Source: Mycolicibacterium litorale (GTDB lineage Bacteria; Actinomycetota; Actinomycetes; Mycobacteriales; Mycobacteriaceae). Taken from it: 64,000 bases of DNA. The translations under genes and the position numbers were made by a program. The stretch spans positions 4,960,001 to 5,024,000 of the forward strand of contig NZ_AP023287.1 of NCBI RefSeq assembly GCF_014218295.1. Reading direction: 5' to 3'. Positions within the stretch are counted from its first letter, which is position 1. Each line of letters starts with the position of its first letter. The notes under the pieces were generated by a model. The model worked only from the letters and a program-made list of their open reading frames with translations, did not search any database and was not told where the DNA came from. Below, in pieces: positions 1-64,000 of this stretch.

Positions 1-296
1 GCGACCGCGGCGACATCGGCGGGGTGTCCACCGCGGTGGGCCCCGAGGACGGGCTGCCGACGATCTTCGTCTACGACGGCCATCCGGGCGGAGCGGGTTT
101 CGCGGCCCGCGGGTTCCGCCAGATCCGCACGTGGTGGGCCGCGACCGCCGATGCGATCGAGGCGTGCGAGTGCCCCGGTGGCTGTCCCTCCTGTGTGCAG
201 TCGCCGAAATGCGGGAACGGCAACGATCCCCTCGACAAGGCCGGCGCAGTACAGGTACTTCGCCTGGTGCTGCGCGCACTGGCCGATCGACGCTGA
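1..296 (+). CDS. C-terminal end of a DEAD/DEAH-box helicase with DUF1998 (Rv3649/MrfA-like), 5' partial
   Basis: The reading frame is open from the window edge (first full codon at base 3) to TGA at 294-296. The visible part is the DUF1998 tail, with a Cys cluster of the form CECPGGCPSC followed by KCGNGNDPLDK. In this helicase family that cluster binds a metal. Relatives are SF2 helicases typified by Bacillus MrfA and mycobacterial Rv3649, linked to DNA repair. The helicase motor lies outside the window. The assignment rests on the Cys motif and on the neighbouring Rv3651-like gene. Confidence 0.85.
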   Translation, partial: DRGDIGGVSTAVGPEDGLPTIFVYDGHPGGAGFAARGFRQIRTWWAATADAIEACECPGGCPSCVQSPKCGNGNDPLDKAGAVQVLRLVLRALADRR

Positions 297-504
297 CCCG
301 GCCATGGGCGCCGGGAGCGACCGACCCCTCGACGGTCGCCTCCACGCGCGCGGAGCGCTCGACAACGCGATCCGTTCCGCACACCCGGCACCGGGCGTGC
401 AAGCAAAATACCGTGATCTCGGGCGGCGCGCCACCAGTTCAGGGTCGGTATCGGGGGTCACCGTGACCTCAGCGCAACGGATCCGGTCGAGGACAGGCGC
501 CACG

Positions 505-510
505 TAAAAT
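505..510 (+). promoter_or_regulatory. -10 element (TAAAAT) for a leaderless transcript
   Basis: TAAAAT matches the mycobacterial TANNNT -10 consensus. Its last T is 8 bases before the ATG at 518, so transcription would begin at or next to the start codon. Confidence 0.6.
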
Positions 511-517
511 CGCGACC

Positions 518-1549
518 ATGAGCCACGACTGGCTGCTCGTGGAGACATTGGGTAGCGAGCCCGTCGTCGTCGCGCGGGGCGGGCACACCGAGGACATGGT
601 TCCCATCAGCGCTTTTCTGCGGCGCAACCCCCATCTGATGGCCGTGCAGACCGCCATCGCCGAAACCGTGCGCGCCGGTCAGGGCCTGTCGAGCATCACC
701 CCGAAAAACGACCGTGTGATCCGCACCGAGGTGGTGCAGATGTCCGACGGGCGCATCCACGGCGTCCACGTGTGGATCGGGCTTCCCGACATGGATCCGC
801 CCGAACGTCCACTACCGGGCCCGCTCAAGTGGGACCTGTCGACCGGTATCGCCACCGCCACCACGCAATCGCTGGCCAACAGCGGCCGAGATCCCGGCGC
901 CGAGGACACCCACGGCCGCTCCCTGGCCGAGGATCTGCCGATGCGCGACCTCAACCCGAGCGAGACCAAGGTGCTGTCGATGGCGATCCGGCCGGAACCC
1001 GGCCAGACCTTCTGCAGCACCTGGGATGTCACCGACCACCGGGGCGAGCTGATCTCGGTCGGCTTCAGCGCCCGGGCACTTCTCGAGGGCGAGGACGGCC
1101 GGGCGCCGCGGTTGGTGTGCCGGGCGATGAACTGGCGCGCCGAGCATGAGGGTCCCGCACTGCCGCACGACCACCTGGCCCAGCGGATCCTCGACGGACT
1201 GGCGCAGAGCGGCCTGCACCGGGCGCTGGTGGATCTGGACACCTGGAAGCTGCTCAAGTGGCTCGACCCTCCGGCGCCCTTCTACGACTGGCGCGCGAAC
1301 GAGGTGCATCCCGACGACGGGATCGAATTGGGCCGCATGATCACCGAACTCGACCACGGTGCCACGACGGCCGTCATGCGTCTGCGCACCGCCGACGGTG
1401 AATGGGCACCGGTGCATGTGACGATCAACCGCATCGAACTCGAAGCGGGCACGTTCGCCGGGCTCGCCTCGGTGCGGGTGCCGACCGACGAGGAGGTGCG
1501 CGAGGCGCGCTTCTCCACGCAGGCCGTGCGTCCGTCGTCACCGCAGTAG
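518..1549 (+). CDS. Rv3651-like conserved protein with PAS-like domains
   Basis: This 343-residue protein has no signal peptide or membrane segment. It resembles mycobacterial Rv3651, which I recall as a protein built of PAS-like sensor domains; its ligand is not evident from sequence. The N-terminal part (MSHDWLLVETLG) is family-typical. The C-terminal third (about 225-325: FYDWRANEVHPDD through VTINRIEL) looks like a PAS fold. The ATG at 518 is chosen because a TANNNT element lies 8 bases upstream. The 3' end overlaps the convergent pilus gene at 1538 by 12 bases. Biochemical function is not evident. Confidence 0.75.
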   Translation: MSHDWLLVETLGSEPVVVARGGHTEDMVPISAFLRRNPHLMAVQTAIAETVRAGQGLSSITPKNDRVIRTEVVQMSDGRIHGVHVWIGLPDMDPPERPLPGPLKWDLSTGIATATTQSLANSGRDPGAEDTHGRSLAEDLPMRDLNPSETKVLSMAIRPEPGQTFCSTWDVTDHRGELISVGFSARALLEGEDGRAPRLVCRAMNWRAEHEGPALPHDHLAQRILDGLAQSGLHRALVDLDTWKLLKWLDPPAPFYDWRANEVHPDDGIELGRMITELDHGATTAVMRLRTADGEWAPVHVTINRIELEAGTFAGLASVRVPTDEEVREARFSTQAVRPSSPQ

Positions 1550-1888
1550 CGCCGGCCCGCCACGCGCGGCGGCGTGCGCCGGCCCGAACCGCCACCCCGC
1601 CAAGCCGATCGCCGCCTCGACGTGCACGACCACCTCCAAACCGTCCACGGTGCAGTCGGTCAACGACGTGCCCATCGACTCGGCCACCGTAGTCGCCTTC
1701 CGACAAGCAGTTTCGGCACCCGACGCGATACGTCCCGCCGCGGCCAGCGCGCCGAGATCTGCGGCGGCCTGGGCCCGGTGTCGGGCGATGACCGCCGAAC
1801 CCACATGCATCAGACCACCCGTGACGGCGATCAGGACCGCCAGGGCGGCGACCGCGGTGATGCTCGCCGCGCCGCGCTCATCGGACAC
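1538..1888 (-). CDS. TadE/TadG-like pilus-associated protein (Rv3654c-like)
   Basis: This 116-residue protein is the last gene of the minus-strand Tad cluster. The N terminus (VSDERGAASITAVAALAVLIAVTGG) has a short polar head and one hydrophobic helix, followed by the ADLGALAAA stretch typical of TadE/TadG minor pseudopilin-like proteins. GTG at 1888 is chosen because upstream in-frame sequence is a low-complexity Arg-rich shadow of the preceding gene, and this start overlaps that gene by 11 bases. It is likely inserted in the membrane or exported with the pilus machinery. Rv3654c of M. tuberculosis is described as a secreted effector, but nothing in this sequence tests that. Confidence 0.8.
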   Translation of the reverse strand: MSDERGAASITAVAALAVLIAVTGGLMHVGSAVIARHRAQAAADLGALAAAGRIASGAETACRKATTVAESMGTSLTDCTVDGLEVVVHVEAAIGLAGWRFGPAHAAARGGPALLR

Positions 1889-2210
1889 CGGGTTCGGCGA
1901 CGGCCACCGCCCGTGCACCGATCGTGGCGCCGAACAGCATCGGGGCCCTGGTGCTGACCCGGGCGACGACCAAGTCACCGTCCCACCGCAGATCCACCGC
2001 CGCGCCCTCCGGCGCGATCCTGCCGGCCACCTGGGTCGCCGACCGCTCGTCGCCGCGCGCCGCCAGCCGCGCCGCCTCGCGTGCGGCGTCGATACACCGC
2101 ACCTGCGCACCGACCGCGGACAGCCCGGCGGCGCAGATCGCCAGCACCGACACCACCGCGGCGATCGCGAATGCCGCCTCCACCGTCGCGCCACCGGAAT
2201 CGTCACTCAC
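1878..2210 (-). CDS. TadE-like pilus assembly protein (Rv3655c-like)
   Basis: This 110-residue protein begins VSDDSGGATVEAAFAIAAVVSVLAI. That is the TadE signature: Gly/Ala followed by T-V-E-A-A-F, with the conserved Glu at the fifth position of the hydrophobic segment. The sequence RCIDAAREAARLAARGD after the helix is also family-typical. GTG at 2210 overlaps the pilin stop (2207-2209), so translation is probably coupled. TadE proteins are processed like prepilins and help pilus assembly. No prepilin peptidase is encoded nearby. Confidence 0.85.
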   Translation of the reverse strand: MSDDSGGATVEAAFAIAAVVSVLAICAAGLSAVGAQVRCIDAAREAARLAARGDERSATQVAGRIAPEGAAVDLRWDGDLVVARVSTRAPMLFGATIGARAVAVAEPGVR

Positions 2211-2413
2211 ACATTGGTGTTGAGCGCCCGGCTGATGATGTTGGTGAGCGCACTGACGATCGAGTCGCCGGTGACGACGGTGTAGAGGATCGCCCCGAAA
2301 GCCGCCGCGGCGATCGTCCCGATCGCGTACTCGACGGTCGACATGCCGGCGTCGTCGACCGCCAGCAGCGTCAATCGCGCCTTGACGTCGTCGAGCATCG
2401 TTTCCAGTGACAT
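2207..2413 (-). CDS. Flp-type pilin-like small protein (DUF4244, Rv3656c-like)
   Basis: This 68-residue protein has a 23-residue polar leader, then G/MSTVEYAIGTIAAAAFGAILYTVVTG. That is a type IVb/Flp prepilin cleavage site (Gly before Met, Glu at mature position 5) and a hydrophobic assembly helix. The mature protein would be about 45 residues and is probably the structural subunit of the apparatus encoded upstream. The ATG at 2413 follows a purine-rich ribosome-binding region (GGAAAGGGAGGG), the strongest Shine-Dalgarno-like stretch in this operon, as expected for an abundant subunit. Confidence 0.87.
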   Translation of the reverse strand: MSLETMLDDVKARLTLLAVDDAGMSTVEYAIGTIAAAAFGAILYTVVTGDSIVSALTNIISRALNTNV

Positions 2414-2432
2414 CGCACCCTCCCTTTCCTCC

Positions 2433-2453
2433 GTCCGCGGACCGTCCGCGGAC
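2433..2453. repeat. Tandem 10-bp palindromes in the pilin leader
   Basis: Two copies of the perfect palindrome GTCCGCGGAC, separated by one base, lie between the tadC stop (2462) and the pilin ribosome-binding site. In the minus-strand mRNA each can fold, or the two can pair with each other into a longer hairpin just upstream of the pilin SD. It could be a processing or stability element, or a regulatory site. Confidence 0.55.
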
Positions 2454-2461
2454 CCCCGTCC

Positions 2462-3040
2462 TCACCACAGGCCTGACTGCAAGACGTCACCCGCGAGCCC
2501 CACCACCACGGGCACGATTCCCAGACACAGGAAGGCGGGCAGGTAACACACTCCGAGCGGCGCGGCGATCAACACGCCCGCGCGTTCGGCGGCACCCTTC
2601 GCGGCATCGGCTGCGTCGCTTCGCGATTCGACCGCGAGGTCAGCCACGCCGTGGGCGAGCGCCGTTCCGGATTCCGCCGATCGCCTGGCCAGCCGAAGCA
2701 GGGCGCGGGCGTGGTCGTCGAGCGGTGGCCCCGGATCCGACCAGGCGGTCGCCGCGTCCGCGCCGAGCGCCAACATGTCGGCCGCGCGGCTGAGGATCCG
2801 TGCCAGGGCGGGCGGTGCGCTCTCCGCGGCGGCCGACGCCGCGGCCGAGACCGCCATTCCCGAGGCGAGACACGCCGCCAGCACGTCGAAGGTCGACGCC
2901 GCCGCGAGCGGATCATGGTCCGTTCGGCGGGCCGGCGTCTCGACGGGGATGGCGGCGGTGCGCCACGTGAGGATCCGCGCTCCGCCGTCGCGGCCGGTCA
3001 GCAGCAGGGCGACGGCGAGCAGGGTGGCCGCGGCGGTCAT
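2462..3040 (-). CDS. TadC-like type II/IV secretion membrane protein (Rv3657c-like)
   Basis: This protein of about 192 residues has one hydrophobic N-terminal segment ([13 protein letters not shown]), a cytoplasmic T2SSF-type helical domain (FDVLAACLASGMAVSAAASAAA through RLARRSAESGTALAHGVADLA) and a C-terminal membrane segment (GVCYLPAFLCLGIVPVVVGLAG). TadC pairs with TadB as the inner-membrane platform of a Tad pilus. ATG at 3040 is chosen because it overlaps the tadB stop by 4 bases. The protein is shorter than enterobacterial TadC (about 300 residues), as is usual in mycobacteria. Confidence 0.85.
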   Translation of the reverse strand: MTAAATLLAVALLLTGRDGGARILTWRTAAIPVETPARRTDHDPLAAASTFDVLAACLASGMAVSAAASAAAESAPPALARILSRAADMLALGADAATAWSDPGPPLDDHARALLRLARRSAESGTALAHGVADLAVESRSDAADAAKGAAERAGVLIAAPLGVCYLPAFLCLGIVPVVVGLAGDVLQSGLW

Positions 3041-3834
3041 GTCGTCACCCCCGCGGTGATGCGATCCGACCACAGCAAGCCGACGCAGGACAGCGTCACA
3101 CCGATCACCAGCAGCCAGCCGCCGGCCCCACCGCTGAACAGGAACCGCACCGGATCGGCGCCGATGAGCTGGCCGAGGCCGATGCCCAGCACCGGCAACG
3201 CCGCGAGAACCGTCGCGGTGGTGCGCGCCCCGGCCATGCCGGCGTTCACGCGTGAGGAGAACCGCTGCCGCTCAGCGATGTCACGCTGCGCGGTCTGCAT
3301 CAGCGCGGCGATGGACAGACCGTGCGCCTGGGCCAGCTGCCAGCACACCGCGATGCGCTCCCACTGCGGCGACAGATCCGATGCCCTCGCGGTGTCGCGC
3401 AACCCGGCCGCGACGTCGGCGCCGAGCCGGGCGCGCGCCGCAACGGCCCGCAGGGATTCGCCGACCTGCCCCTCGGACTCACCGGCGGCGGCGTCGAACG
3501 CGGTAACCGGATGCGCCCCGACCCGCAGTTCGCTCACCAGGACCTCCAGCGCGCCCTGCAGCGACTCCGATTCGCGTTCCCGCCTCCTGGCCGCCCGCCG
3601 GTTGCGGATCCGGACCGCGGCGGTGGCGCCCGCGATCACGGCCGCCACGACGATGCCTGTGGGAGCTGCCGACCACACCACCACCGCCGCCACCGCCGCC
3701 ACCGCCGCCACCGCGCTCACGACGCGGGGCCGGGGATGGCGACGCGGCCGCGTCCCGTGTCGGCGCAGCCGCCTGCCGACGTCGCCGGGGCTCACCAGCA
3801 CCGCCAGCGCCAGGGCGAGCGCGGCGACACTCAT
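3037..3834 (-). CDS. TadB-like type II/IV secretion platform protein (Rv3658c-like)
   Basis: This 265-residue protein has an N-terminal pair of membrane segments, a T2SSF domain (about 92-200: [25 protein letters not shown] through [13 protein letters not shown]) and two C-terminal membrane helices ([38 protein letters not shown]). The second N-terminal helix is encoded by a 9-base tandem repeat (about 3670-3712) that reads as [12 protein letters not shown]. The start at 3834 overlaps the tadA stop by 4 bases. It forms the membrane platform with TadC and is driven by the TadA ATPase. Confidence 0.87.
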
Positions 3835-4997
3835 CGGGTCTGCCGCATCGCGATGAGCCGGTTCAGGTCTTCGGCGCCGGGCTGCGGGCCGCTGCCGATG
3901 CGCCACGCGGGCACCACGCGGACCCGACCGTCGTCGTGTGGCCGCAGCACCCCGATCTCGGTGAGCCTTCGTGCGCCCGTGTGGTCGCGCGCCACGTGCA
4001 GCACTACCTGGACCGCGGCGGCCAACTGGCTGTGCAGCGCCGGCCGGTCGAGCCCGCCGACCGCACCCAGGGCCTCCATCCGCGCGGGGACCTCGGCGGG
4101 GGTGTTGGCGTGGACGGTGCCCGCCCCGCCGTCGTGGCCGGTGTTGAGCGCGGCGAGCAGGTCGACGACCTCGGCGCCGCGGACTTCTCCGACGACGATC
4201 CGGTCGGGCCGCATGCGCAACGCCTGACGCACCAGGTCGCGTACGGTGACCTCGCCGACCCCTTCGACGTTCGCCCCGCGCGCCACGAGTTTCACCACAT
4301 GTGGATGCCGTGGTGCGAGTTCGGCGGCGTCCTCGACGCAGACGATCCGCTCGCCCTGCGGGACCGCGCCGAGCGCTGCGGCGAGCAGTGTGGTCTTGCC
4401 CGCGCCGGTGCCGCCGCTGACCAGGAAGGCCAACCGTGCGGCGATGACGTCGCGCACCAGCGCGGCCGCCCCGTCGGCGATGGTGCCCGCGGCGATCAGC
4501 GCGGCCAGATCCTGGCTGGCCGGCCGCAGCACGCGCAGCGACAGGCACGTGCCGCCGGCCGCGACCGGTGGCAGCACGGCGTGCAGGCGCACCGTGAACT
4601 CGCCGGTGCCCAACCCGTGCAGCTGCCCGTCGACCCACGGCTGCGCCTCGTCGAGACGGCGGCCGGCCGCGAGGGCCAACCGCTGCGCGAGCCTGCGCAC
4701 GGCGCCTTCGTCGGAGAACCGGACCGGGGTGCGGCGCAATCCGCTTCCGTCATCCACCCACACCTCGTCCGGCGCGGTGACCAGCACGTCGGTGGTGCCG
4801 TCGGCGTTCAGCAGGGGTTCGAGCGGTCCGGCGCCGGTGAGTTCGGTCTGCAGGGCCCGCAGATTGGTGAGCACCTCGGTGTCGCCGAGGACGCCGCCGG
4901 ATTCGGCGCGGATCGCGGCGGCGACGACCGCCGGGTGCAGTGAGGACGCTTCGGCGGCGAGCCGCTCGCGGACGCGGTCGATCAGCGGGGACGTCAT
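3831..4997 (-). CDS. tadA: TadA/CpaF-type secretion ATPase (Rv3659c-like)
   Basis: This 388-residue cytoplasmic hexameric ATPase powers pilus assembly. Walker A is GGTGAGKT (195-202, Lys201), followed by the Asp-box region (CVEDAAEL), Walker B-like region ([14 protein letters not shown]) and a His-box ([10 protein letters not shown]), all in family order. The N-terminal domain (about 1-140) contains the usual LGPLEPLL-like segment ([19 protein letters not shown]). ATG at 4997 overlaps the ssd stop by 4 bases. A longer in-frame extension is Arg-rich shadow sequence and was excluded. Confidence 0.93.
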
Positions 4998-6058
4998 GCC
5001 GCCTGCGCCCCGGGATGGTGCTGCAGGACCTCGAGTACGCGATGCGCCGCCGCCGCCAGCGGTGAGCGCCGGGGGACGCGCAGACCGCCGCGTTCGAGCT
5101 CCTCGGCGAGGCCGTGCTGTGGGCGCATCGCCGCCAGCAGCGGCAAGCCGACCGAATCGGCCACCTCGGTCGCGCGCAAACCGCCGGGCGCGGGCCCGCG
5201 AACCACCAACCCGACGTTCGGGTTGATCGCCGACAGCCACGGCGCCAACGCACCGGCCGCCGCGCACGCGCGCACCTCCGCGGTCACGACCACCACGACC
5301 AGATCGGCGGCATCGAGCGCCACCTCGGCGGCCGCCGTCGACCGGCGCGGTACGTCGCACACGACCAGCGCGCCGCCGCGGCTCCCGGCCTCGATCACGG
5401 CGGCCAGCGCGCCGGGGTCGATCTCACCTGCGACACGGCCGTTGGTCAGCAGCGTCACCCCGGCGTGGCGGGGCAGCGCATCGCGCAGCGCCGGATAGGC
5501 GATCCGGCCGCCACGCACCGACAGCTCCGGCCAGCGCAGGCCCGGCGCGTCCTCGGCACCGAGCAGCAGATCCAGCCCGCCGCTCCACGGGTCCACGTCG
5601 ACGAGCAGCGCGTCGGACCCGCAGAGTGCCAGCGCAGCGGCGAGCACCGAGGCGCCGGCGCCGCCCCGCCCGGAGACCACCGCGGCGACCGCACCGCGCC
5701 GGGCATCGTCACGGATGGATTCGGCCGCCTCCGACAACAGGACGACGAGTTCGGCTTCCTGCTCCGGCAGCGTGAGCACGTGCTGGGCCCCCACCGCGAT
5801 GGCGGCCTGCCAGTGCGGCTCGCCGAGGCGGGCACGCTCGAGGAGGACGACGCGGTCGCGGCGCGGAAGCGCCCGCGCGGCGCATCGGATCGCGGATGGT
5901 TCGTCGAGCAGGACGGCCGCGGCGGCGCTCCAGACTTTGCGGCTCGACGGTTCGTCGGCGTGGACCACCGACACGGCGGCCGCGGCCGCGACACGGTCGA
6001 CGTCGCCGCGCAGCGCGGGATCGCTCAGCAACACGAGGACGCCGGGAGTTGTCGTCAT
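4994..6058 (-). CDS. ssd: CpaE-like septum site-determining protein Ssd (Rv3660c-like)
   Basis: This 354-residue ParA/MinD-superfamily protein is the first gene of the Tad operon. Residues 1-120 form a receiver-like N-terminal domain, as in CpaE. The P-loop region reads VSGRGGAGASVLAAALAL, a deviant Walker A in which the usual Lys-Thr/Ser is Ala-Ser, followed by LLVDVDPWSGGLDLLLG. CpaE proteins place Tad machinery in the cell. M. tuberculosis Ssd has been reported to affect septation. The altered P-loop suggests weak or absent ATP hydrolysis. Confidence 0.85.
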   Translation of the reverse strand: MTTTPGVLVLLSDPALRGDVDRVAAAAAVSVVHADEPSSRKVWSAAAAVLLDEPSAIRCAARALPRRDRVVLLERARLGEPHWQAAIAVGAQHVLTLPEQEAELVVLLSEAAESIRDDARRGAVAAVVSGRGGAGASVLAAALALCGSDALLVDVDPWSGGLDLLLGAEDAPGLRWPELSVRGGRIAYPALRDALPRHAGVTLLTNGRVAGEIDPGALAAVIEAGSRGGALVVCDVPRRSTAAAEVALDAADLVVVVVTAEVRACAAAGALAPWLSAINPNVGLVVRGPAPGGLRATEVADSVGLPLLAAMRPQHGLAEELERGGLRVPRRSPLAAAAHRVLEVLQHHPGAQAA

Positions 6059-6229
6059 GGCTCAACTGTGGCGCGCGGACCGGGGTCGCCGTGCCGGCCA
6101 ACGCCCGATCAGCTACCCGCTGTGGATGAACCAGCAACTGTGGACAACTATCGCGCCGTCCCCGGCGATCTCGATTCGGCAACGTTTCACCATCACCGAA
6201 GTTATCCCGATTGCGAAAACACCACCCCG

Positions 6230-6325
6230 AAAAAGGGACGACCCCCGCCAGGGGGGGAGGAGGCGGAGGTCGTCGTGTATCAGCCCCGGGGGGTCGGGCT
6301 GATGCACACCCGGCATAACCCGGGT
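6230..6325 (-). ncRNA. 6C small RNA (B11 / ncRv13660Ac family)
   Basis: Between ssd and the HAD gene, the minus strand encodes about 96 nt with the defining 6C fold. The first stem-loop (6279-6286 pairing with 6296-6303) has a loop containing six consecutive C. The second stem (6262-6274 pairing with 6237-6249, 12 of 13 bases) has a loop with seven consecutive C. A run of five U (A at 6230-6234 on the plus strand) ends the second stem as an intrinsic terminator. A short 5' stem (6320-6325 with 6308-6313) precedes them. TATAGT at 6338-6333 puts the 5' end near 6325. Position between Rv3660c and Rv3661 homologs and length match M. tuberculosis 6C RNA (about 93 nt), which base-pairs through its C-rich loops. 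Confidence 0.92.
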
Positions 6326-6332
6326 AACGCCC

Positions 6333-6338
6333 ACTATA
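6333..6338 (-). promoter_or_regulatory. -10 element (TATAGT) of 6C RNA
   Basis: On the minus strand TATAGT lies 7-8 bases upstream of the predicted 6C 5' end. A TTGCAT-like -35 lies about 19 bases further upstream. Confidence 0.7.
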
Positions 6339-6474
6339 CACACGGTACGGCCACGGAATGCAAGTCCCAACCGCCTTTGAGATTAGTGATTCGTAAGAAA
6401 ATTGCGCATCGGGACACGTGTCGTGATCTGCCAATTTGTACAGCCGGCACCCCAGATGTCACGACACCGGCGTT

Positions 6475-6480
6475 TATGCT
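6475..6480 (+). promoter_or_regulatory. -10 element (TATGCT) for a leaderless transcript
   Basis: TATGCT ends 7 bases before the GTG at 6487, so the first transcribed base would be the G of the start codon. This supports GTG 6487 over the in-frame start at 6436. Confidence 0.65.
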
Positions 6481-6486
6481 GGCCCC

Positions 6487-7344
6487 GTGAGCGCATCGGA
6501 GCCGGACGCCGCCCCGTCGACCGACCCAGCACCGGGTCCCTCGCCCGAGCAGCCCGTCCGCACCGCCGCGTTTTTCGATTTGGACAAGACCGTCATCGCC
6601 AAGTCGAGCACGTTGGCTTTTAGCAAACCTTTCTTCGATCAGGGCCTGCTCAATCGGCGAGCTGTGCTGAAATCGACCTACGCACAGTTCCTCTTCCTGA
6701 TGTCCGGCGCCGATCACGATCAGATGGATCGCATGCGGTCGTACGTGACGAACATGTGCACCGGCTGGGACGTCGAACAGATCAAGTCGATCGTGGGCGA
6801 GACGCTGCACGACATCGTCGACCCCCTGGTGTTCGCCGAGGCCGCCGATCTGATCGCCGATCACAAGCTGTGCGGCCGCGACGTCGTCGTGGTGTCGGCG
6901 TCCGGCGAGGAGATCGTCGCGCCGATCGCCCGGGCGCTCGGCGCCACCCACGCGATGGCGACGCGGATGGTGGTCGAAGACGGCCGCTACACCGGAGAGA
7001 TCGCCTTCTACTGCTACGGCGAGGGCAAGGTGGAGGCGATCCGCGCGCTGGCGGCGCGCGAGGGGTATGCGCTCGAGCACTGCTACGCCTACTCCGATTC
7101 GATCACCGACATCCCGATGCTCGAGGCGGTCGGCCATCCGACCGTCGTCAATCCCGACCGGGCACTGCGCAAGGAGGCCGTCGCACGCGGATGGCCGGTG
7201 CTCACGTTCACCAAACCGGTGTCCCTGCGCGACCGCATCCCGGCCCCGTCGGGCGCAGCGGTGGCGACCACCGCTGCGGTGGGTATGAGCGCGCTCGCCG
7301 CCGGTGCGTTGACGTACTCACTGCTTCGTCGGTTCGCGCTCTGA
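6487..7344 (+). CDS. HAD-superfamily (IB) phosphatase, SerB-like, membrane-anchored (Rv3661-like)
   Basis: This 285-residue protein has the HAD motif I FFDLDKTVIAKSS (Asp31 nucleophile, Asp33 acid/base), motif II in VVVVSASGEE and motif III/IV around CYAYSDSITDIPMLEAVG. The HAD-IB arrangement is shared with phosphoserine phosphatases, but the substrate cannot be assigned. The C terminus (AAVATTAAVGMSALAAGALTYSLLRRF) is a membrane anchor followed by a basic tail. The first 25 residues are Pro/Ala/Asp-rich and disordered. GTG 6487 is chosen from the leaderless promoter. The gene sits between two conserved small RNAs, 6C upstream (opposite strand) and Ms1 downstream (same strand). Confidence 0.88.
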   Translation: MSASEPDAAPSTDPAPGPSPEQPVRTAAFFDLDKTVIAKSSTLAFSKPFFDQGLLNRRAVLKSTYAQFLFLMSGADHDQMDRMRSYVTNMCTGWDVEQIKSIVGETLHDIVDPLVFAEAADLIADHKLCGRDVVVVSASGEEIVAPIARALGATHAMATRMVVEDGRYTGEIAFYCYGEGKVEAIRALAAREGYALEHCYAYSDSITDIPMLEAVGHPTVVNPDRALRKEAVARGWPVLTFTKPVSLRDRIPAPSGAAVATTAAVGMSALAAGALTYSLLRRFAL

Positions 7345-7391
7345 GGAGTAGCTGAGCGCCGTGCCGTAACGATCGGGAATCGGCGTCCGGA

Positions 7392-7397
7392 TACCCT
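7392..7397 (+). promoter_or_regulatory. -10 element (TACCCT) of Ms1 RNA
   Basis: TACCCT fits TANNNT and would start transcription near 7404. That includes the 5' strand of the closing stem at 7429-7436. No good -35 hexamer is visible 17 bases upstream. Confidence 0.55.
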
Positions 7398-7400
7398 TGA

Positions 7401-7416
7401 TGTGACGGTCGTCACG
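7401..7416. promoter_or_regulatory. CRP-like palindrome at the Ms1 5' end
   Basis: TGTGA-CGGTCG-TCACG matches 9 of the 10 fixed bases of the mycobacterial CRP consensus TGTGA-N6-TCACA. It lies across the predicted transcription start, where a bound regulator would be expected to hinder initiation. Confidence 0.5.
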
Positions 7417-7690
7417 GGGTACAAAGGAAGCACGGAAGCCCGGCGAGGCCAAGGTGTCACCGGAAGAGAAGGCGGCACCTCCCGAAACCGGGCGACCCAG
7501 CACGGAACCCGGCACCCACGCGGAGCACATGCCGCGGAATAGGCAAAAGTGTTGCGGGCCTGCGTAATCCCGAAAAGCGGACGACCATGACGACTCCTTG
7601 GGTGGAGTAGCCCGTCGAAGCGCATCGCGAGGACGCCGAGGCCAACCCACGCAACCCCCACAGCACGCTTGGTAACCGGGGTCCGTGCTA
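7404..7690 (+). ncRNA. Ms1 / MTS2823 small RNA (RNA polymerase core-binding, 6S-like)
   Basis: The 405-base gap between the Rv3661-like and Rv3662c-like genes is where M. tuberculosis encodes MTS2823 (about 300 nt), the homolog of M. smegmatis Ms1. The gap has no plausible protein. An 8-bp terminal stem (AGCACGGA at 7429-7436 with TCCGTGCT at 7682-7689) closes a structured RNA of about 260-290 nt, and a strong hairpin follows directly. Ms1 accumulates in stationary phase and binds RNA polymerase core. Assignment rests on synteny, size, strand and closing helix. The exact ends are estimates. Confidence 0.85.
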
Positions 7691-7730
7691 GCGGGCGGCG
7701 AGCCGAGCTCGGATCGGAACGCCGCCCGCT
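7690..7730. terminator. Palindromic GC hairpin between Ms1 and the Fic-like gene
   Basis: A perfect 10-bp stem (7690-7699 with 7721-7730) encloses an inner CCGAGCTCGG palindrome. There is no U-tract on either strand. It lies between the convergent Ms1 and the gene ending at 7750, so it may serve both. Confidence 0.6.
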
Positions 7731-7749
7731 TCGCGTTGCTGGGACAGTG

Positions 7750-8490
7750 CTATCCCGCCGCGGCGGAGGCGATCTGCAGGGCCTCCCGGGCGCCCGCCTG
7801 CAGGGCCCGGCAGCTCAGGAGTATCCACGCCGTGAGGCCGTCGGGTGTGCCGGAGGCGAACCCCCGCGCAGCGGCCTGATAGTCCCCGGACTGGCGCATC
7901 CAGTACACCTCCGGAACGCCGAGCCCGTGCGGGTCCAGTCCGCTGGCGATCGTCACCAACCGCGACACCGCGCGGGCCACCACGCCGTCGGCGGTCCCGA
8001 ACGGCGCCAGCGTCAACAGCTCACCGTGCGCGACGGCCGCGAGGACCGGGGCGGGCACGCGGGAACCGCCGGTGAGGATCTCCACCAACAGTTCCAGCCG
8101 CGTACCCACGCCCGCGTCCGCGCGCGGCCTGCCGAGGTGTTCGTCGTCGGTGAGGTCGGCTGCCGCCAGCGCGTGCAACCGGGCCAGCGCCTGCAGCGGC
8201 GCCCGCTGCCACACGTCGACCAGTGCGGTCGCCCCGCCCTCGAGCGCCTGGGACACCCGCAGCGCCCCGGCCAGTACCGGGTCGGGCTCACCCGTCTCGG
8301 TCAGTTGCAGCGATCCGCCGTCGAGCACCGACGACGCCCGCGCCGCCCGCAGTGCCGCCTCCGCGGCGTTGGCCGGCCAGCCCCGCAGATTCGTGCGGTG
8401 CCGGTGCGCCTTGCCGAGGGCCTCACGCGCCTCGTCGCCGGCGGCCGCCACTCCGGGTAACTCGGCCAGCGGCGCCAACGGATCCGTCAT
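7750..8490 (-). CDS. Degenerate Fic-fold protein (Rv3662c-like), catalytic motif lost
   Basis: This 246-residue protein is normally annotated as conserved hypothetical. An N-terminal segment, AALRAARASSVLDGG (about 46-59), resembles the Fic N-terminal helix motif (E-A-x-x-SS-x-IEG). Residues 162-173, APFGTADGVVAR, line up with the Fic motif HPFxxGNGRxxR. Pro, Phe, the third Gly and the last Arg are kept, but the catalytic His is Ala162, Asn is Asp168 and the phosphate-binding Arg is Val170. The following GLGVPEVYWMRQSGDYQAAARGF and AWILLSCRAL also fit the Fic C-terminal layout. If correct it cannot catalyse AMP transfer as a canonical Fic enzyme does. The Fic relationship is my inference from motif order. 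Transcribed towards Ms1. Confidence 0.7.
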   Translation of the reverse strand: MTDPLAPLAELPGVAAAGDEAREALGKAHRHRTNLRGWPANAAEAALRAARASSVLDGGSLQLTETGEPDPVLAGALRVSQALEGGATALVDVWQRAPLQALARLHALAAADLTDDEHLGRPRADAGVGTRLELLVEILTGGSRVPAPVLAAVAHGELLTLAPFGTADGVVARAVSRLVTIASGLDPHGLGVPEVYWMRQSGDYQAAARGFASGTPDGLTAWILLSCRALQAGAREALQIASAAAG

Positions 8491-8498
8491 GGCTGCCC

Positions 8499-8504
8499 AC
8501 GGTA
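8499..8504 (-). promoter_or_regulatory. -10 element (TACCGT) for the Fic-like gene
   Basis: On the minus strand TACCGT ends 9 bases before the ATG at 8490, compatible with a leaderless or near-leaderless mRNA. Confidence 0.45.
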
Positions 8505-8597
8505 GTCGACCGCTGGGCTGGTGATTTCCGACGCTCGTCGCACGACACCGGCCGTCCGCAGGCGCTGATGTGAGGTCTCGATGTGGACGCCGGCCGC

Positions 8598-8613
8598 GGT
8601 GACTACCCTCACA
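8598..8613. promoter_or_regulatory. CRP-like palindrome covering the acs -10
   Basis: GGTGA-CTACCC-TCACA matches 9 of 10 fixed bases of TGTGA-N6-TCACA. The central six bases contain most of the TACCCT -10 element, so binding would block RNA polymerase. Confidence 0.55.
8604..8609 (+). promoter_or_regulatory. -10 element (TACCCT) of acs
   Basis: TACCCT ends 8 bases before the ATG at 8617, predicting a leaderless acs mRNA. This argues against the in-frame start at 8581. Confidence 0.6.
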
Positions 8614-8616
8614 TGT

Positions 8617-10578
<1,962 letters not shown>

Positions 10579-10594
10579 GCGCCGACAGCTCAGG

Positions 10595-11308
10595 TCAGCG
10601 GGCACCGACCGGGACGAAGCCCGAACCCGGCCGGTTCTTGGCGACGATGTCGGCCAGCTGGGTGTTGAACGACATCGTCACCGCGGGGGTGTGCAGCGGG
10701 ATGTACTTCACGACGCACGTCGGCAGCCCCTCGGTGTAGGCGCCGTGCAGCATGCCGACCAGCCGGTTGTCCACCGTGACCGGCGCCCCGGAGTCGCCGG
10801 GCTGACCGCACACCTGGTTGACGATCGTGCCCGGGTCCTCACCGGGCCCCCACGTCACCCCGCACGAGTAGCCGGTGGTGCGGCCGAGCTTGCACGCCAC
10901 CTGCCCGAGCGCGGGATCGGGTCCGAGGCCGTCGATCTGGAAGCCGTTGACGTTGTTGGTCGGGGTGACCTTCTGCGGATCGAATTGGATCACCGCGTAA
11001 TCGAGCGCTTCGTTGCCGGCGACCATGGTGCCCAGGATCCCCGCGTCGGGCACCCCTTCGGCCGCCACTGTCGCTCCCGGCCCCCCGCAGTGGGCGGACG
11101 TGAAGCCGATCAGGTTGCCGCGGTTGTCGTTACCGATGGTGGTCAGCGTGCAGAAGGACTGCCCGTTGACCACGATGCCGGAACCACCACCGAGCAGCAC
11201 CGGCCCGGCGGCACCGGCGGCGGGCGCCACGGCGAGTACACCGGCGAGGCAGAAGGCCATCGCCGCAACGATTGAAACCACCCGACGGTGTCCGGTACGC
11301 AATGTCAC
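10595..11308 (-). CDS. Secreted chymotrypsin-like serine protease (Rv3668c-like)
   Basis: This 237-residue protein starts at GTG after a GGGGGAG ribosome-binding site. A signal peptide (about 1-33, ending AGAAG) precedes an S1-family domain. The catalytic triad is visible as His73 (FTSAHC), Asp103 (ALDYAV) and Ser173 (GQPGDSGAPV). Cys pairs at 53/74, 139/149 and 167/198 suggest disulfides, consistent with export. Upstream TAGACT on the minus strand, about 45 bases before the start, could be the -10, so unlike its neighbours this gene has a leader. Substrate unknown. Confidence 0.88.
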   Translation of the reverse strand: MTLRTGHRRVVSIVAAMAFCLAGVLAVAPAAGAAGPVLLGGGSGIVVNGQSFCTLTTIGNDNRGNLIGFTSAHCGGPGATVAAEGVPDAGILGTMVAGNEALDYAVIQFDPQKVTPTNNVNGFQIDGLGPDPALGQVACKLGRTTGYSCGVTWGPGEDPGTIVNQVCGQPGDSGAPVTVDNRLVGMLHGAYTEGLPTCVVKYIPLHTPAVTMSFNTQLADIVAKNRPGSGFVPVGAR

Positions 11309-11431
11309 TCCCCCATCGATGTCCCCGACCCGCCTGGTGATCGGCTCAGTCTATCGTCGGCCGGGATCGTTTAGCCGATCCCCACATGGCAACATGAAGC
11401 CCGACCCACACCACAGCGGGAGGAAGTGTCC

Positions 11432-11944
11432 GTGAGCCGAGGCGATCGCAAGAACGGCGTGCCCACCACCGTCACGTCTATTCCGCTGGTGGATCCGCAT
11501 GCGCCCAAACCCGATCCCTCGATCGGCGATCTCGTCAAGGACGCCACGTCGCAGGTGTCGACGCTGGTGCGCGCCGAGGTCGAACTCGCCAAGGCCGAGA
11601 TCACCCGTGACGTCAAGAAGGGTCTGACCGGCAGCGTCTTCTTCATCGCCGCCCTGGTCGTGCTGTTCTACTCGACGTTCTTCTTCTTCTTCTTCGTCGC
11701 CGAACTGCTCGACACCTGGTTGTGGCGGTGGGCGTCGTTCCTGATCGTGTTCGGCGTCATGGTGGTCGTCACCGCACTGCTGGCGCTGCTCGGATACCTC
11801 AAGGTGCGCCGGATCCGCGGCCCGCGCAAGACCATCGAGTCGGTCAAGGAGACGCGCGAGGCGCTCACCCCGGGCCACGACAAGGCGCCGAAGGCGGTCG
11901 CGATCTCCGACGGTCAGAAGACCGGCGACCCGTCCGGCTGGTAA
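11432..11944 (+). CDS. Phage holin-like / DUF1469 membrane protein (Rv3669-like)
   Basis: This 170-residue protein has an N-terminal amphipathic helix (SIGDLVKDATSQVSTLVRAEVELAKAEI), then two membrane segments: SVFFIAALVVLFYSTFFFFFFVAELL, with six consecutive Phe, and ASFLIVFGVMVVVTALLALLGYL. A basic/acidic cytoplasmic tail follows. DUF1469 (holin superfamily III) proteins are common in actinobacteria, but their role is not established. GTG 11432 is preferred to GTG 11426 because the GGGAGGA site at 11418-11424 is then 7 bases upstream. The stop overlaps the next ATG (TAATG), so the gene is co-translated with ephE. Confidence 0.85.
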   Translation: MSRGDRKNGVPTTVTSIPLVDPHAPKPDPSIGDLVKDATSQVSTLVRAEVELAKAEITRDVKKGLTGSVFFIAALVVLFYSTFFFFFFVAELLDTWLWRWASFLIVFGVMVVVTALLALLGYLKVRRIRGPRKTIESVKETREALTPGHDKAPKAVAISDGQKTGDPSGW

Positions 11945-12906
11945 TGCCGCCACCCGATCCGTCGGTCGTCCGGATCGACGGTCCGTGGCGTCATCTCGAG
12001 GTCCACGCCAACGGCATCCGCTTCCACGTCGTCGAGGCGGACTCGCCGGATGCGGCCACCGTGCCGCTCACCGAACGGCCGCTGGTCATCCTGCTGCACG
12101 GCTTCGGGTCCTTCTGGTGGTCGTGGCGACACCAGCTGCGCGGTCTGAGCGGTGCCCGTGTGGTGGCCGTGGATCTGCGCGGGTACGGCGGCAGCGACAA
12201 ACCGCCCCGCGGCTACGACGGGTGGACGCTGGCCGGTGACACCGCCGGCCTGGTCCGCGCGCTGGGCCACCGCACCGCGACGCTGGTCGGCCACGCCGAC
12301 GGCGGGCTGGTGTGCTGGGCGACGTCGGTGCTGCACCCCCGCGTCGTCCGCGCGATCGCGGTCGTCAGCTCCCCCCATCCCGCCGCGCTGCGCACGTCGG
12401 TGACGCGGCGCCGCGACCAGGGCCGCGCGCTGCTTCCGTCGCTGCTGCGCTACCAGCTGCCCATATGGCCCGAACGGGCGCTGACCCGGCACGACGGTGC
12501 GGCGCTGGAAAGCCTGGTGCGGGCCAGGTCGAGTGCGAGATGGCAGGGCACCGACGACTTCACGGAGACGATCGGGCACCTCCGCCAGGCCATCCAGATC
12601 CCGTCGGCGGCGCACTCCGCGCTGGAGTACCAACGCTGGGCGGTGCGCAGCCAACTACGCGCCGAGGGACGGCGGTTCATGCGGTTGATGAAGCGGCCGC
12701 TGGTGGTGCCGATGCTGCATCTGCGCGGCGACGCCGATCCGTACGTCCTCGCCGACCCCGTGGACCGCACCCAGCACTTCACCCCGCACGGGCGTTACGT
12801 ATCGCTGCGCGGCGCAGGCCATTACGGCCATGAGGAAGCACCCGACGACGTCAACGAGCAGCTCGGCCGGTTCCTCGGCCAGGTGTACGGCCGCCAGGTC
12901 AGCTGA
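11944..12906 (+). CDS. ephE: Epoxide hydrolase-type alpha/beta hydrolase EphE (Rv3670-like)
   Basis: This 320-residue cytoplasmic alpha/beta hydrolase has the oxyanion-hole motif HGFGSFWWSWRHQL (52-65). The nucleophile elbow is GHADGG, with Asp119 in the place of Ser, which is the feature of epoxide hydrolases and dehalogenases. The charge-relay acid is in HLRGDADPYV and the His in GAGHYGHEE. Overlap with the preceding stop codon (TAATG) and an 8-base overlap with the convergent marP mark a compact locus. The epoxide substrate is not known. Confidence 0.9.
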   Translation: MPPPDPSVVRIDGPWRHLEVHANGIRFHVVEADSPDAATVPLTERPLVILLHGFGSFWWSWRHQLRGLSGARVVAVDLRGYGGSDKPPRGYDGWTLAGDTAGLVRALGHRTATLVGHADGGLVCWATSVLHPRVVRAIAVVSSPHPAALRTSVTRRRDQGRALLPSLLRYQLPIWPERALTRHDGAALESLVRARSSARWQGTDDFTETIGHLRQAIQIPSAAHSALEYQRWAVRSQLRAEGRRFMRLMKRPLVVPMLHLRGDADPYVLADPVDRTQHFTPHGRYVSLRGAGHYGHEEAPDDVNEQLGRFLGQVYGRQVS

Positions 12907-14086
12907 CGCAGACCCCGGTCGGCACCCGCGCGGTGTTGCCCACCTTCGCCAGTTGGTGCGCCACCTCGTCGGAGGTCAGCACGAATCCGGTGTCGGCGTC
13001 GTCGACCGCCGCGCCGAACACCACACCGAGCACCTTGCCGCCGCGGTTGATCATCGGGCCGCCTGAATTACCCTGACGCACAGTGCCTCTGATCGTGTAC
13101 ACCTCGCGGGTGACGGTGGTCTTGCGGTAGATGTCGGGGCCGTTGAGCTCGATGGTCTCGCGGATCCGCGCGGGCGTGGCGGTGAAATCGCCGCCTCCGG
13201 GATAACCCATCACGATGGCATCGGTTCCGGGCGGCGCCAATTCGTCGACGAACGGCAGAGGCGCCGCGGGCAGGTCGGGGACGTCGAGGATCGAGATGTC
13301 GGCGTTCGGGTCGTAGGACACCACGAACGCGTCGTAGGTCTGGCCGTCGACCTCCACGGTGACGCTCTCGGATCCGGCGACGACGTGCGCGTTGGACATC
13401 ACCCGGTTGGGCGACACCACGAACCCGGTGCCTTCGAGCACCTTCTGGCACCCCGGTGCGACGCCGCGGATCTTCACCACGCTGCCGCGGGTGGCACCGA
13501 CGACGGCATCGGTGGCGAGCGCCGCGTCCGGGGCGTCGACCGTCGCGATCGGGGTGCGGCCGAACGGTTCGAGGACCTCGGGCAGCCCCGAGGTGTCGAG
13601 CAGACCCGACAATCGGGTGGGCACCGACTTCAGCCACGGCGGCGCCACCTGGTCCACCTCCGCCAGCACCCGCGAACCCTTCACGGCGGCCGCGAGGTTG
13701 GGTTGGTCCGACGCCGTCAGCGGGGTCGCCAGCAGCCAGGAGGCGAGCAGCACCGCGACGATCTGCAGACCGACCCCGATGACCGAGTCGAACAGGCGCA
13801 GGGTGCGGTTGCGGATCGCCCCGCGCACCGCGCGGCCGAGGACCACGCCGGCGATCTCGCCGATCACCACCAGCGCGAGGATCAGGAACAGCGCCGCGAA
13901 CAGCTTGGTCCTCGGCCCGCTGATGTGGGTGACCACGTGGGGGGCGAGCAGCACGCCGGCGACCGCGCCGAGCACCACGCCGATGAACGACATGAGGGAC
14001 CCCAGCGCGCCCGAACGCCACCCGGAAATGGCGGCGACGAAGGCGACGGCGAGGACGAGGAGGTCAAGCCACTGAGAAGGTGTCAT
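12899..14086 (-). CDS. marP: Membrane serine protease MarP (acid resistance periplasmic protease)
   Basis: This 395-residue protein has four N-terminal membrane helices of CvpA type (about 5-125) and a periplasmic trypsin-like domain (about 180-395). The triad is His234 (SNAHVV), Asp263 (NADISILDV) and Ser341 (RQGNSGGPM). Cys213 and Cys393 sit where M. tuberculosis MarP (Rv3671c) forms a regulatory disulfide. MarP is needed in M. tuberculosis for pH homeostasis and cleaves the peptidoglycan hydrolase RipA. The gene overlaps the upstream Nudix stop by 4 bases, and the Nudix, thioredoxin-like and marP genes form a run. Confidence 0.95.
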   Translation of the reverse strand: MTPSQWLDLLVLAVAFVAAISGWRSGALGSLMSFIGVVLGAVAGVLLAPHVVTHISGPRTKLFAALFLILALVVIGEIAGVVLGRAVRGAIRNRTLRLFDSVIGVGLQIVAVLLASWLLATPLTASDQPNLAAAVKGSRVLAEVDQVAPPWLKSVPTRLSGLLDTSGLPEVLEPFGRTPIATVDAPDAALATDAVVGATRGSVVKIRGVAPGCQKVLEGTGFVVSPNRVMSNAHVVAGSESVTVEVDGQTYDAFVVSYDPNADISILDVPDLPAAPLPFVDELAPPGTDAIVMGYPGGGDFTATPARIRETIELNGPDIYRKTTVTREVYTIRGTVRQGNSGGPMINRGGKVLGVVFGAAVDDADTGFVLTSDEVAHQLAKVGNTARVPTGVCVS

Positions 14087-14862
14087 TGTTGGGACTCACC
14101 GTAACCGGCATCGTGGCCGACGAGGGCCATTGCCTCGTCGAGTCCGCGCACGTCGTCGGTATTCCACGGCACCGCCCAGCCCGCGACGTCGAGGATCGCC
14201 GAGATGACCTGGCCGGTGAACCCCCACACCAGCATCTGGTTGAGCAGGAACGCCGGGCCCGCCCACCTGCGGGAATTGGCGTCGCGGTACACCATCAGCC
14301 GGTTCTCCGGGTTGACGAACGCACGCACCGGCACCCGCGCCACGATCGCGGTCTCGGATTCGTCGACCACCGACACCGGCCCCGGGTCGGGCGAATAGGC
14401 CAGCACCGGCACGACGTGGAACCCCGACGGCGGGATGAACATGCGCTGCAGCGTCGCGAGCGGCTGGACCCGTCCGCCGTCGAGGCCGGTCTCCTCGTTG
14501 GCCTCGCGCAGCGCGGTGTGGACGGGGCCCTCGTCGCCGGGATCGGTCGCGCCGCCGGGGAACGCGGCCTGGCCGGCGTGGTGACGCAGGGTCGACGCCC
14601 GCACGGTCAGCAGGAGGTCGGCGTCGTCGGGCAGCCCCTGCCCGGCGTCGCGCGGCCCGGAGAACAACACCAGGACGGCGGCGTCGCGTTTGGTCCCGGT
14701 GACCGTGGCGGTGGCGTTGGCGGCGGTCAGCGCGGTCAGGACGTCCGGCGGCACCCGGCGGCGGTAGGCGCGCGGCACCCCGTCGGTGTTGTCGACCAGC
14801 GGTCGCAGCCAGGCTGGGGCGGCGTCGGGCGCCAAGCGGTGCCCGTCGCGCGTGGCGCTCAC
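14083..14862 (-). CDS. Nudix hydrolase, CoA pyrophosphatase-like (Rv3672c-like)
   Basis: This 259-residue protein has a Nudix box beginning GATDPGDEGPVHTALREANEETGL, with the REXNEETGL core complete. It is preceded by LRHHAGQAAFPGG, which matches the NUDT7/YeaB-type CoA pyrophosphatase pattern (LXXHXGXXXFPGG). Such enzymes split CoA and its derivatives to 3',5'-ADP and phosphopantetheine. The assignment comes from the motif combination. The ATG at 14862 overlaps the upstream gene's stop by 4 bases. Confidence 0.87.
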   Translation of the reverse strand: MSATRDGHRLAPDAAPAWLRPLVDNTDGVPRAYRRRVPPDVLTALTAANATATVTGTKRDAAVLVLFSGPRDAGQGLPDDADLLLTVRASTLRHHAGQAAFPGGATDPGDEGPVHTALREANEETGLDGGRVQPLATLQRMFIPPSGFHVVPVLAYSPDPGPVSVVDESETAIVARVPVRAFVNPENRLMVYRDANSRRWAGPAFLLNQMLVWGFTGQVISAILDVAGWAVPWNTDDVRGLDEAMALVGHDAGYGESQQ

Positions 14863-15506
14863 CCCGGCTCTCCCATCGTCTGATCCACCGCTGCCTCGAT
14901 CTCGTCGGCGGTGGCGAAGGACCGCGGCACAATTCCGGCAACGCTACCGTCCGGACGCAGCACGACCGTCGCAGGCATCACATTCGGTGCCCTGACCGCC
15001 GCGGCGACCAGCCGGCGCCCGTCCTGCAGCGTGGGCAGCCGCACCCCGAGTTCGGCCAGCCGCAACAGACCCGCGGCCTCGTTCTCGTCCTGGTGGACGG
15101 TCACCACCGTCACCGCGTCACCGACCCGGCGCTGGTATTCGGCCATCGCGGGCAGTTCGTCGGCGCAGGGCCCGCACCAGTAGGCCCACAGGTTGAGCAC
15201 CACCGTCTTTCCGGCCAGTGCCCGCGCGACGTCGACCATCTGCCCGTCACCGGCGCACTCCAGCGTGATACCGCGCAGCGCTTCCGGTCCCGCGCCCGCA
15301 CCCGGTGCGGGGCACGGCGGCAGGTGGGCCTCGGCGCGCGGTCCGGCCAGCGCCTCGGGGGTGTCGGCCTCTCGATGGTCGCGCGCGGGAGCGGGACCGT
15401 CGCGGCGCGTGGGGGCGGGATCCTCCGCCAGCTGCAACGACAGCGCGACCACCAGGGCGAGCGCGACGGCGAGCACGGCAACAGTCCAGCGGGCCGAAGT
15501 GCTCAT
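14859..15506 (-). CDS. Membrane-anchored thioredoxin/TlpA-like protein (Rv3673c-like)
   Basis: This 215-residue protein has an N-terminal signal anchor (ARWTVAVLAVALALVVALSL), a Pro/Arg-rich linker (about 28-65) and a thioredoxin fold. The active site is WAYWCGPC (Cys111, Cys114). The cis-Pro region reads VMPATVVLRPDG. It probably faces the periplasm and handles thiol-disulfide exchange. MarP, whose activity depends on a disulfide, is encoded two genes downstream in the same run, so a functional link is possible but unproven. Confidence 0.85.
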   Translation of the reverse strand: MSTSARWTVAVLAVALALVVALSLQLAEDPAPTRRDGPAPARDHREADTPEALAGPRAEAHLPPCPAPGAGAGPEALRGITLECAGDGQMVDVARALAGKTVVLNLWAYWCGPCADELPAMAEYQRRVGDAVTVVTVHQDENEAAGLLRLAELGVRLPTLQDGRRLVAAAVRAPNVMPATVVLRPDGSVAGIVPRSFATADEIEAAVDQTMGEPG

Positions 15507-15523
15507 GGCAGGAAGGGACCGGC

Positions 15524-16333
15524 CTACAGGCCGGCGAGGGCGAGCAGGTGGTCGGTTTCCGGGCCTTTGACCAGCGGGGCGGCGGCCCCGGGGTCGGTCG
15601 GGCCGATGCCGAACGACGGGCAGTCCTTGGCCAGCACGCAGACCCCGCAGGCGGGCTTGCGGGCATGGCAGACGCGTCGGCCGTGGAAGATCACCCGGTG
15701 GCTCAGCAGCGTCCACTCGCTGCGTTCGATGAGTTTCCCGACGGCGTGTTCGACCTTCACCGGGTCTTCCTCGCTGGTCCACCGCCAGCGGCGGACCAGC
15801 CTGCCGAAGTGGGTGTCGACGGTGATGCCCGGAACGTCGAAGGCGTTGCCGAGGATGACGTTGGCGGTCTTGCGGCCCACCCCCGGCAGCGTCACCAGGT
15901 CGTCGATGTTCCCGGGCACCTGGCCGTCGAATCGCTCGACGAGTTCCTGACCGAGCCGGATCAGCGAGTTGGCCTTGTTGCGGTAGAAGCCGGTCGGCCG
16001 GATCAGCTCCTCGAGTTCGGTGCGGTCGGCCTGGGCGTAGTCGAGCGCGGTCCGGTACTTCTTGAACAGCGCGGGAGTCGTCAGGTTGACGCGTTTGTCG
16101 GTGCTCTGCGCGGACAGGATGGTCGCCACCGCGAGTTCCAGCGGATTGGTGAAGTCGAGTTCGCAGTACACATGCGGAAACGCTTCGGCCAGAGTGCGAT
16201 TCATCCGGCGGGCCCGGCGCACGAGGCCGAGCGGGGTTTCGTTGTCCCATTTCCTGGCGGTCGGACGCCGCGCCGGCTTCGGCTCGGCCGGAGAGCCGGC
16301 CGACTTCTCGGCGGGAGACGCACCTGCGGTCAC
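15524..16333 (-). CDS. nth: Endonuclease III (DNA glycosylase/AP lyase)
   Basis: The protein is 269 residues from the GTG at 16333. It excises oxidised pyrimidines and cuts the abasic site in base excision repair. The helix-hairpin-helix [17 protein letters not shown] contains the catalytic Lys (155), and Asp173 lies in GITVDTH. The 4Fe-4S ligands are C-x6-C-x2-C-x5-C at 222, 229, 232 and 238 ([17 protein letters not shown]). The N-terminal tail (about 1-28, Ala/Pro/Lys-rich) is longer than in M. tuberculosis Nth. GTG 16333 is chosen over ATG 16363 because a TACGCT element lies 8 bases upstream and overlaps the extended reading frame. Confidence 0.95.
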
Positions 16334-16340
16334 GCACGCC

Positions 16341-16346
16341 AGCGTA
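16341..16346 (-). promoter_or_regulatory. -10 element (TACGCT) deciding the nth start
   Basis: On the minus strand TACGCT ends 8 bases before GTG 16333. A leaderless mRNA from here could not encode the residues upstream of that GTG. Confidence 0.55.
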
Positions 16347-16440
16347 GGCGAGACCGCCGACATCGACCGCGGGCGAGGTGGTCGATACCGGTGACGATTC
16401 GTGATCGCGATGAGACCTTGGCCCGGTTTACTTCTGCGTT

Positions 16441-16716
16441 GTGTCCTGGTTGCTCGTGGCGTTCATCCCCTGGTTGCTGATGGTGGCAACGTTCGGGCTG
16501 CAGCGAGTGGAATCCGGTCTCGTCCGCGACACCATGACGACATCGGATGTCGACGACTTCCTCGAGCAAGCCGAGGCCGCTCGCCAGCAAAACCGGCCGG
16601 AACCGGTTGAGACCCTTCCGACCCGGATGCCGACCGATGGTTTGCCGACGCGGGTGTACATACCACAGCCGACGAATCCGCAGTTTCAGCCGACCCGTCA
16701 CGTCAATCGTGTGTAG
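16441..16716 (+). CDS. Small membrane protein (Rv3675-like)
   Basis: This 91-residue protein starts at GTG. One N-terminal membrane segment ([19 protein letters not shown]) is followed by a hydrophilic tail rich in Pro, Gln and Arg ([21 protein letters not shown]). The tail is probably cytoplasmic or disordered. It lies directly upstream of crp on the same strand, 105 bases away, as Rv3675 does in M. tuberculosis. Function is not known. A weak TACTTC at about 16430 is one base off TANNNT. Confidence 0.75.
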
Positions 16717-16821
16717 CGTTGGCACGTTGCGAAACGGCATACCTCTACACTGAGCACGCTAACCAAGAAGAGGTCGGCTTCATTTCAGTATCAATCAACC
16801 CAACAGCTTAAGAGGGGCAAC

Positions 16822-17496
16822 GTGGACGAGATCCTGGCGCGGGCCGGAATCTTCCAGGGAGTCGAACCCAGCGCCGTTTCCGCGCTCACCAAGCAATTGC
16901 AGCCCGTCGACTTCCCGCGCGGACACACCGTGTTCGCCGAGGGTGAGCCCGGCGACCGGCTCTACATCATCATCAACGGCAAGGTGAAGATCGGTCGCCG
17001 GTCCCCCGACGGTCGCGAGAACCTCCTCACGATCATGGGTCCGAGCGACATGTTCGGCGAGCTGTCGATCTTCGACCCGGGGCCGCGGACGTCGAGCGCC
17101 ACCACCATCACCGAGGTGCGCGCCGTGTCCATGGACCGCGAAGCGCTGCGCGCCTGGATCGCCGACCGCCCCGAGATCGCCGAGCAGCTGCTGCGCGTGC
17201 TGGCCCGCCGGCTGCGCCGCACCAACAACAACCTCGCCGACCTGATCTTCACCGACGTGCCGGGACGCGTGGCCAAGCAGCTGCTGCAGCTCGCGCAGCG
17301 GTTCGGCACGCAGGAGGGCGGCGCCCTGCGCGTCACCCACGACCTGACGCAGGAGGAGATCGCCCAGCTCGTCGGCGCCTCCCGCGAGACCGTGAACAAG
17401 GCACTGGCCGACTTCGCCCACCGCGGCTGGATCCGCCTCGAGGGCAAGAGCGTGCTGATCAGCGACTCCGAGCGGCTGGCTCGCCGAGCCCGCTAG
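16822..17496 (+). CDS. crp: cAMP receptor protein (CRP/FNR-family global regulator)
   Basis: This 224-residue protein starts at GTG. The cyclic-nucleotide-binding domain (about 1-115) includes the phosphate-binding cassette [16 protein letters not shown], with Glu80, Arg89 and Thr90. A long dimer helix (110-140) leads to a winged helix whose recognition helix lies in [20 protein letters not shown] (176-195). This matches Rv3676, which binds TGTGA-N6-TCACA. The 105-base upstream gap contains TACACT near 16745, giving a leader of about 70 bases with an AGAGGGGC ribosome-binding site. Candidate CRP sites in this window are at acs and Ms1. Confidence 0.97.
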
Positions 17497-17502
17497 CGAT
17501 TC

Positions 17503-17541
17503 GTGCACGATCCGGAGCGGTCACCGCTGCGGATCGTGCAC
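17503..17541. terminator. Long perfect hairpin between convergent crp and MBL genes
   Basis: A 12-bp perfect stem (17503-17514 with 17530-17541) has an inner 5-bp stem (AGCGG with CCGCT) nested in its loop. There is no U-tract. Its position 7 bases after the crp stop and 7 before the convergent gene's stop suggests a bidirectional terminator. Confidence 0.7.
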
Positions 17542-17547
17542 AACCGC

Positions 17548-18327
17548 TCAGGTGCGCAGGTAGTCCAGCTGCGCCTGGACGGATTTCTCCGCCGCGTCCC
17601 ACAGCTTCTCGTCCACGTCGGTGTAGACGTGTTCGACGACTTGGCGTGCCGTGGCATCGTCACCCAGCTCCCGTAGCGCCGCCCGGACCTGGCCGAGACG
17701 CTCCTCGCGGTGGGCCAGATACATCGCGGTGACCGCCTCCAGGTCGGCGAGGTCGGGACCGTGGCCGGGCAGGACGGTCCGCCGGCCCAGCCCCTGCAGC
17801 CGGTGCAGTGAGTCGAGGTAGTCGCGCAGGCTGCCGTCCTCGGTGTCGATGACGGTGGTACCGCGGCCCAACACGGTGTCCGCCGTCAGCACCGCGTCGT
17901 CGAGAACGAACGACAGCGAGTCGACGGTGTGGCCGGGGGTGGCCATGACGGTGATCCGCAGGCCCGCCGCGTCGATCACCTCACCGTCGGTGAGCGGGCC
18001 GCCGAGTCCGCGCAGGAACCCGCTGCCGACCGATCGCACGACCGCACCGGTGCGGTCGACGATCTTGTCGATGCCGCCCGTGTGGTCCTCGTGTTTGTGG
18101 CTGATCAGCACCAGCGCGACGCGACCGAGTTCGGCGACCCTCGCGATGTGCTCGTCGTCGTCGGGTCCGGGGTCGACGACCACCAGCTCGTCGCTGCGCG
18201 GACCGCGCAGCACCCAGGTGTTGGTCCCGTCGAGCGTCATCAGCCCGGGGTTGTCGCACAGCAGCACCGACGCCGTCTCGGTCACCGGGCGCAACACCCC
18301 GTAGGCCGGATGCTCGGGTGCGCTCAT
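17548..18327 (-). CDS. Metallo-beta-lactamase-fold hydrolase (Rv3677c, LACTB2-like)
   Basis: This 259-residue protein has the metal motif SHKHEDH (His77, His79, Asp81, His82), further ligands in TPGHTVDS and TADT, and PGHGP near residue 195. The C-terminal helical domain (about 205-259, HREERLGQVRAAL) is of the LACTB2/winged-helix type, which includes RNA- and thioester-cleaving enzymes. The substrate is unknown. It is the third gene of a minus-strand run with the DUF4177 and RidA genes, 4 bases after the RidA gene. Confidence 0.85.
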   Translation of the reverse strand: MSAPEHPAYGVLRPVTETASVLLCDNPGLMTLDGTNTWVLRGPRSDELVVVDPGPDDDEHIARVAELGRVALVLISHKHEDHTGGIDKIVDRTGAVVRSVGSGFLRGLGGPLTDGEVIDAAGLRITVMATPGHTVDSLSFVLDDAVLTADTVLGRGTTVIDTEDGSLRDYLDSLHRLQGLGRRTVLPGHGPDLADLEAVTAMYLAHREERLGQVRAALRELGDDATARQVVEHVYTDVDEKLWDAAEKSVQAQLDYLRT

Positions 18328-18331
18328 CGGG

Positions 18332-18787
18332 TCAGGCGACCTCGACGATCAGCTCGACTTCCACCGGCGCGTTACGCGGCAGCTCCGACACCCCCACCGC
18401 CGAGCGGGCATGCGCACCCGCGTCGCCGAACACCTCGCCGAAAAGTTCGGAGGCGCCGTTGACGACACCGGGTTGACCGCCGAATCCGGGCGCCGAGGCG
18501 ACGAACCCGACGACCTTGACCACGCGGACGATCGCGTCGACACCCACCAGCGCATCGACGGCGGCCAGTGCATTGAGGCCGCACACCCGCGCGAGGTCCT
18601 TGGCGTCGTCGGGGTCGACGTCGGCGCCGACCTTGCCGGTCCGGCTCAGTTCACCGGCGACGATCGGCAGCTGGCCGGCGGTGTAGACCAGGTTGCCGGT
18701 GCGCACCGCGGGGACGTAGGCCGCCAGCGGCGCCACGACCTCGGGCAGCTCGATCCCGAGCTCGGTGAGCCGCGCCGACCAGCTCAC
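18332..18787 (-). CDS. RidA/YjgF-family protein (Rv3678c-like)
   Basis: This 151-residue protein starts at GTG. The fold is recognisable from YVPAVRTGNLVYTAGQLP near the N terminus and RSAVGVSELPRNAPVEVELIVEVA at the C terminus, where the Arg (in ARSAVG) is the residue that binds the imine/carboxylate in active RidA. RidA proteins hydrolyse reactive enamines/imines made by PLP enzymes. The Rv3678c subgroup has an inserted loop (FGGQPGVVNGASELFGEVFG), and its substrate is not established. It overlaps the upstream DUF4177 gene by 4 bases (GTGA). Confidence 0.87.
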   Translation of the reverse strand: MSWSARLTELGIELPEVVAPLAAYVPAVRTGNLVYTAGQLPIVAGELSRTGKVGADVDPDDAKDLARVCGLNALAAVDALVGVDAIVRVVKVVGFVASAPGFGGQPGVVNGASELFGEVFGDAGAHARSAVGVSELPRNAPVEVELIVEVA

Positions 18788-18945
18788 TTCGGCCGCTTCA
18801 AGTAGGCGACGTGCTGCTCACCGGTCGGCCCGGGCAGCACCGACACCAGCTCCCAGCCGTCGGCGCCCCACTGGTCGAGGATCTGCTTGGTGGCGTGGGT
18901 CAGCAGCGGCACGGTCGCGTACTCCCACTGGGTCGGTTCGCTCAT
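18784..18945 (-). CDS. DUF4177 small protein (Rv3678A-like)
   Basis: This gene of 53 residues runs MSEPTQWEYATVPLL, then TKQILDQWGADGWELVSVLPG and a C-terminal YLKRPK. The WEYATVPL and ILDQWGADGWELVSV motifs define DUF4177, a small alpha/beta protein of unknown role found across actinobacteria. The ATG at 18945 has TAAGCT 7 bases upstream, so it probably heads a leaderless operon with the RidA and MBL genes. Its TGA overlaps the RidA GTG. Confidence 0.85.
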   Translation of the reverse strand: MSEPTQWEYATVPLLTHATKQILDQWGADGWELVSVLPGPTGEQHVAYLKRPK

Positions 18946-18951
18946 GCGCTG

Positions 18952-18957
18952 AGCTTA
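18952..18957 (-). promoter_or_regulatory. -10 element (TAAGCT) for the DUF4177-RidA-MBL operon
   Basis: On the minus strand it ends 7 bases before the ATG at 18945. Confidence 0.6.
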
Positions 18958-18980
18958 TCCGCCCGTGATGACCGCTTGGC

Positions 18981-18986
18981 TAGCAT
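18981..18986 (+). promoter_or_regulatory. -10 element (TAGCAT) for the bagA-like gene
   Basis: It ends 7 bases before GTG 18993. This and the opposing TAAGCT element lie only 23 bases apart, so the two divergent promoters share one short control region. Confidence 0.6.
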
Positions 18987-18992
18987 GCAGTG

Positions 18993-20012
18993 GTGGCAAC
19001 AACTACCAATGGCGGTAGAGCCGTCGGCTGGCCGTCGCGTCTGTCAGAGGCGAAACTGCACTTCGTCACGGGCAAGGGCGGTACCGGCAAATCGACGATC
19101 GCCGCGGCGCTCGCCCTGGCGCTCGCCTCGGGCGGCCGCAAGGTGTTGCTCGTCGAGGTCGAAGGCCGCCAGGGCATCGCCCAGCTCTTCGACGTGCCTC
19201 CGCTGCCGTACAAAGAGGTCAAGATCGCGACCGCGGAGGGCGGCGGACAGGTCAACGCGCTGGCCGTCGACACCGAGGCGGCGTTCCTCGAGTACCTCGA
19301 CATGTTCTACAACCTCGGGCTGGCCGGGCGGGCCATGCGGCGGATCGGCGCGGTGGAGTTCGCGACGACGATCGCGCCTGGCCTGCGTGACGTCCTGCTC
19401 ACCGGCAAGATCCGCGAGGTCGTCACCCGCGCGGAGAAGGGTAAGCAGCCGGTGTACGACGCGGTGGTGGTGGACTCCCCGCCCACCGGCAGGATCGCCC
19501 GGTTCCTCGATGTCACCAAGGCGGTTTCGGATCTGGCCAAGGGTGGGCCGGTGCACGCGCAGGCCGAGAGCGTGGTCAAGGTGCTGCACTCCGACATCAC
19601 GGCCATCCACCTGGTCACCCTGCTCGAGGCGCTGCCCATGCAGGAGACGATGGAGGCGATCGACGAACTGCGAGATCTGGGTCTGCCGATCGGCAGCGTC
19701 ATCGTCAACCGCAACATCCCCGCGTACCTGGCGCCCGATGACCTGGCCAAGGCCGCCGAGGGCGACATCGACGCCGACGCCGTGCGCGCCGATCTCACCG
19801 CGGCGGGAATCACGTTGTCGGACAACGACTTCGCGGGCCTGCTGACCGAGACCATCGAGCACGCCACCCGCATCGCGGCCCGCGCGGAGACCGCCGAACA
19901 GCTCGAGCGCCTCGACGTGCCACGGCTCGAACTGCCCGCCCTGCCCGAGGGTGTCGATCTGGGCAGCCTCTACGAACTCGCCGAAGCGCTCGCCCATCAA
20001 GGAGTCCGATGA
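18993..20012 (+). CDS. ArsA/Get3-like ATPase, first subunit (Rv3679/BagA-like)
   Basis: This 339-residue P-loop protein has a deviant Walker A, GKGGTGKS (27-34), with the signature Lys before GG as in Get3/ArsA/MinD. Switch I-type residues lie near [19 protein letters not shown] and switch II in [18 protein letters not shown]. tuberculosis Rv3679 and Rv3680 form a heteromeric ATPase (named BagA/BagB, from memory) linked to glycerol metabolism. GTG 18993 is preferred to GTG 18990 because of the TAGCAT element 7 bases upstream. The 3' end overlaps the next gene by ATGA. Confidence 0.9.
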
Positions 20013-21139
20013 GTACGACACCGCCCGCCCTCGACATGGCGGCGATCCTGCGCGACACCTCCAACCGGGTGGTGGTCTGCTGCGGCGCCGGCGGTGTCGG
20101 CAAGACGACGACGGCGGCCGCCATGGCGCTGCGGGCCGCCGAGTACGGCCGCACGGTCGTGGTGCTCACGATCGACCCGGCCAAGCGTCTCGCGCAGGCG
20201 CTGGGCATCAAGGATCTGGGGAACACTCCGCAGCGGGTGCCGCTGGCACCCGAGGTGCCCGGTGAACTGCACGCGATGATGCTCGACATGCGTCGCACGT
20301 TCGACGAGATGGTGATCCAGTATTCGGGCCCCGACCGGGCCGACGCCATCCTGGACAACCAGTTCTACCAAACGGTGGCCACGTCGCTGGCCGGCACGCA
20401 GGAGTACATGGCGATGGAGAAGCTGGGCCAGCTTCTCTCCGAGGACAAGTGGGACCTCATCGTCGTCGACACCCCGCCGTCGCGCAACGCCCTGGATTTC
20501 CTCGACGCCCCGAAACGCCTCGGCAGCTTCATGGACAGCAGGCTGTGGCGGATGCTGTTGGCGCCGGGCCGCGGTATCGGCAAGCTCGTCACTGGTGCGG
20601 TGGGCTTGGCCATGAGGGCCATGTCCACGATCCTCGGATCCCAAATGCTCTCGGACGCAGCAGGTTTCGTGCAGTCACTGGACGCGACGTTCGGCGGGTT
20701 CCGGGAGAAGGCGGACCGCACCTACGATCTGCTCAAACGGCGCGGTACTCAGTTCGTGGTGGTGTCGGCGGCCGAACCGGATGCGTTGCGTGAGGCGGCG
20801 TTCTTCGTCGACCGGCTGTCCTCGGAACACATGCCGCTGGCCGGGCTGATCCTCAACCGCACACATCCGACGCTGTGCTCGCTGCACGCGGAGAAGGCCG
20901 AGGAGGTGGCCGAGACGCTCGCGGCGAAGGATCCGGAGTCGTTGACGGCGGCGGCGTTGCGGATCCACGCGGACCGGACGCAGACCGCCAAGCGCGAGGT
21001 TCGGCTGCTGTCGCGGTTCACCGGCGCCAATCCGCACGTGGGGATCGTCGGCGTGCCTTCGCTGCCGTTCGACGTGTCGGATCTCGAGGCGCTGCGGGCG
21101 ATCGCCGATCAGATCACCGGGACCGCGCCCGCGGCCTGA
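20009..21139 (+). CDS. ArsA/Get3-like ATPase, second subunit (Rv3680/BagB-like)
   Basis: This 376-residue protein has P-loop GAGGVGKTT (26-34), [15 protein letters not shown] (switch I/A-loop) and [20 protein letters not shown] (switch II), the last two as in bacterial anion-transport ATPases. A central helical region (about 160-240, [32 protein letters not shown]) is hydrophobic, like a client- or partner-binding subdomain. ATGA overlap and similar domain layout indicate a complex with the preceding ATPase. Neither carries the CxxC zinc motif of eukaryotic Get3. Confidence 0.9.
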
Positions 21140-21163
21140 CGGTCGATGTAGAGGAGAGGGAAC

Positions 21164-21520
21164 TCAGACGGCGCTGCGGTGTTTGCGCTGAGCGGAGAAG
21201 AACTCGGCCCAGGAAACGACCTCGGGGTGCTGTTTGAGCAACGCGCGGCGCTGCCGCTCGGTCATGCCGCCCCACACCCCGAACTCGACGCGGTTGTCGA
21301 GCGCGTCCGCACCGCATTCGAGGATGACCGGGCAGTGGCGACAGATGACGGCGGCCTTGCGCTGCGCGGCGCCGCGGACGAACAGCTCGTCCGGGTCGGC
21401 CTGTCGGCAGCGGGCCTGGGACACCCAGGCGATCCGTGCTTCGGCCTCGGCTCCGTGAACGGGGGGCGCGGCGGGGGCGGTTGTAACGGTCTTCTGCACC
21501 GCGGGCCGGATACTTGACAC
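21164..21520 (-). CDS. whiB4: Redox-sensing transcription factor WhiB4
   Basis: This 118-residue protein starts at GTG. The four 4Fe-4S ligands are Cys38, Cys60, Cys63 and Cys69, followed by the WhiB turn GVWGG (81-85) and a basic DNA-binding tail (RQRRALLKQH). Sequence and location next to the ArsA-like pair and ponA2 match Rv3681c. WhiB4 loses its cluster in oxygen and then represses antioxidant genes in M. tuberculosis. A GAAGGGA ribosome-binding site precedes the start, so the mRNA has a leader. Confidence 0.95.
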   Translation of the reverse strand: MSSIRPAVQKTVTTAPAAPPVHGAEAEARIAWVSQARCRQADPDELFVRGAAQRKAAVICRHCPVILECGADALDNRVEFGVWGGMTERQRRALLKQHPEVVSWAEFFSAQRKHRSAV

Positions 21521-21601
21521 CAGCGATCCCTTCGTTCCTGCCGCCGCAACGACGGCGAGTCCTCCGGTGTAGAACGCTGATGCGATCTACGCCACACTGC
21601 G

Positions 21602-21619
21602 CCAGAAAGTGTGTTCTGG
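21602..21619. promoter_or_regulatory. Inverted repeat in the whiB4-ponA2 divergent region
   Basis: CCAGAA-AGTGTG-TTCTGG has perfect 6-bp arms around a 6-bp spacer. It lies about 80 bases upstream of the whiB4 start in the 294-base gap. It is a candidate operator with no assigned protein. The rest of the gap shows only the ponA2 -10. Confidence 0.4.
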
Positions 21620-21802
21620 ATCGCACTGTGTGTCCAAGCTAGGTGGTCAGGGCACATTTACGCAACACTTTGTGTCCGCCTTTTTTGGGACGGCCGTGCC
21701 GTCTGATCGAGTTCTTCGAGTTGACGCGGTTCGGCACGGCCGATCGAGGACCGCGAACTCGGCGAATCGTGCTGCTCCGGCATCGCCGTCGGGCGGCGTC
21801 GT

Positions 21803-21808
21803 TACTCT
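21803..21808 (+). promoter_or_regulatory. -10 element (TACTCT) of ponA2
   Basis: It ends 7 bases before the ATG at 21815, indicating a leaderless ponA2 mRNA. Confidence 0.6.
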
Positions 21809-21814
21809 GTACAC

Positions 21815-24259
21815 ATGCCGGAGCGCCCGCCCACCGCCGTCACGGTCGTCAAGCTCGCCTGGTGCTGCTTGCTGGCCAGCGTGCTGGCCGCTGCCTTGAT
21901 GTTCCCGGTCGTCGGCGGCATCGGCCTGATGTCGAACCGGGCCTCCGACGTCGTCGCGAACGGTTCGGCCGCGCTCGTCGAGGGTGACGTGCCGCAGGTC
22001 TCGACGATGGTCGACGCCAAGGGCAACACGATCGCGTGGCTGTACTCCCAGCGACGCTTCGAGGTGCCCAGCGAGCAGATCGCCAACACGATGAAGCTGG
22101 CGATCGTCTCCATCGAGGACAAGCGGTTTGCCGAACACAACGGCGTGGACTGGCAGGGCACGCTCACCGGATTGGCGGGATATCTGCGCGGGGACACCGA
22201 CACCCGCGGTGGGTCGACGCTGGAACAGCAGTACGTCAAGAACTACCAGTTGCTGGTGGTGGCGCAGACCGACTCCGAGAAGCGGGCGGCCATCGAGACC
22301 ACCCCGGCCCGCAAGCTGCGTGAGATCCGGATGGCGCTCACGCTGGACAAGACCTTCACCAAACCCGAGATCCTCACCCGCTACCTCAACCTGGTCTCGT
22401 TCGGCAACGGTGCGTTCGGCATCCAGGACGCGGCCCAGACCTATTTCGGTGTCAACGCCTCGCAGCTGAACTGGCAGCAGGCCGCGCTGCTGGCCGGTCT
22501 GGTCCAGTCGACCAGCACGCTGAACCCGTACACCAACCCCGACGGTGCGTTGGCCCGTCGCAACCTGGTGCTCGACACGATGATCGAGAACCTGCCGAAC
22601 GAGGCCGAGGCGCTGCGCGCGGCCAAGAACGAGCCGCTGGGCATCCTGCCGGTCCCCAACGAGCTGCCGCGCGGGTGCATCGCCGCCGGCGACCGGGCGT
22701 TCTTCTGCGACTACGCGCTGGAGTACCTGGCGCGCGCGGGTATCAGCAAGGAACAGGTCGCCAAGGGCGGCTATCTGATCAAGACGACGCTCGACCCCGA
22801 CGTCCAGGCGTCGGTGAAGTCCGCGGTCGACAAGTTCGCCGACCCGACCACCCCGGGTGTCGCGAGTGTGATGAGCGTGATCCGGCCCGGTAAGGAAACC
22901 CATCCGGTGCTGGCGATGGCGTCCAACCGCACCTACGGCCTCAACCTCGACGCGAACGAGACCATGCAGCCGCAGCCGTTCACTCTCGCGGGCAACGGCG
23001 CCGGGTCGGTGTTCAAGATCTTCACCACGGCGGCCGCCATGGAGATGGGCATGGGCATCAACACCCAGCTGCAGGTGCCCGGCTCGTTCCAGGCCAAGGG
23101 TCTGGGCAGCAGCGACCGCCCCGGGTGCCCAGCGGCGACCTGGTGTGTGAGCAACGCCGGCGGCTACCGCGGCACCATGAACGTGACCGACGCACTGGCC
23201 ACCTCGCCCAACACCGCGTTCGCGAAGCTGATCTCGCAGGTCGGCGTGCCGCGCGCCGTCGACATGTCGGTCCGGCTGGGGCTGCGGTCCTACGCGCTGC
23301 CGGGGACTGCCCGCGACTACGACCCGGAGAGCAACGAGAGCCTGGCCGACTTCGTCAAACGGCAGAACATCGGCTCGTTCACGCTCGGGCCCATCGAGGT
23401 CAACGGCCTGGAGCTGTCCAATGTGGCGGCGACGCTGGCCTCCGGTGGCGTGTGGTGCCCGCCCAACCCGATCGCCCAGGTCGTCGACCGCCACGGCGAA
23501 GAGGTCTCGGTGACCACCGAGACCTGCGAGCAGGCGGTTCCCGAGGGGCTGGCCAACACGCTGGCCAACGCGCTGAGCAAGGACGACACCGGGGCCGGTA
23601 CCGCGGCCGGCGCGGCCGGCTCGGTCGGCTGGGATCTGCCGATGTCCGGTAAGACGGGGACGACGGAGTCCAACCGCTCCTCGGCGTTCCTCGGGTTCAC
23701 CAACCAGCTGGCGGCCGCGAACTACATCTACGACGACTCCCCGTCGCCCGGCGAACTCTGCTCGTTCCCGCTGCGCCAGTGCGGGTCGGGCAACCTGTTC
23801 GGCGGTAACGAGCCGGCCCGCACCTGGTTCACGGCGATGAAGCCGATCGCCACCAACTTCGGTCCGGTCGCGCTGCCGCCCACCGATCCGCGCTACGTCG
23901 ACGGCGGTCCGGGCTCGCAGGTGCCGAGCGTGTCGGGCCTGACCGTGGACGCCGCCCGTCAGCGCCTGCGCGACGCCGGGTTCCAGGTCGCCGACCAGAC
24001 CAGCTCGGTCAACAGCACGTCGCGGTCGGGCACGGTCGTCGGCACCAACCCCAGCGGGCAGACCATCCCCGGCTCGATCGTCACGATCCAGGTGAGCAAC
24101 GGCATCGCGCCGGCACCACCGCCGCCGGCGCCGATCAGCATCCCGGGTCTGCCGGGCGGACCCCCGGCCCCGATCGGGCAGACGGTCGTCGAGATCCCGG
24201 GTCTGCCGCCGATCACCGTGCCGGTGCTCGGGCCGCCGCCACCGCCGCCGCCACCGTGA
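21815..24259 (+). CDS. ponA2: Bifunctional class A penicillin-binding protein PonA2 (PBP2) with PASTA domain
   Basis: This 814-residue protein has a membrane anchor (about 10-38), a GT51 glycosyltransferase domain with Glu101 in EDKRFAEHNGVDW and GGSTLEQQYVKN (132-143), and a transpeptidase domain with SVFK (398-401), SPN (464-466) and KTG (613-615). One PASTA domain (about 702-762) precedes a Pro-rich tail ending in nine consecutive Pro. It polymerises and crosslinks peptidoglycan outside the membrane. Rv3682 is implicated in non-replicating survival and stress tolerance. All catalytic motifs are intact. The ATG is fixed by the TACTCT element. Confidence 0.97.
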   Translation: MPERPPTAVTVVKLAWCCLLASVLAAALMFPVVGGIGLMSNRASDVVANGSAALVEGDVPQVSTMVDAKGNTIAWLYSQRRFEVPSEQIANTMKLAIVSIEDKRFAEHNGVDWQGTLTGLAGYLRGDTDTRGGSTLEQQYVKNYQLLVVAQTDSEKRAAIETTPARKLREIRMALTLDKTFTKPEILTRYLNLVSFGNGAFGIQDAAQTYFGVNASQLNWQQAALLAGLVQSTSTLNPYTNPDGALARRNLVLDTMIENLPNEAEALRAAKNEPLGILPVPNELPRGCIAAGDRAFFCDYALEYLARAGISKEQVAKGGYLIKTTLDPDVQASVKSAVDKFADPTTPGVASVMSVIRPGKETHPVLAMASNRTYGLNLDANETMQPQPFTLAGNGAGSVFKIFTTAAAMEMGMGINTQLQVPGSFQAKGLGSSDRPGCPAATWCVSNAGGYRGTMNVTDALATSPNTAFAKLISQVGVPRAVDMSVRLGLRSYALPGTARDYDPESNESLADFVKRQNIGSFTLGPIEVNGLELSNVAATLASGGVWCPPNPIAQVVDRHGEEVSVTTETCEQAVPEGLANTLANALSKDDTGAGTAAGAAGSVGWDLPMSGKTGTTESNRSSAFLGFTNQLAAANYIYDDSPSPGELCSFPLRQCGSGNLFGGNEPARTWFTAMKPIATNFGPVALPPTDPRYVDGGPGSQVPSVSGLTVDAARQRLRDAGFQVADQTSSVNSTSRSGTVVGTNPSGQTIPGSIVTIQVSNGIAPAPPPPAPISIPGLPGGPPAPIGQTVVEIPGLPPITVPVLGPPPPPPPP

Positions 24260-24340
24260 CCGGCGGCTGACGGTCGGGACCGGGCTGTGCGCTTTCCCAC
24301 GGCGACCGGGTGGGGAGCGGTGAGCGCGCCCGTTCGGCAG

Positions 24341-24346
24341 TAGGCT
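24341..24346 (+). promoter_or_regulatory. -10 element (TAGGCT) for the phosphoesterase gene
   Basis: It ends 7 bases before the ATG at 24353, indicating a leaderless mRNA. Confidence 0.6.
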
Positions 24347-24352
24347 GCACCT

Positions 24353-25339
24353 ATGGCTGCTGCTCTGCCACGACCGACGGTTTCGACGTCGATCACGCTG
24401 CTGAAGAACACCGCCGCGGTGAGCGCCGGCTCGCTGGTCGCGGGTATCGGCTATGCGTCGCTCATCGAGCGCAACGCGTTCACGCTGCGCGAGGTGACCA
24501 TGCCGGTGCTGACGCCCGGGTCGAGCCCGCTGCGTGTGCTGCACATCAGCGACCTGCACATGCGCCCCGGCCAGCGCCGCAAGCAGGCCTGGCTGCGCGA
24601 CCTGGCGCGGCTGGAGCCGGACCTGGTGGTCAACACCGGCGACAACCTCGCACATCCGAAAGCGGTGCCCGCCGTCGTGCAGGCACTGTCGGACTTGCTG
24701 TCGGTGCCCGGTGTGTTCGTGTTCGGCAGCAACGACTACTTCGCACCGCAGCTGAAGAACCCGCTGAACTACCTCACCAACCCGGGCCACCGGGTGCACG
24801 GTCAGCCGCTGCCGTGGCAGGACCTGCGGGCCGCGTTCACCGAACGCGGTTGGCTGGACATGACCCACACGCGTCGTGAACTCGACGTCGCGGGTCTGCG
24901 CATCGCGCTGGCGGGCGTCGACGATCCGCACCTCAAACGCGACCGCTACGACACGATCGCCGGGGCGGCGACGCCGACCGCGAATCTGTCGCTGGGGCTG
25001 ACGCATTCGCCCGAGCCGCGGGTGCTCGACCGGTTCGCCGCCGACGGCTACCAGCTGGTGATGGCCGGCCACACCCACGGCGGACAGCTGTGCCTGCCGT
25101 TCTACGGGGCGATCGTCACCAACTGCGAGCTCGACCGGTCACGCGCCAAGGGCGCGTCGCGGTGGGGTGCCGATATGGCGCTGCACGTGTCGGCGGGGCT
25201 CGGGACGTCGCCCTTCGCGCCGGTGCGGTTCTGCTGCCGCCCGGAGGCCACACTGCTGACGCTGGTGGCGGCGCCGACCGGGGGCCGGGACGCCGACGTG
25301 CAGGCCGGGCAGTCGCCGTCGGCCGTGTCGGCGCGGTGA
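24353..25339 (+). CDS. Metallophosphoesterase (Rv3683-like)
   Basis: This 328-residue calcineurin-like phosphoesterase has the metal motifs HISDLHM (D-x-H), [10 protein letters not shown] (GDx), FGSNDY (GNxD-like, with Ser in place of the usual Gly-Asn spacing), LTHSP and MAGHTHGGQ (GHTH). An N-terminal helix ([20 protein letters not shown]) suggests a membrane anchor. The family includes YkuE-type UDP-sugar lipid phosphatases, but the substrate here is unknown. It lies 93 bases after ponA2 with its own leaderless promoter. Confidence 0.87.
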
Positions 25340-25346
25340 CCTGGCG

Positions 25347-26453
25347 GTGACGGGGCGGTCCCCGATCGCCTCCCACAGTCATCCCCGCGCGTGGGTCGAC
25401 AATGCCGTGCGGCTGATCGAGGCCGACGCCCGGCGCAGCGCCGACACCCATCTGCTGCGCTATCCGCTGCCGTCGGCGTGGGGTGAGGACTGCGGTGTCG
25501 CGCTCTACCTCAAGGACGAGTCGACGCACATCACCGGCAGCCTCAAACACCGGCTGGCGCGCTCGCTGTTCCTCTACGGCCTGTGCAACGGGTGGATCCG
25601 TGAGGGCACGACGGTCATCGAGGCCTCCAGCGGGTCGACCGCGGTGTCCGAGGCGTACTTCGCGGCACTGCTCGGGCTGCCGTTCATCGCGGTCATGACG
25701 TCCTCGACCAGTCCGTCGAAGATCGCGCTGATCGAATCCCAAGGCGGCCGTTGCCATTTCGTCGAGGAGTCGTCACAGGTGTACGCCGAGGCCGAACGGC
25801 TGGCGGAGGAGACCGGCGGGCACTACCTCGACCAGTTCACCAACGCCGAACGCGCCACGGACTGGCGGGGCAACAACAACATCGCCGAATCGATCTACCA
25901 CCAGATGGCCGACGAACAACACCCGATCCCGGAGTGGATCGTGGTGGGGGCGGGCACCGGAGGGACGAGCGCGACGATCGGTCGCTACATCCGGTACCGC
26001 CGCTACGCCACGGGGCTGTGTGTCGTCGATCCGGAGAATTCGGCGTTCTTCCCGTCGTACGCCAACGGGGACCCGGCGGTCGTCACCGGCGCGTCATCGC
26101 GGATCGAGGGCATCGGCCGGCCCCGGGTGGAACCGTCGTTTCTGCCCGATGTGGTCGACCGGATGGTCGCCGTGCCCGACGGGGCGTCGGTGGCGGCGGC
26201 CCGCCACGCGAGCCGGGTCCTCGGCCGGCGGGTCGGCCCGTCGACGGGAACGAATCTGTGGGGAGCGTTCGGACTGCTGGCGGAGATGAAGGCGCAGGGG
26301 CGCCGGGGATCGGTGGTGACGCTGATCGCCGACAGCGGCGACCGCTACGCAGACACCTACTTCTGCGACGAATGGCTGAGCAGCCAGGGCATCGACCCGT
26401 CCGAGTCGGCCGACGTGTTGGCCGATTTCGAGCGGTCCTGCGTCTGGCGCTGA
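25347..26453 (+). CDS. PLP-dependent cysteine synthase-fold enzyme, Cds1-like (Rv3684)
   Basis: This 368-residue fold-type II PLP enzyme has the Schiff-base Lys in [13 protein letters not shown], the Asn/Ser loop [22 protein letters not shown] and the phosphate-binding [14 protein letters not shown]. Overall layout is that of O-acetylserine sulfhydrylase/cystathionine beta-synthase. The M. tuberculosis homolog Rv3684 is reported as Cds1, a cysteine desulfhydrase producing H2S, pyruvate and ammonia. The GTG start is 7 bases after the preceding stop, so it is probably co-transcribed with the phosphoesterase. Confidence 0.88.
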
Positions 26454-26554
26454 TCGTCGGATCCGCCCGACAGCGGCCCGTCGGCGGTCAGAAACAGCCA
26501 GATCGCCGCCAGGGCGAAGAAACCCAGGTAGATGGAAGCTCCTAACCCGGTCAT
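26357..26554 (-). CDS. Possible small membrane protein antisense to the cds1 3' end
   Basis: A 65-residue reading frame starts [24 protein letters not shown], a convincing single membrane helix, and continues [19 protein letters not shown]. The first 33 codons lie in the gap between the PLP enzyme and the tRNA, where a hydrophobic run in frame with an ATG is less likely by chance. The last 32 overlap the PLP gene antisense and may be shadow. No ribosome-binding site is obvious upstream. It could be a real small protein or coincidence. Confidence 0.35.
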
Positions 26555-26719
26555 GTCTGCCTCGTTTCACCAGTTGCACGGCACCCTGCCGACATTCTGG
26601 TCAACGTCACCGACAGGTCGCGGCATTCCGGATGTGGCCCGTGTCGCAGGGGCCCGGCCGCGACGGGAGGCCGTTTGGCTTTCCGAGGCACCGGTGCGAT
26701 ACCCTTTCAACGCTTCACG

Positions 26720-26793
<74 letters not shown>

Positions 26794-26809
26794 CTCGTGG
26801 GAAGAGCAG

Positions 26810-26841
26810 AGGCCCTGATCCGGTTCGCCCGGTCAGGGCCT
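26810..26841 (+). terminator. Hairpin terminator after tRNA-Pro
   Basis: A 9-bp perfect stem AGGCCCTGA/TCAGGGCCT with a loop of about 14 bases is followed by TCTCG. It overlaps the 3' end of the convergent P450 gene, so it may serve both strands. Confidence 0.65.
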
Positions 26842-28302
26842 TCTCGCGTTCGAGTCGGCAACCGGTCCGCGCACGCGCAGGGTGATCGGCAGGTCGTCGG
26901 CGGGCATCGGCCCGGTTCCCCAGGTCAGCGGGACCCGGTAGCCCGCAGGCACGCGCCACTCGAAGCGTCTGAGCATCTGGTGCATGGTGGCCTTGACCGT
27001 CATATCGGCGAACTGCTGGCCGATGCACTTGTGCGCCCCACCGCCGAACGGCGCGAACACGTAGCGGCTCACCGCCGCCCTGGCGTCGGCGCGGTCGAGG
27101 AACCGCCGGGGGTCGAACGTGTCGGGCTCGGGCCACCAGTCGGCGAGCCGCATGGAGGCGTGCACGTTGACGGCCACCAGGGCCTTACGGGGCACGAAGT
27201 GGCCGAGGATCTCGGTGTCGCGCGTGGTCTGGCGGAACAGCGTGCCCGCCGGCGCATACATCCGCAGCGTCTCCTTGAACGCCGCATCGAGCAGCGGGTA
27301 CGCGTCCAGGTCGAGCAGGGTCGGTGCGTCGTTGGGCAGGGTGAGCGCTTCCTCTCGAAGAGCGTTCTGCCACTTCGGGTTTCGGCCCAACTCGTAGGTG
27401 AGCATCGACAACGCGATGGCGGTGGTGTCGTGCGCGGCCATCAGCAGGAAGATCATGTGGTTGACGATGTCGGTCGCCGTGAAGCGTGCTCCGTCGTCGT
27501 CCTCGCTGCGACACAGCATCGAGAACAGGTCGACGCCGTCGCCCCGTTGGCGGGCAGGGATCTGGGCGTGGAAGTAGCGTTCGAGCCGCTCCCGTGCGCG
27601 CAGGCCTCTGGCCCACACGCCGCCGGGCACATCCGCGCGCAGCAGCGCCTGCCCGCCGCGCACGGTGTCGTGGAAGTGCCTCGACAGTCGATCGGACTCG
27701 GGGCCGAGGCGGGTGCCGACGAACACCTCGGCGGCCTGTTCGAGGAGCAGGTGCTTGATGGCGGGGTAGAACGGGAAGCCCTCCCCGGCCGGCCATGTCG
27801 CCAGTGTGCGGTCGATACCGGGGCGCATCAGTTCGAGATAGCCCTCGAGTGCGCTACGCGTGAAGGCCTGCTGCATGATCCGGCGGTGGTCGCGGTGTTC
27901 TTCGAAGTCCAGCAGCATGATCCCGCGGTGGAAGAACGGCCCGATGACGGGCGCCCAACCGCGGGTGCTGGAGAAGACCTTGTCCCGGTTGATCCAGGCG
28001 GCCTCCAAGGCGTCGGGCCCCATCAGGGCGACCACGCGGAATCCGACGCCGCCGGCCCATGACACCGGGCCGTACCGGTCGTACCGGCGCCGGGCGAAGT
28101 CCAGGGGTTCGGCGAGTGCGCTCAAGGTGTGGCCGATGAACGGCAGACCGTAGTTCCCCAGCACCGGTGAGAGGTTCGACCCGGGTGGCGGCGGGGCCAG
28201 CGGCTCTTCCCTGCTCGGGAAGTGCGCGGTGACGGCCGCGCCGAGCGCGTGCAGCCGGTGGGTGTTCGCGGGCGAGGTGAGCTGCGCGGTCAGAGATGTC
28301 AT
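26833..28302 (-). CDS. Cytochrome P450, CYP136-like
   Basis: This 489-residue protein shows the I-helix AAHDTTAIAL, K-helix ETLRMYAP (ExxR), and heme loop FGGGAHKCIG with Cys426 as the iron ligand. The N-terminal half carries GWAPVIGPFFHRGIMLLDFEEHRDHRRIMQQAF, which closely resembles M. tuberculosis CYP136 (Rv3059) as I recall it. CYP136 likewise has a TetR gene next door (Rv3058c). The substrate is unknown. ATG 28302 is chosen for its AGGAGG ribosome-binding site. The divergent TetR gene starts 60 bases away and probably regulates it. Not in this position in M. tuberculosis, so accessory here. Confidence 0.93.
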   Translation of the reverse strand: MTSLTAQLTSPANTHRLHALGAAVTAHFPSREEPLAPPPPGSNLSPVLGNYGLPFIGHTLSALAEPLDFARRRYDRYGPVSWAGGVGFRVVALMGPDALEAAWINRDKVFSSTRGWAPVIGPFFHRGIMLLDFEEHRDHRRIMQQAFTRSALEGYLELMRPGIDRTLATWPAGEGFPFYPAIKHLLLEQAAEVFVGTRLGPESDRLSRHFHDTVRGGQALLRADVPGGVWARGLRARERLERYFHAQIPARQRGDGVDLFSMLCRSEDDDGARFTATDIVNHMIFLLMAAHDTTAIALSMLTYELGRNPKWQNALREEALTLPNDAPTLLDLDAYPLLDAAFKETLRMYAPAGTLFRQTTRDTEILGHFVPRKALVAVNVHASMRLADWWPEPDTFDPRRFLDRADARAAVSRYVFAPFGGGAHKCIGQQFADMTVKATMHQMLRRFEWRVPAGYRVPLTWGTGPMPADDLPITLRVRGPVADSNARRP

Positions 28303-28330
28303 CCGCCGGCCTCCTGGCTGAACCGGTATC

Positions 28331-28348
28331 TGGTACGAAACCGTGCCA
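28331..28348. promoter_or_regulatory. Candidate TetR operator between the P450 and TetR genes
   Basis: The 18-bp site TGGTACGAAACCGTGCCA has outer arms TGG/CCA and inner arms ACG/CGT in dyad symmetry, with mismatches at the fourth base and in the centre. It lies in the 59-base divergent gap, where it could control both genes. Confidence 0.5.
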
Positions 28349-28361
28349 GAATGTGTCGGTG

Positions 28362-29030
28362 ATGTCAACGGTCGACGAGCCCGATCCGCCCCGGCGGCCG
28401 TACGGCGGGCAATCCGCCGAAGCCCGCCGCCGGCAGCGCAGGGAACGCCTGATCGACGCCGCCCTCGACGCGATGGCACGCGACGAATGGCGCAGCGCGA
28501 CGGTCGATCGGCTGTGCGCCGCGGCGGGTCTGAACAAGCGCTACTTCTACGAGAGCTTCGCGAATCTGGACGCTGTGGCCGGCGCCGTCGTCGACGAGAT
28601 CGCCGAGGACGTGCGCGCCGCAACCGTCCGGGCGGCGGACGCCGCCGCGGCCGAATCGCTGGAGACGCAGGCGTTCGCCGGGGTCGGTGCGGCGGTACGC
28701 GCGCTGGTCGACGACCCGCGGCGCGCCCGCGTCCTGCTCGGTGGCGTCGCGGCCTCCCCTGAGCTGCACGACCACCGAGCCAGGGCCATGCGCCGCCTGA
28801 CCGACGTGCTGATCGACCAGGGCCGTACCGTGCACGGCGTCGAACTCGAAGCCGACCCGCTGGCGCGAGTCGCACCGGCGTTCATCGTCGGCGGCACCGC
28901 CGACGCCATCCTGGCGTTCGTCCGCGGGCGAACCGGCCTGACCGTCGACGAGTTCATCGCAGCGCTCGCCACGCTCTGGCTCATCACCGGCAACGGCTCG
29001 GCGGAGATCGCCCGTGCCCGGACGCCGTAG
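28362..29030 (+). CDS. TetR-family transcriptional regulator
   Basis: This 222-residue protein has an N-terminal helix-turn-helix (RRERLIDAALDAMARDEWRSATVDRLCAAAGLNKRYFYESFANLDAV), a clear TetR recognition region with NKRYFYESF in the usual K-x-x-x-Y-x-x-F position. The C-terminal ligand domain is mostly helical and Ala-rich. It is divergent from the CYP136-like gene with a palindrome between them, so the likely target is the P450 promoter and its own. GTG at 28359 directly precedes the ATG and is an alternative start. Confidence 0.87.
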   Translation: MSTVDEPDPPRRPYGGQSAEARRRQRRERLIDAALDAMARDEWRSATVDRLCAAAGLNKRYFYESFANLDAVAGAVVDEIAEDVRAATVRAADAAAAESLETQAFAGVGAAVRALVDDPRRARVLLGGVAASPELHDHRARAMRRLTDVLIDQGRTVHGVELEADPLARVAPAFIVGGTADAILAFVRGRTGLTVDEFIAALATLWLITGNGSAEIARARTP

Positions 29031-29033
29031 GTG

Positions 29034-29561
29034 TCAGCGGCCCTGCAGGCGCCGGTTCCACCAGGCGGGGTTGCGGTGCGCCTGGGCCCGCAGGCGCCGG
29101 AACTCGATGCGCTGGATGCGCAGCAGCGCGGGCACCACCACCAGGGGAACGGCCGCTCCGAGCAGGCCCGCGCGGCGGTTCTCGACGAGGCCGAGCGCCG
29201 CCGCGACCGCTGAGACGTAGAGGATTCCGTTGTAGGGCCCCACCACCCGGCCACGCATGCCTTCACATTCCAGCAGGTAGGGCACGCCGCCGGTCCATCG
29301 TGTGGGCCAGTAGATGAAGTGGGCGGCCGTGGCCCACAGGAACAGCCCGTTCATCACCGCGAAGAGCCTGTCCGAGTGATGTCCTCGCCGTCCGGCGGCG
29401 AGGTGGGAGCAGGCGGTGCCGGTGACCCAGACGGCGGCCGCGGGCGCCGGTCCGGCCACCGACGACAACGGCATCGCCATCCCGGCGGCGAGTTCGTAGC
29501 AGACGTGGGCGCCCATCGAGGCCACCGCGAGGCGGGTCCAGGGTCGATGTGCGTCCGTCAC
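29034..29561 (-). CDS. Unrecognised small integral membrane protein
   Basis: The protein is 175 residues, starting at GTG. About four membrane segments are visible (RLAVASMGAHVCYELAAGMAMPL, AAVWVTGTACSHLA, LFAVMNGLFLWATAAHFIYW, and two in the ILYVSAVAAALGLV to GAAVPLVVVPALL stretch), with a basic C-terminal tail (RIEFRRLRAQAHRNPAWWNRRLQGR). No catalytic or transport motif is recognised. It converges with the TetR gene (3 bases apart) and is divergent from the thioesterase. Confidence 0.65.
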   Translation of the reverse strand: MTDAHRPWTRLAVASMGAHVCYELAAGMAMPLSSVAGPAPAAAVWVTGTACSHLAAGRRGHHSDRLFAVMNGLFLWATAAHFIYWPTRWTGGVPYLLECEGMRGRVVGPYNGILYVSAVAAALGLVENRRAGLLGAAVPLVVVPALLRIQRIEFRRLRAQAHRNPAWWNRRLQGR

Positions 29562-29615
29562 GGTCTCAGCTTGCCCGACCAACGCCCCGCAAGCTGCGCC
29601 CAACCAGTTGGTAGA

Positions 29616-29621
29616 TAGGCT
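29616..29621 (+). promoter_or_regulatory. -10 element (TAGGCT) for tesB
   Basis: It ends 9 bases before ATG 29630 (6 before an in-frame TTG at 29627), compatible with a leaderless mRNA. Confidence 0.5.
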
Positions 29622-29629
29622 GCCGATTG

Positions 29630-30442
29630 ATGACCGCGCTCGAAGAGACCCACTGGCCGCACGCGAGCTGGATCGCGCGTCTGCTCGACTTCGAGCGCGA
29701 CGGCGACACCTTCCTGGCACCGCAGGTGACGAGCGGTCCGGCGCACCGCCTGTTCGGCGGGCTGATCGCCGCGCAGGCACTGGGGGCGGCCGGGGCGACG
29801 GTCGATCCGGTCAAACGCGCGCAGTCGCTGCACGCCTACTTCGTGCGCGGTGGCAAGTACGGGATCGATGTGGAACTGCAGGTCGAGCGCACCCGCGACG
29901 GGCGCTCCTTCGACACCCGCCGCGTCACCGCCGTCCAGGAAGGCAAGGTCATCCTCGAGATGATCGCATCGTTCCACCGTCCCGAGGACAGCGCGGACTG
30001 GCACCCCCGGCGAGAGAGCGCCCTGGCCTTCGAGGACGCGGTGCCGAAGTCTCCGGATCTGGAGTCGGTCGACCGGTTCGAGATCCGCTGCCGCCCCGAC
30101 GACACCTCCCCGTTCGCCGTTCCGCCGTTCTGGATCCGCACCCGCGACCCCATCGAGGACGATCCACTGATCCGCGCCTGCATGCTGACCTACATGTCGG
30201 ACCTGGGCCCGGTACCCGCCGCGCGCCCGGCGGGCGCACCCGACGAACCGGGTGCCGGCATGGCCGCCTCGCTGGACCACTCGGTGTGGTTCCACCGGCC
30301 GTTCGACCCGCACCGGTGGCACCGCTACGAGGTCAGCGGCGTGAACAACAGCGACGCGCGCGGGCTCGCGGTGGGTTCGCTGTACGACGACGGCGGCCTG
30401 TTGATCGCCAGCACCACCCAGGAAGCGCTCTGGCGGTTCTGA
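29630..30442 (+). CDS. tesB: Acyl-CoA thioesterase II (TesB-type)
   Basis: This 270-residue double-hotdog thioesterase cleaves acyl-CoA to free fatty acid and CoA. The N-terminal hotdog contains HRLFGGLIAAQAL and LHAYFVRGGKYGIDVELQVERTRDGRSFDTRRVTAVQEGKVI, a TesB hallmark. The second hotdog has LTYMSDLG, SLDHSVWFHRPF and GLAVGSLYDDGGLLIASTTQEALWR, where the Asp, Ser/Thr and Gln of the TesB active site lie. It has its own promoter. It lies 61 bases before the diiron-protein gene and could share a transcript with it. Confidence 0.92.
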   Translation: MTALEETHWPHASWIARLLDFERDGDTFLAPQVTSGPAHRLFGGLIAAQALGAAGATVDPVKRAQSLHAYFVRGGKYGIDVELQVERTRDGRSFDTRRVTAVQEGKVILEMIASFHRPEDSADWHPRRESALAFEDAVPKSPDLESVDRFEIRCRPDDTSPFAVPPFWIRTRDPIEDDPLIRACMLTYMSDLGPVPAARPAGAPDEPGAGMAASLDHSVWFHRPFDPHRWHRYEVSGVNNSDARGLAVGSLYDDGGLLIASTTQEALWRF

Positions 30443-30503
30443 CACCGGAAATCATCCCAGCCCAGGACGATTGGATAGCCCAAGTAACGGGTAAGTCCCC
30501 GGC

Positions 30504-31523
30504 GTGACCTTTGCGCCGATCATGACTGAACCGATGTTGCCCGACGCCCGTGGCCCGCTTTCGCTGGCCGTGGTGAACACCCTCACCGAACGCGCCCCGC
30601 GCAACCACCTGTCCCGCATCGAGGCGTCGCTCGGCGATTCCGACCCGTACGGCATCGATCTGCAGTTGGCGCTCTACGTCTGCTACGAACTGCACTACCG
30701 CGGCTTCGCCGGTGTCGACCCGAACTGGGAATGGAACCCGGGACTGCTGCACCTGCGCGGACAGATGGAGCAGTCGTTCCTCGCCGCGGTGCGCCGCGAC
30801 GTCGGGGAGATCGGCCCGGACGACACCGCCGCCGAGGAGATGGCGGCCCTCGCGATCGAACCCGTCGACGGTGAAGGCCCGTCGTACTACCTGCGCGACA
30901 AGGGCAGCTGGGAGCAGATGCGGGAGTACTTCGTGCACCGGTCGCTCTACCACCTCAAGGAAGGCGACCCGCACGCGTTTGCGATCCCCCGGCTGATCGG
31001 ACAGGCCAAGGCCTCGTTCGTCGCCGTGGAGTTCGACGAATTCGGCGGGGGCCGCGGACCGCAGCTGCACCAACAGCTGTTCGCCGATCTGATGGTGGCC
31101 GCCGACCTCGACGCGACCTACCTGGGTTACATCAACGATGTGCCCGCAGAGGCGCTGGCCGCGGTGAACCTGATGTCGATGTTCGGTCTGCACCGCTCGT
31201 TGCGCGGCGCGGCCGTCGGCCATTTCGCCTCCACCGAGATCACCTCGTCACCGGGATCGCGCAGGCTGGTCGAGGCGCTGGAGCGGATGGGCGCACCGGA
31301 CACCTGCGCGGCGTTCTTCCGCGAACACGTCGAAGCCGACGCCGTCCACGAACAGGTGGTGCGCACCGACGTGGTGGGCGATCTGGTGGCGCGGGAGCCG
31401 CAGCTCGACGCCGACGTCATCTTCGGCATCCGGGCCCACGCGCTGGTGGAGGACCGGTTGGCCGATCACCTGATGGCGTGCTGGACAGCCGGCGAGACGT
31501 CGCTACGCCGACCGCTGGTCTGA
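30504..31523 (+). CDS. Heme-oxygenase-like diiron protein (iron-containing redox enzyme family)
   Basis: This 339-residue all-helical protein fits the heme-oxygenase-like diiron (HDO) superfamily, which includes UndA, SznF and CADD. Candidate metal ligands follow family spacing: Glu176/Glu179 in VAVEFDEFGGG, His189 in QLHQQLF, Glu245 in GHFASTE and His275, Asp279, His282 in FFREHVEADAVHE. YHLKEGDPHAFAIPRL (149-163) is a conserved family segment. Members oxidise amino or fatty acids or nitrogen compounds using O2, but this one's substrate is unknown. Its 3' end overlaps the convergent CDGSH gene by 21 bases. A short in-frame alternative start at ATG 30522 exists. Confidence 0.85.
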   Translation: MTFAPIMTEPMLPDARGPLSLAVVNTLTERAPRNHLSRIEASLGDSDPYGIDLQLALYVCYELHYRGFAGVDPNWEWNPGLLHLRGQMEQSFLAAVRRDVGEIGPDDTAAEEMAALAIEPVDGEGPSYYLRDKGSWEQMREYFVHRSLYHLKEGDPHAFAIPRLIGQAKASFVAVEFDEFGGGRGPQLHQQLFADLMVAADLDATYLGYINDVPAEALAAVNLMSMFGLHRSLRGAAVGHFASTEITSSPGSRRLVEALERMGAPDTCAAFFREHVEADAVHEQVVRTDVVGDLVAREPQLDADVIFGIRAHALVEDRLADHLMACWTAGETSLRRPLV

Positions 31524-31727
31524 GGAGGCCGCGTCGGCGCCGCCACGGCGGCGCCGACGATGGCTCGTATCGCACAGCGGATAGTTCTTACTGCGTTTGC
31601 ACGCACAGATCGCGACCATGAAGCGGTCGGATTCCACCACGCTGCCGTCGGGCATCTCGATGCGGACGGGGCCCTCCACCATGATGGGCCCGCCCTGCAC
31701 CACCCGCACGGTGCGCGGTTCGGTCAC
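31503..31727 (-). CDS. CDGSH-type 2Fe-2S protein
   Basis: This 74-residue protein has the single CDGSH signature CACKRSKNYPLCDTSH: three Cys (41, 43, 52) and one His (56) ligating a 2Fe-2S cluster, here in the C-x-C-x2-S-x3-P-x-C-D-x2-H form. The N-terminal part (VVQGGPIMVEGPVRIEMPDGSVVESDRFMVAIC) is the beta-strand region of the mitoNEET-like fold. A basic RRRRRGG tail follows. It overlaps the methyltransferase by 4 bases upstream and the diiron-protein gene at its 3' end. Possible electron donor to that enzyme. Confidence 0.9.
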   Translation of the reverse strand: MTEPRTVRVVQGGPIMVEGPVRIEMPDGSVVESDRFMVAICACKRSKNYPLCDTSHRRRRRGGADAASSDQRSA

Positions 31728-32419
31728 GGTTTGTCCGCCCGGATGACCAGCAGTTCTTCCTCACGCCGGCCCGGATCCAGACGGCCCGTCTCTTCCAGCC
31801 ACTCGGCACGTGCGGTCAGCACCGGTCCGAACGGGATCCACTGCCAGGCAATGACTTCGGCGTCCAGGCCGGCGCTCGACAGCGCGGCCAGCGTACGGCG
31901 CGGATCGGCGAACTCGGACTGCACGAGCAGCAGACTGCCGCCATCGGCCAGCAGATCGGGCATGGCCGCGCACAGGGGGTCCAGGACCAGGCGGCCGTCG
32001 TAGCCGGCGTCCCACGCACGCGCCGGGCCGACAGTCGACGGCACCGGTGTGCGCTCGGCCTCGGGATCGTGCGGTACGTACGGCGGGTTGCACGTCACCA
32101 GATCGAAGGGGGCGAACTCGACCGCGCGCGCCCACGACCCCAGGTGGACGTCGACCGCGGCATCCGCGCTCACCGCGTTGCCGCGGGCACACCGCACCGC
32201 GCGCGGGCAGATGTCGAAAGCGGTCACCGACGACGCACCCTGCTGGGCGGCGTTGACCGCCACCACTCCGCTGCCGGTGCACAGGTCGGCGACCCGGCGC
32301 CCGACGGCCAGACCCGTCTTCTCCATGATGTCGATCAGCAGTTGCGAATCTTCCTGCGGGGCGTACACGCCTTCCGCCGCGACCACGCTGTCGCGCTCGT
32401 CGGTGTATGCAGTCGTCAC
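31724..32419 (-). CDS. SAM-dependent methyltransferase, HemK2/PrmC-like
   Basis: This 231-residue protein starts at GTG. Motif I is VADLCTGSGVVAVNAA, and the post-I acidic residue lies in TAFDICPRAVRCARGNA. The NPPY tetrapeptide (VTCNPPYVPHD) marks N-methyltransferases of glutamine, adenine or similar amides. It lacks the N-terminal domain of PrmC and so resembles the eukaryotic HemK2/MTQ2 form. The target could be a release factor, another protein or a small molecule. It forms an overlapping pair with the CDGSH gene. Confidence 0.85.
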   Translation of the reverse strand: MTTAYTDERDSVVAAEGVYAPQEDSQLLIDIMEKTGLAVGRRVADLCTGSGVVAVNAAQQGASSVTAFDICPRAVRCARGNAVSADAAVDVHLGSWARAVEFAPFDLVTCNPPYVPHDPEAERTPVPSTVGPARAWDAGYDGRLVLDPLCAAMPDLLADGGSLLLVQSEFADPRRTLAALSSAGLDAEVIAWQWIPFGPVLTARAEWLEETGRLDPGRREEELLVIRADKP

Positions 32420-32533
32420 ATCGGCCTCTCGACGTCAAGGGGTCATTTGCTGCGGTGATTAATGCCCTGTATCGCGATTGTTAAACCAGCACATGCCGTT
32501 TGCGCCGCTGTTAGGGCGGGCACCCGACGGGGC

Positions 32534-33187
32534 GTGAATGTCTCAGATCTCCTCGCGCTCCCGGTCGAAGTCGGCGCCGCGGTGCGCCAGCGCAGGCTGT
32601 TCCACCCCGCCGGGGTGCTGGCGCGTGGCCGCATCGAGCGGATCGCTCCACCGGGCCAGGGTCTGCCGATCGAGGACGGTGACGTCATCGGCCGGGTGTC
32701 GAAGGCGGTCGGGCTGCCGGGGTCGGTGCCGGACGTCGCCGGTCTGGCCTGGCGGATGACGATCGACGACCGCCCGTGGGACGTGCTGCTCGCGACCACC
32801 GCGCTCAACCGGTTCCTGCTGCTGCCCACCACGTCGTGGGACAACACCACCTACTCCAGCCTGATGCCGCTGCGCTACCAAGGCGGTGTGTGGTGGTTGC
32901 GCGCTCGGCTCACGACGAAACTCGACCGCCCGGGCCTGTCGCTGGACAGCATCACCGACCGGCTGGGACGGGGCGACCTCGAGTACAGCGTCGAGCAAGC
33001 CGCGGGCACAGGCCAGTTCGGGCCGCTGGCGCGGCTGACCCTGTCCGAGGTGATCCCGCCCGACCACGATCTGTCGTTCGATCCCACCCTCAACACCGCG
33101 CCCGGGGTGGCGCTGACACCAGGCTGGCTGACGGACTTCCGCCGAGCGGCCTACCGTCGCAGCCGCGAGGGCCGCGACGCGGAGTAG
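32534..33187 (+). CDS. Unrecognised conserved protein
   Basis: The protein is about 217 residues from GTG 32534; the frame is open back to 32462, but no better start is seen. Sequence features are GRIERIAPPGQGLPIEDGDVIGRVSKAVGLPGSVPDVAGLAWRM, PWDVLLATTALNRFLLLPTTSW and a C-terminal TLNTAPGVALTPGWLTDFRRAAYRRSREGRDAE. No signal peptide or membrane helix is present. The pattern of a Gly-Arg-rich loop followed by DLLLAT-like strand is vaguely reminiscent of catalase-fold relatives, but I cannot assign a family. It is divergent from the methyltransferase and 3 bases from the convergent small acidic gene. Confidence 0.65.
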   Translation: MNVSDLLALPVEVGAAVRQRRLFHPAGVLARGRIERIAPPGQGLPIEDGDVIGRVSKAVGLPGSVPDVAGLAWRMTIDDRPWDVLLATTALNRFLLLPTTSWDNTTYSSLMPLRYQGGVWWLRARLTTKLDRPGLSLDSITDRLGRGDLEYSVEQAAGTGQFGPLARLTLSEVIPPDHDLSFDPTLNTAPGVALTPGWLTDFRRAAYRRSREGRDAE

Positions 33188-33190
33188 GGC

Positions 33191-33349
33191 CTAATCCGGC
33201 GACTCCTCGGTGTCGTCGGACGTGGTGATCTCGGGAGCGACCTCGCGGGACGCCATGCCACCCTCGCGACCCTGATCCGTCGGGCCGGGGCGGCCACCCT
33301 TGGGCTCGGTGGTGTGTTCCTCGTCGTAGATGCCTTCTCCACGGGGCAC
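33191..33349 (-). CDS. Small acidic, probably disordered protein (52 residues)
   Basis: The reading frame from GTG 33349 to TAG 33191 gives 52 residues starting VPRGEGIYDEEHTTEPKGG and ending SDDTEESPD. It is rich in Glu, Asp, Gly and Pro with no hydrophobic core. A near-perfect Shine-Dalgarno (AAAGGAGG, 5-base spacing) directly precedes it, the best such site seen in the window, and argues that the frame is translated. It sits between the unrecognised gene and the F420-type oxidoreductase. Function unknown. Confidence 0.7.
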   Translation of the reverse strand: MPRGEGIYDEEHTTEPKGGRPGPTDQGREGGMASREVAPEITTSDDTEESPD

Positions 33350-33354
33350 GGTGC

Positions 33355-33362
33355 CCTCCTTT
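33355..33362 (-). promoter_or_regulatory. Strong Shine-Dalgarno (AAAGGAGG) of the 52-residue gene
   Basis: On the minus strand AAAGGAGG ends 5 bases before GTG 33349. It decides that this short frame is a gene. Confidence 0.7.
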
Positions 33363-33396
33363 CGTCACCGCGCGGTCTACCCCTCGGGCTCCGGGT

Positions 33397-34383
33397 TCAA
33401 CCGGCCGCGCTGCGCAGCTTCTCCAACAGCGGGCCGGCCGCCTCGTCGAGGAACCGGTCCTGCCCCTCGTCGCCGACCTGGACCAGGGCGATGTCGGTGA
33501 AGCCGGCTTTCCAGTACTCGCTGACCGACTCGACGATCGCGTCCAGGTCGGGGCCGCACGGGATCGACTCCGCGGTGTCCTCGGGGCGCACGAACTGGGT
33601 CGCGCCGGCGAACCCGGCGGTGGTCGGCAGGTCGGCGTTGACGGCCCAGCCGCCGGCGAACCAGCGGAACTGCTCGTGGGCCCGTGCCACCGCGGCGTCG
33701 CGGTCGGGATCCCAGCAGATCGGGATCTGGCCGATCACCCGGACGTGGCCGGGCAACCCCGTCGCGCGGCGCGCGTCGTGCCACTCGTCGACCAGGTCCT
33801 TGTTGGGTTCGACGGCGATCAGGTGGTCGGCGAGTTGGGCGAACGCCTCGACCGAGCGTTCACCCGATACCGCGGCGGCGATCGCGACCGGGGTCTCGGG
33901 TAGATCCCACAGCCTCGCCGAGTCGATCTCGAAGTACTCGCCGCGCCAGTCGACCACCTCGCCGGTGAACAGTTCGCGGATGATCTGGATGGCTTCGCGC
34001 AGCATGTCCTGGCGTCGTGCGATCGTCGGCCAGCCCTTGCCGACGACGTGCTCGTTGAGGTTCTCTCCGGTACCGACGCCCAGGGTGAAGCGGCCGTCGG
34101 CGAGGATCTGCAGCGTCGCGGCCTGCTGGGCGACGATCGCCGGGTGGTAGCGCATCGTCGGGCAGGTCACGTAGGTGAACAGTTCGACGCGTTCGGTGAC
34201 GTGCGCGACGGCGCCGAGCGTGGTCCACGCATTCGGGGCGTGGCCCTGCGCCGACAACCACGGCGAGTAGTGGTCGCTGGACACCTCGAAGTCGAATCCC
34301 ACGTTCTCCGCTGCGGCGGCGTAGCGGACGAGATCCTTGGGCCCGCTCTGCTCGGTCATCAGGGTGTAGCCGAAACGCGTCAT
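33397..34383 (-). CDS. LLM-class F420-dependent oxidoreductase (G6PDH-like family)
   Basis: This 328-residue luciferase-like TIM barrel contains FEVSSDHYSPW near the N terminus, GVGTGENLNEHVVG (cofactor-binding loop), and YEFxxxxx-type TGEVVDWRGEYFEIDSARLWDLPETPVAIAAAVSGERSVEAFAQLADHLIAVEP. This layout is that of F420-dependent glucose-6-phosphate dehydrogenase and its close relatives. The substrate is not assigned, because related mycobacterial proteins act on mycolate precursors and other compounds. ATG 34383 begins the canonical MTRFGYTLMTEQ; a longer frame upstream is less likely. It follows yqeY by 68 bases on the same strand. Confidence 0.87.
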   Translation of the reverse strand: MTRFGYTLMTEQSGPKDLVRYAAAAENVGFDFEVSSDHYSPWLSAQGHAPNAWTTLGAVAHVTERVELFTYVTCPTMRYHPAIVAQQAATLQILADGRFTLGVGTGENLNEHVVGKGWPTIARRQDMLREAIQIIRELFTGEVVDWRGEYFEIDSARLWDLPETPVAIAAAVSGERSVEAFAQLADHLIAVEPNKDLVDEWHDARRATGLPGHVRVIGQIPICWDPDRDAAVARAHEQFRWFAGGWAVNADLPTTAGFAGATQFVRPEDTAESIPCGPDLDAIVESVSEYWKAGFTDIALVQVGDEGQDRFLDEAAGPLLEKLRSAAG

Positions 34384-34451
34384 GCCGTGCGGGTAGCCCG
34401 TGCCCGGGAGGTGCAAACGGCGCGCACCGGATACGCTGCGCCCCAAGCGGT

Positions 34452-34916
34452 CTAGAGGCGCGCCTTCACGGCGGCCGACAACCGCGCGCCGTCGGCCTTG
34501 CCCGCGGCGATCGCCGTCGCCGCCTTCATGACCTGACCCATCTGTTTCATCGTGGGCCGCTCACCGAGTTCCTCGGCCACCTGGGCCATCGCGGTTTCGA
34601 CGACGTCGGCGAGTTCGGCCTCCGTCAGCGGCGTCGGCAGGTACTCGTCGATGACGCGGGCCTCGGCGTGTTCGTTGGCGGCGAGTTCGCCGCGCCCGTT
34701 CTGGGTGTACACCTCGGCCGCCTCGCCGCGCTTGCGCGATTCCCGCGCAAGCACCTTCACCACATCGTCGTCGGTCAGCTCGCGCGCCTGCTTACCCGAG
34801 ACCTCCTCGGTCTGGATCGCGGCGAGCAGCATCCGCAGCGTCGCCGTCCGGAGTTTGTCCTGTGCCTTCATCGCGTCCGTGAGATCGGCCCGCAGCCGCG
34901 CTTTGAGTTCCGCCAT
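34452..34916 (-). CDS. GatB/YqeY domain protein (Rv3688c-like)
   Basis: This 154-residue helical protein resembles the C-terminal tail domain of GatB, the tRNA amidotransferase subunit. Typical features are LKARLRADLTDAMKAQDKLRTATLRMLLAAI at the N terminus and GERPTMKQMGQVMKAATAIAAGKADGARLSAAVK at the C terminus, the latter being the YqeY tRNA-interaction-like segment. The free-standing role is unknown. It is divergent from the proline-rich membrane gene, with a directly repeated sequence in the 101-base gap. Confidence 0.9.
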   Translation of the reverse strand: MAELKARLRADLTDAMKAQDKLRTATLRMLLAAIQTEEVSGKQARELTDDDVVKVLARESRKRGEAAEVYTQNGRGELAANEHAEARVIDEYLPTPLTEAELADVVETAMAQVAEELGERPTMKQMGQVMKAATAIAAGKADGARLSAAVKARL

Positions 34917-34955
34917 ACCCCGAAACTACGTGTCGCGGCGCATCGGCACCGCAAG

Positions 34956-34987
34956 CGCGCCACGTTGTCAATCGCGCCACGTTGTCA
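34956..34987. repeat. Direct repeat in the yqeY / proline-rich gene divergent promoter
   Basis: Two exact copies of CGCGCCACGTTGTCA occur at 34956-34970 and 34973-34987, a 17-base period. The TTGTCA halves resemble -35 hexamers on the plus strand. They could be a duplicated promoter half or paired binding sites. Confidence 0.5.
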
Positions 34988-35017
34988 TTCAGCGTGGTGA
35001 TCGACAGGATGGTGCAC

Positions 35018-36241
35018 ATGAGCAACGACGCGGGCGGGACCGGTCAGGTCGACCCGCCGCCGCCATACGCGCCGCAGGGCAACCCGCCGCCCGGCTACCA
35101 GCAGGGCTATCCGCCGCCCGGCTACCAACCCGGCTACCCACCGCCGGGGTATCAGCAGGGGTATCCACCGCCCGGCTACCCACCGCGCTACCCGCCACCC
35201 GGTCCCCAACCGGGTTATCCGCCCCCGGGCTACCCACCGCCGCAGGGCTTCTCGCCGGCCGGGGTGCTCAAGCCCGGGGTCATCCCGCTGCGGCCTCTCG
35301 GGTTGTCCGACATCTTCAACGGCGCGATCAACTACATCCGCCGCAACCCCAAGGCCACGCTGGGCCTGACCGCGATCGTCGTCGTGGCCGCGCAGCTCGT
35401 CGCGCTGATCCTGCAGATCGTCATCCCGCTGGTCTCGACCGGAGACATCGGGCCCGCCGTGACCGGTGAGGCCACCAGCGCCGGCGACGTCGCGGCGCTG
35501 TCCGTGTCCTCACTGGCCGGGTCCATCACCACCGCCCTGGCCTCGGTGGTGCTCAGCGGCATGCTGACGGTCATCGTCGGGCGTGCGGTGTTCGGGGCGG
35601 ACATCACCGTCGGGGAGGCGTGGCAGCGGGTCAAGGGGCGGCTGCTGGCCCTGCTCGGCTTCACCGCCCTCGAGGCGCTGGCGATCCTGCTGCTGATCGT
35701 GCTCGTCGTGGTGGCCGTCATCGTGGCCGACGCTGCGGGCGGCGGTCTCGCCGCGTTCCTGGTCGGCGCTCCCCTGGTGCTCGCCACGATCCCGCTTGTC
35801 GTGTACGTCGCGACGTCGTTGGTGTTCACCCCCGCCCTGATCGTGCTCGAACGGCTCGGCATCGTGGCGGCCGCCAAGCGGTCGTTCGCGCTGGTGAAGA
35901 AGGACTTCTGGCGGGTGCTGGGCATCTGGGTCCTGGCCGCGCTCGTGGCGGCGGTCATCGCGGGCGCCGTCGGCGTCCCGTTCAGCTTCGCCGGCCAGCT
36001 GCTCGCCTCGGGCTCGGGGTCCGACGGCGGCGCGGTGGCCGGACTCATCCTGATCGCGATCGGCGGTGCCGTCGGCCAGATCCTCACCGCACCGTTCAGC
36101 GCCGGGGTCGTGGTGTTGCTCTACACCGACCGCAGGATGCGGGCCGAGGCCTTCGACCTGGTGCTGCAGACCGGTGCGGCGGCCGGCCCGGGCGTCCCGG
36201 CCTACTCCACCGACCATCTGTGGCTGACCCGCCGCCCGTGA
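35018..36241 (+). CDS. Proline-rich multi-pass membrane protein (Rv3689-like)
   Basis: This 407-residue protein has a cytoplasmic tail (about 8-80) made of degenerate repeats of GYPPPGYQ, roughly eight copies, followed by a six-helix membrane domain of glycerophosphoryl-diester/DUF7544-like type (RPLGLSDIFNGAINYIRRNPKATLGL, then long Val/Ala/Leu helices). PPPGY repeats are known in actinobacteria as interaction or clustering tails. The ATG at 35018 is chosen after a weak AGGA site. It is first in the seven-gene envelope group, and the next gene starts 1 base after its stop. Confidence 0.82.
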   Translation: MSNDAGGTGQVDPPPPYAPQGNPPPGYQQGYPPPGYQPGYPPPGYQQGYPPPGYPPRYPPPGPQPGYPPPGYPPPQGFSPAGVLKPGVIPLRPLGLSDIFNGAINYIRRNPKATLGLTAIVVVAAQLVALILQIVIPLVSTGDIGPAVTGEATSAGDVAALSVSSLAGSITTALASVVLSGMLTVIVGRAVFGADITVGEAWQRVKGRLLALLGFTALEALAILLLIVLVVVAVIVADAAGGGLAAFLVGAPLVLATIPLVVYVATSLVFTPALIVLERLGIVAAAKRSFALVKKDFWRVLGIWVLAALVAAVIAGAVGVPFSFAGQLLASGSGSDGGAVAGLILIAIGGAVGQILTAPFSAGVVVLLYTDRRMRAEAFDLVLQTGAAAGPGVPAYSTDHLWLTRRP

Positions 36242-36242
36242 C

Positions 36243-36893
36243 GTGCCGACCGTAGACATCGATCGGGACGCCGCGCACGAGGCCGCCCAGCGGGAGCTCG
36301 ACAAGCCGATCTATCCGAAGGCGTCGCTGACCGATCGCCTGACCGAGCTGATCAACGACGTCATCTACCGGATCGCGCAGGGCGGCGCGGGGGTGCCGGG
36401 CGGCTGGCTGACCATCGGCGTGCTGCTCCTGCTGGTGATCGCGGCGATCGTGGTGGCGGTGCGCGTCGGCCGCAAGGCGATGCGCACCGACCGGGCCGAC
36501 CACTCGCTCTACGGTGGTCACGAACTGAGCGCCGCCGAACATCGCGCCACCGCGCAGCACCATGCCGCGGCCGGGCAGTGGGCCCTGGCCATCCGGCACC
36601 GGTTGCGAGCGGTGGCCCGCCAACTCGAGGAATCCGGTGTGCTCCCACCGGTACCCGGCCGCACCGCCACCGAACTGGCCGGTGACGCCGCCCAGGCGCT
36701 TCCCCAGCTGAGTGCTGAGTTACGGTATGCGGCAAACGCTTTCAACGACGTGACCTACGGCGATCGGCCGGGCACCGAGGCCGCCTACCGCGCGGTCGCC
36801 GACCTCGACGACCACCTCCGCACCATCGGGCCCGCTTCCGGTCGAGGTCCGGAAACGCCCCGCACCCACGCGGGTTGGGCGGAGGTGCGATGA
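36243..36893 (+). CDS. DUF4129 membrane protein (Rv3690-like)
   Basis: This 216-residue protein starts at GTG. One membrane helix (GGWLTIGVLLLLVIAAIVVAVRVG, about 52-75) is followed by a cytoplasmic DUF4129 domain (HRATAQHHAAAGQWALAIRHRLRAVARQLEESGVLPPVPGRTATELAGDA). DUF4129 is found at the C terminus of membrane transglutaminases and in MoxR-associated operons. It overlaps the next gene by ATGA, so stoichiometric production with the DUF4350 protein is likely. Molecular role unknown. Confidence 0.87.
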   Translation: MPTVDIDRDAAHEAAQRELDKPIYPKASLTDRLTELINDVIYRIAQGGAGVPGGWLTIGVLLLLVIAAIVVAVRVGRKAMRTDRADHSLYGGHELSAAEHRATAQHHAAAGQWALAIRHRLRAVARQLEESGVLPPVPGRTATELAGDAAQALPQLSAELRYAANAFNDVTYGDRPGTEAAYRAVADLDDHLRTIGPASGRGPETPRTHAGWAEVR

Positions 36894-38032
36894 CGCATCC
36901 GGCGACCGCCGTCGGCCCGACCGTGCGGCAACGCTGGCGCACGGGCCGCTGGGTGCTGCTCGCGCTGCTCGTCGTCGCCGTGATCGCCACGGTCGGCACC
37001 TATCTCACCGCGCCGAAACCCGGCACGCCGATGGATCCGCAGTCGACGTCACCCGACGGGACCCGCGCACTCGTCACGCTGCTGCGCGACGGCGGTGTCG
37101 AGGTCATCGAGGCCGGCAGCGTCGCCGACGTGGAACGGGCTGCGCGCGAGGACACCCTGATCGTGTTCGCCGAGACCGGCCTGCTCACCGACGAGGACCG
37201 GTTGCGGCGGCTGGCCGAACTGCCCGGTGACCGGCTCCTCGTCGAACCGGTGTCGCGTGCCCGGGAGGCGCTCGCACCGGAGCTGCGCGCCGACGGGGTG
37301 AGTTCGTTCACCGTGGAGCCCGACTGCGATCTGCCGGCGGCCGAGCGCGCCGGCGACGCCGACCTCGGGCTGACGGAGAGCTACCGGGCGACGTCGGAGG
37401 AGGTGCGGCTGACCCGGTGCTACGACGGTGCGCTGGTCCGCTACACCGATGCCGGCCGCACGATCACCGTCGTCGGCGGATCTTCGTTCATGACCAACGG
37501 CGCCCTGCTCGAACGGGGCAACGCCGCGCTCGCGATGAACCTGGCCGGCGCGGCGCCCCGCGTCATCTGGTTCGTCCCGCAGCAGCGGGAGGGCGACACC
37601 GGGGACGCCAGCCTCGCCGACCTCATCCCCGACCAGGTGGGCTGGATCGTCCTGCAGCTGGCCCTGGCCGTGGTCCTTCTCGCGATCTGGCAGGGCCGGC
37701 GGCTGGGACCGCTTGTGGCGGAATCGCTTCCGGTGGTGATCCGGGCATCGGAGACCGTCGAGGGCCGCGGCCGCCTGTACCGTTCGCGCAGGGCCCGCGA
37801 CCGCGCGGCCGACGCGCTGCGCACCGGCACGCTCGGCCGTCTGCTGCCGAGACTCGGGCTCGCGGCCACCGCACCGACCCACACCGTCACCCAAGCCGTG
37901 GCCACGCGAACCGGCGCCGAGCCCACCGCCGTCGCGGATCTGCTCTACGGACCGGCCCCGGCCACCGACGCCGACCTGGTCACCCTCGCCCGACAACTCG
38001 ACGACATCGAAAGGCAGGTCGCCCACTCGTGA
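36890..38032 (+). CDS. DUF4350 membrane protein (Rv3691-like)
   Basis: This 380-residue protein has an N-terminal anchor (WVLLALLVVAVIATVGTYL), an extracytoplasmic DUF4350 domain (about 45-230, starting TSPDGTRALVTLLRDGGVEVIEA) that resembles the GATase-like/Rossmann substrate-binding fold, a second helix (VGWIVLQLALAVVLLAIWQ) and a cytoplasmic Arg-rich C-terminal domain. Two Cys (DCDLP and TRCYDG) in the outer domain may form a disulfide. GTGA overlap with the MoxR gene indicates coupling to the ATPase. Confidence 0.87.
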   Translation: MTHPATAVGPTVRQRWRTGRWVLLALLVVAVIATVGTYLTAPKPGTPMDPQSTSPDGTRALVTLLRDGGVEVIEAGSVADVERAAREDTLIVFAETGLLTDEDRLRRLAELPGDRLLVEPVSRAREALAPELRADGVSSFTVEPDCDLPAAERAGDADLGLTESYRATSEEVRLTRCYDGALVRYTDAGRTITVVGGSSFMTNGALLERGNAALAMNLAGAAPRVIWFVPQQREGDTGDASLADLIPDQVGWIVLQLALAVVLLAIWQGRRLGPLVAESLPVVIRASETVEGRGRLYRSRRARDRAADALRTGTLGRLLPRLGLAATAPTHTVTQAVATRTGAEPTAVADLLYGPAPATDADLVTLARQLDDIERQVAHS

Positions 38033-39018
38033 CACAGCCATCCGCGCAGACCACCCCCACCGGCGGCGTGACGGGCGATTCGGCACGCCAGGCGCTGCTC
38101 GCCCTGCGCGACGAGATCGGCAAGGCCGTGGTCGGACAGGACGCCGTGGTGAGCGGTCTGGTCATCGCGCTGCTGTGCCGCGGCCACGTCCTGCTCGAAG
38201 GTGTTCCCGGAGTGGCGAAGACGCTGCTGGTGCGCACGCTGGCCGCCGCCCTGCAGCTGGAGTTCAAACGCGTGCAGTTCACCCCGGATCTGATGCCCGG
38301 TGACGTGACCGGCTCCCTGGTGTACGACGCGCGCACCGCCGAATTCGAGTTCCGCGCGGGACCGGTGTTCACCAACCTGCTGCTCGCCGACGAGATCAAC
38401 CGCACGCCACCGAAAACGCAGGCCGCGCTGCTCGAAGCGATGGAGGAGCGACAGGTCAGCGTCGAGGGTGAGGCCCGTGCGCTGCCCGATCCGTTCATCG
38501 TGGCCGCCACGCAGAACCCGATCGAGTACGAGGGCACCTATCAGCTGCCCGAGGCGCAACTGGACCGCTTCCTGCTCAAACTGAACGTGCCGCTGCCGCC
38601 GCGAGATCACGAGATCGCGATCCTGGACCGCCACGCCCGCGGTTTCGACCCCCGCGATCTGTCGGCGGTGCGCGCGGTGGCCGGACCCGCCGAACTGGCC
38701 GCGGGCCGGGCCGCGGTCCGCGAGGTGATGGTGGCCGACGAGGTGCTCGGCTACATCGTCGACATCGCCGGCGCGACCCGGCAGTCACCGTCGCTGCAGT
38801 TGGGGGTCTCCCCGCGCGGGGCCACCGCACTACTGGCGACGGCGCGGTCGTGGGCGTGGCTGTCCGGACGCAACTACGTCACCCCCGACGACGTCAAGGC
38901 GATGGCGCGGCCGACCCTGCGGCACCGCATCGCGCTGCGCCCGGAGGCGGAGTTGGAGGGCGCCACCGCCGACGGTGTGCTCGACGGCATCCTCGCGGCC
39001 GTGCCGGTACCGCGCTAG
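38029..39018 (+). CDS. MoxR-family AAA+ ATPase (Rv3692-like)
   Basis: This 329-residue protein has Walker A GVPGVAKT, Walker B LLLADEINRTPPKTQAALLEAMEERQ, sensor 1 in AATQNPIEYEGTYQLPEAQLDRF and a sensor 2-type Arg in the C-terminal lid (GVSPRGATALLATARSWAWL). MoxR ATPases act as chaperones that assemble or activate cofactor- or vWA-containing proteins. Here the DUF58 protein directly downstream (TAGTG overlap) is the expected partner. GTG 38029 overlaps the preceding stop. Confidence 0.95.
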   Translation: MTQPSAQTTPTGGVTGDSARQALLALRDEIGKAVVGQDAVVSGLVIALLCRGHVLLEGVPGVAKTLLVRTLAAALQLEFKRVQFTPDLMPGDVTGSLVYDARTAEFEFRAGPVFTNLLLADEINRTPPKTQAALLEAMEERQVSVEGEARALPDPFIVAATQNPIEYEGTYQLPEAQLDRFLLKLNVPLPPRDHEIAILDRHARGFDPRDLSAVRAVAGPAELAAGRAAVREVMVADEVLGYIVDIAGATRQSPSLQLGVSPRGATALLATARSWAWLSGRNYVTPDDVKAMARPTLRHRIALRPEAELEGATADGVLDGILAAVPVPR

Positions 39019-40340
39019 TGGTGCTCACCGGACGCGCCGCGCTGGTCGCGTTGCTCTGTGTGCTGCCGATCGCGTTCGCACCCGACCCGGCGGTGGCGTT
39101 CGCGCTGCTGTGGGCGGTGCTGGCCGTGGCGGTCGTCGCCGACATCGCGCTCGCGGCGAGCCCGCGGGCGTTGGAGTTGACGCGATCCGGGGACAGCGCC
39201 GTCCGGCTCGGACAGTCGGTCGACACGGTGCTCGACGTGCGCAATCCCGGACGACGGCGCTTCCGCGGGCGGGTGCGCGACGCGTGGCCGCCCAGCGCGC
39301 ACGGGCAGCCCCGCACCCACGAGGTGAATCTCATTGCGGGACAGCAGGTCACGTTGCGGACCACGTTGCGGCCGACGCGGCGCGGCGATCTGCGGTCCGC
39401 GTTGGTCACCGCGCGCTCGATCGGGCCGCTCGGCCTGGCCGGCCGACAGGCGTCGCACCGGGTGGCCACCCGGCTCCGCGTGCTGCCACCGTTCCTGTCA
39501 CGCAAGCACTTACCGTCACGGCTGGCGCGCCTGCGTGAACTCGACGGCTCCACCCCCGCCCTGATCCGCGGCCAGGGCACCGAATTCGATTCGCTGCGCG
39601 AGTACGTCGTCGGCGACGACGTCCGGTCGATCGACTGGCGGGCGACGGCGCGGCGGGCCGACGTCGTGGTGCGCACCTGGCGGCCGGAACGCGATCAGCA
39701 TGTCGTCATCGTCCTCGACACCGGCCGTACCTCCGCCGGGCGTGTCGGTGTCGACCCGACTGCTGATGACCCCGGCGGCTGGCCGCGCCTCGACTGGTCG
39801 ATGGACGCTGCGCTGCTGTTGGCCGCGCTGGCCGCGCGCGCCGGTGACCGCGTCGACTTCCTCGCTCACGACCGGGTCACCCGCGCCGGGGTGTTCAACG
39901 CCTCACGCACCGAACTGCTGGCGCACCTCGTCTCCGCGATGGCGCCGCTGCAGCCCGCGCTCGTCGAATCCGATCCGGCGGCGATGGCGTCCGCGATCCA
40001 GCGCCGGGTGCGGCGCCGCGCATTGGTGGTGCTGCTGACCGACCTCAACGCCTCCGCCCTGGACGAGGGGTTGATGGAGGTGTTGCCGCGACTGGCCGCC
40101 CGCCACCACGTGGTGATCGCCGCGGTCGCCGATCCGCGGGTGGAGCGGCTGGCGGCGGGCCGCGATGACGCCGCGGCGGTGTACGACGCGGCCGCCGCGG
40201 AACGGGCCCGCAACGACCGGCACGACGTCGCCGCCCGGTTGCGGCGGGCCGGAGCCGACGTCGTGGACGCCCCACCGGAGGATCTCGCCCCCGCACTGGC
40301 CGACCGCTATCTCGAGATGAAGGCGACCGGCCGGATGTGA
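39018..40340 (+). CDS. DUF58 / vWA-like protein (Rv3693-like)
   Basis: This 440-residue protein has two N-terminal membrane helices (AALVALLCVLPIAFA, AVAFALLWAVLAVAVVADIALAA), then a beta domain and the DUF58 core GQGTEFDSLREYVVGDDVRSIDWRATARRADVVVRTWRPERDQHVVIVLDTGR. The sequence IVLDTGRTSAG is a degenerate MIDAS (DxSxS-like) site. Later LLTDLNASALDEG continues the vWA fold. It is a likely client or effector of the MoxR ATPase. Start GTG 39018 overlaps the moxR stop; GTG 39021 is equally possible. Confidence 0.92.
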   Translation: MVLTGRAALVALLCVLPIAFAPDPAVAFALLWAVLAVAVVADIALAASPRALELTRSGDSAVRLGQSVDTVLDVRNPGRRRFRGRVRDAWPPSAHGQPRTHEVNLIAGQQVTLRTTLRPTRRGDLRSALVTARSIGPLGLAGRQASHRVATRLRVLPPFLSRKHLPSRLARLRELDGSTPALIRGQGTEFDSLREYVVGDDVRSIDWRATARRADVVVRTWRPERDQHVVIVLDTGRTSAGRVGVDPTADDPGGWPRLDWSMDAALLLAALAARAGDRVDFLAHDRVTRAGVFNASRTELLAHLVSAMAPLQPALVESDPAAMASAIQRRVRRRALVVLLTDLNASALDEGLMEVLPRLAARHHVVIAAVADPRVERLAAGRDDAAAVYDAAAAERARNDRHDVAARLRRAGADVVDAPPEDLAPALADRYLEMKATGRM

Positions 40341-41333
40341 TCAGCCGGTGGGCACCACGTCGGGCGCGTCCTCGATGTCTCCCGATTCTCCGGCCCTGAC
40401 GGCCTTGCGGCCGAAGTGCACGATGTAGCCGAGGAAGGCCAGTTCGGCCGCGACCCCGATCGCGATGCGCACGAAGGTGGGCAGCGGTGACGGCGTGACG
40501 AGGGCTTCGATCAGCCCGGACAGCAGCAGCACCACCACCAGCCCGGCGGCCACGGCCACCACCGCACGCCCCTGTTCGGCCAGCACCTGTCCGCGCGGCC
40601 GGTTGCCCGGCGCGATCACCATCCAGCCGAGCCGCATCCCGGCCGCGGCGGCGAGGAACACGGCGGTCAGCTCGAGCAGCCCGTGCGGGGTCAGCAGTCC
40701 CAGGAAGATGTCGCCCTTGCCCGCGTCGAACATCAGCCCGCCGGTCAGGCCGAGGTTGGCCGCGTTCTGGAACAGGATGTACGGGATCGGCACGCCGAGC
40801 AGGATCGCGAAGCCGATGCACTGCGCGGCGACCCAGGCGTTGTTGACCCATACCCGTAGCGCGAACGACCCGGCCGGGTTCTCGCTGTAGTACGAGGCGA
40901 AGTCGTTGTTGACCAGCTGGTCGATGTCGCTGGGGGTGCCGACCGCCGACTGCACCTCCGGGCTGCCCGCGACCCAGAACCCGATCAGCGCGGCGACGAG
41001 CAGGAACGCGGCGGCCGAGCCGAGCCACCACCACCGGGCCCGGTAGGCCACCACGGGGAAGGAGACGGTCCAGAAGCGCAGGAACTCCCGCCACAGCGGG
41101 GCGTGCGCCCCGGTCACGGCCGCGCGGGCCCGGGCCACCAGCCCGGATAGCCGCCCGACCAGCACGGAGTCCGTGGACGACGAGCGCACGATCGACAGGT
41201 GGGTGGACACCCGCTGGTACAGGTCGACGAGTTCGTCGACCTCGGCGCCGGTCAAGCGGCGCCGCCGCTTGACGAGCTCCTCGAGCCGGTCCCAGGTGGG
41301 GCGGTGGGCCAGCACGAACGCGTCGACATCCAC
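40341..41333 (-). CDS. SpoIIM-like (stage II sporulation protein M family) membrane protein (Rv3694c-like)
   Basis: This 330-residue protein has a cytoplasmic helical N terminus (VDVDAFVLAHRPTWDRLEELVKRRRRLTGAEVDELVDLYQRVSTHLS) and about six membrane segments. Between helices it has the SpoIIM core (NNAWVAAQCIGFAILLGVPIPYILFQNAANLGLTGGLMFDAGKGDIFLGLLTPHGLLELTAVFLAAAAGMRLG). In Bacillus SpoIIM works in peptidoglycan remodelling at the septum. In non-sporulating actinobacteria its role is unknown. GTG 41333 is chosen over GTG 41342 because TAGGGT lies 8 bases upstream. It faces the DUF58 gene with no gap between the stops. Confidence 0.92.
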   Translation of the reverse strand: MDVDAFVLAHRPTWDRLEELVKRRRRLTGAEVDELVDLYQRVSTHLSIVRSSSTDSVLVGRLSGLVARARAAVTGAHAPLWREFLRFWTVSFPVVAYRARWWWLGSAAAFLLVAALIGFWVAGSPEVQSAVGTPSDIDQLVNNDFASYYSENPAGSFALRVWVNNAWVAAQCIGFAILLGVPIPYILFQNAANLGLTGGLMFDAGKGDIFLGLLTPHGLLELTAVFLAAAAGMRLGWMVIAPGNRPRGQVLAEQGRAVVAVAAGLVVVLLLSGLIEALVTPSPLPTFVRIAIGVAAELAFLGYIVHFGRKAVRAGESGDIEDAPDVVPTG

Positions 41334-41340
41334 GCAGGCC

Positions 41341-41346
41341 ACCCTA
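41341..41346 (-). promoter_or_regulatory. -10 element (TAGGGT) deciding the SpoIIM-like start
   Basis: On the minus strand it ends 8 bases before GTG 41333 and overlaps the alternative GTG 41342, which a leaderless mRNA would exclude. Confidence 0.55.
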
Positions 41347-41389
41347 GTAGCGTGGGCTCAGTGTCAGGGTGAGGTCACCGCTTCTTGCG

Positions 41390-42257
41390 GTGGTTGGATC
41401 CCTTTACACCTGGTGTCTGGCTCATAGCGTGGGTGCCGCCTTTCGGGCTGGCGAGCATGCGTTTTGCCGGCATCAGGTGTGAAGGACCGGCCGGCGTGAC
41501 TTGATAGGAGCGTGGCACCGCCCCCACTGAGGTATGTCCGCCGACCGGCCCAACCGTCACCTCACAGTGAAGGAGGCAACCACCATGGTTGTTGTTGGAG
41601 CCGATGGACACAAGCGCACCCATACCTTCGTCGCCGTCGACGAGGCGGGTCGCAAACTCGCTGAGAAGACCGTCAAAGCGATTACCGCCGGGCATGCCGA
41701 GGCGGTGATGTGGGCCCGTGAACGGTTCGGTGCCGATGTCACCTGGGCGATCGAGGACTGCCGGCATCTGTCGGCACGGCTGGAACGCGACCTGCTCGCG
41801 TTGGGGCAGAAGGTGGTGCGGGTTCCGCCGAAGCTGATGGCCCAGACCCGGGCCTCGGCACGCACCCGCGGCAAGTCCGATCCGATCGACGCACTGGCAG
41901 TTGCGCGGGGTTTCCTACGCGAGCCTGATCTTCCGGTGGCCTCTCATGACGAGGTGTCGCGTGAACTGAAACTATTGGTCGACCGCCGCGAAGTCCTTGT
42001 GGCACAACGCACAGCGACCATCAATCGACTACTGTGGCGAGTCCACGAGCTCGATCCCGAACACGCACCCAAGCCGCGCTCGTTAGATCTGGCCAAGCAC
42101 CGCAACATCCTGGGCCGATGGTTGGACACCGGGATCGTCGCTGAGCTGGCCCGCGACGAGGTGGCCGACATCACCCGACTCACTCAGACGATCAACGCGC
42201 TGGCCACACGCATCGGCGAACGTGTGCGTGAGGTCGCGCCGGCTCTGCTGGCCATGC
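41390..42257 (+). mobile_element. Truncated IS110-family insertion sequence
   Basis: The transposase N-terminal part is present, but its reading frame changes to unrelated sequence after LLAMP (about 42255), where the host leader of the RDD gene resumes. The left end is not visible as a clear repeat, since IS110 elements usually lack inverted repeats, so the left coordinate is a guess within about 41350-41560. The element separates the SpoIIM-like and RDD genes, which are adjacent in M. tuberculosis. Confidence 0.7.
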
Positions 42258-42280
42258 CTTGCCGAACGGCAGCGGCTTGA
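41585..42280 (+). pseudogene. IS110-type transposase, C-terminally truncated
   Basis: The frame gives 231 residues where about 400 is usual. The RuvC-like DEDD domain is complete: Asp7 (VVGADGHKRTH), Glu in WAIEDC, and two Asp in RGKSDPIDALAVARG. A coiled region (ELKLLVDRREVLVAQRTATINRLLWRVHELDPEH) follows. The C-terminal Transposase_20 domain with its GCG and catalytic Ser is absent. The last residues (CRTAAA) are host sequence read through to a stop at 42278-42280. AAGGAGG lies 8 bases before ATG 41585. It is presumably inactive in transposition. Confidence 0.88.
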
Positions 42281-42294
42281 CATAGGAGAAACGT

Positions 42295-43137
42295 ATGGTC
42301 TCCCAGCCCAAACCGGTGGTGACCGGTGACGCGGTGGTCCTCGACGTGCAGATCGCCCAGCTGCCGATCCGGGCGCTGTCGACGATGATCGACGTCCTGG
42401 TCGTCTTCGTCGGGTACGTGCTGGGCGTCGTCCTGTGGGCGACCACGCTGAGTGATTTCGACTCCGCGCTGTCGGCCGCGGTGTTGATCATCTTCACGGT
42501 GCTCACCTTGGTGGGCTATCCCCTCGTCTTCGAAACCGCGACCCGGGGCCGGACGCTGGGCAAAATGGCGCTCGGATTGCGCGTGGTGTCCGAGGACGGC
42601 GGCCCGGAACGTTTCCGGCAGGCGCTGTTTCGCGCCCTGGCCGGGTTCATCGAACTGTGGATGCTGGCCGGCGGGCCGGCCGCCGTGTGCAGTCTGCTCT
42701 CCCCCAAGGGCAAACGCATCGGCGACATCTTCGCCGGCACCGTGGTGATCAGCGAGCGGGCGCCGCGGATGAGCCCGCCGCCCGCGATGCCGCCGGCGCT
42801 GGCGTGGTGGGCGGCGTCGCTTGAGCTGTCGGCCCTCGGTCCGGAGCAGGCCGAGCTCGCCCGCCAGTTCCTGTCGCGGGCAAGCCAACTGGACCCCGGC
42901 CTACGCGACGAGATGGCCTACCGCATCGCGGGTGAAGTCGTCGCGCGGATCTCTCCGCCACCGCCACCGGGGACGCCACCGCAGTATGTGCTGGCCGCCG
43001 TGCTGGCCGAACGGCACCGCCGGGAACTGGCCCGCCTGGCCGCACCCCCGCCGTGGCCTTCCACGCCGCCGCCCGCCGCACCGCCGTACGCGAGCGCGGC
43101 GCCGCCGCAGAGTACGGGTTTCACCCCGCCCGGCTGA
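42295..43137 (+). CDS. RDD-family membrane protein (Rv3695-like)
   Basis: This 280-residue protein has the RDD domain: QIAQLPIRALSTMIDVLVVFVGYVLG (Arg, Asp, Asp pattern), two further helices and TRGRTLGKMALGLRVVSEDGG, ending LLSPKGKRIGDIFAGTVVI. The cytoplasmic C-terminal half (about 155-280) is helical, then Pro-rich (PPPPPGTPPQ, APPPWPSTPPPAAPPYASAAPP). It belongs with the moxR envelope genes. Its native upstream region is cut by the IS110 remnant at about 40 bases, leaving an AGGAGA ribosome-binding site, so its original promoter is probably gone. Confidence 0.9.
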   Translation: MVSQPKPVVTGDAVVLDVQIAQLPIRALSTMIDVLVVFVGYVLGVVLWATTLSDFDSALSAAVLIIFTVLTLVGYPLVFETATRGRTLGKMALGLRVVSEDGGPERFRQALFRALAGFIELWMLAGGPAAVCSLLSPKGKRIGDIFAGTVVISERAPRMSPPPAMPPALAWWAASLELSALGPEQAELARQFLSRASQLDPGLRDEMAYRIAGEVVARISPPPPPGTPPQYVLAAVLAERHRRELARLAAPPPWPSTPPPAAPPYASAAPPQSTGFTPPG

Positions 43138-43141
43138 GTCG

Positions 43142-44479
43142 CTAGCCGTCGATCCAGTTGCCGTGGAATCCGTACGGCACCCGTTGCGGCAGAGCGATTT
43201 TCGCTACGGGAGGCGCGGTGAAGTCGGCGGCGTCGAGAATCACCAGATCGCTGCCGTCGCGCTGCGCGTCGTAGACGTAGGCCAGGTACCAGCCGTTGAG
43301 TTCGTCGGCGGGACCCGAGGCCGACGGCACGAACACCGCCTCGCCGGGTCCGCCAGGCGCGTCCGCGGTGCCGAAGGAGTGCTCGACCGCGGCGCCGGTG
43401 GTGAGGTCGTAACGCACCAACCGGTGATCGCCGACCGACACCGCGTAGCGGGCAGCCAGACCGGCCAGGCGATCGTCGATACGCGGGAACTCCACCGCCC
43501 GGTCGTCGAGCGGGCCCTCGCGCACCGTGCCGGTCACCAGATCGACCGTCCAGCGCCACAGCACGCCGTCGACGTCGAATCCGCCGTTGTCCCGCCAGAG
43601 CTCGGGATAGCGCACCGCCTGCAGCACCAGCGTGTCGCCGTCCTCGTAGGCGTTGACGACGTGGAAGACGTAACACGGGTCGATGTCGAACCAGCGCACC
43701 TCCGCGAACGGATCGTCGCGGCGCAGCACGCCGAGACGGGCGCCGTACTGGTCATCCCAGCGGTAGGGCATGTCGCGGTCACCGCTGAGCGCGATGTCCA
43801 TGTTGAACACGATGGGCAGGTCCATGAACACGACGTGGCCGCTGGTCATCGCGAAGTCGTGCATCATCGTCAGCGCCTTGACGTCGATCGGCCGGTTGAC
43901 CGTCAACGCGCCGTCGGCGTCGGCCCGGTGGTAGGTCACGTACGGCTCGAACAGGTTGCCGTATCCGAAGAAGTGCAGCTCGCCCGTGGTGGGGCAGATC
44001 TTGGGGTGAGCCGTCATCGAGTCGACCAGCTTGCCATCGAAGTCGTAGGCGCCGATGGTCTGCAGGTCGGTGGAGATCTCATAGGGCAGCGAGGATTCCA
44101 CGAGCGCCAGGGTCTTGCCGGCATGGTTGACGACGTGGGTGTTGGCGACGCTCGAGTGCAGGTTGCGGCTGCCGTCGGCGTTGTACACGGGGAAGTGCTC
44201 GTCGAAGCTCTCCGTGCGCACCCAGCGGTTGCGGTACCAGGCGGCGCGGCCGTCCTCGATGCGCACGCCGTGGATCATCCCGTCCCCGGTGAACCAGTGC
44301 GCGGACGGCTGCCGCGGATTGGGACCGTTGCGCAGATACCAGCCGTTCAGATCAGGCGGGATCTGCCCTTCGACGGGTAGGTCGAAGGCGGTGAGTTCGT
44401 CGGCGACCGGCGCGTAGTTGCCGCGCTGGAAGAACTCGCCGGTGCCGAACAGGGCCGAGGTGTCAGTGGTGTCGGTCAT
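43142..44479 (-). CDS. Carotenoid oxygenase (CCD/RPE65 family)
   Basis: This 445-residue seven-bladed beta-propeller dioxygenase has iron-binding His residues expected in TAHPKICP, MMHDFAMT, FHVVNAYE and the C-terminal YGFHGNWIDG, all present. WYLRNGPNPRQPSAHWFTGDGMIHGVRI is the family N terminus. It cleaves a carotenoid, apocarotenoid or stilbene-like double bond using O2; the substrate is unknown. The gene converges with the RDD gene and is divergent from the GntR gene, whose operator-like palindrome lies in its upstream region. Confidence 0.93.
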   Translation of the reverse strand: MTDTTDTSALFGTGEFFQRGNYAPVADELTAFDLPVEGQIPPDLNGWYLRNGPNPRQPSAHWFTGDGMIHGVRIEDGRAAWYRNRWVRTESFDEHFPVYNADGSRNLHSSVANTHVVNHAGKTLALVESSLPYEISTDLQTIGAYDFDGKLVDSMTAHPKICPTTGELHFFGYGNLFEPYVTYHRADADGALTVNRPIDVKALTMMHDFAMTSGHVVFMDLPIVFNMDIALSGDRDMPYRWDDQYGARLGVLRRDDPFAEVRWFDIDPCYVFHVVNAYEDGDTLVLQAVRYPELWRDNGGFDVDGVLWRWTVDLVTGTVREGPLDDRAVEFPRIDDRLAGLAARYAVSVGDHRLVRYDLTTGAAVEHSFGTADAPGGPGEAVFVPSASGPADELNGWYLAYVYDAQRDGSDLVILDAADFTAPPVAKIALPQRVPYGFHGNWIDG

Positions 44480-44526
44480 CGCCGTCTCCTGTCGTGCGGT
44501 ACCTCACCAGAGTGACGCTCCACATA

Positions 44527-44536
44527 TGACATGTCA
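44527..44536. promoter_or_regulatory. Perfect palindrome TGACATGTCA upstream of the GntR gene
   Basis: A 10-bp perfect palindrome lies in the 128-base gap between the carotenoid oxygenase and GntR genes, which both start here. It is a candidate operator for either gene. Confidence 0.4.
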
Positions 44537-44607
44537 ATAGTGAAATGTTGCGATTCATAACCCCGCACAGCCAGCGCACGAGGCGGGACCGGAGGAAGAT
44601 CGGCAGA

Positions 44608-45324
44608 ATGCCGGCCCGCCGCCACTCCGCCCTGCTGTTCACGCAGGCCCTGAGCCGCACCGGCACCTCGCAGCAGACCGTCGTCGACGACCTGCGCCGG
44701 GTCATCCTCGACGGCGCCGTCCCGCCGGGGACACCGATCCCGGTGAGCGAGGTCGCCGAGGCGTTCGGGGTCAGCACCATCCCCATCCGCGAGAGCCTCA
44801 AGACCCTGACCGGCGAAGGGCTCGTCACCCACCAGCGCAACGTGGGCTACACCGTCGCCCAGCTGACTGCGGGCGAGCTGGCCGAGATGTACCTGGTGCG
44901 CGAGACGCTCGAATCGGCCGCACTCGCCGCGGCGGTCGAGCGGGCGACCGCCGCCGACCACGCCCACCTCGACGAGGTGAACCGACTGCTCGAACAGGCG
45001 GTCCGCGACGACGATCCGCAGACCTACCACCGGCAGAGCCGGCACTTCCACCTGGGACTGGCCCGCCCCGCCCGCATGCAGCGCCTGCTGCACATGCTCG
45101 AATCCGCTTGGAACGTCACCGAACCCGTGCAGTTGATGGTGCACGTCACCCGTTCGGACCGGGCCCTGCTGCACGACGACCACCGGCGCATGCTCGAGGC
45201 GTTCCGCGCCGGTGACGTCGAGACGCTGCTCGCCACCACCGCCGAACACAACAAACGCCTCAACCACGTCGTCACGTCGCTGCCCACCGGCAACGGCCTC
45301 GTCGTCGACGACGCCGGTTCGTGA
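44608..45324 (+). CDS. GntR-family regulator (FadR/FCD subgroup)
   Basis: The protein is about 238 residues from ATG 44608. The winged-helix domain reads SQQTVVDDLRRVILDGAVPPGTPIPVSEVAEAFGVSTIPIRESLKTLTGEGLVTHQRNVGYTVAQLT. The C-terminal FCD domain contains His residues (AADHAHLDE, YHRQSRHFHLGLA, HDDHRRMLEAF) that usually bind a metal or acid ligand. ATG 44608 is chosen over 44545 because of an AGGAAG site upstream. A 20-bp palindrome lies between its stop and the NCS1 transporter gene, so it probably controls that transporter in response to a nucleobase-derived compound. Confidence 0.87.
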   Translation: MPARRHSALLFTQALSRTGTSQQTVVDDLRRVILDGAVPPGTPIPVSEVAEAFGVSTIPIRESLKTLTGEGLVTHQRNVGYTVAQLTAGELAEMYLVRETLESAALAAAVERATAADHAHLDEVNRLLEQAVRDDDPQTYHRQSRHFHLGLARPARMQRLLHMLESAWNVTEPVQLMVHVTRSDRALLHDDHRRMLEAFRAGDVETLLATTAEHNKRLNHVVTSLPTGNGLVVDDAGS

Positions 45325-45328
45325 AGCG

Positions 45329-45348
45329 GCGCAGAATATATTCTGCGC
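45329..45348. promoter_or_regulatory. Perfect 20-bp palindrome between gntR and the NCS1 transporter gene
   Basis: A complete dyad of GCGCAGAATA and its reverse complement lies 5 bases after the gntR stop and 78 before the transporter start. The AT-rich centre (AGAATATATTCT) is unusual in this GC-rich DNA and suits an operator more than a terminator. Confidence 0.6.
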
Positions 45349-45425
45349 GCAACGGTGGTGAAATATCCCCCGGCTAACTTCCCTGCATCGAGTATTCCCA
45401 CGACTCCGTCAGACAGGGAACGACC

Positions 45426-46985
45426 ATGACAGACACCAGGGATCTGCCGCCGGGCGCCAGGGTCGGCGCATATGACGCGATCGAAGCCGCGGGCCACCCC
45501 GTCGGCTCGGGACTGATCAAACCCGGATACGACCCGCGCCTGACCAACGAGGACCTCGCACCGCTGCGCGACCAGCACTGGTCGTCCTACAACATCTTCG
45601 CGTTCTGGATGTCGGACGTGCACAGCGTCGGCGGCTACGTCACCGCGGGCAGCCTCTTCGCGCTCGGCCTGGCCAGCTGGCAGGTGTTGATCGCGTTGCT
45701 GATCGGCATCGTGATCGTCAACGTGTTCTGCAACCTCGTCGCCAAACCGAGCCAGATGACCGGCGTGCCCTATCCGGTGATCTGCCGCAGCGTGTTCGGG
45801 GTGCTGGGCGCCAACATCCCGGCCATCATCCGCGGCCTGATCGCGGTGGCCTGGTACGGCATCCAGACCTACCTCGCGTCAGCGGCGCTCGACGTGGTGC
45901 TGCTCAAGCTCTTTCCGGGGCTCGCCCCGTTCGCGGACGTCGACCAGTACGGCTTCCTCGGATTGCCCCTGCTGGGCTGGGGCAGCTTCATCGTGCTGTG
46001 GATCCTGCAGGCGTGCGTGTTCTGGCGCGGAATGGAGTCGATCCGCAAGTTCATCGACTTCTGCGGTCCCGCGGTCTATGTCGTGATGTTCATCCTGTGC
46101 GGATACCTGATCTACAAGGCAGGCTGGGGCGCAATCGATCTGACGCTGGGCGATGTGAAATACACCGGCCTCGACTCGATCCCGGTGATGCTCGGCGCGA
46201 TCGCGCTGGTGGTGTCCTACTTCTCCGGTCCGATGCTCAACTTCGGCGATTTCTCTCGCTACGGCAAGTCGTTCGCGGCGGTCAAACGCGGTAACTTCCT
46301 CGGCCTGCCGGTGAACTTCCTGGTGTTCTCGATCCTCGTCGTCGTCACCGCGTCGCTGACCGTTCCGGTGTTCGGTGAGCTGATCACCGATCCGGTCGCG
46401 ACCGTCGCACGAATCGACAGCACGTTCGCGATCGTGCTGGGCGCGTTGACGTTCACGATCGCGACGATCGGCATCAACATCGTCGCAAACTTCATCTCGC
46501 CCGCCTTCGACTTCTCCAACGTCAGCCCCCAGCGCATCAGCTGGCGCGCCGGAGGCATGATCGCAGCGGTCGGCTCGGTGCTCATCACGCCGTGGAACCT
46601 GTACAACAATCCCGAGGTCATCCACTACACGCTCGAGACGCTCGGCGCATTCATCGGCCCCCTGTTCGGGGTGTTGATCGCCGACTACTACCTGGTGCAC
46701 AAGCAGAAGGTGGCCGTCGACGACATGTTCACCATGTCGGAATCCGGAAACTACTGGTACAGCAAGGGTTACAACCCCGTCGCGGTGATCGCCACGGCAG
46801 TGGGCGCGGTGCTCGCGATGATCCCGGTCCTGCTGGGCGGGTCGGTCGCCGGCATGCACACCGCGGCCCAGTACAGCTGGTTCATCGGCTGCGGCGTCGG
46901 ATTCGCGCTGTACTACGTCCTCGCGACCCGGGGGAAGTGGAAGGTCGGCCCGCTGCGGGAGTCCGTCGCGGAGGCGACCGTCTAG
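45426..46985 (+). CDS. NCS1-family nucleobase:cation symporter
   Basis: This 519-residue protein has about twelve membrane helices. The N-terminal region (TNEDLAPLRDQHWSSYNIFAFWMSDVHSVGGYVTAGSLFALGL) and helix 3 (YPVICRSVFGVLGANIPAIIRGLIAVAWYGIQTYLAS) are NCS1 hallmarks, with Trp and Gln residues that line the substrate site of Mhp1-type transporters. Likely substrates are purines, pyrimidines, hydantoins or allantoin. It is preceded by a GntR gene and a palindrome, suggesting induction by its substrate. No catabolic enzyme gene lies next to it. Confidence 0.93.
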   Translation: MTDTRDLPPGARVGAYDAIEAAGHPVGSGLIKPGYDPRLTNEDLAPLRDQHWSSYNIFAFWMSDVHSVGGYVTAGSLFALGLASWQVLIALLIGIVIVNVFCNLVAKPSQMTGVPYPVICRSVFGVLGANIPAIIRGLIAVAWYGIQTYLASAALDVVLLKLFPGLAPFADVDQYGFLGLPLLGWGSFIVLWILQACVFWRGMESIRKFIDFCGPAVYVVMFILCGYLIYKAGWGAIDLTLGDVKYTGLDSIPVMLGAIALVVSYFSGPMLNFGDFSRYGKSFAAVKRGNFLGLPVNFLVFSILVVVTASLTVPVFGELITDPVATVARIDSTFAIVLGALTFTIATIGINIVANFISPAFDFSNVSPQRISWRAGGMIAAVGSVLITPWNLYNNPEVIHYTLETLGAFIGPLFGVLIADYYLVHKQKVAVDDMFTMSESGNYWYSKGYNPVAVIATAVGAVLAMIPVLLGGSVAGMHTAAQYSWFIGCGVGFALYYVLATRGKWKVGPLRESVAEATV

Positions 46986-47000
46986 CGACGTCCTCGCGTC

Positions 47001-47026
47001 GCGACATTCCAGGACTGACATGTCGC
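47001..47026. promoter_or_regulatory. Inverted repeat in the first PadR promoter
   Basis: GCGACAT (47001-47007) and ATGTCGC (47020-47026) form perfect 7-bp arms around 12 bases, ending 3 bases before the -10 at 47029. The position suits autoregulation by the PadR protein encoded just downstream. Confidence 0.5.
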
Positions 47027-47028
47027 AC

Positions 47029-47034
47029 TAGGCT
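47029..47034 (+). promoter_or_regulatory. -10 element (TAGGCT) of the first PadR gene
   Basis: It ends 7 bases before GTG 47041, indicating a leaderless mRNA. Confidence 0.6.
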
Positions 47035-47040
47035 GAGTGG

Positions 47041-47565
47041 GTGAGTCTGCGTATCGCGGCGCTCGGCCTGCTCGCCCAACACCCGGGCAGCGGTTACGAC
47101 CTGCTCAAGAGGTTCGAGAAATCGATGGCCAACGTCTGGCCCGCCACGCAGAGCCAGCTGTACGGCGAGCTGAACAAACTCGCCGCCGCCGGCCTCATCG
47201 AGGTCACCGAGCTCGGGCCGCGCAACCGCAAGGAGTACCGGGTCACCGACGCCGGCCGCGCCGAGCTGATCCGATGGGTCACCAATCCGCAGGACGATCC
47301 GCCCACCCGCAGCGCCGAACTGCTGCGGGTCTTCCTGCTCGGCGAGCTGCCGGCCGAGGAGGCACGCAAACACCTCACGGCGGTGGCCGAACACGCGCAG
47401 GCCGAGCTCGAGCGCCTCGAGGCGCTGCGCGATTCCCGGCACTGGAACGACGATGAACCCGCCTCCTTCTACGGCCGGGCTGCTCTGGAATACGGACTGC
47501 GTCTGTGCGCGATGGAGGCCGAGTGGGCCCGCCAAGTCGCGGACAGGATCGCCGAACGAGGCTGA
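47041..47565 (+). CDS. PadR-family regulator (with C-terminal Vir domain)
   Basis: This 174-residue protein has winged-helix residues about 3-80 (RIAALGLLAQHPGSGYDLLKRFEKSMANVWPATQSQLYGELNKLAAAGLIEVTELGPRNRKEYRVTDAGRAEL), which match PadR, including the SGYDL and ATQSQLYGEL motifs. The C-terminal half (about 88-174) is the helical dimerisation domain. GTG 47041 has a leaderless promoter with an inverted repeat just upstream. Ligand and target genes are unknown. The NCS1 gene ends 55 bases upstream on the same strand. Confidence 0.9.
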   Translation: MSLRIAALGLLAQHPGSGYDLLKRFEKSMANVWPATQSQLYGELNKLAAAGLIEVTELGPRNRKEYRVTDAGRAELIRWVTNPQDDPPTRSAELLRVFLLGELPAEEARKHLTAVAEHAQAELERLEALRDSRHWNDDEPASFYGRAALEYGLRLCAMEAEWARQVADRIAERG

Positions 47566-47588
47566 CACCGTTGCATCGCGATAGTTTC

Positions 47589-47598
47589 CGATATATCG
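47589..47598. promoter_or_regulatory. Palindrome CGATATATCG upstream of the GF-rich PadR gene
   Basis: A perfect 10-bp AT-centred palindrome lies 55 bases before the ATG at 47653, with flanking partial copies (CGCGATA and CGTATCG). It is a candidate site for the regulator encoded downstream. Confidence 0.45.
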
Positions 47599-47652
47599 TC
47601 AACGTATCGGGAGCGCGGCCCGTGCTTCCCTGACGACGAAGGACCCACGACC

Positions 47653-48375
47653 ATGAGCACCCCTTTCACCCCACCCGGCGGATTCGGCTTCGGTTTCGGC
47701 CCGATGGATCGGCGCGCACTGCACGAGCAGCGCCGCCAGGCCCGCCGCGACGTCCGCGAACACCGGCGCGAGCAGCGCCGCACCGACTGCGTCGCCGACC
47801 ATTCCGCCGGTTTCGGCCCCGGTTTCGGCCGGGCACCGGGTCACGGACCCGGCTTCGAGTTCGGGTTCGATCCGCGCGGCGGATTCGGCTTCGGTTTCGG
47901 ACCGGGTCCTCGCGGCAGGCGCGGCGGTGGCCGCGGTCGCGGCCGGCGCGGCGACGTGCGCGCCGCCATCCTCACCCTGCTGGCCGAACGGCCCATGCAC
48001 GGCTACGAGATGATCCAGGAGATCGCCGAACGCAGCGACGGCCTGTGGAAACCCAGCCCCGGCTCGGTCTATCCGACGCTGCAGCTACTCGTCGACGAAG
48101 GACTCATCGCCGGCACCGAGACCGAGGGCAGCAAGAAGCTGTTCGACCTCACCGACGACGGCCGCTCGGCCGCCGAGAAGGTCGAGACCCCGCCGTGGGA
48201 GCAGATCGCCGACGACGCCGGCCCCGCCCATGCCAACCTGCGCAGCGCGGTCGGCCAGTTGATGGGCGCCGTCGCGCAGTCGGCGTACGCCGCCAACGAC
48301 GAACAGCAGGCGCGCATCCTCGAGATCGTCAACAACGCCCGCCGCGAGATCTACGGCGTCCTCGGCGAGGAGTAG
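47653..48375 (+). CDS. PadR-family regulator with a Gly/Phe-rich N-terminal extension
   Basis: The protein has 240 residues. Residues 1-95 are low complexity: repeats of GFGFGFGP and GPGFEFGF, interrupted by an Arg/Glu-rich helix (DRRALHEQRRQARRDVREHRREQRRTD) and ending in an RGRRGGGRGRGRRGD stretch. The PadR winged helix follows (about 100-180: VRAAILTLLAERPMHGYEMIQEIAERSDGLWKPSPGSVYPTLQLLVDEGLIAGTETEGSKKLFDLTDDGR), then a short helical C terminus. The extension resembles phase-separating or nucleic-acid-binding disordered tails. Targets are unknown. It ends in a long shared hairpin with glpK. Confidence 0.9.
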   Translation: MSTPFTPPGGFGFGFGPMDRRALHEQRRQARRDVREHRREQRRTDCVADHSAGFGPGFGRAPGHGPGFEFGFDPRGGFGFGFGPGPRGRRGGGRGRGRRGDVRAAILTLLAERPMHGYEMIQEIAERSDGLWKPSPGSVYPTLQLLVDEGLIAGTETEGSKKLFDLTDDGRSAAEKVETPPWEQIADDAGPAHANLRSAVGQLMGAVAQSAYAANDEQQARILEIVNNARREIYGVLGEE

Positions 48376-48376
48376 C

Positions 48377-48425
48377 GATTTCGGTGTCGTCGGTTGCGTT
48401 GAGCGCAACGAACGACACCGAAATC
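48377..48425. terminator. Bidirectional terminator hairpin between PadR and glpK
   Basis: A perfect 14-bp stem (48377-48390 with 48412-48425) has an inner 6-bp stem GTTGCG/CGCAAC. One arm begins 1 base after the PadR stop. The other runs into the glpK stop codon (48424-48426). The ATTTCGGTGTCGTCG-type stem is the longest in the window. Confidence 0.75.
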
Positions 48426-49944
48426 ACTCGACGTCGACCCAGTCGAGGGTGCGCTGGACGGCCTTCTGCCATCCGGCGTACCCCTCGGCGCGCTGTTCGT
48501 CGGTCCATGCCGGTGTCCAGCGCTTGTCCTCCTGCCAGTTGCGGCGCAGATCGTCGGCGCCGTCCCAGAAGCCGACCGCCAGTCCGGCCGCGTAACCCGC
48601 TCCCAGCGCGGTGGTTTCGGCCACCACCGGCCGGACCACGTCGACGCCCAGCACGTCGGCCTGGATCTGCATGCACAGACCGTTGGCGGTGATGCCGCCG
48701 TCGACCTTGAGCACCTCCAGATGCACTCCGGAGTCGGCCTCCATGGCGTCGACGACGTCGCGGCTCTGGTAGCAGATCGCCTCGAGGGTGGCGCGGGCGA
48801 CGTGGGCGTTGGTGTTGTACCGCGACAGCCCGACGATCGCGCCGCGGGCATCGGAACGCCAGTACGGGGCGAACAGTCCGGAGAAGGCGGGCACGAAGTA
48901 CACACCGCCGTTGTCGTCGACCTGCCGCGCCAGCGCTTCGCTCTGTGAGGCGCCGCTGATGATGCCGAGCTGATCGCGCAGCCACTGCACCGCCGAGCCG
49001 GTGACGGCGATCGAACCCTCCAGCGCGTACACGGGTTTCGCGTCCCCGAACTGGTAGCACACGGTCGTCAGCAGCCCGTTCTCCGAGCGGACGATCTTCT
49101 CGCCGGTGTTGAGCAGAAGGAAATTGCCTGTGCCGTAGGTGTTCTTGGCCTCCCCCGCCGACAGGCACACCTGGCCGACCATCGCGGCCTGCTGGTCGCC
49201 GAGGATGCCGGTGATCGGCACCTCACCGCGGAGCGGTCCGTCGTCGCGGGTGACGCCGTGGCAGTCCGGACACGACGACGGTTTGATCTCCGGCAGCATC
49301 TGACGCGGTATCCCGAAGAACGACAGCAACTCGTCGTCCCAGTCCAGCGTCTCCAGATCCATCAGCATGGTGCGGCTGGCGTTGGTCACGTCGGTGACGT
49401 GCACCCCGCCGCGCGGCCCGCCGGTCAGGTTCCACACCACCCAGCTGTCGGCGGTGCCGAAGATCGCGTCGCCCTTCTCGGCGGCCTCGCGTACCCCGTC
49501 GACGTTGTCGAGGATCCACTGCACCTTGCCCGCGGAGAAGTAGGTGGCGGGCGGCAGCCCGGCCTTGCGGCGGATCACGTCGCCGCGGCCGTCGCGGTCC
49601 AGTGCGGTGGCGATGCGGTCGGTGCGGGTGTCCTGCCAGACGATCGCGTTGTAGTAGGGCCTGCCGGTGCGGCGGTTCCACACCAGTGCGGTCTCCCGCT
49701 GGTTGGTGATGCCGACCGCGCACAGGTCCGTCGCCGACAGGTTGGTGCGGTTGAGCGCCGACATCATCACCGACGCGGTGCGCTCCCAGATCTCCACCGG
49801 GTTGTGCTCCACCCAGCCGGCGCGCGGCATGATCTGCTCGTGTTCGAGCTGGTGGCGGCCGACCTCGGCGCCGTCGTGGTCGAAGATCATGCACCGCGTG
49901 CTGGTGGTGCCCTGGTCGATGGCTGCTACAAAGTCCGCCGGCAT
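48424..49944 (-). CDS. glpK: Glycerol kinase
   Basis: This 506-residue FGGY kinase phosphorylates glycerol to glycerol 3-phosphate. The N-terminal ATPase motif is [61 protein letters not shown] and [12 protein letters not shown] are glycerol kinase-specific. The C-terminal FGGY signature region ([46 protein letters not shown]) is complete. It corresponds to Rv3696c. ATG 49944 is only 6 bases from the divergent methyltransferase ATG, so its promoter must lie inside that gene. No TANNNT element is found at leaderless distance. Confidence 0.96.
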
Positions 49945-49950
49945 TCGACC

Positions 49951-50733
49951 ATGATGGCCTACATGGGTTCGGAGATCGCCGACATCGACCGGATGCCCCG
50001 CGGCGGCCCGCGCGCGTCCTGTCTGGACCGGCTGCTGGAGACCGGCCGCCTGGAGTACCTCGACCGGGACTCCGACGGCGACGCCGCGATGGAGGCACGC
50101 AAACGCAGCGTCGTACGCGCCCTCGAACGCACCGGCGAGTTCTTCGGCCACCACGAGAAGTTCGCCGAGATCGCGCTGGCCGAGCTCGCCGACGTGCCCG
50201 ATCCGAAAGTGCTCGAACTGGGTGCCGGTCACGGCGAGCTGTCGCACAAACTGCTCGACGCGCACCCCACCGCGCAGGTCACCGTCACCGATATCGACGC
50301 GACGTCGGTGGCCGCGATGGCCGAATCGGAACTCGGCCGCCATCTCCGGGCCCGGGTGCAGGTCATGGACGCCACCGCCATCAACGCCCCCGACCGGGCG
50401 TTCGACCTCGCGGTGTTCGCGCTGTCGTTCCACCACCTCTCGCCCGCCCAGGCCGCCCGCGCGATCGCCGAGGGCACCCGCGTCGCCGACGTGCTGCTCA
50501 TCGTCGACCTGCCGCGCCCGCCCGCGCCGCTGCACGTGCTGCGGCTGCTGACGATGCTGCCGTTGGCGCCGTTCCTGCCGTTCGCGCACGACGGGGTCAT
50601 CAGCTCACTGCGGTCGTACAGCCCGGCGGCGCTGCGCGCCCTGGCCGCCCACGCCGACCCGGCCATCGAGGTGGAGTTGCGCGGCGGTCTGCTCAACGAG
50701 CAGATTCTGCTCGCCCGCAAACGCCGCGACTAA
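49951..50733 (+). CDS. Class I SAM-dependent methyltransferase, substrate unknown
   Basis: This 260-residue protein has motif [17 protein letters not shown], followed by [17 protein letters not shown] (post-I Asp) and [20 protein letters not shown] (motif II/III region). It resembles UbiE/COQ5-like small-molecule methyltransferases. The first 60 residues ([31 protein letters not shown]) are a helical cap. The start is uncertain, with in-frame ATGs at 49951, 49954 and 49963. It is divergent from glpK with almost no spacer. Not part of the M. tuberculosis order here. Confidence 0.82.
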
Positions 50734-50791
50734 GAATCACCGCGCGCACAACCCTTTCGCGTTCCCCGCGGTTCGGGGCTAATGACGCAAC

Positions 50792-52118
50792 GTGACCATC
50801 GCCGACCCGCCGATCAGCCCGGGAGCCGACGCCGCCGAACCCGACGAGCGCCGGGTGCGCACCGCGCTGCTGTCGAGTCTGGTCGGGACGACGATCGAGT
50901 GGTACGACTTCTTCCTCTACGCCACCGCCGCCAGCCTGGTGTTCAACCAGGCGTTCTTCCCCGATCAGAGTTCCTTCGTCGGGACCATGCTGTCCTTCGC
51001 GACGTTCGCCGTGGGATTCGTGGTGCGCCCGATCGGCGGGTTCGTGTTCGGCCACATCGGTGACCGCATCGGCCGCAAACGCACGCTCGCGCTGACGATG
51101 TTCCTGATGGGCGGCGCGACCGCGCTGATGGGTGTGCTGCCGACGGCCGCGCAGATCGGGGTTCTCGCCCCGATCCTGCTGTTGCTGCTGCGCATGGCAC
51201 AGGGGTTCGCACTCGGCGGCGAATGGGCGGGCGCGGTGCTGCTGGCGGTCGAGCACAGCCCCGCCGGCCGCCGAGGCTTCTCCGGCAGCGTGCCGCAGAT
51301 CGGTCTCGCGCTGGGCCTGGCCCTTGGCACCGGTGTGTTCGCGCTGCTGCAGGTCGCGCTGCCCGACGACGCGTTCCTGTCCTACGGGTGGCGGATCGCG
51401 TTCCTGGTCAGCGTCGTGCTGGTGATCTTCGGTGTGGTGGTGCGCCTCAAGGCTGCCGAGACGCCGGCGTTCGAGAAGGTCCGCGCCGACGACGAGCGGT
51501 CCGCGGTCCCGGTCAAGGAGATCTTCCGCCCGCCGGTGCTGAAGACGACCGTGCTCGGGATGCTGTCGCGCTGGGGTGAGGGCGCCGCCTTCAACACCTG
51601 GGGCGTGTTCGCGATCTCGTACGCGACGGCCACGCTGCACTTCGAGAAGGTGCCGGTGCTGATCGTGGTCACGGTGTCGGCGCTGCTGATGGCCGTGCTG
51701 TTGCCGGTGTCGGGGATGCTCGTCGACCGGTTCGGCCCCAAACGGGTCTACGGCAGCGGGATCGCCGCCTACGCCGCGGCCGTCTTCCCGGTGTTCGCCC
51801 TGTTCGACACCGGCAGCATGGTGTCCTACACGATCGGCATGGTGGTGGTGTTCGGCGTCGTCCACGCGTGGTTCTACGGCGCCCAGGGGACGCTGTACGC
51901 CTCGCTGTTCCCCACCCGGATCCGCTACACCGGGCTGTCGACGGTCTATCAGCTCTCCGGCGTCTACGCGTCGGGGCTGACCCCGCTGATCCTCACCGCG
52001 CTGATCGCCGCCGGCGGCGACACCCCCCTGGCTGGCGTGCGGCTACCTCGTCGCCACGGCGTTGATCAGCGTGATCGCCACGGTGCTGTTGCGTCCGCGC
52101 GCGCTCGCCGAACTCTGA
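50792..52118 (+). pseudogene. MHS-family MFS transporter with a frameshift near the 3' end
   Basis: Twelve-helix metabolite:H+ symporter. TTIEWYDFFLYATAASLVF, GDRIGRKRTLALTMFLMGGATALMG and RMAQGFALGGEWAGAVLLAVEHSP are MHS hallmarks. The frame continues normally to IAAGGDTP at a run of six C (52023-52028). There it shifts into Arg-rich nonsense that runs on into the catalase gene. Removing one C restores WLACGYLVATALISVIATVLLRPRALAEL and a stop at 52116-52118, 6 bases before the catalase stop. Either a one-base insertion (slippage or sequencing error) or a recent mutation. The loss would affect only the last helix. Substrate unknown. Confidence 0.85.
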
Positions 52119-52124
52119 CGCCGG

Positions 52125-53783
52125 TCACCCGGCGACCACCACATGCTCGTCGGGCACACAGTGCGTCATCGTCAGACCCTCGACGTCACGCGGCCCGTTC
52201 TTGCCGAGGTTCGCGCGGCGCTGCTCTTCCTCGTCGGACAGCGTCTGCGATTTCAGCGGCTCCAGGTGGCGTACGTCGTCGGGTGAGATGCCCAGACCCT
52301 CGCCGACGCGCAGACCCAGCTCGTCGTCGCACATCAGGAAGTGCCAGACCATCCGCTCCTGCACCTCGCGCACGGCCTCGGAGATGTTGGTGACCAGGTT
52401 GAGCACCAGGTCGTCCTTCTCCCACTGGTCCATCAGCTGATAGCGCTGGCCGGCCTGGGTGTAGTCGTTGGTGCGCGGGATGCGTTTGCGGGTCAGCCTG
52501 CCGCGGATCTCCGGGCCCACCTCGTCATGGGTGGGGTACTGCGCCTCCCGCAGTCCGCCGGTGATCGAGGGCTCGTAGTTGACGTGGGGGTTCGCACCGG
52601 TGTTGTCGACGTGGTACTGCATCATGCCGCCCTGCTGGTTCGTCGACACGGTGGCGTTCTTGGCCTGGTTGACGGGCAGTTGCAGGTAGTTGGGTCCCAC
52701 GCGGTAGCGCTGGGTGTCCGAGTAGGAGAACGTGCGCCCGACGAGCATCTTGTCGTCGGAGAACTCCAGCCCGTCGACCAGCACGCCGGTGCCGAACGCG
52801 ATCTGTTCGTTCTCGGCGAAATGGTTGGAGACGTTGCGGTTGAGCACCATCGTGCCGACGTGCTTGGGCGGGAACTCGTTCTCGGGCCACACCTTGGTGT
52901 CGTCGAGCGGGTCGAAGTCGAGTTCGGCGTGCTCGTCGTCGGACATCAGCTGCACCAGCAGATCCCACTGCGGGTAGTCGCCGGCCTCGATCGCCTCGTA
53001 GATGTCCTTGCTGGCGTGGCCGAGGTCCTGGGCCTGGATCGCGGCCGCATCGGCCTCGGTGAGGCTCTTCACGCCGATCTTCGGCATCCAATGGTACTTC
53101 ACCAGATGCGTCTCGCCGTCGGCGTTGACCCAGCGGTAGGTGTTGACGCCGAAACCCTGCATGGTGCGGTAGTTCGCCGGGATGCCGCGCGGTGAGAACA
53201 GGTTCACCAGCATGTGCATCGACTCCGGTGTCTGCGACATGAAGTCGAAGATCCGGGCGGGTTCCTGGCGGAACGTCACCGGGTCGGGTTTGAGGGAGTG
53301 GATGACGTCGGGGAACTTCACCGCGTCGCGGATGAAGAACACGCCGATGTTGTTGCCGACGAGATCCCAGTTGCCGTCCTCGGTGTAGAACTTCACCGCG
53401 AAGCCGCGGGGGTCGCGGGCGGTCTCCGAGGAGTCGCGGCCGCCGATCACGCTGGAGAGCCGGATCGCCAGGTCCGTGCGCTTACCGGGTGTCGCGAAGA
53501 TCTTGGCGCGGGTGTAGTTCTCGATCGGCTCGTCACCCCATTTGCCGGTGGTCTCGAAGTAGCCGTAGGCGACGAAACCGCGGGCGTGCACGACCCGCTC
53601 GGGGATCCGTTCCCGGTCGAAATGGCTGATCTTCTCGAGGAAGTGGTAGTTCTCCAGAGTGGCCGGACCGCGCGCGCCGACGGTGCGCTGGTTCTGGTTG
53701 TCGTAGATCGGATGGCCCTGGCGATCAGTCAGGATGTCGCGGTTGTCGCCGGGGTCGGGTGGCTGTGAGGACACGTCGGTCAT
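52125..53783 (-). CDS. katA: Heme catalase (clade 3-like, KatA)
   Basis: This 552-residue protein degrades hydrogen peroxide. The distal His is in [16 protein letters not shown], the distal Asn in [15 protein letters not shown], and the proximal heme Tyr in [29 protein letters not shown]-binding-region residues ([16 protein letters not shown]) are also present. The start [40 protein letters not shown] follows an AAGGAAA site, and the longer upstream frame is excluded. C-terminal residues 500-552 are hydrophilic. It is a second catalase besides the partial gene at the window's right edge. It converges with the frameshifted transporter, 6 bases apart. Confidence 0.95.
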
Positions 53784-53851
53784 GGGGTTTCCTTCGTCGG
53801 TCGGGCGGCCGGGCTGGGCCGATCGCCCCGCCGTACCCGCCGCCCGCGGCG

Positions 53852-54655
53852 TCAAACGGTGACCGACGCGCCGCGGTCGAGTTCGATGACCCGTTCGGCC
53901 AGACCGCGTCGCTTCATCTCCTCGAGGAAGTCCGACAGAGGCGACGCGAACACCCCGTAGTCGTTGAAGTGAACGGGGATGATCTTCGGCAGGTCAAGGA
54001 GTTCCGCGGCGCCCGCACCCTGTCTGCCGTCCATCGTCACGGTCAGTCCGAACGGCAGGTGCCTGCCGAACGGCAGCCGGGTGCCGCCGAGGTGCAGGAC
54101 GCCGGCGTCGATGTCGGGGAAGCGGCGGGGGATCTCGTTCAGCTCCTCGATCAGCAGGGTGTCGCCGGAGATGTAGAGCCGCCGCGTCGGCCCGTCGGCG
54201 CCGGAGACCTCCACCATCGAACCCATCACCGGCGGCAGGAACCGGTTGATCGGGGTGGGCGCGTGCCGTCCCGGCAGCGCGGTGACGGTGACGGTGGTGG
54301 TGCCCTTGGTGATCGTGTGCCGCTGCCACGTCTCGAGCGCGACGGACTGGGCGAAACCGCGGTGGCGCAGCCGTTTGGCCGCGTGCGGTGTGGTCAGCAC
54401 CGGCAGCGAGCGGTCGAGCCCGTTCTGCGCCACCCGGTCCCAGTGGTCACCGTGCATGTGGGACAGCAACACCGCGTCCAGCGGCGGCAGCCGGTCGATG
54501 TCGAGCGCCGGATCGTGTAACCGCTTCGACAGCAGCCCGTAGCCCAGATAGGCGTGTTCGCCAGCGTGCAGGAAGTTCGGGTCCGTCAGGAGGGTGATGC
54601 CGTCGGTGGTGAGCAGCGTGGTGGCGTTGCCGATGAACGTGACGGTGATGTCCAT
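53852..54655 (-). CDS. UlaG-like metallo-beta-lactamase-fold hydrolase
   Basis: This 267-residue protein has the metal motif [13 protein letters not shown] and the UlaG-type start [29 protein letters not shown]. Further candidates are GRHAP, YISGDT and [10 protein letters not shown]. Related proteins include UlaG (ascorbate lactonase) and NAPE-PLD-like phosphodiesterases, so lactone or phosphodiester hydrolysis is likely, but the substrate is not known. It lies 68 bases upstream of katA on the same strand, possibly in one transcript. The next gene to the right is divergent. Confidence 0.87.
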
Positions 54656-54726
54656 GAGGCGGGAGCTACCCGCGTTCGCGCGGGATATGCACGCACCGAT
54701 CAAGCGAATACCGGTGTGGGCGTCAC

Positions 54727-54732
54727 TAGCAT
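54727..54732 (+). promoter_or_regulatory. -10 element (TAGCAT) for the GCS2-like gene
   Basis: It ends 8 bases before GTG 54740 and rules out the longer in-frame start at 54554. Confidence 0.6.
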
Positions 54733-54739
54733 CGGCGGG

Positions 54740-56218
54740 GTGGGCGAAGAAGTGAAGCAGACGGACTTCAGCCGGGCGCACCGCCGCGAGTACCGCCGCA
54801 AGGTGCAGCTGTGCCTCGACGTGTTCGAGACGATGCTGGCGCAGTCGAGCTTCGAATTCGAGCGCCCGCTGACCGGTATGGAGATCGAGTGCAATCTCGT
54901 CGACGGTGAGTACCAGCCCGCGATGAGCAATTCCGAGGTGCTCGCCTCGATCGCCGATCCGGCCTACCAGACCGAATTGGGCGCCTACAACATCGAATTC
55001 AACGTGCCGCCGCGACCGTTGCCCGGTCGCGCCGCACTCGAGCTGGAGGCCGAGGTGCGTGCCAGCCTCAACGCCGCCGAAGGCAAGGCCGGTGCCGACG
55101 GCGCCCACATCGTGATGATCGGCATCCTGCCGACGCTGATGCCCGAACACCTGTCGAACGGGTGGATGAGCGAGTCCACGCGCTATCAGGCCCTCAACGA
55201 TTCGATCTTCACCGCGCGCGGCGAGGACATCCTCATCGACATCGCCGGCCCGGAGCGCCTCAGTCTGCAGGCGGCGACGATCGCCCCGGAGTCGGCGTGT
55301 ACGAGCATGCAGTTGCACCTGCAGGTCTCCCCCGCCGACTTCGCGCGCAACTGGAACGCCGCCCAGGTGATCGCGGGCCCGCAGCTGGCGCTGGGCGCGA
55401 ACTCGCCGTACTTCTTCGGCCACGAACTGTGGGCCGAGACGCGCATCGAGCTGTTCACACAGGCCACCGACACCAGGCCCGACGAGTTGAAGACCCAGGG
55501 GGTGCGGCCGAGGGTGTGGTTCGGCGAACGCTGGATCACCTCGATCTTCGACCTGTTCGAGGAGAACGTCCGCTACTTCCCCTCGCTGCTGCCCGAGGTC
55601 TCCGATGAGGATCCGGTCGCCGAACTGGCGGCGGGCCGCACGCCGAGGCTGTCCGAGCTGCGGCTGCACAACGGGACCATCTACCGGTGGAACCGACCCG
55701 TCTACGACGTGGTGAACGGCAAACCGCATCTGCGGGTGGAGAACCGGGTGCTGCCCGCCGGGCCGACGGTGATCGACATGCTCGCCAACTCGGCGTTCTA
55801 CTACGGCGTGCTGCGCACGATGTCGGAGGAGGACCGCCCGTTGTGGACGAAGCTGAGCTTCGCGGCGGCCGAGCACAACTTCCGCGACGCCGCACAGCAC
55901 GGTATGGAGGCCCGGCTGTACTGGCCGGGGCTCGGTGAGGTCACACCCGACGAGCTGGTGCTGCGGCAGCTACTTCCGATGGCCGACGAGGGCCTGCGCC
56001 GGTGGGGAGTCGCCGCGGAGGTGCGCGACCGCTACCTCGGGGTCATCGAAGGCCGCGCCAAGACCGGGCGCAACGGCGCTGCCTGGCAGATCGCCACGGT
56101 GCACGCGCTGCAGGAACGGGGGCTGGCGCGACCGGCCGCGCTGGCCGAGATGCTGCGGTTGTACTGCCAACGCATGCACAGCAACGAGCCCGTGCACTCG
56201 TGGGACGGTCCCGCGTAG
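54740..56218 (+). CDS. GCS2-family glutamate-cysteine ligase-like enzyme (Rv3698-like)
   Basis: This 492-residue ATP-grasp-like carboxylate-amine ligase has the GCS2 core visible as PLTGMEIECNLVDGEYQPAMSN, TELGAYNIEFNVPPRPL, then ARGEDILIDIAGPERLSLQAATIAPESACTSMQLHLQ and GANSPYFFGHELWAETRIELFTQ. It is a distinct paralog from EgtA, which is encoded 5 kb downstream, and is longer than YbdK-type proteins. The amino acid substrates are not known. GTG 54740 gives VGEEVKQTDFSRAHRREYRRK, supported by the leaderless promoter. The stop codon TAG is part of the next gene's -10. Confidence 0.85.
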   Translation: MGEEVKQTDFSRAHRREYRRKVQLCLDVFETMLAQSSFEFERPLTGMEIECNLVDGEYQPAMSNSEVLASIADPAYQTELGAYNIEFNVPPRPLPGRAALELEAEVRASLNAAEGKAGADGAHIVMIGILPTLMPEHLSNGWMSESTRYQALNDSIFTARGEDILIDIAGPERLSLQAATIAPESACTSMQLHLQVSPADFARNWNAAQVIAGPQLALGANSPYFFGHELWAETRIELFTQATDTRPDELKTQGVRPRVWFGERWITSIFDLFEENVRYFPSLLPEVSDEDPVAELAAGRTPRLSELRLHNGTIYRWNRPVYDVVNGKPHLRVENRVLPAGPTVIDMLANSAFYYGVLRTMSEEDRPLWTKLSFAAAEHNFRDAAQHGMEARLYWPGLGEVTPDELVLRQLLPMADEGLRRWGVAAEVRDRYLGVIEGRAKTGRNGAAWQIATVHALQERGLARPAALAEMLRLYCQRMHSNEPVHSWDGPA

Positions 56219-56221
56219 GTT
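56216..56221 (+). promoter_or_regulatory. -10 element (TAGGTT) built on the preceding stop codon
   Basis: TAGGTT begins with the TAG stop (56216-56218) of the GCS2-like gene and ends 7 bases before the ATG at 56228. The downstream methyltransferase can thus be made from its own leaderless mRNA. Confidence 0.55.
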
Positions 56222-56227
56222 GGCGGC

Positions 56228-56899
56228 ATGTCTGACGTGATGGATTGGGACAGCGCATACCGGGGCGACGGCGTTTTCGGCGGCCCTCCCCCGTGGAACA
56301 TCGGTGAACCCCAGCCGGAGCTCGCGGCGCTGCACCGCGCGGGCCGCTTCCGCAGTGACGTGCTCGACGCCGGATGCGGGCACGCCGAGTTGTCGCTGGC
56401 GCTCGCCGAGGACGGCTACACCGTCGTGGGCCTCGACATCAGCCCGACCGCGGTTGCCGAGGCCAACAAGGCCGCGCAGTTGCGTGGTCTGGCCACGGCC
56501 AGTTTCGCGCAGGCCGACATCACGTCGTTCACCGGCTACGACGGACGGTTCAGCACCGTGCTCGACAGCACGCTGTTCCACTCGCTGCCGGTCGAGGGTC
56601 GCGACGGCTACCTGCGCGCGATTCACCGGGCCGCCGCACCCGGCGCCCAGCTGTTCATCCTGGCGTTCGCCAAGGGCGCCTTCCCGGCCGAACTCGAGAC
56701 CAAGCCCAACGAGGTGGAGGAGTCCGAACTCCGGGAAGCGGTGTCTCGGCACTGGACCGTCGACGACATCCGTCCGGCGTTCATCCACGCCAACGCACCG
56801 GCGATGCCGGGCGTCCCCGCGGAGGTCCCCTACGACCGCGACGAGAAGGGCCGGCTGAAGTTCCCGGCGTTCCTGCTCACCGCCCACAAACCCGAGTAG
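56228..56899 (+). CDS. Class I SAM-dependent methyltransferase (Rv3699-like)
   Basis: This 223-residue protein has motif I VLDAGCGHAELSLALAEDG, acidic post-I VVGLDISPTAVAEA, and motif IV STVLDSTLFHSLPVEGRDGYLRAIHRAAAPGAQLFILAF. GGPPPWNIGEPQPELAALHRAGRF near the N terminus resembles thiopurine/tellurite-type methyltransferases. It sits between the GCS2-like ligase and egtE, so a substrate related to Glu-Cys compounds is conceivable, but there is no direct evidence. It is convergent with egtE, 3 bases apart. Confidence 0.88.
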   Translation: MSDVMDWDSAYRGDGVFGGPPPWNIGEPQPELAALHRAGRFRSDVLDAGCGHAELSLALAEDGYTVVGLDISPTAVAEANKAAQLRGLATASFAQADITSFTGYDGRFSTVLDSTLFHSLPVEGRDGYLRAIHRAAAPGAQLFILAFAKGAFPAELETKPNEVEESELREAVSRHWTVDDIRPAFIHANAPAMPGVPAEVPYDRDEKGRLKFPAFLLTAHKPE

Positions 56900-56902
56900 G
56901 GC

Positions 56903-58030
56903 TCACAGCGCCGCGGCGTCGGACAGCGCGGCGGCCGCCAGGTTCAGGTCGTCTTCGGTGACGTCGACGTGCGGTGAGAGCCGCAGCACCGGCGTGGTCA
57001 GCTCGTTCGGCGCGCGCCGGGCGTCGCAGGCGGTGGTGACGACACCCCGTTCGGCGATCAGCCAGGCACGAACCTTGTGCGGGTCGGCGCCGTCGGTCGG
57101 TTCGAGCGTGGTGATGGCCGTCGGCTCGTCGACGGGTTCCACCACCCGCCACCCGGTGACGCCGGCCATCACCGTTCGGGTCAGGCGGCCCACCTCGGCC
57201 AGCCGGGCCCGGACCCGGCTGCCGCCCACCGCGAGGTACTCGCCGACGGCGACCGAGAAGCCCACCTGCGCCGCGGCGTTCGCCTCTCCGTGCGCCAGCT
57301 TCTGCAGCACGGTCATCGGTGCGTCGGGATCGGACGGCGGGAACCGGGGACGCAGTGTGCCGACGAGGTCGGGGTGGACGGCCAGCACTCCGACGCCGCG
57401 CGGGCCGGCCAGCCACTTGCGCGACGAGGAGTAGACCGCGGCGGGCGCCACCGCGCAGTCGAGGTGCCCGAGCGCCTGGGCGGCGTCGACGACGAGGGGC
57501 AGCGCGAGGTCCCGGCACACCTCGGCCAGCGCGTGCAGCGGCTGGGCCAGGCCTCGGTGGCTGCCCAGCGCGGTCAGGTGCACCAGGCCCGGCCGGTCGC
57601 GCCGCAGCGCCTCGGCCGCCTCGTCCACGCGCAACCGCCCGCATCCGTCGACCGGTAGCGCCGACACCCGAAACCCGTTGGCGGCCATCAGCGCCAGGTT
57701 CGGTCCGTACTCCCCGGGCAGGCATGCCGCGGAGCGGTCCCCGTCCCAGCTCCGGAGCAACAGGCCCAGCGCGTGGTTGGCCCCGGTGGTGAAGACGACG
57801 TCGGTGGCCGCCAGCCCGGTGAGTGCCGCGACGGCGGCGCGGCCGGCGTCGAGCACCGGCGCCGCGGCGTCGAGCGCGACGTAGCCGCCGACCTCGGCCT
57901 CGTGGCGGGCGTGCTGGGCGGCGGCGTCGATGGCGGCGAAGCCCTGCCGCGAACATGCCCCGCTGTCGATGTGCACACCGGCCGCCTTGGGCCGCGCCGC
58001 ACGCCAGCGGTCGGCGAGAGTGTCGGTCAC
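56903..58030 (-). CDS. egtE: Ergothioneine biosynthesis PLP C-S lyase EgtE
   Basis: This 375-residue fold-type I PLP enzyme of the NifS/IscS-like group cleaves hercynylcysteine sulfoxide to ergothioneine. The Schiff-base Lys lies in [17 protein letters not shown], and the cofactor pocket Asp in [14 protein letters not shown]. Unlike desulfurases there is no catalytic Cys loop near the C terminus. GTG 58030 overlaps the egtD stop by 4 bases (GTGA). It is the last gene of the egtA-B-C-D-E operon and corresponds to Rv3700c. Confidence 0.93.
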
Positions 58031-58992
58031 TTCACCGCCAGCGAGAGCCCGAAGTCGCCCGCCTGATCGGTCCACCAGTGGGTGCGGCGCAGACCCGCGG
58101 CGGACAGTTCGGCGGCGACATCGTCGGGCCGGAATTTGCACGACACCTCGGTGAGCATCTCCTCCCCCTCGGCGAACTCCACGCTCAGGTCGAGCGCTGC
58201 GATGCGTACGCGCTGGAAAGACGTTGCGCGCAACCACATCTCGATGCGCCGCTCGTCGGCGTTCCAGCGGGCCACGTGCGCGAAGGCCGCGACGTCGAAG
58301 TCGGCGCCGAGTTCCCGGTTCACCACGGCCAGCACATTGCGGTTGAATGCTGCGGTGACTCCCTGGCTGTCGTCGTAGGCGCGTACCAGCCGTCCGGTGT
58401 CCTTGACCAGGTCGGTGCCCAGCAGCAGCGCGTCACCGGGCGCCATCGTGTCGGCGAGGGTGGCGAGGAACTCCGCCCGCGGCGCCGGCGTGAGGTTGCC
58501 GATGGTCGACCCGAGGAATGCGATCACCCGTCGGCCGCCTTGCGGGAGCTTGCCGAGGTGCTCCTCGAAATCACCGCACACCGCCTCGATCTCGAGACCC
58601 GGGTACTCCGTCGCCAGTGCCGCGCCGGCACTGCGCAGCACGCCGGCGTCGACGTCGAACGGGACGAACCGGCGCAGCGAACCGTGTTCCCGCAACGCCG
58701 AGAGCAGCATCCGCGTCTTCTCCGAGGTGCCGCTGCCCAGTTCGACCAGGGTGTCGGCGGCCGTCGCGGCGGCGATCTCGGCGGAGCGGTCCCGCAGGAT
58801 CTGCGCCTCGGCGCGGGTCGGGTAGTACTCGGGCAGCCGGGTGATCCGGTCGAACAGGTCGCTGCCGGTGGCGTCGTAGAACCACTTGGGCGGCAATGAT
58901 TTCGGCGTGGCGGCCAGACCGTCGCGCACGTCGCGGCGCAACGCCTGTGCCGCCGAGTCGGCCGCCAGGTAGGTGGCGAGGGTGAACGTCAT
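58027..58992 (-). CDS. egtD: Histidine N-alpha-methyltransferase EgtD
   Basis: This 321-residue protein trimethylates histidine to hercynine using three SAM, the first committed step. [37 protein letters not shown] is the EgtD N-terminal signature. SAM binding is in [20 protein letters not shown], and [13 protein letters not shown] and [13 protein letters not shown] follow. The residues of the histidine pocket (Tyr in EYYPTR, Asn in GSTIGNLTP) are present. It overlaps egtC by 4 bases (ATGA). Confidence 0.97.
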
Positions 58993-59681
58993 ACCGATCC
59001 TCTCAGCGCCGTCATGTGCACGGCGGACCCGTCGGTGTGCACCAGGTGGCGGTCCGGGACCTCCTCCCAGCGCGGGTCGTCGTCGTAGGGCTCGCTGGCC
59101 AGGACCACCCCGTCACCGGTGCGCAGTACCGACAGGGTGTCTCCCCAGGTGGTGGCGACCATCTCGGATCCGTTGGCGGCCAGGATGTTCAGGCGCGCGT
59201 CGGGGTCGCGGGCGGCGACGTCGGCCACGGTGTCACCGAGCCGGTCCATCCCGCGGTCGAAGATCAGCGCGGCGAGCAGTGCGCTGTCCACGGTCGACTC
59301 GGCGCGTGCGGACAGCGGGAGCACCGCCCGGTCGACGAGCCCGTTGTGCGACAGCAGCCAGGTCCCGTCGGTGAAGGGCGCGGACGCCGTCGGCTCGATC
59401 GGCATCCCGATACTGGCCGACCGGACCGCCCCGACGACGCATCGGCTGCGCAGGGCGGGGGCGACGGAGGCGAACGACGCGTCACCCCACAGCGGTGCGG
59501 CGCTGCGCCACCGGCGCGCGATCCCGTCGTCATGGAAGCCGACGCCCCAGCCGTCGGCGTTCATCAGTCCGTGCTTCTGGCGGCGCGGGGCGTAGGACTG
59601 CACCAGCAGTCCGTAGGGCGGGTCGAGCAGGAGCTCGCCGACCGTGCGCGGCGCCCCCAGCCAGCCGAGGTGGCGGCACAT
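58989..59681 (-). CDS. egtC: Gamma-glutamyl amidohydrolase EgtC
   Basis: This 230-residue class II glutamine amidotransferase-fold enzyme exposes Cys2 (MCRHLGWLG) as nucleophile after Met removal. It cleaves Glu from gamma-glutamyl-hercynylcysteine sulfoxide. [13 protein letters not shown] and LLSHNGLV (oxyanion Asn-Gly) are Ntn-hydrolase hallmarks. The ATG overlaps the egtB stop by one base (TGATG). Confidence 0.95.
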
Positions 59682-60985
59682 CAGCTGTCGTCCTGGTCCT
59701 GCGACCACGCCAGTCGCACCCCGGAGAAGATCTGCCTGCGGATCGGGTGGTCCCAGTTGCGGAAGCTGGGCCGCAGGATGTCCGGCGCCACCGCCCACGA
59801 TCCGCCACGCAGGACGCGATAGTCCCCGGACCCGGTCCCCTCGAAGAACGGTTGCGAATACCGGTCGTAGATCATCGGGGTGAATCCGGGCCACGGCCGC
59901 AGCGTCGAGGTGGTCCACTCCCACACGTCGCCGATCATCTGTTCGGCACCGTACGCCGACGCCCCGGCCGGATAGGCGCCGACGGGCGCGGGCCGCAGCG
60001 CGTCACCGCCCAGGTTGGCCAGATGTCCGGCCGGCGCCCAGGACCCCCACGGGTAGCGGCGGCGCTGTCCGACCGCGGGATCCCACGCGCAGGCCTTCTC
60101 CCACTCGATCTCGGTGGGCAGGCGCGCCCCCGCCCACGCCGCGTAGGCCTCCGCCTCGAAGAACGTGACGTGCTGGACCGGTTCGTCGGGGTGGATCTCC
60201 TCGACGTGGCCGAAGCGGGTGCGGGTGCCGTCGCCGTTCCAGAACTGCGGCGCGGTGAGTCCGGCCTCGCTGCGGTGCGCCCAGCCGGGAGTGGACCACC
60301 ACTGGCGCCGGTCGTATCCGCCGTCGTCGATGAAGTGCTGCCATTCGGCGTTGGTGACCGGCACGCGCCCGATCCGGAACGCGGGCACGTCGACGACGTG
60401 GGCGGGGCGCTCGTTGTCGAGAGAATGCGGTTCGGTGACGGCGTCGACTCCGAGCACGAACGGCCCGCCCGGCACCGGCACCGACGTGCCTGCGAGGCCG
60501 GGCCGGCCCGCGGGAAGTGGCGTGCCCGCGCCGAGCAGCGGCGCTCCATTCCGCAGGTTCAGCGCCTGCAGCATGGTCTCGTCGTGCTGGTTCTCGTGGC
60601 TGATCACCAACGCGAAACGGAAGCCGGCGTCCTGGTCGGCGGGCAATGCGTCGAGGGTGTCGAGCACCTTGTCGCGCACGGTCCGGCAGTAGGCGCGGGC
60701 GTCCGTCGGCGGCAGCAGCGGCAGGTTCACCCGGCTCGCCCGCGAGTTCTCGAACGCGTCGTAGAGACGTTCGACACCGGGCGCCAGCATTCCGGGACGC
60801 TGGGTGTTCCCGTCGCGCAGCAGCCACAGTTCCTCCTGCTGCCCGATGTGGGCGAGGTCCCACACCAGCGGGCTCATCAACGGGTCGTACTGGCGGCGCA
60901 GTTCGGCGTCGTCGAAGTCGACGAGGCGAAGCGTGCGCTCGCGCGCCCGGATCAGTCCGTCGGCCAGGGTGTCACGTGGGGTCAA
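59681..60985 (-). CDS. egtB: Hercynine oxygenase / sulfoxide synthase EgtB
   Basis: This 434-residue non-heme iron enzyme joins hercynine and gamma-Glu-Cys with O2. The DinB-like domain supplies the iron triad His46 ([11 protein letters not shown]), His130 and His134 (ISHENQHDE). The C-terminal FGE-sulfatase domain (about 165-430) has [32 protein letters not shown] and [10 protein letters not shown]. The start is an unusual TTG (60985) in a TTGA overlap with the egtA stop. No ATG or GTG lies in frame at a suitable position. Confidence 0.95.
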
Positions 60986-62256
60986 GACTCACCTTTCGCG
61001 AGTTGGCGCACCGCCGGACCGATTCCGTGGGCGACGGCCCGGTCGGCGAAGTCGTCCGCCGGGGACCTGCCTCCTTCGACCGAACGCACGAGTTGGCGCA
61101 TCGATTCCATGATCGGCGCGGGCGCCCGCTCGGCGGCGGCCCCGACGCAGCGCATCGCCGCAGCGTGCAGCCGACGGTCGGCCAGACCCGAGCGTGCCGC
61201 CCGGTCCCACGCGGTGGCGACGGGTTCGGTGGCCTCCGCGGCGATGTCGGCGGCCACCGGATCGTCGAGCAGCGTGGCCATCGTGAACGCGACGGCCGGC
61301 CACAGCGCGTCGGACACCGCGTCCAGGTAACGGATCTCGAGCCAGCGCCGCGGCCGCACCGGCGGGAACAGCGTGGTGAGGTGGTAGTCGAGGTCGGCCC
61401 GGGTCGGGCGGCGGCCGCCGAGGATCGCCTGTCCGTCGGCCCAGTCGGCGAACGGGACCCAGTTCGTCACCGCCACCGGATCGGGGCTGTGGACCAGCAT
61501 CACCGGCGCGCGCAGCGCGTACCGGGCCCAGTCGCTGGCGGGGTCGTCGCCGCTGGCGCCGAGGACCGGACCGCAGCGGGCCTCGTCCAGTTCACCCCAG
61601 ACCCACTGTCGGCTGCTGCGCCACCCCGAGAACCGGCCGGCCAGCAGCGGTGAGTTCGCGGTGACGGCGATCATCGTCGGGCCCAGCGCATGCGCCAACC
61701 GCACCCGGTCCGCCCAGCCGCGCCGTGGGCCCGCATCGAGGTTGAGCTGTATCGACGCCGTCGAGGTCATCATGAAGGCACCGGCCGCTCCGGTGCCGCT
61801 GGCGCTGAAGAACGCCTCCATCGCGGAGTACCGGGAGCCCGGATTCACACGGCGTGGGCGGCGCAGCGGGTCAGCGCCGAGCAGCACCAGCCCGAGCCCG
61901 CGCCGCGCGAAGGCCGCCCGCAGCACCGCGCGGTCGGCGGTCATCGCGGCGATGGCGGTGACCGGACCGTCGACGGGCGGGCCGGACAGTTCGACCGCGC
62001 CGCCGGGTTCGACGGTGATCGTGCTGCCGCCCGGCAGCGCCGGGACGTTCGCGATCGCGTCGGTGACCTCACCCCAGTCGGGGCGCCGGTGCGGATCGGC
62101 CAGGTCGTAGGAGTGCGCCTCGATCTCGAGGCCCACCCGGCCGATCGGACCGTCGCGCAGACAGTGGGCGGTGATGTACTCGGCGGCCTCGGCTGCCGAG
62201 GCGAATTCGTCGGGTGCCGCATCGCACCCCGGGTCACACGTGATCGGAACGGTCAA
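60982..62256 (-). CDS. egtA: Glutamate-cysteine ligase EgtA
   Basis: This 424-residue GCS2-type ligase makes gamma-Glu-Cys for EgtB. Family motifs visible are [45 protein letters not shown] and [10 protein letters not shown]. It is first in the operon. The start is TTG 62256 (TTG-ACC), with a GGGAGGGA purine-rich site about 10 bases upstream. GTG and ATG in the leader run into stops at once (GTG AGT TGA; ATG GGG TGA), so TTG is well supported. EgtB also begins TTG-ACC. Confidence 0.93.
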
Positions 62257-62419
62257 CTCACCCCATCCCTCCCGGGTCCGGACCGCAGGGACTGGACCGC
62301 TGGTAGGCAGCCGCGGGACCGGTCGATCCCGCTTCCGGTCTCATTGTCCAGAGCGGACCGACAAGTTCACCTCATTTACGGGTGACGGCTCGGTGACATG
62401 TGCGTGGCCGCACGGGCGG

Positions 62420-63064
62420 TCATTGCCCCAGGGTGTTCTGCATGGCCCCGGCCAGCACGTTGACGGCTGGACCGCCGTTGCCGGATTGGCACACCTTCGC
62501 TTGCAACAGCACGTTCTCGCGTTTACGGGTGGTGGTGAAGCAGCGCCGGTCGGTGCCCGCCTCCTGTTTAACCCAGTCGGCGTCGGCGGGACCGGCCGGC
62601 CCGCCGGTGAAGGTCCACACCTGGGTGGTGAAGTTGTCGAGGTGCATCGCGGTGGTCTGTCCGGCGCAGCCCGCGGTGCGGTCGACGACGCGGCGGTAGG
62701 CGCGCTCGGCGGCGTCGGTGGTGGCGAACACCCCGACCGCCTGTTTGACCAGGTGGGTGGCGTCGGTCGGCGACTCCTGCGCGACGGCACCGTTGAACGA
62801 GGCCAGGTCGGGATCGTTGTAGACCTCGGGCAGGCCGACATCCGCCCAGTTGTTGCACGCCGGGTTGTCGACGTAGAAGGCCTGCACCGGGTGGGTGAAG
62901 AACGACTCCCAGCGCAGCGAGGCCCCGACGATGTTGCCCACCGAACCCTTGCCGAGCACGGCGTAGTTGACCACGCCTGGATCGGAGGGGCGGGCCTGTG
63001 CGGGCGCCGCCACGGCCAGTGCGAGGCCGGCCGCGGCGACGCCCACCAGGAACCGCATCGGCAC
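62420..63064 (-). CDS. Exported conserved protein, PknH-sensor-like domain (Rv3705c-like)
   Basis: This protein of about 214 residues has a signal peptide (MRFLVGVAAAGLALAVAAPAQA). The mature part has regularly placed Cys (NPACNNW, TAGCAGQ, DRRCFTT, AKVCQSG), which suggests two disulfides as in the extracellular sensor domain of PknH. VFATTDAAERAYRRVVDRTAGCAGQ and NVLLQAKVC also fit that family. No kinase is attached; the ligand is unknown. GTG 63064 overlaps the ohr stop (TAGTG); ATG 63058 is an alternative start. Confidence 0.8.
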   Translation of the reverse strand: MPMRFLVGVAAAGLALAVAAPAQARPSDPGVVNYAVLGKGSVGNIVGASLRWESFFTHPVQAFYVDNPACNNWADVGLPEVYNDPDLASFNGAVAQESPTDATHLVKQAVGVFATTDAAERAYRRVVDRTAGCAGQTTAMHLDNFTTQVWTFTGGPAGPADADWVKQEAGTDRRCFTTTRKRENVLLQAKVCQSGNGGPAVNVLAGAMQNTLGQ

Positions 63065-63492
63065 TAGACCTTCGCCGACAGCTTCACGTCGATGTTGCCG
63101 CGGGTGGCCTTCGAGTACGGGCAGAACGCGTGCGCCTTCTCCATCAGGTCGTCGGCGACGGACTGCTCGAGCCCGGGCAGGTAGCCGATCAGGTGGGCGG
63201 TGAGACCGAAGCCGCCCTCTGAGTCGGGACCGAACCCGACCTGCGCGGTGATGGCCGACGCCTCGTCGATCTGGATGTCGTTGTTCTTGGCCTGCAGGCG
63301 CAGCGCGCCGAGGAAGCAGGCGGCGTAGCCGGCCGAGAAGAGCAGCTCGGGGTTGACGCCCTCACCGCTGCCACCCATCTCCTTGGGCGGGCGGGTGTCG
63401 AAGTCGATCTTGTCGTCGCTGGACTTCACGTGGCCGTTGCGGCCGCCGCCGCTGGCCGTCGACTCTGCGGTGTACTTCACTTCGATGCTCAT
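63064..63492 (-). CDS. ohr: Organic hydroperoxide resistance protein (Ohr/OsmC family)
   Basis: This 142-residue thiol peroxidase reduces organic hydroperoxides. The catalytic Cys pair is Cys59 (FSAGYAACFLGAL) and Cys124 (HAFCPYSKATRGNIDVKL), with the characteristic Arg in DTRPPKEMGG and Glu in GVNPELLFSAGY. The start MSIEVKYTAESTASGGGRNGH is canonical. It probably forms a two-gene unit with the exported protein gene through a TAGTG overlap. Confidence 0.96.
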   Translation of the reverse strand: MSIEVKYTAESTASGGGRNGHVKSSDDKIDFDTRPPKEMGGSGEGVNPELLFSAGYAACFLGALRLQAKNNDIQIDEASAITAQVGFGPDSEGGFGLTAHLIGYLPGLEQSVADDLMEKAHAFCPYSKATRGNIDVKLSAKV

Positions 63493-63528
63493 GGTCCACG
63501 ATCATGCCAGCCTGGCCTGAGACGGCAA

Positions 63529-63560
63529 GACGCCCCGGCCGCGTCGGCGACCGGGGCGTC
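63529..63560. terminator. Hairpin between katA-2 and ohr
   Basis: A perfect 10-bp stem GACGCCCCGG/CCGGGGCGTC has a 12-base loop. It lies 21 bases after the partial catalase stop. No long U-tract follows on the minus strand. Confidence 0.65.
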
Positions 63561-63580
63561 CCGTGGGGCTGCAGAGATGT

Positions 63581-64000
63581 CTATGCCTGCGCGCCGACCT
63601 TCACCTTCGGTTCGGCGCTGTCGCCGGCGACGGCGCTCTGGCCTTCCTGCGCCGGCTGGGTTCCGGCGCCGTCGGCCTCGGCGAGCTTGGCCTTGACACC
63701 CGCCTCGACCTTGGCGCCCAGGTCGGCGTCGACGTTGCGCCAGTACTGGTACACCCGCTCGAGCACCTCGGGCGTCACACCGTTCGAGGCGTGGCCGATG
63801 ATGTTGTGCGCCAGGCGTTCCCGCTCCTCGGCGGTCATCACCTCACGCACCAGGGTACCGGCCTGTCCGAAGTCGTCGTCCTCGGCGTGCTGGACGTAAC
63901 CCGCGCGCACGGCCGTGCCGTCGAAGCCCCACTGGCCGCCGTCGCCGGCGCGCTCGGGGTCGGCGTGCGGACCGCCGTAGGAGTTCGGCGCGTACACCGG
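63581..64000 (-). CDS. C-terminal part of a second clade 3 catalase, 5' partial
   Basis: About 140 residues up to the window edge; the frame is open at 64000. VYAPNSYGGPHADPERAG, FDGTAVRAGYVQHAEDDDFGQAGTLVREVM and NIIGHASNGVTPEVLERVYQYWRNVDADLG match the C-terminal region of small-subunit, NADPH-binding catalases. A Lys/Ala/Glu-rich tail (KVEAGVKAKLAEADGAG) follows. The heme-binding core lies outside the window. It is different from the katA at 52125, so the genome has at least two heme catalases here. Confidence 0.9.
   Translation of the reverse strand, partial: PVYAPNSYGGPHADPERAGDGGQWGFDGTAVRAGYVQHAEDDDFGQAGTLVREVMTAEERERLAHNIIGHASNGVTPEVLERVYQYWRNVDADLGAKVEAGVKAKLAEADGAGTQPAQEGQSAVAGDSAEPKVKVGAQA

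Follow-up and report, generated by a model that had tools for sequence, protein, structure and literature searches.

A heme-oxygenase-like diiron protein linked to a CDGSH iron-sulfur protein in actinobacteria: a possible general-stress oxygenase module

Results

Three interlocked genes in Mycolicibacterium litorale

The window analysed here, a stretch of 64,000 nucleotides of Mycolicibacterium litorale, is part of a 5.63-Mb single-contig mycobacterial genome and carries three interlocked genes, encoding a heme-oxygenase-like diiron (HDO) protein, a CDGSH [2Fe-2S] protein and a HemK2/MTQ2-type methyltransferase (Table 1). All three had been named in an earlier, sequence-only reading of this DNA, and all are present in place with clear profile matches. 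The HDO gene starts with GTG, with an alternative ATG start six codons in, at 30522, and overlaps the CDGSH gene tail-to-tail by 21 nt. The methyltransferase and CDGSH genes overlap by 4 nt, in letters that read GTGA, with a GTG start, and not ATGA as first given.

Table 1. Genes and SigF-type promoter-like sites in the window.
Feature	Position	Strand	Remarks
SigF-type promoter-like site of HDO	30469..30493	+	GATT-N16-GGGTA, relaxed; ends 10 nt before GTG
HDO gene (heme-oxygenase-like diiron protein)	30504-31523	+	339 aa; PF14518 187.6 bits, cut-off 28.9
CDGSH [2Fe-2S] protein gene	31503-31727	-	74 aa; GTG start; PF09360 62.5 bits, cut-off 29.5
HemK2/MTQ2-type methyltransferase gene	31724-32419	-	231 aa; TIGR00537 95.9 bits, cut-off 87
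SigF-type promoter-like site of methyltransferase-CDGSH operon	32463..32486	-	GTTT-N15-GGGCA, strict
Second, divergent SigF-type site, same gap	32498..32522	+	faces gene at 32534, ends 11 nt before start
Gene for uncharacterised protein	32534-33187	+	217 aa
Catalase gene	52125-53855	-	PF00199
Strict SigF-type site of catalase gene	53834-53857		

Metal ligands, predicted fold and relatives

The window HDO protein contains the three-His, three-carboxylate ligand set of the HDO superfamily. In an alignment of 62 rows (60 loci, with the window entered twice), Glu179, His189, His275, Asp279 and His282 are each conserved in 61 rows and Glu245 in all 62, and this part of the ligand list given by the sequence-only reading stands. 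Glu176, which was also on that list, is variable (Gln in 35 rows, Glu in 25, Ala in 2), while the first ligand, Glu153, had been overlooked although it is found in 61 of the 62 rows. The spacing pattern of the ligands is kept in 80/80 mycobacterial loci (the best 80 of 259). Glu245 aligns with a Glu of SznF, whose fourth carboxylate ligand we take to be Glu281, and also with a Glu of HrmI. Because HrmI, with a Glu at this same position, is counted as 3H/3C (three-carboxylate) in the available text of a review of HDO enzymes (PMC13108848), 3H/4C is only a candidate description of the site.

The AlphaFold model of the HDO protein (pLDDT 87.7) is a heme-oxygenase-like helical bundle whose best fold matches are the N-oxygenases HrmI, SznF and RohS, and HrmI and SznF are also its nearest solved relatives. 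PF14518 is the sole Pfam domain and the protein ends at 339 aa, with no C-terminal cupin domain. Besides the ligands, Arg85, Glu89, Arg163, Lys169, Arg231 and Arg261 are conserved, and charged residues of this kind suggest a bound polar substrate. A second, weaker HDO match (121 bits) lies in the same genome at G000:C1:1163072-1163596, with no CDGSH match nearby.

The CDGSH protein has a single CxCx2Sx3PxCDxSH motif, in which the predicted cluster ligands Cys41, Cys43, Cys52 and His56 are all there, as had been read from the sequence. The signature itself is CDTSH, with Thr for Gly at a non-ligand position, and the nearest solved relatives are CISD-type proteins. In the methyltransferase an NPPY motif lies at residue 111, and N6AMT1/HemK2 is the nearest solved structure (E 5e-12).

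HDO and CDGSH genes are linked across actinobacteria

Within a class sample of 246 genomes, CDGSH was found in 146 and PF14518 in 155. We defined a high-scoring HDO subfamily as matches of at least 156 bits, which gives 126 matches in 124 genomes among the matches listed. A CDGSH gene lies within 3 kb of HDO in 103 of these 126 loci, from many families (counted on 150 HDO and 150 CDGSH rows, that is, among the matches listed); 100 of the neighbours were taken from coordinates and three from reading the DNA (G154, G051, G115). In five genomes CDGSH is further off: on another contig (G118), at 4.8 kb (G205), 17 kb (G240) or 7.7 kb (G093), or not on the HDO contig (G043). For the remaining 18 loci the genome gave no CDGSH match; family f18 accounts for 15 of these. 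None of the 24 weaker HDO matches among those listed has CDGSH nearby, so the link belongs to the high-scoring subfamily. Both are present in 106 genomes, where the margins alone would predict about 74 (Fisher P 1e-17, kinship ignored). Conversely, of 139 genomes for which CDGSH coordinates were listed, 37 lack the high-scoring HDO, and together with the 18 HDO loci lacking CDGSH this indicates that neither absolutely needs the other.

HDO and CDGSH are genetically linked. A lack of co-occurrence beyond close relatives had been set beforehand as the observation that would speak against the sequence-only reading; for HDO and CDGSH this was not seen, since the linkage extends over many families and several gene orders. 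The position of CDGSH relative to HDO varies freely, being same-strand downstream, convergent, same-strand upstream or divergent upstream, with or without a methyltransferase. Of the actinobacterial plasmid records, 13 match HDO in full or in part (H1 to H13 of 18 hits), and 11 of these have CDGSH within about 1 kb (two of the 11 are from one strain). Curtobacterium pW21 has HDO followed by CDGSH with a 4-nt overlap, and Streptomyces p65_CHABEC has methyltransferase, CDGSH and HDO in that order, with a 4-nt CDGSH/HDO overlap and with SigB/F/G genes flanking the unit on both sides. HemK2/MTQ2 is annotated at the unit in Streptomyces NBC_00984 and Kitasatospora NBC_00039.

In one genome (G216, L183:4102-5499) CDGSH and HDO can be read through in a single frame free of stops, joined by a linker rich in Pro and Ala; the NCBI annotation has just a 345-aa HDO at this place (P0121), and we have set this apparent fusion aside as evidence. 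As a separate observation, L152, L196, L198 and L170 have a glycosyltransferase-2-like ORF after HDO, in the same orientation; in the first three of these the 3' part of the ORF is antisense to the CDGSH gene.

The methyltransferase is confined to one HDO clade

In the class sample, 43 of 47 methyltransferase matches are within 1 kb of a CDGSH gene (45 above the cut-off and two below it, other listed below-cut-off rows being excluded). In an HDO tree of 61 rows, made by a quick method and with L145 on a very long branch, the methyltransferase-bearing loci fall within one clade of 27 rows (SH-aLRT 100), 22 of which have the gene. This clade spans families f1, f13, f17, f19 and f29 and is marked by the CDTSH signature (CDG[ST]H in f13), the other rows having CDG[ST]H or something near it. 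A separate group (SH-aLRT 85) consists of seven rows without CDGSH in the fetched stretch. The rows of f17, f29 and f1 do not group by family, and this suggests that the unit has been transferred. The sequence-only reading had treated all three genes as one system, and this we reject: its interpretation is borne out for the link between HDO and CDGSH, a widespread pair, but not for the trio as a unit, since the HemK2-type methyltransferase is restricted to the one clade.

Other methyltransferases are found at related loci. A different one (DPPW/DPPY, PF05175) stands beside HDO-CDGSH in the f27 loci L164, L165 and L166, and a class I methyltransferase (cluster F24) beside the pair in three f17/f20 loci. 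A third family, F19, whose two scanned members have only weak, below-cut-off Pfam matches, adjoins HDO in four f18 loci without CDGSH. This variety hints at methylation as a recurrent partner activity.

The genes around the fetched loci did not form any recognisable dedicated biosynthetic cluster. A possible link to mycothiol dehydrogenase was dropped: cluster F3 (12 loci) comprises mixed alcohol dehydrogenases by their start sequences, with the sole scanned member (L147) confirmed. In Kitasatospora (L209:7121-7942) a dimethylargininase and a YbdK-type ligase lie directly upstream of HDO; in the other fetched loci no dimethylargininase was seen.

SigF-type promoters and sigma-factor neighbours

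The sequence-only reading overlooked the SigF promoters and with them the stress context. Following the SigF consensus (GTTT-N14..19-GGGTA-type, taken from the accessible part of PMC4694148), we defined a strict site as GTTT-N14..18-GGG[TCA]A at most 150 nt upstream of, or 20 nt inside, a start, and a relaxed site as G[TGA]T[TG] and GGG[TC]A. Among the best 80 of 259 mycobacterial loci, 78 have all three genes (the exceptions being L010 and L079 (short locus)), and in all 78 the methyltransferase and CDGSH genes follow HDO on the opposite strand. A strict site precedes the methyltransferase in 76 of these 78 loci but the operon-internal CDGSH gene in only 1/78, while HDO is preceded by a strict site in 53/80 and by a strict or relaxed one in 72/80. 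Random windows of the same loci gave a strict site in 44/3085 and a relaxed site alone in 181/3085; the window's own HDO site is of this relaxed form, which is the commoner by chance. The window has 5 strict sites against 1.75 expected, and 5 were reached in 4 of 100 shuffles. Beyond the mycobacteria the pattern is weaker: in 60 loci, some of family f1 included, a strict site precedes 17/88 leading unit genes, 0/35 internal genes and 33/752 others.

Of 61 loci, 12 have a gene for a sigma factor of the SigB/F/G cluster no more than 6.5 kb away. Per-genome counts of such genes, taken at E 1e-25 or better with at most 11 candidates scored per genome, would predict 0.80, a figure that is on the low side where genomes are largest. 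The set consists of the window and 60 others chosen for diversity of family and layout, and some of its members are close kin (L151 with L181, L175 with L176). Eleven of the 12 sigma genes exceed the TIGR02980 cut-off, and that of L166 was not matched at a limit of E 1e-60. In a Pfam census at loci without the HemK2 methyltransferase, the 149 genes lying no more than two positions from the unit gave PF08281 (sigma-70 region 4) 7 times, response regulators 5, ANTAR 3 and STAS 3, and the 140 genes four or five places off gave PF08281 twice and none of the others among the 25 families shown.

Some further genes of these neighbourhoods may be recorded here. The uncharacterised gene that points away from the methyltransferase and has a separate SigF-type site (Table 1) is present in 17 of the 80 mycobacterial loci (the best 80 of 259); its 217-aa protein has no NCBIfam match, and the longer ORF no Pfam match. 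The window catalase gene is listed with a TTG start; the ATG at 53783, further downstream, is the more probable one. Gas vesicle clusters lie a few genes from the HDO-CDGSH unit in L145, L151, L160, L181 and L206.

Likely orthologues in the SigF regulon of Mycobacterium smegmatis

MSMEG_1771 to MSMEG_1773 are likely the M. smegmatis orthologues of the trio, an identification drawn from the form of the promoters, the length of the gene and synteny and not from sequence. In the accessible part of PMC4694148, the log2 changes in a sigF mutant (exponential/stationary) are -6.17/-5.69 for MSMEG_1771, -5.91/-6.43 for MSMEG_1772 and -5.98/-4.09 for MSMEG_1773, and SigF promoters are placed 29 nt before MSMEG_1771 and 11 nt before MSMEG_1773. 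The SigF site given there for MSMEG_1772 is at 696, and 696 nt is the length of the 231-codon methyltransferase gene with its stop. The regulon table labels MSMEG_1771 "Methylase, putative" and the others "Conserved hypothetical protein". By eye, the M. smegmatis promoter letters in the part of PMC5445863 that was available resemble the promoters of M. porcinum (L080), a locus which also has an L-lysine 6-aminotransferase gene (TIGR03251); MSMEG_1764 is apparently such a gene, from the text available of PMC4726150. The M. smegmatis promoter 26-mer was found in 0/396 genomes of the genus. The available portion of a spray-drying paper has MSMEG_1770 to 1774 among its log-phase changed genes.

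Our literature search, whose scope took in few subscription journals, found no paper joining CDGSH with heme oxygenase-like diiron proteins and nothing linking CDGSH, a sigma factor and Streptomyces. In the literature on PF14518 and its names the pair is absent from titles and abstract openings, and CDGSH with Mycobacterium smegmatis surfaced, in the excerpts returned, only a TSPO study in Bacillus cereus. The claim that the system is undescribed holds insofar as no description was found, but the likely orthologues already stand in the SigF regulon table.

Discussion

Taken with the predicted fold, the linkage of HDO and CDGSH points to an oxygenase that activates O2 and is supplied by a [2Fe-2S] protein. 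Enzymes of the HDO family require electrons, and since HDO stands beside CDGSH in so many actinobacteria, the latter is a candidate for the natural donor that the family still lacks. In the mechanism we propose, SigF or a SigB/F/G relative would turn on a diiron enzyme with the N-oxygenase fold of SznF, HrmI and RohS, plus the CDGSH protein, which would most likely hand electrons singly to the diiron site and so restore its diferrous state at each turnover. A pair that stays fixed while gene order changes freely would be most simply explained by electron donation, and the proposed redox partnership is well motivated. Because the fold resembles N-oxygenases, the probable reaction of HDO is oxygenation of a nitrogen, in an amine or guanidine group, of some small molecule that the cell makes under stress, presumably to its benefit; one clade would add the HemK2-type methyltransferase, probably methylating substrate or product. 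We give close to an even chance to the overall picture of a general-stress oxygenase module of actinobacteria in which the enzyme is paired with a [2Fe-2S] protein of its own and, in some cases, a methyltransferase. A more tentative proposal, which we hold to be somewhat less likely than not, is that a widespread clade of actinobacterial HDO enzymes has CDGSH (NEET-type) proteins as its dedicated electron donors.

The same gene pair could be explained differently. The main rival, unlikely in our judgement, is a stress-time scavenger of peroxide or O2 comparable to rubrerythrin with rubredoxin, in which CDGSH would feed electrons to a diiron site that reduces H2O2 or O2 and makes no small-molecule product. 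It owes its rank to DtpC of A. baumannii, an HDO-domain protein which, in the text available of PMC13232832, shares an operon with katE, keeps H2O2 low in dried cells and loses protection in three ligand mutants, and to the catalase genes (PF00199) found within 6.5 kb of HDO in 3/61 loci, as well as to the strict SigF-type site at the 5' end of the window's catalase gene, about 20 kb away. Against scavenging are the conserved charged residues, which suggest a bound polar substrate, and the N-oxygenases as the closest folds.

Still less probable is that CDGSH supplies iron or an Fe-S cluster to a labile diiron site, or senses redox state for its loading. HDO diiron sites are described as labile in the available text of the review (PMC13108848), and lability of NEET [2Fe-2S] clusters is named in the title of PMC6006223, yet the 18 HDO loci in genomes without a CDGSH match indicate that loading does not always need CDGSH, and no such partner is known to us for the characterised HDOs. 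Least probable of all is co-regulation alone, with HDO and CDGSH as separate members of SigF stress-gene islands that do not work together. Stress regulators and gas-vesicle genes do occur in the neighbourhoods, and some records add genes for universal stress proteins or catalase, but the pair persists while its other neighbours change between families, and the 4-nt HDO/CDGSH overlap occurs in both gene orders.

If electron donation by CDGSH to an O2-activating HDO is right, CDGSH would be, to our knowledge, the first native redox partner of the HDO superfamily. It would also give bacterial CDGSH proteins, for which we know of no defined catalytic role, a first such job, serving the general stress response and not an antibiotic cluster. 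No native donor of HDO enzymes is named in the available text of the review (PMC13108848). A pair conserved in actinobacteria and, in mycobacteria, behind general-stress promoters would make both questions testable with small soluble proteins, and a function would attach to strongly SigF-dependent genes now listed as hypothetical.

HemK2/MTQ2 (N6AMT1) methylates a release-factor Gln with a Trm112-like partner; the window methyltransferase shares the NPPY motif and a TIGR00537 score above the cut-off, but its genomic partner is CDGSH-HDO. The type 4 CDGSH motif is CxCx2(S/T)x3PxCDG(S/A/T)H, with three Cys and one His as ligands, and the window protein resembles these bacterial single-motif proteins in its one motif and PF09360 score above the cut-off, differing in the CDTSH of its clade and in the link to a diiron enzyme. 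Type 4 is given as the main CDGSH type of actinobacteria in the part of PMC3174974 that was available. MSMEG_1771 to MSMEG_1773 are like the trio in promoter form, in the 696-nt gene and in the nearby lysine aminotransferase gene, and differ in carrying methylase or conserved hypothetical labels only. DtpC, likened here by description, shares the HDO domain and a stress role; the available text of its paper, which reports relatives in Acinetobacter, Stutzerimonas and Pseudomonas, is without the words CDGSH or iron-sulfur (PMC13232832). SznF, the streptozotocin N-oxygenase, is an HDO with a 3H/4C site; its C-terminal cupin domain is lacking in the window protein. HrmI, a lysine N-oxygenase, works in hormaomycin biosynthesis. 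At fold-match identities of 16% to SznF and 20% to HrmI, the window HDO is a distant relative of both, and unlike SznF it has stress promoters and a CDGSH neighbour in place of a natural-product cluster.
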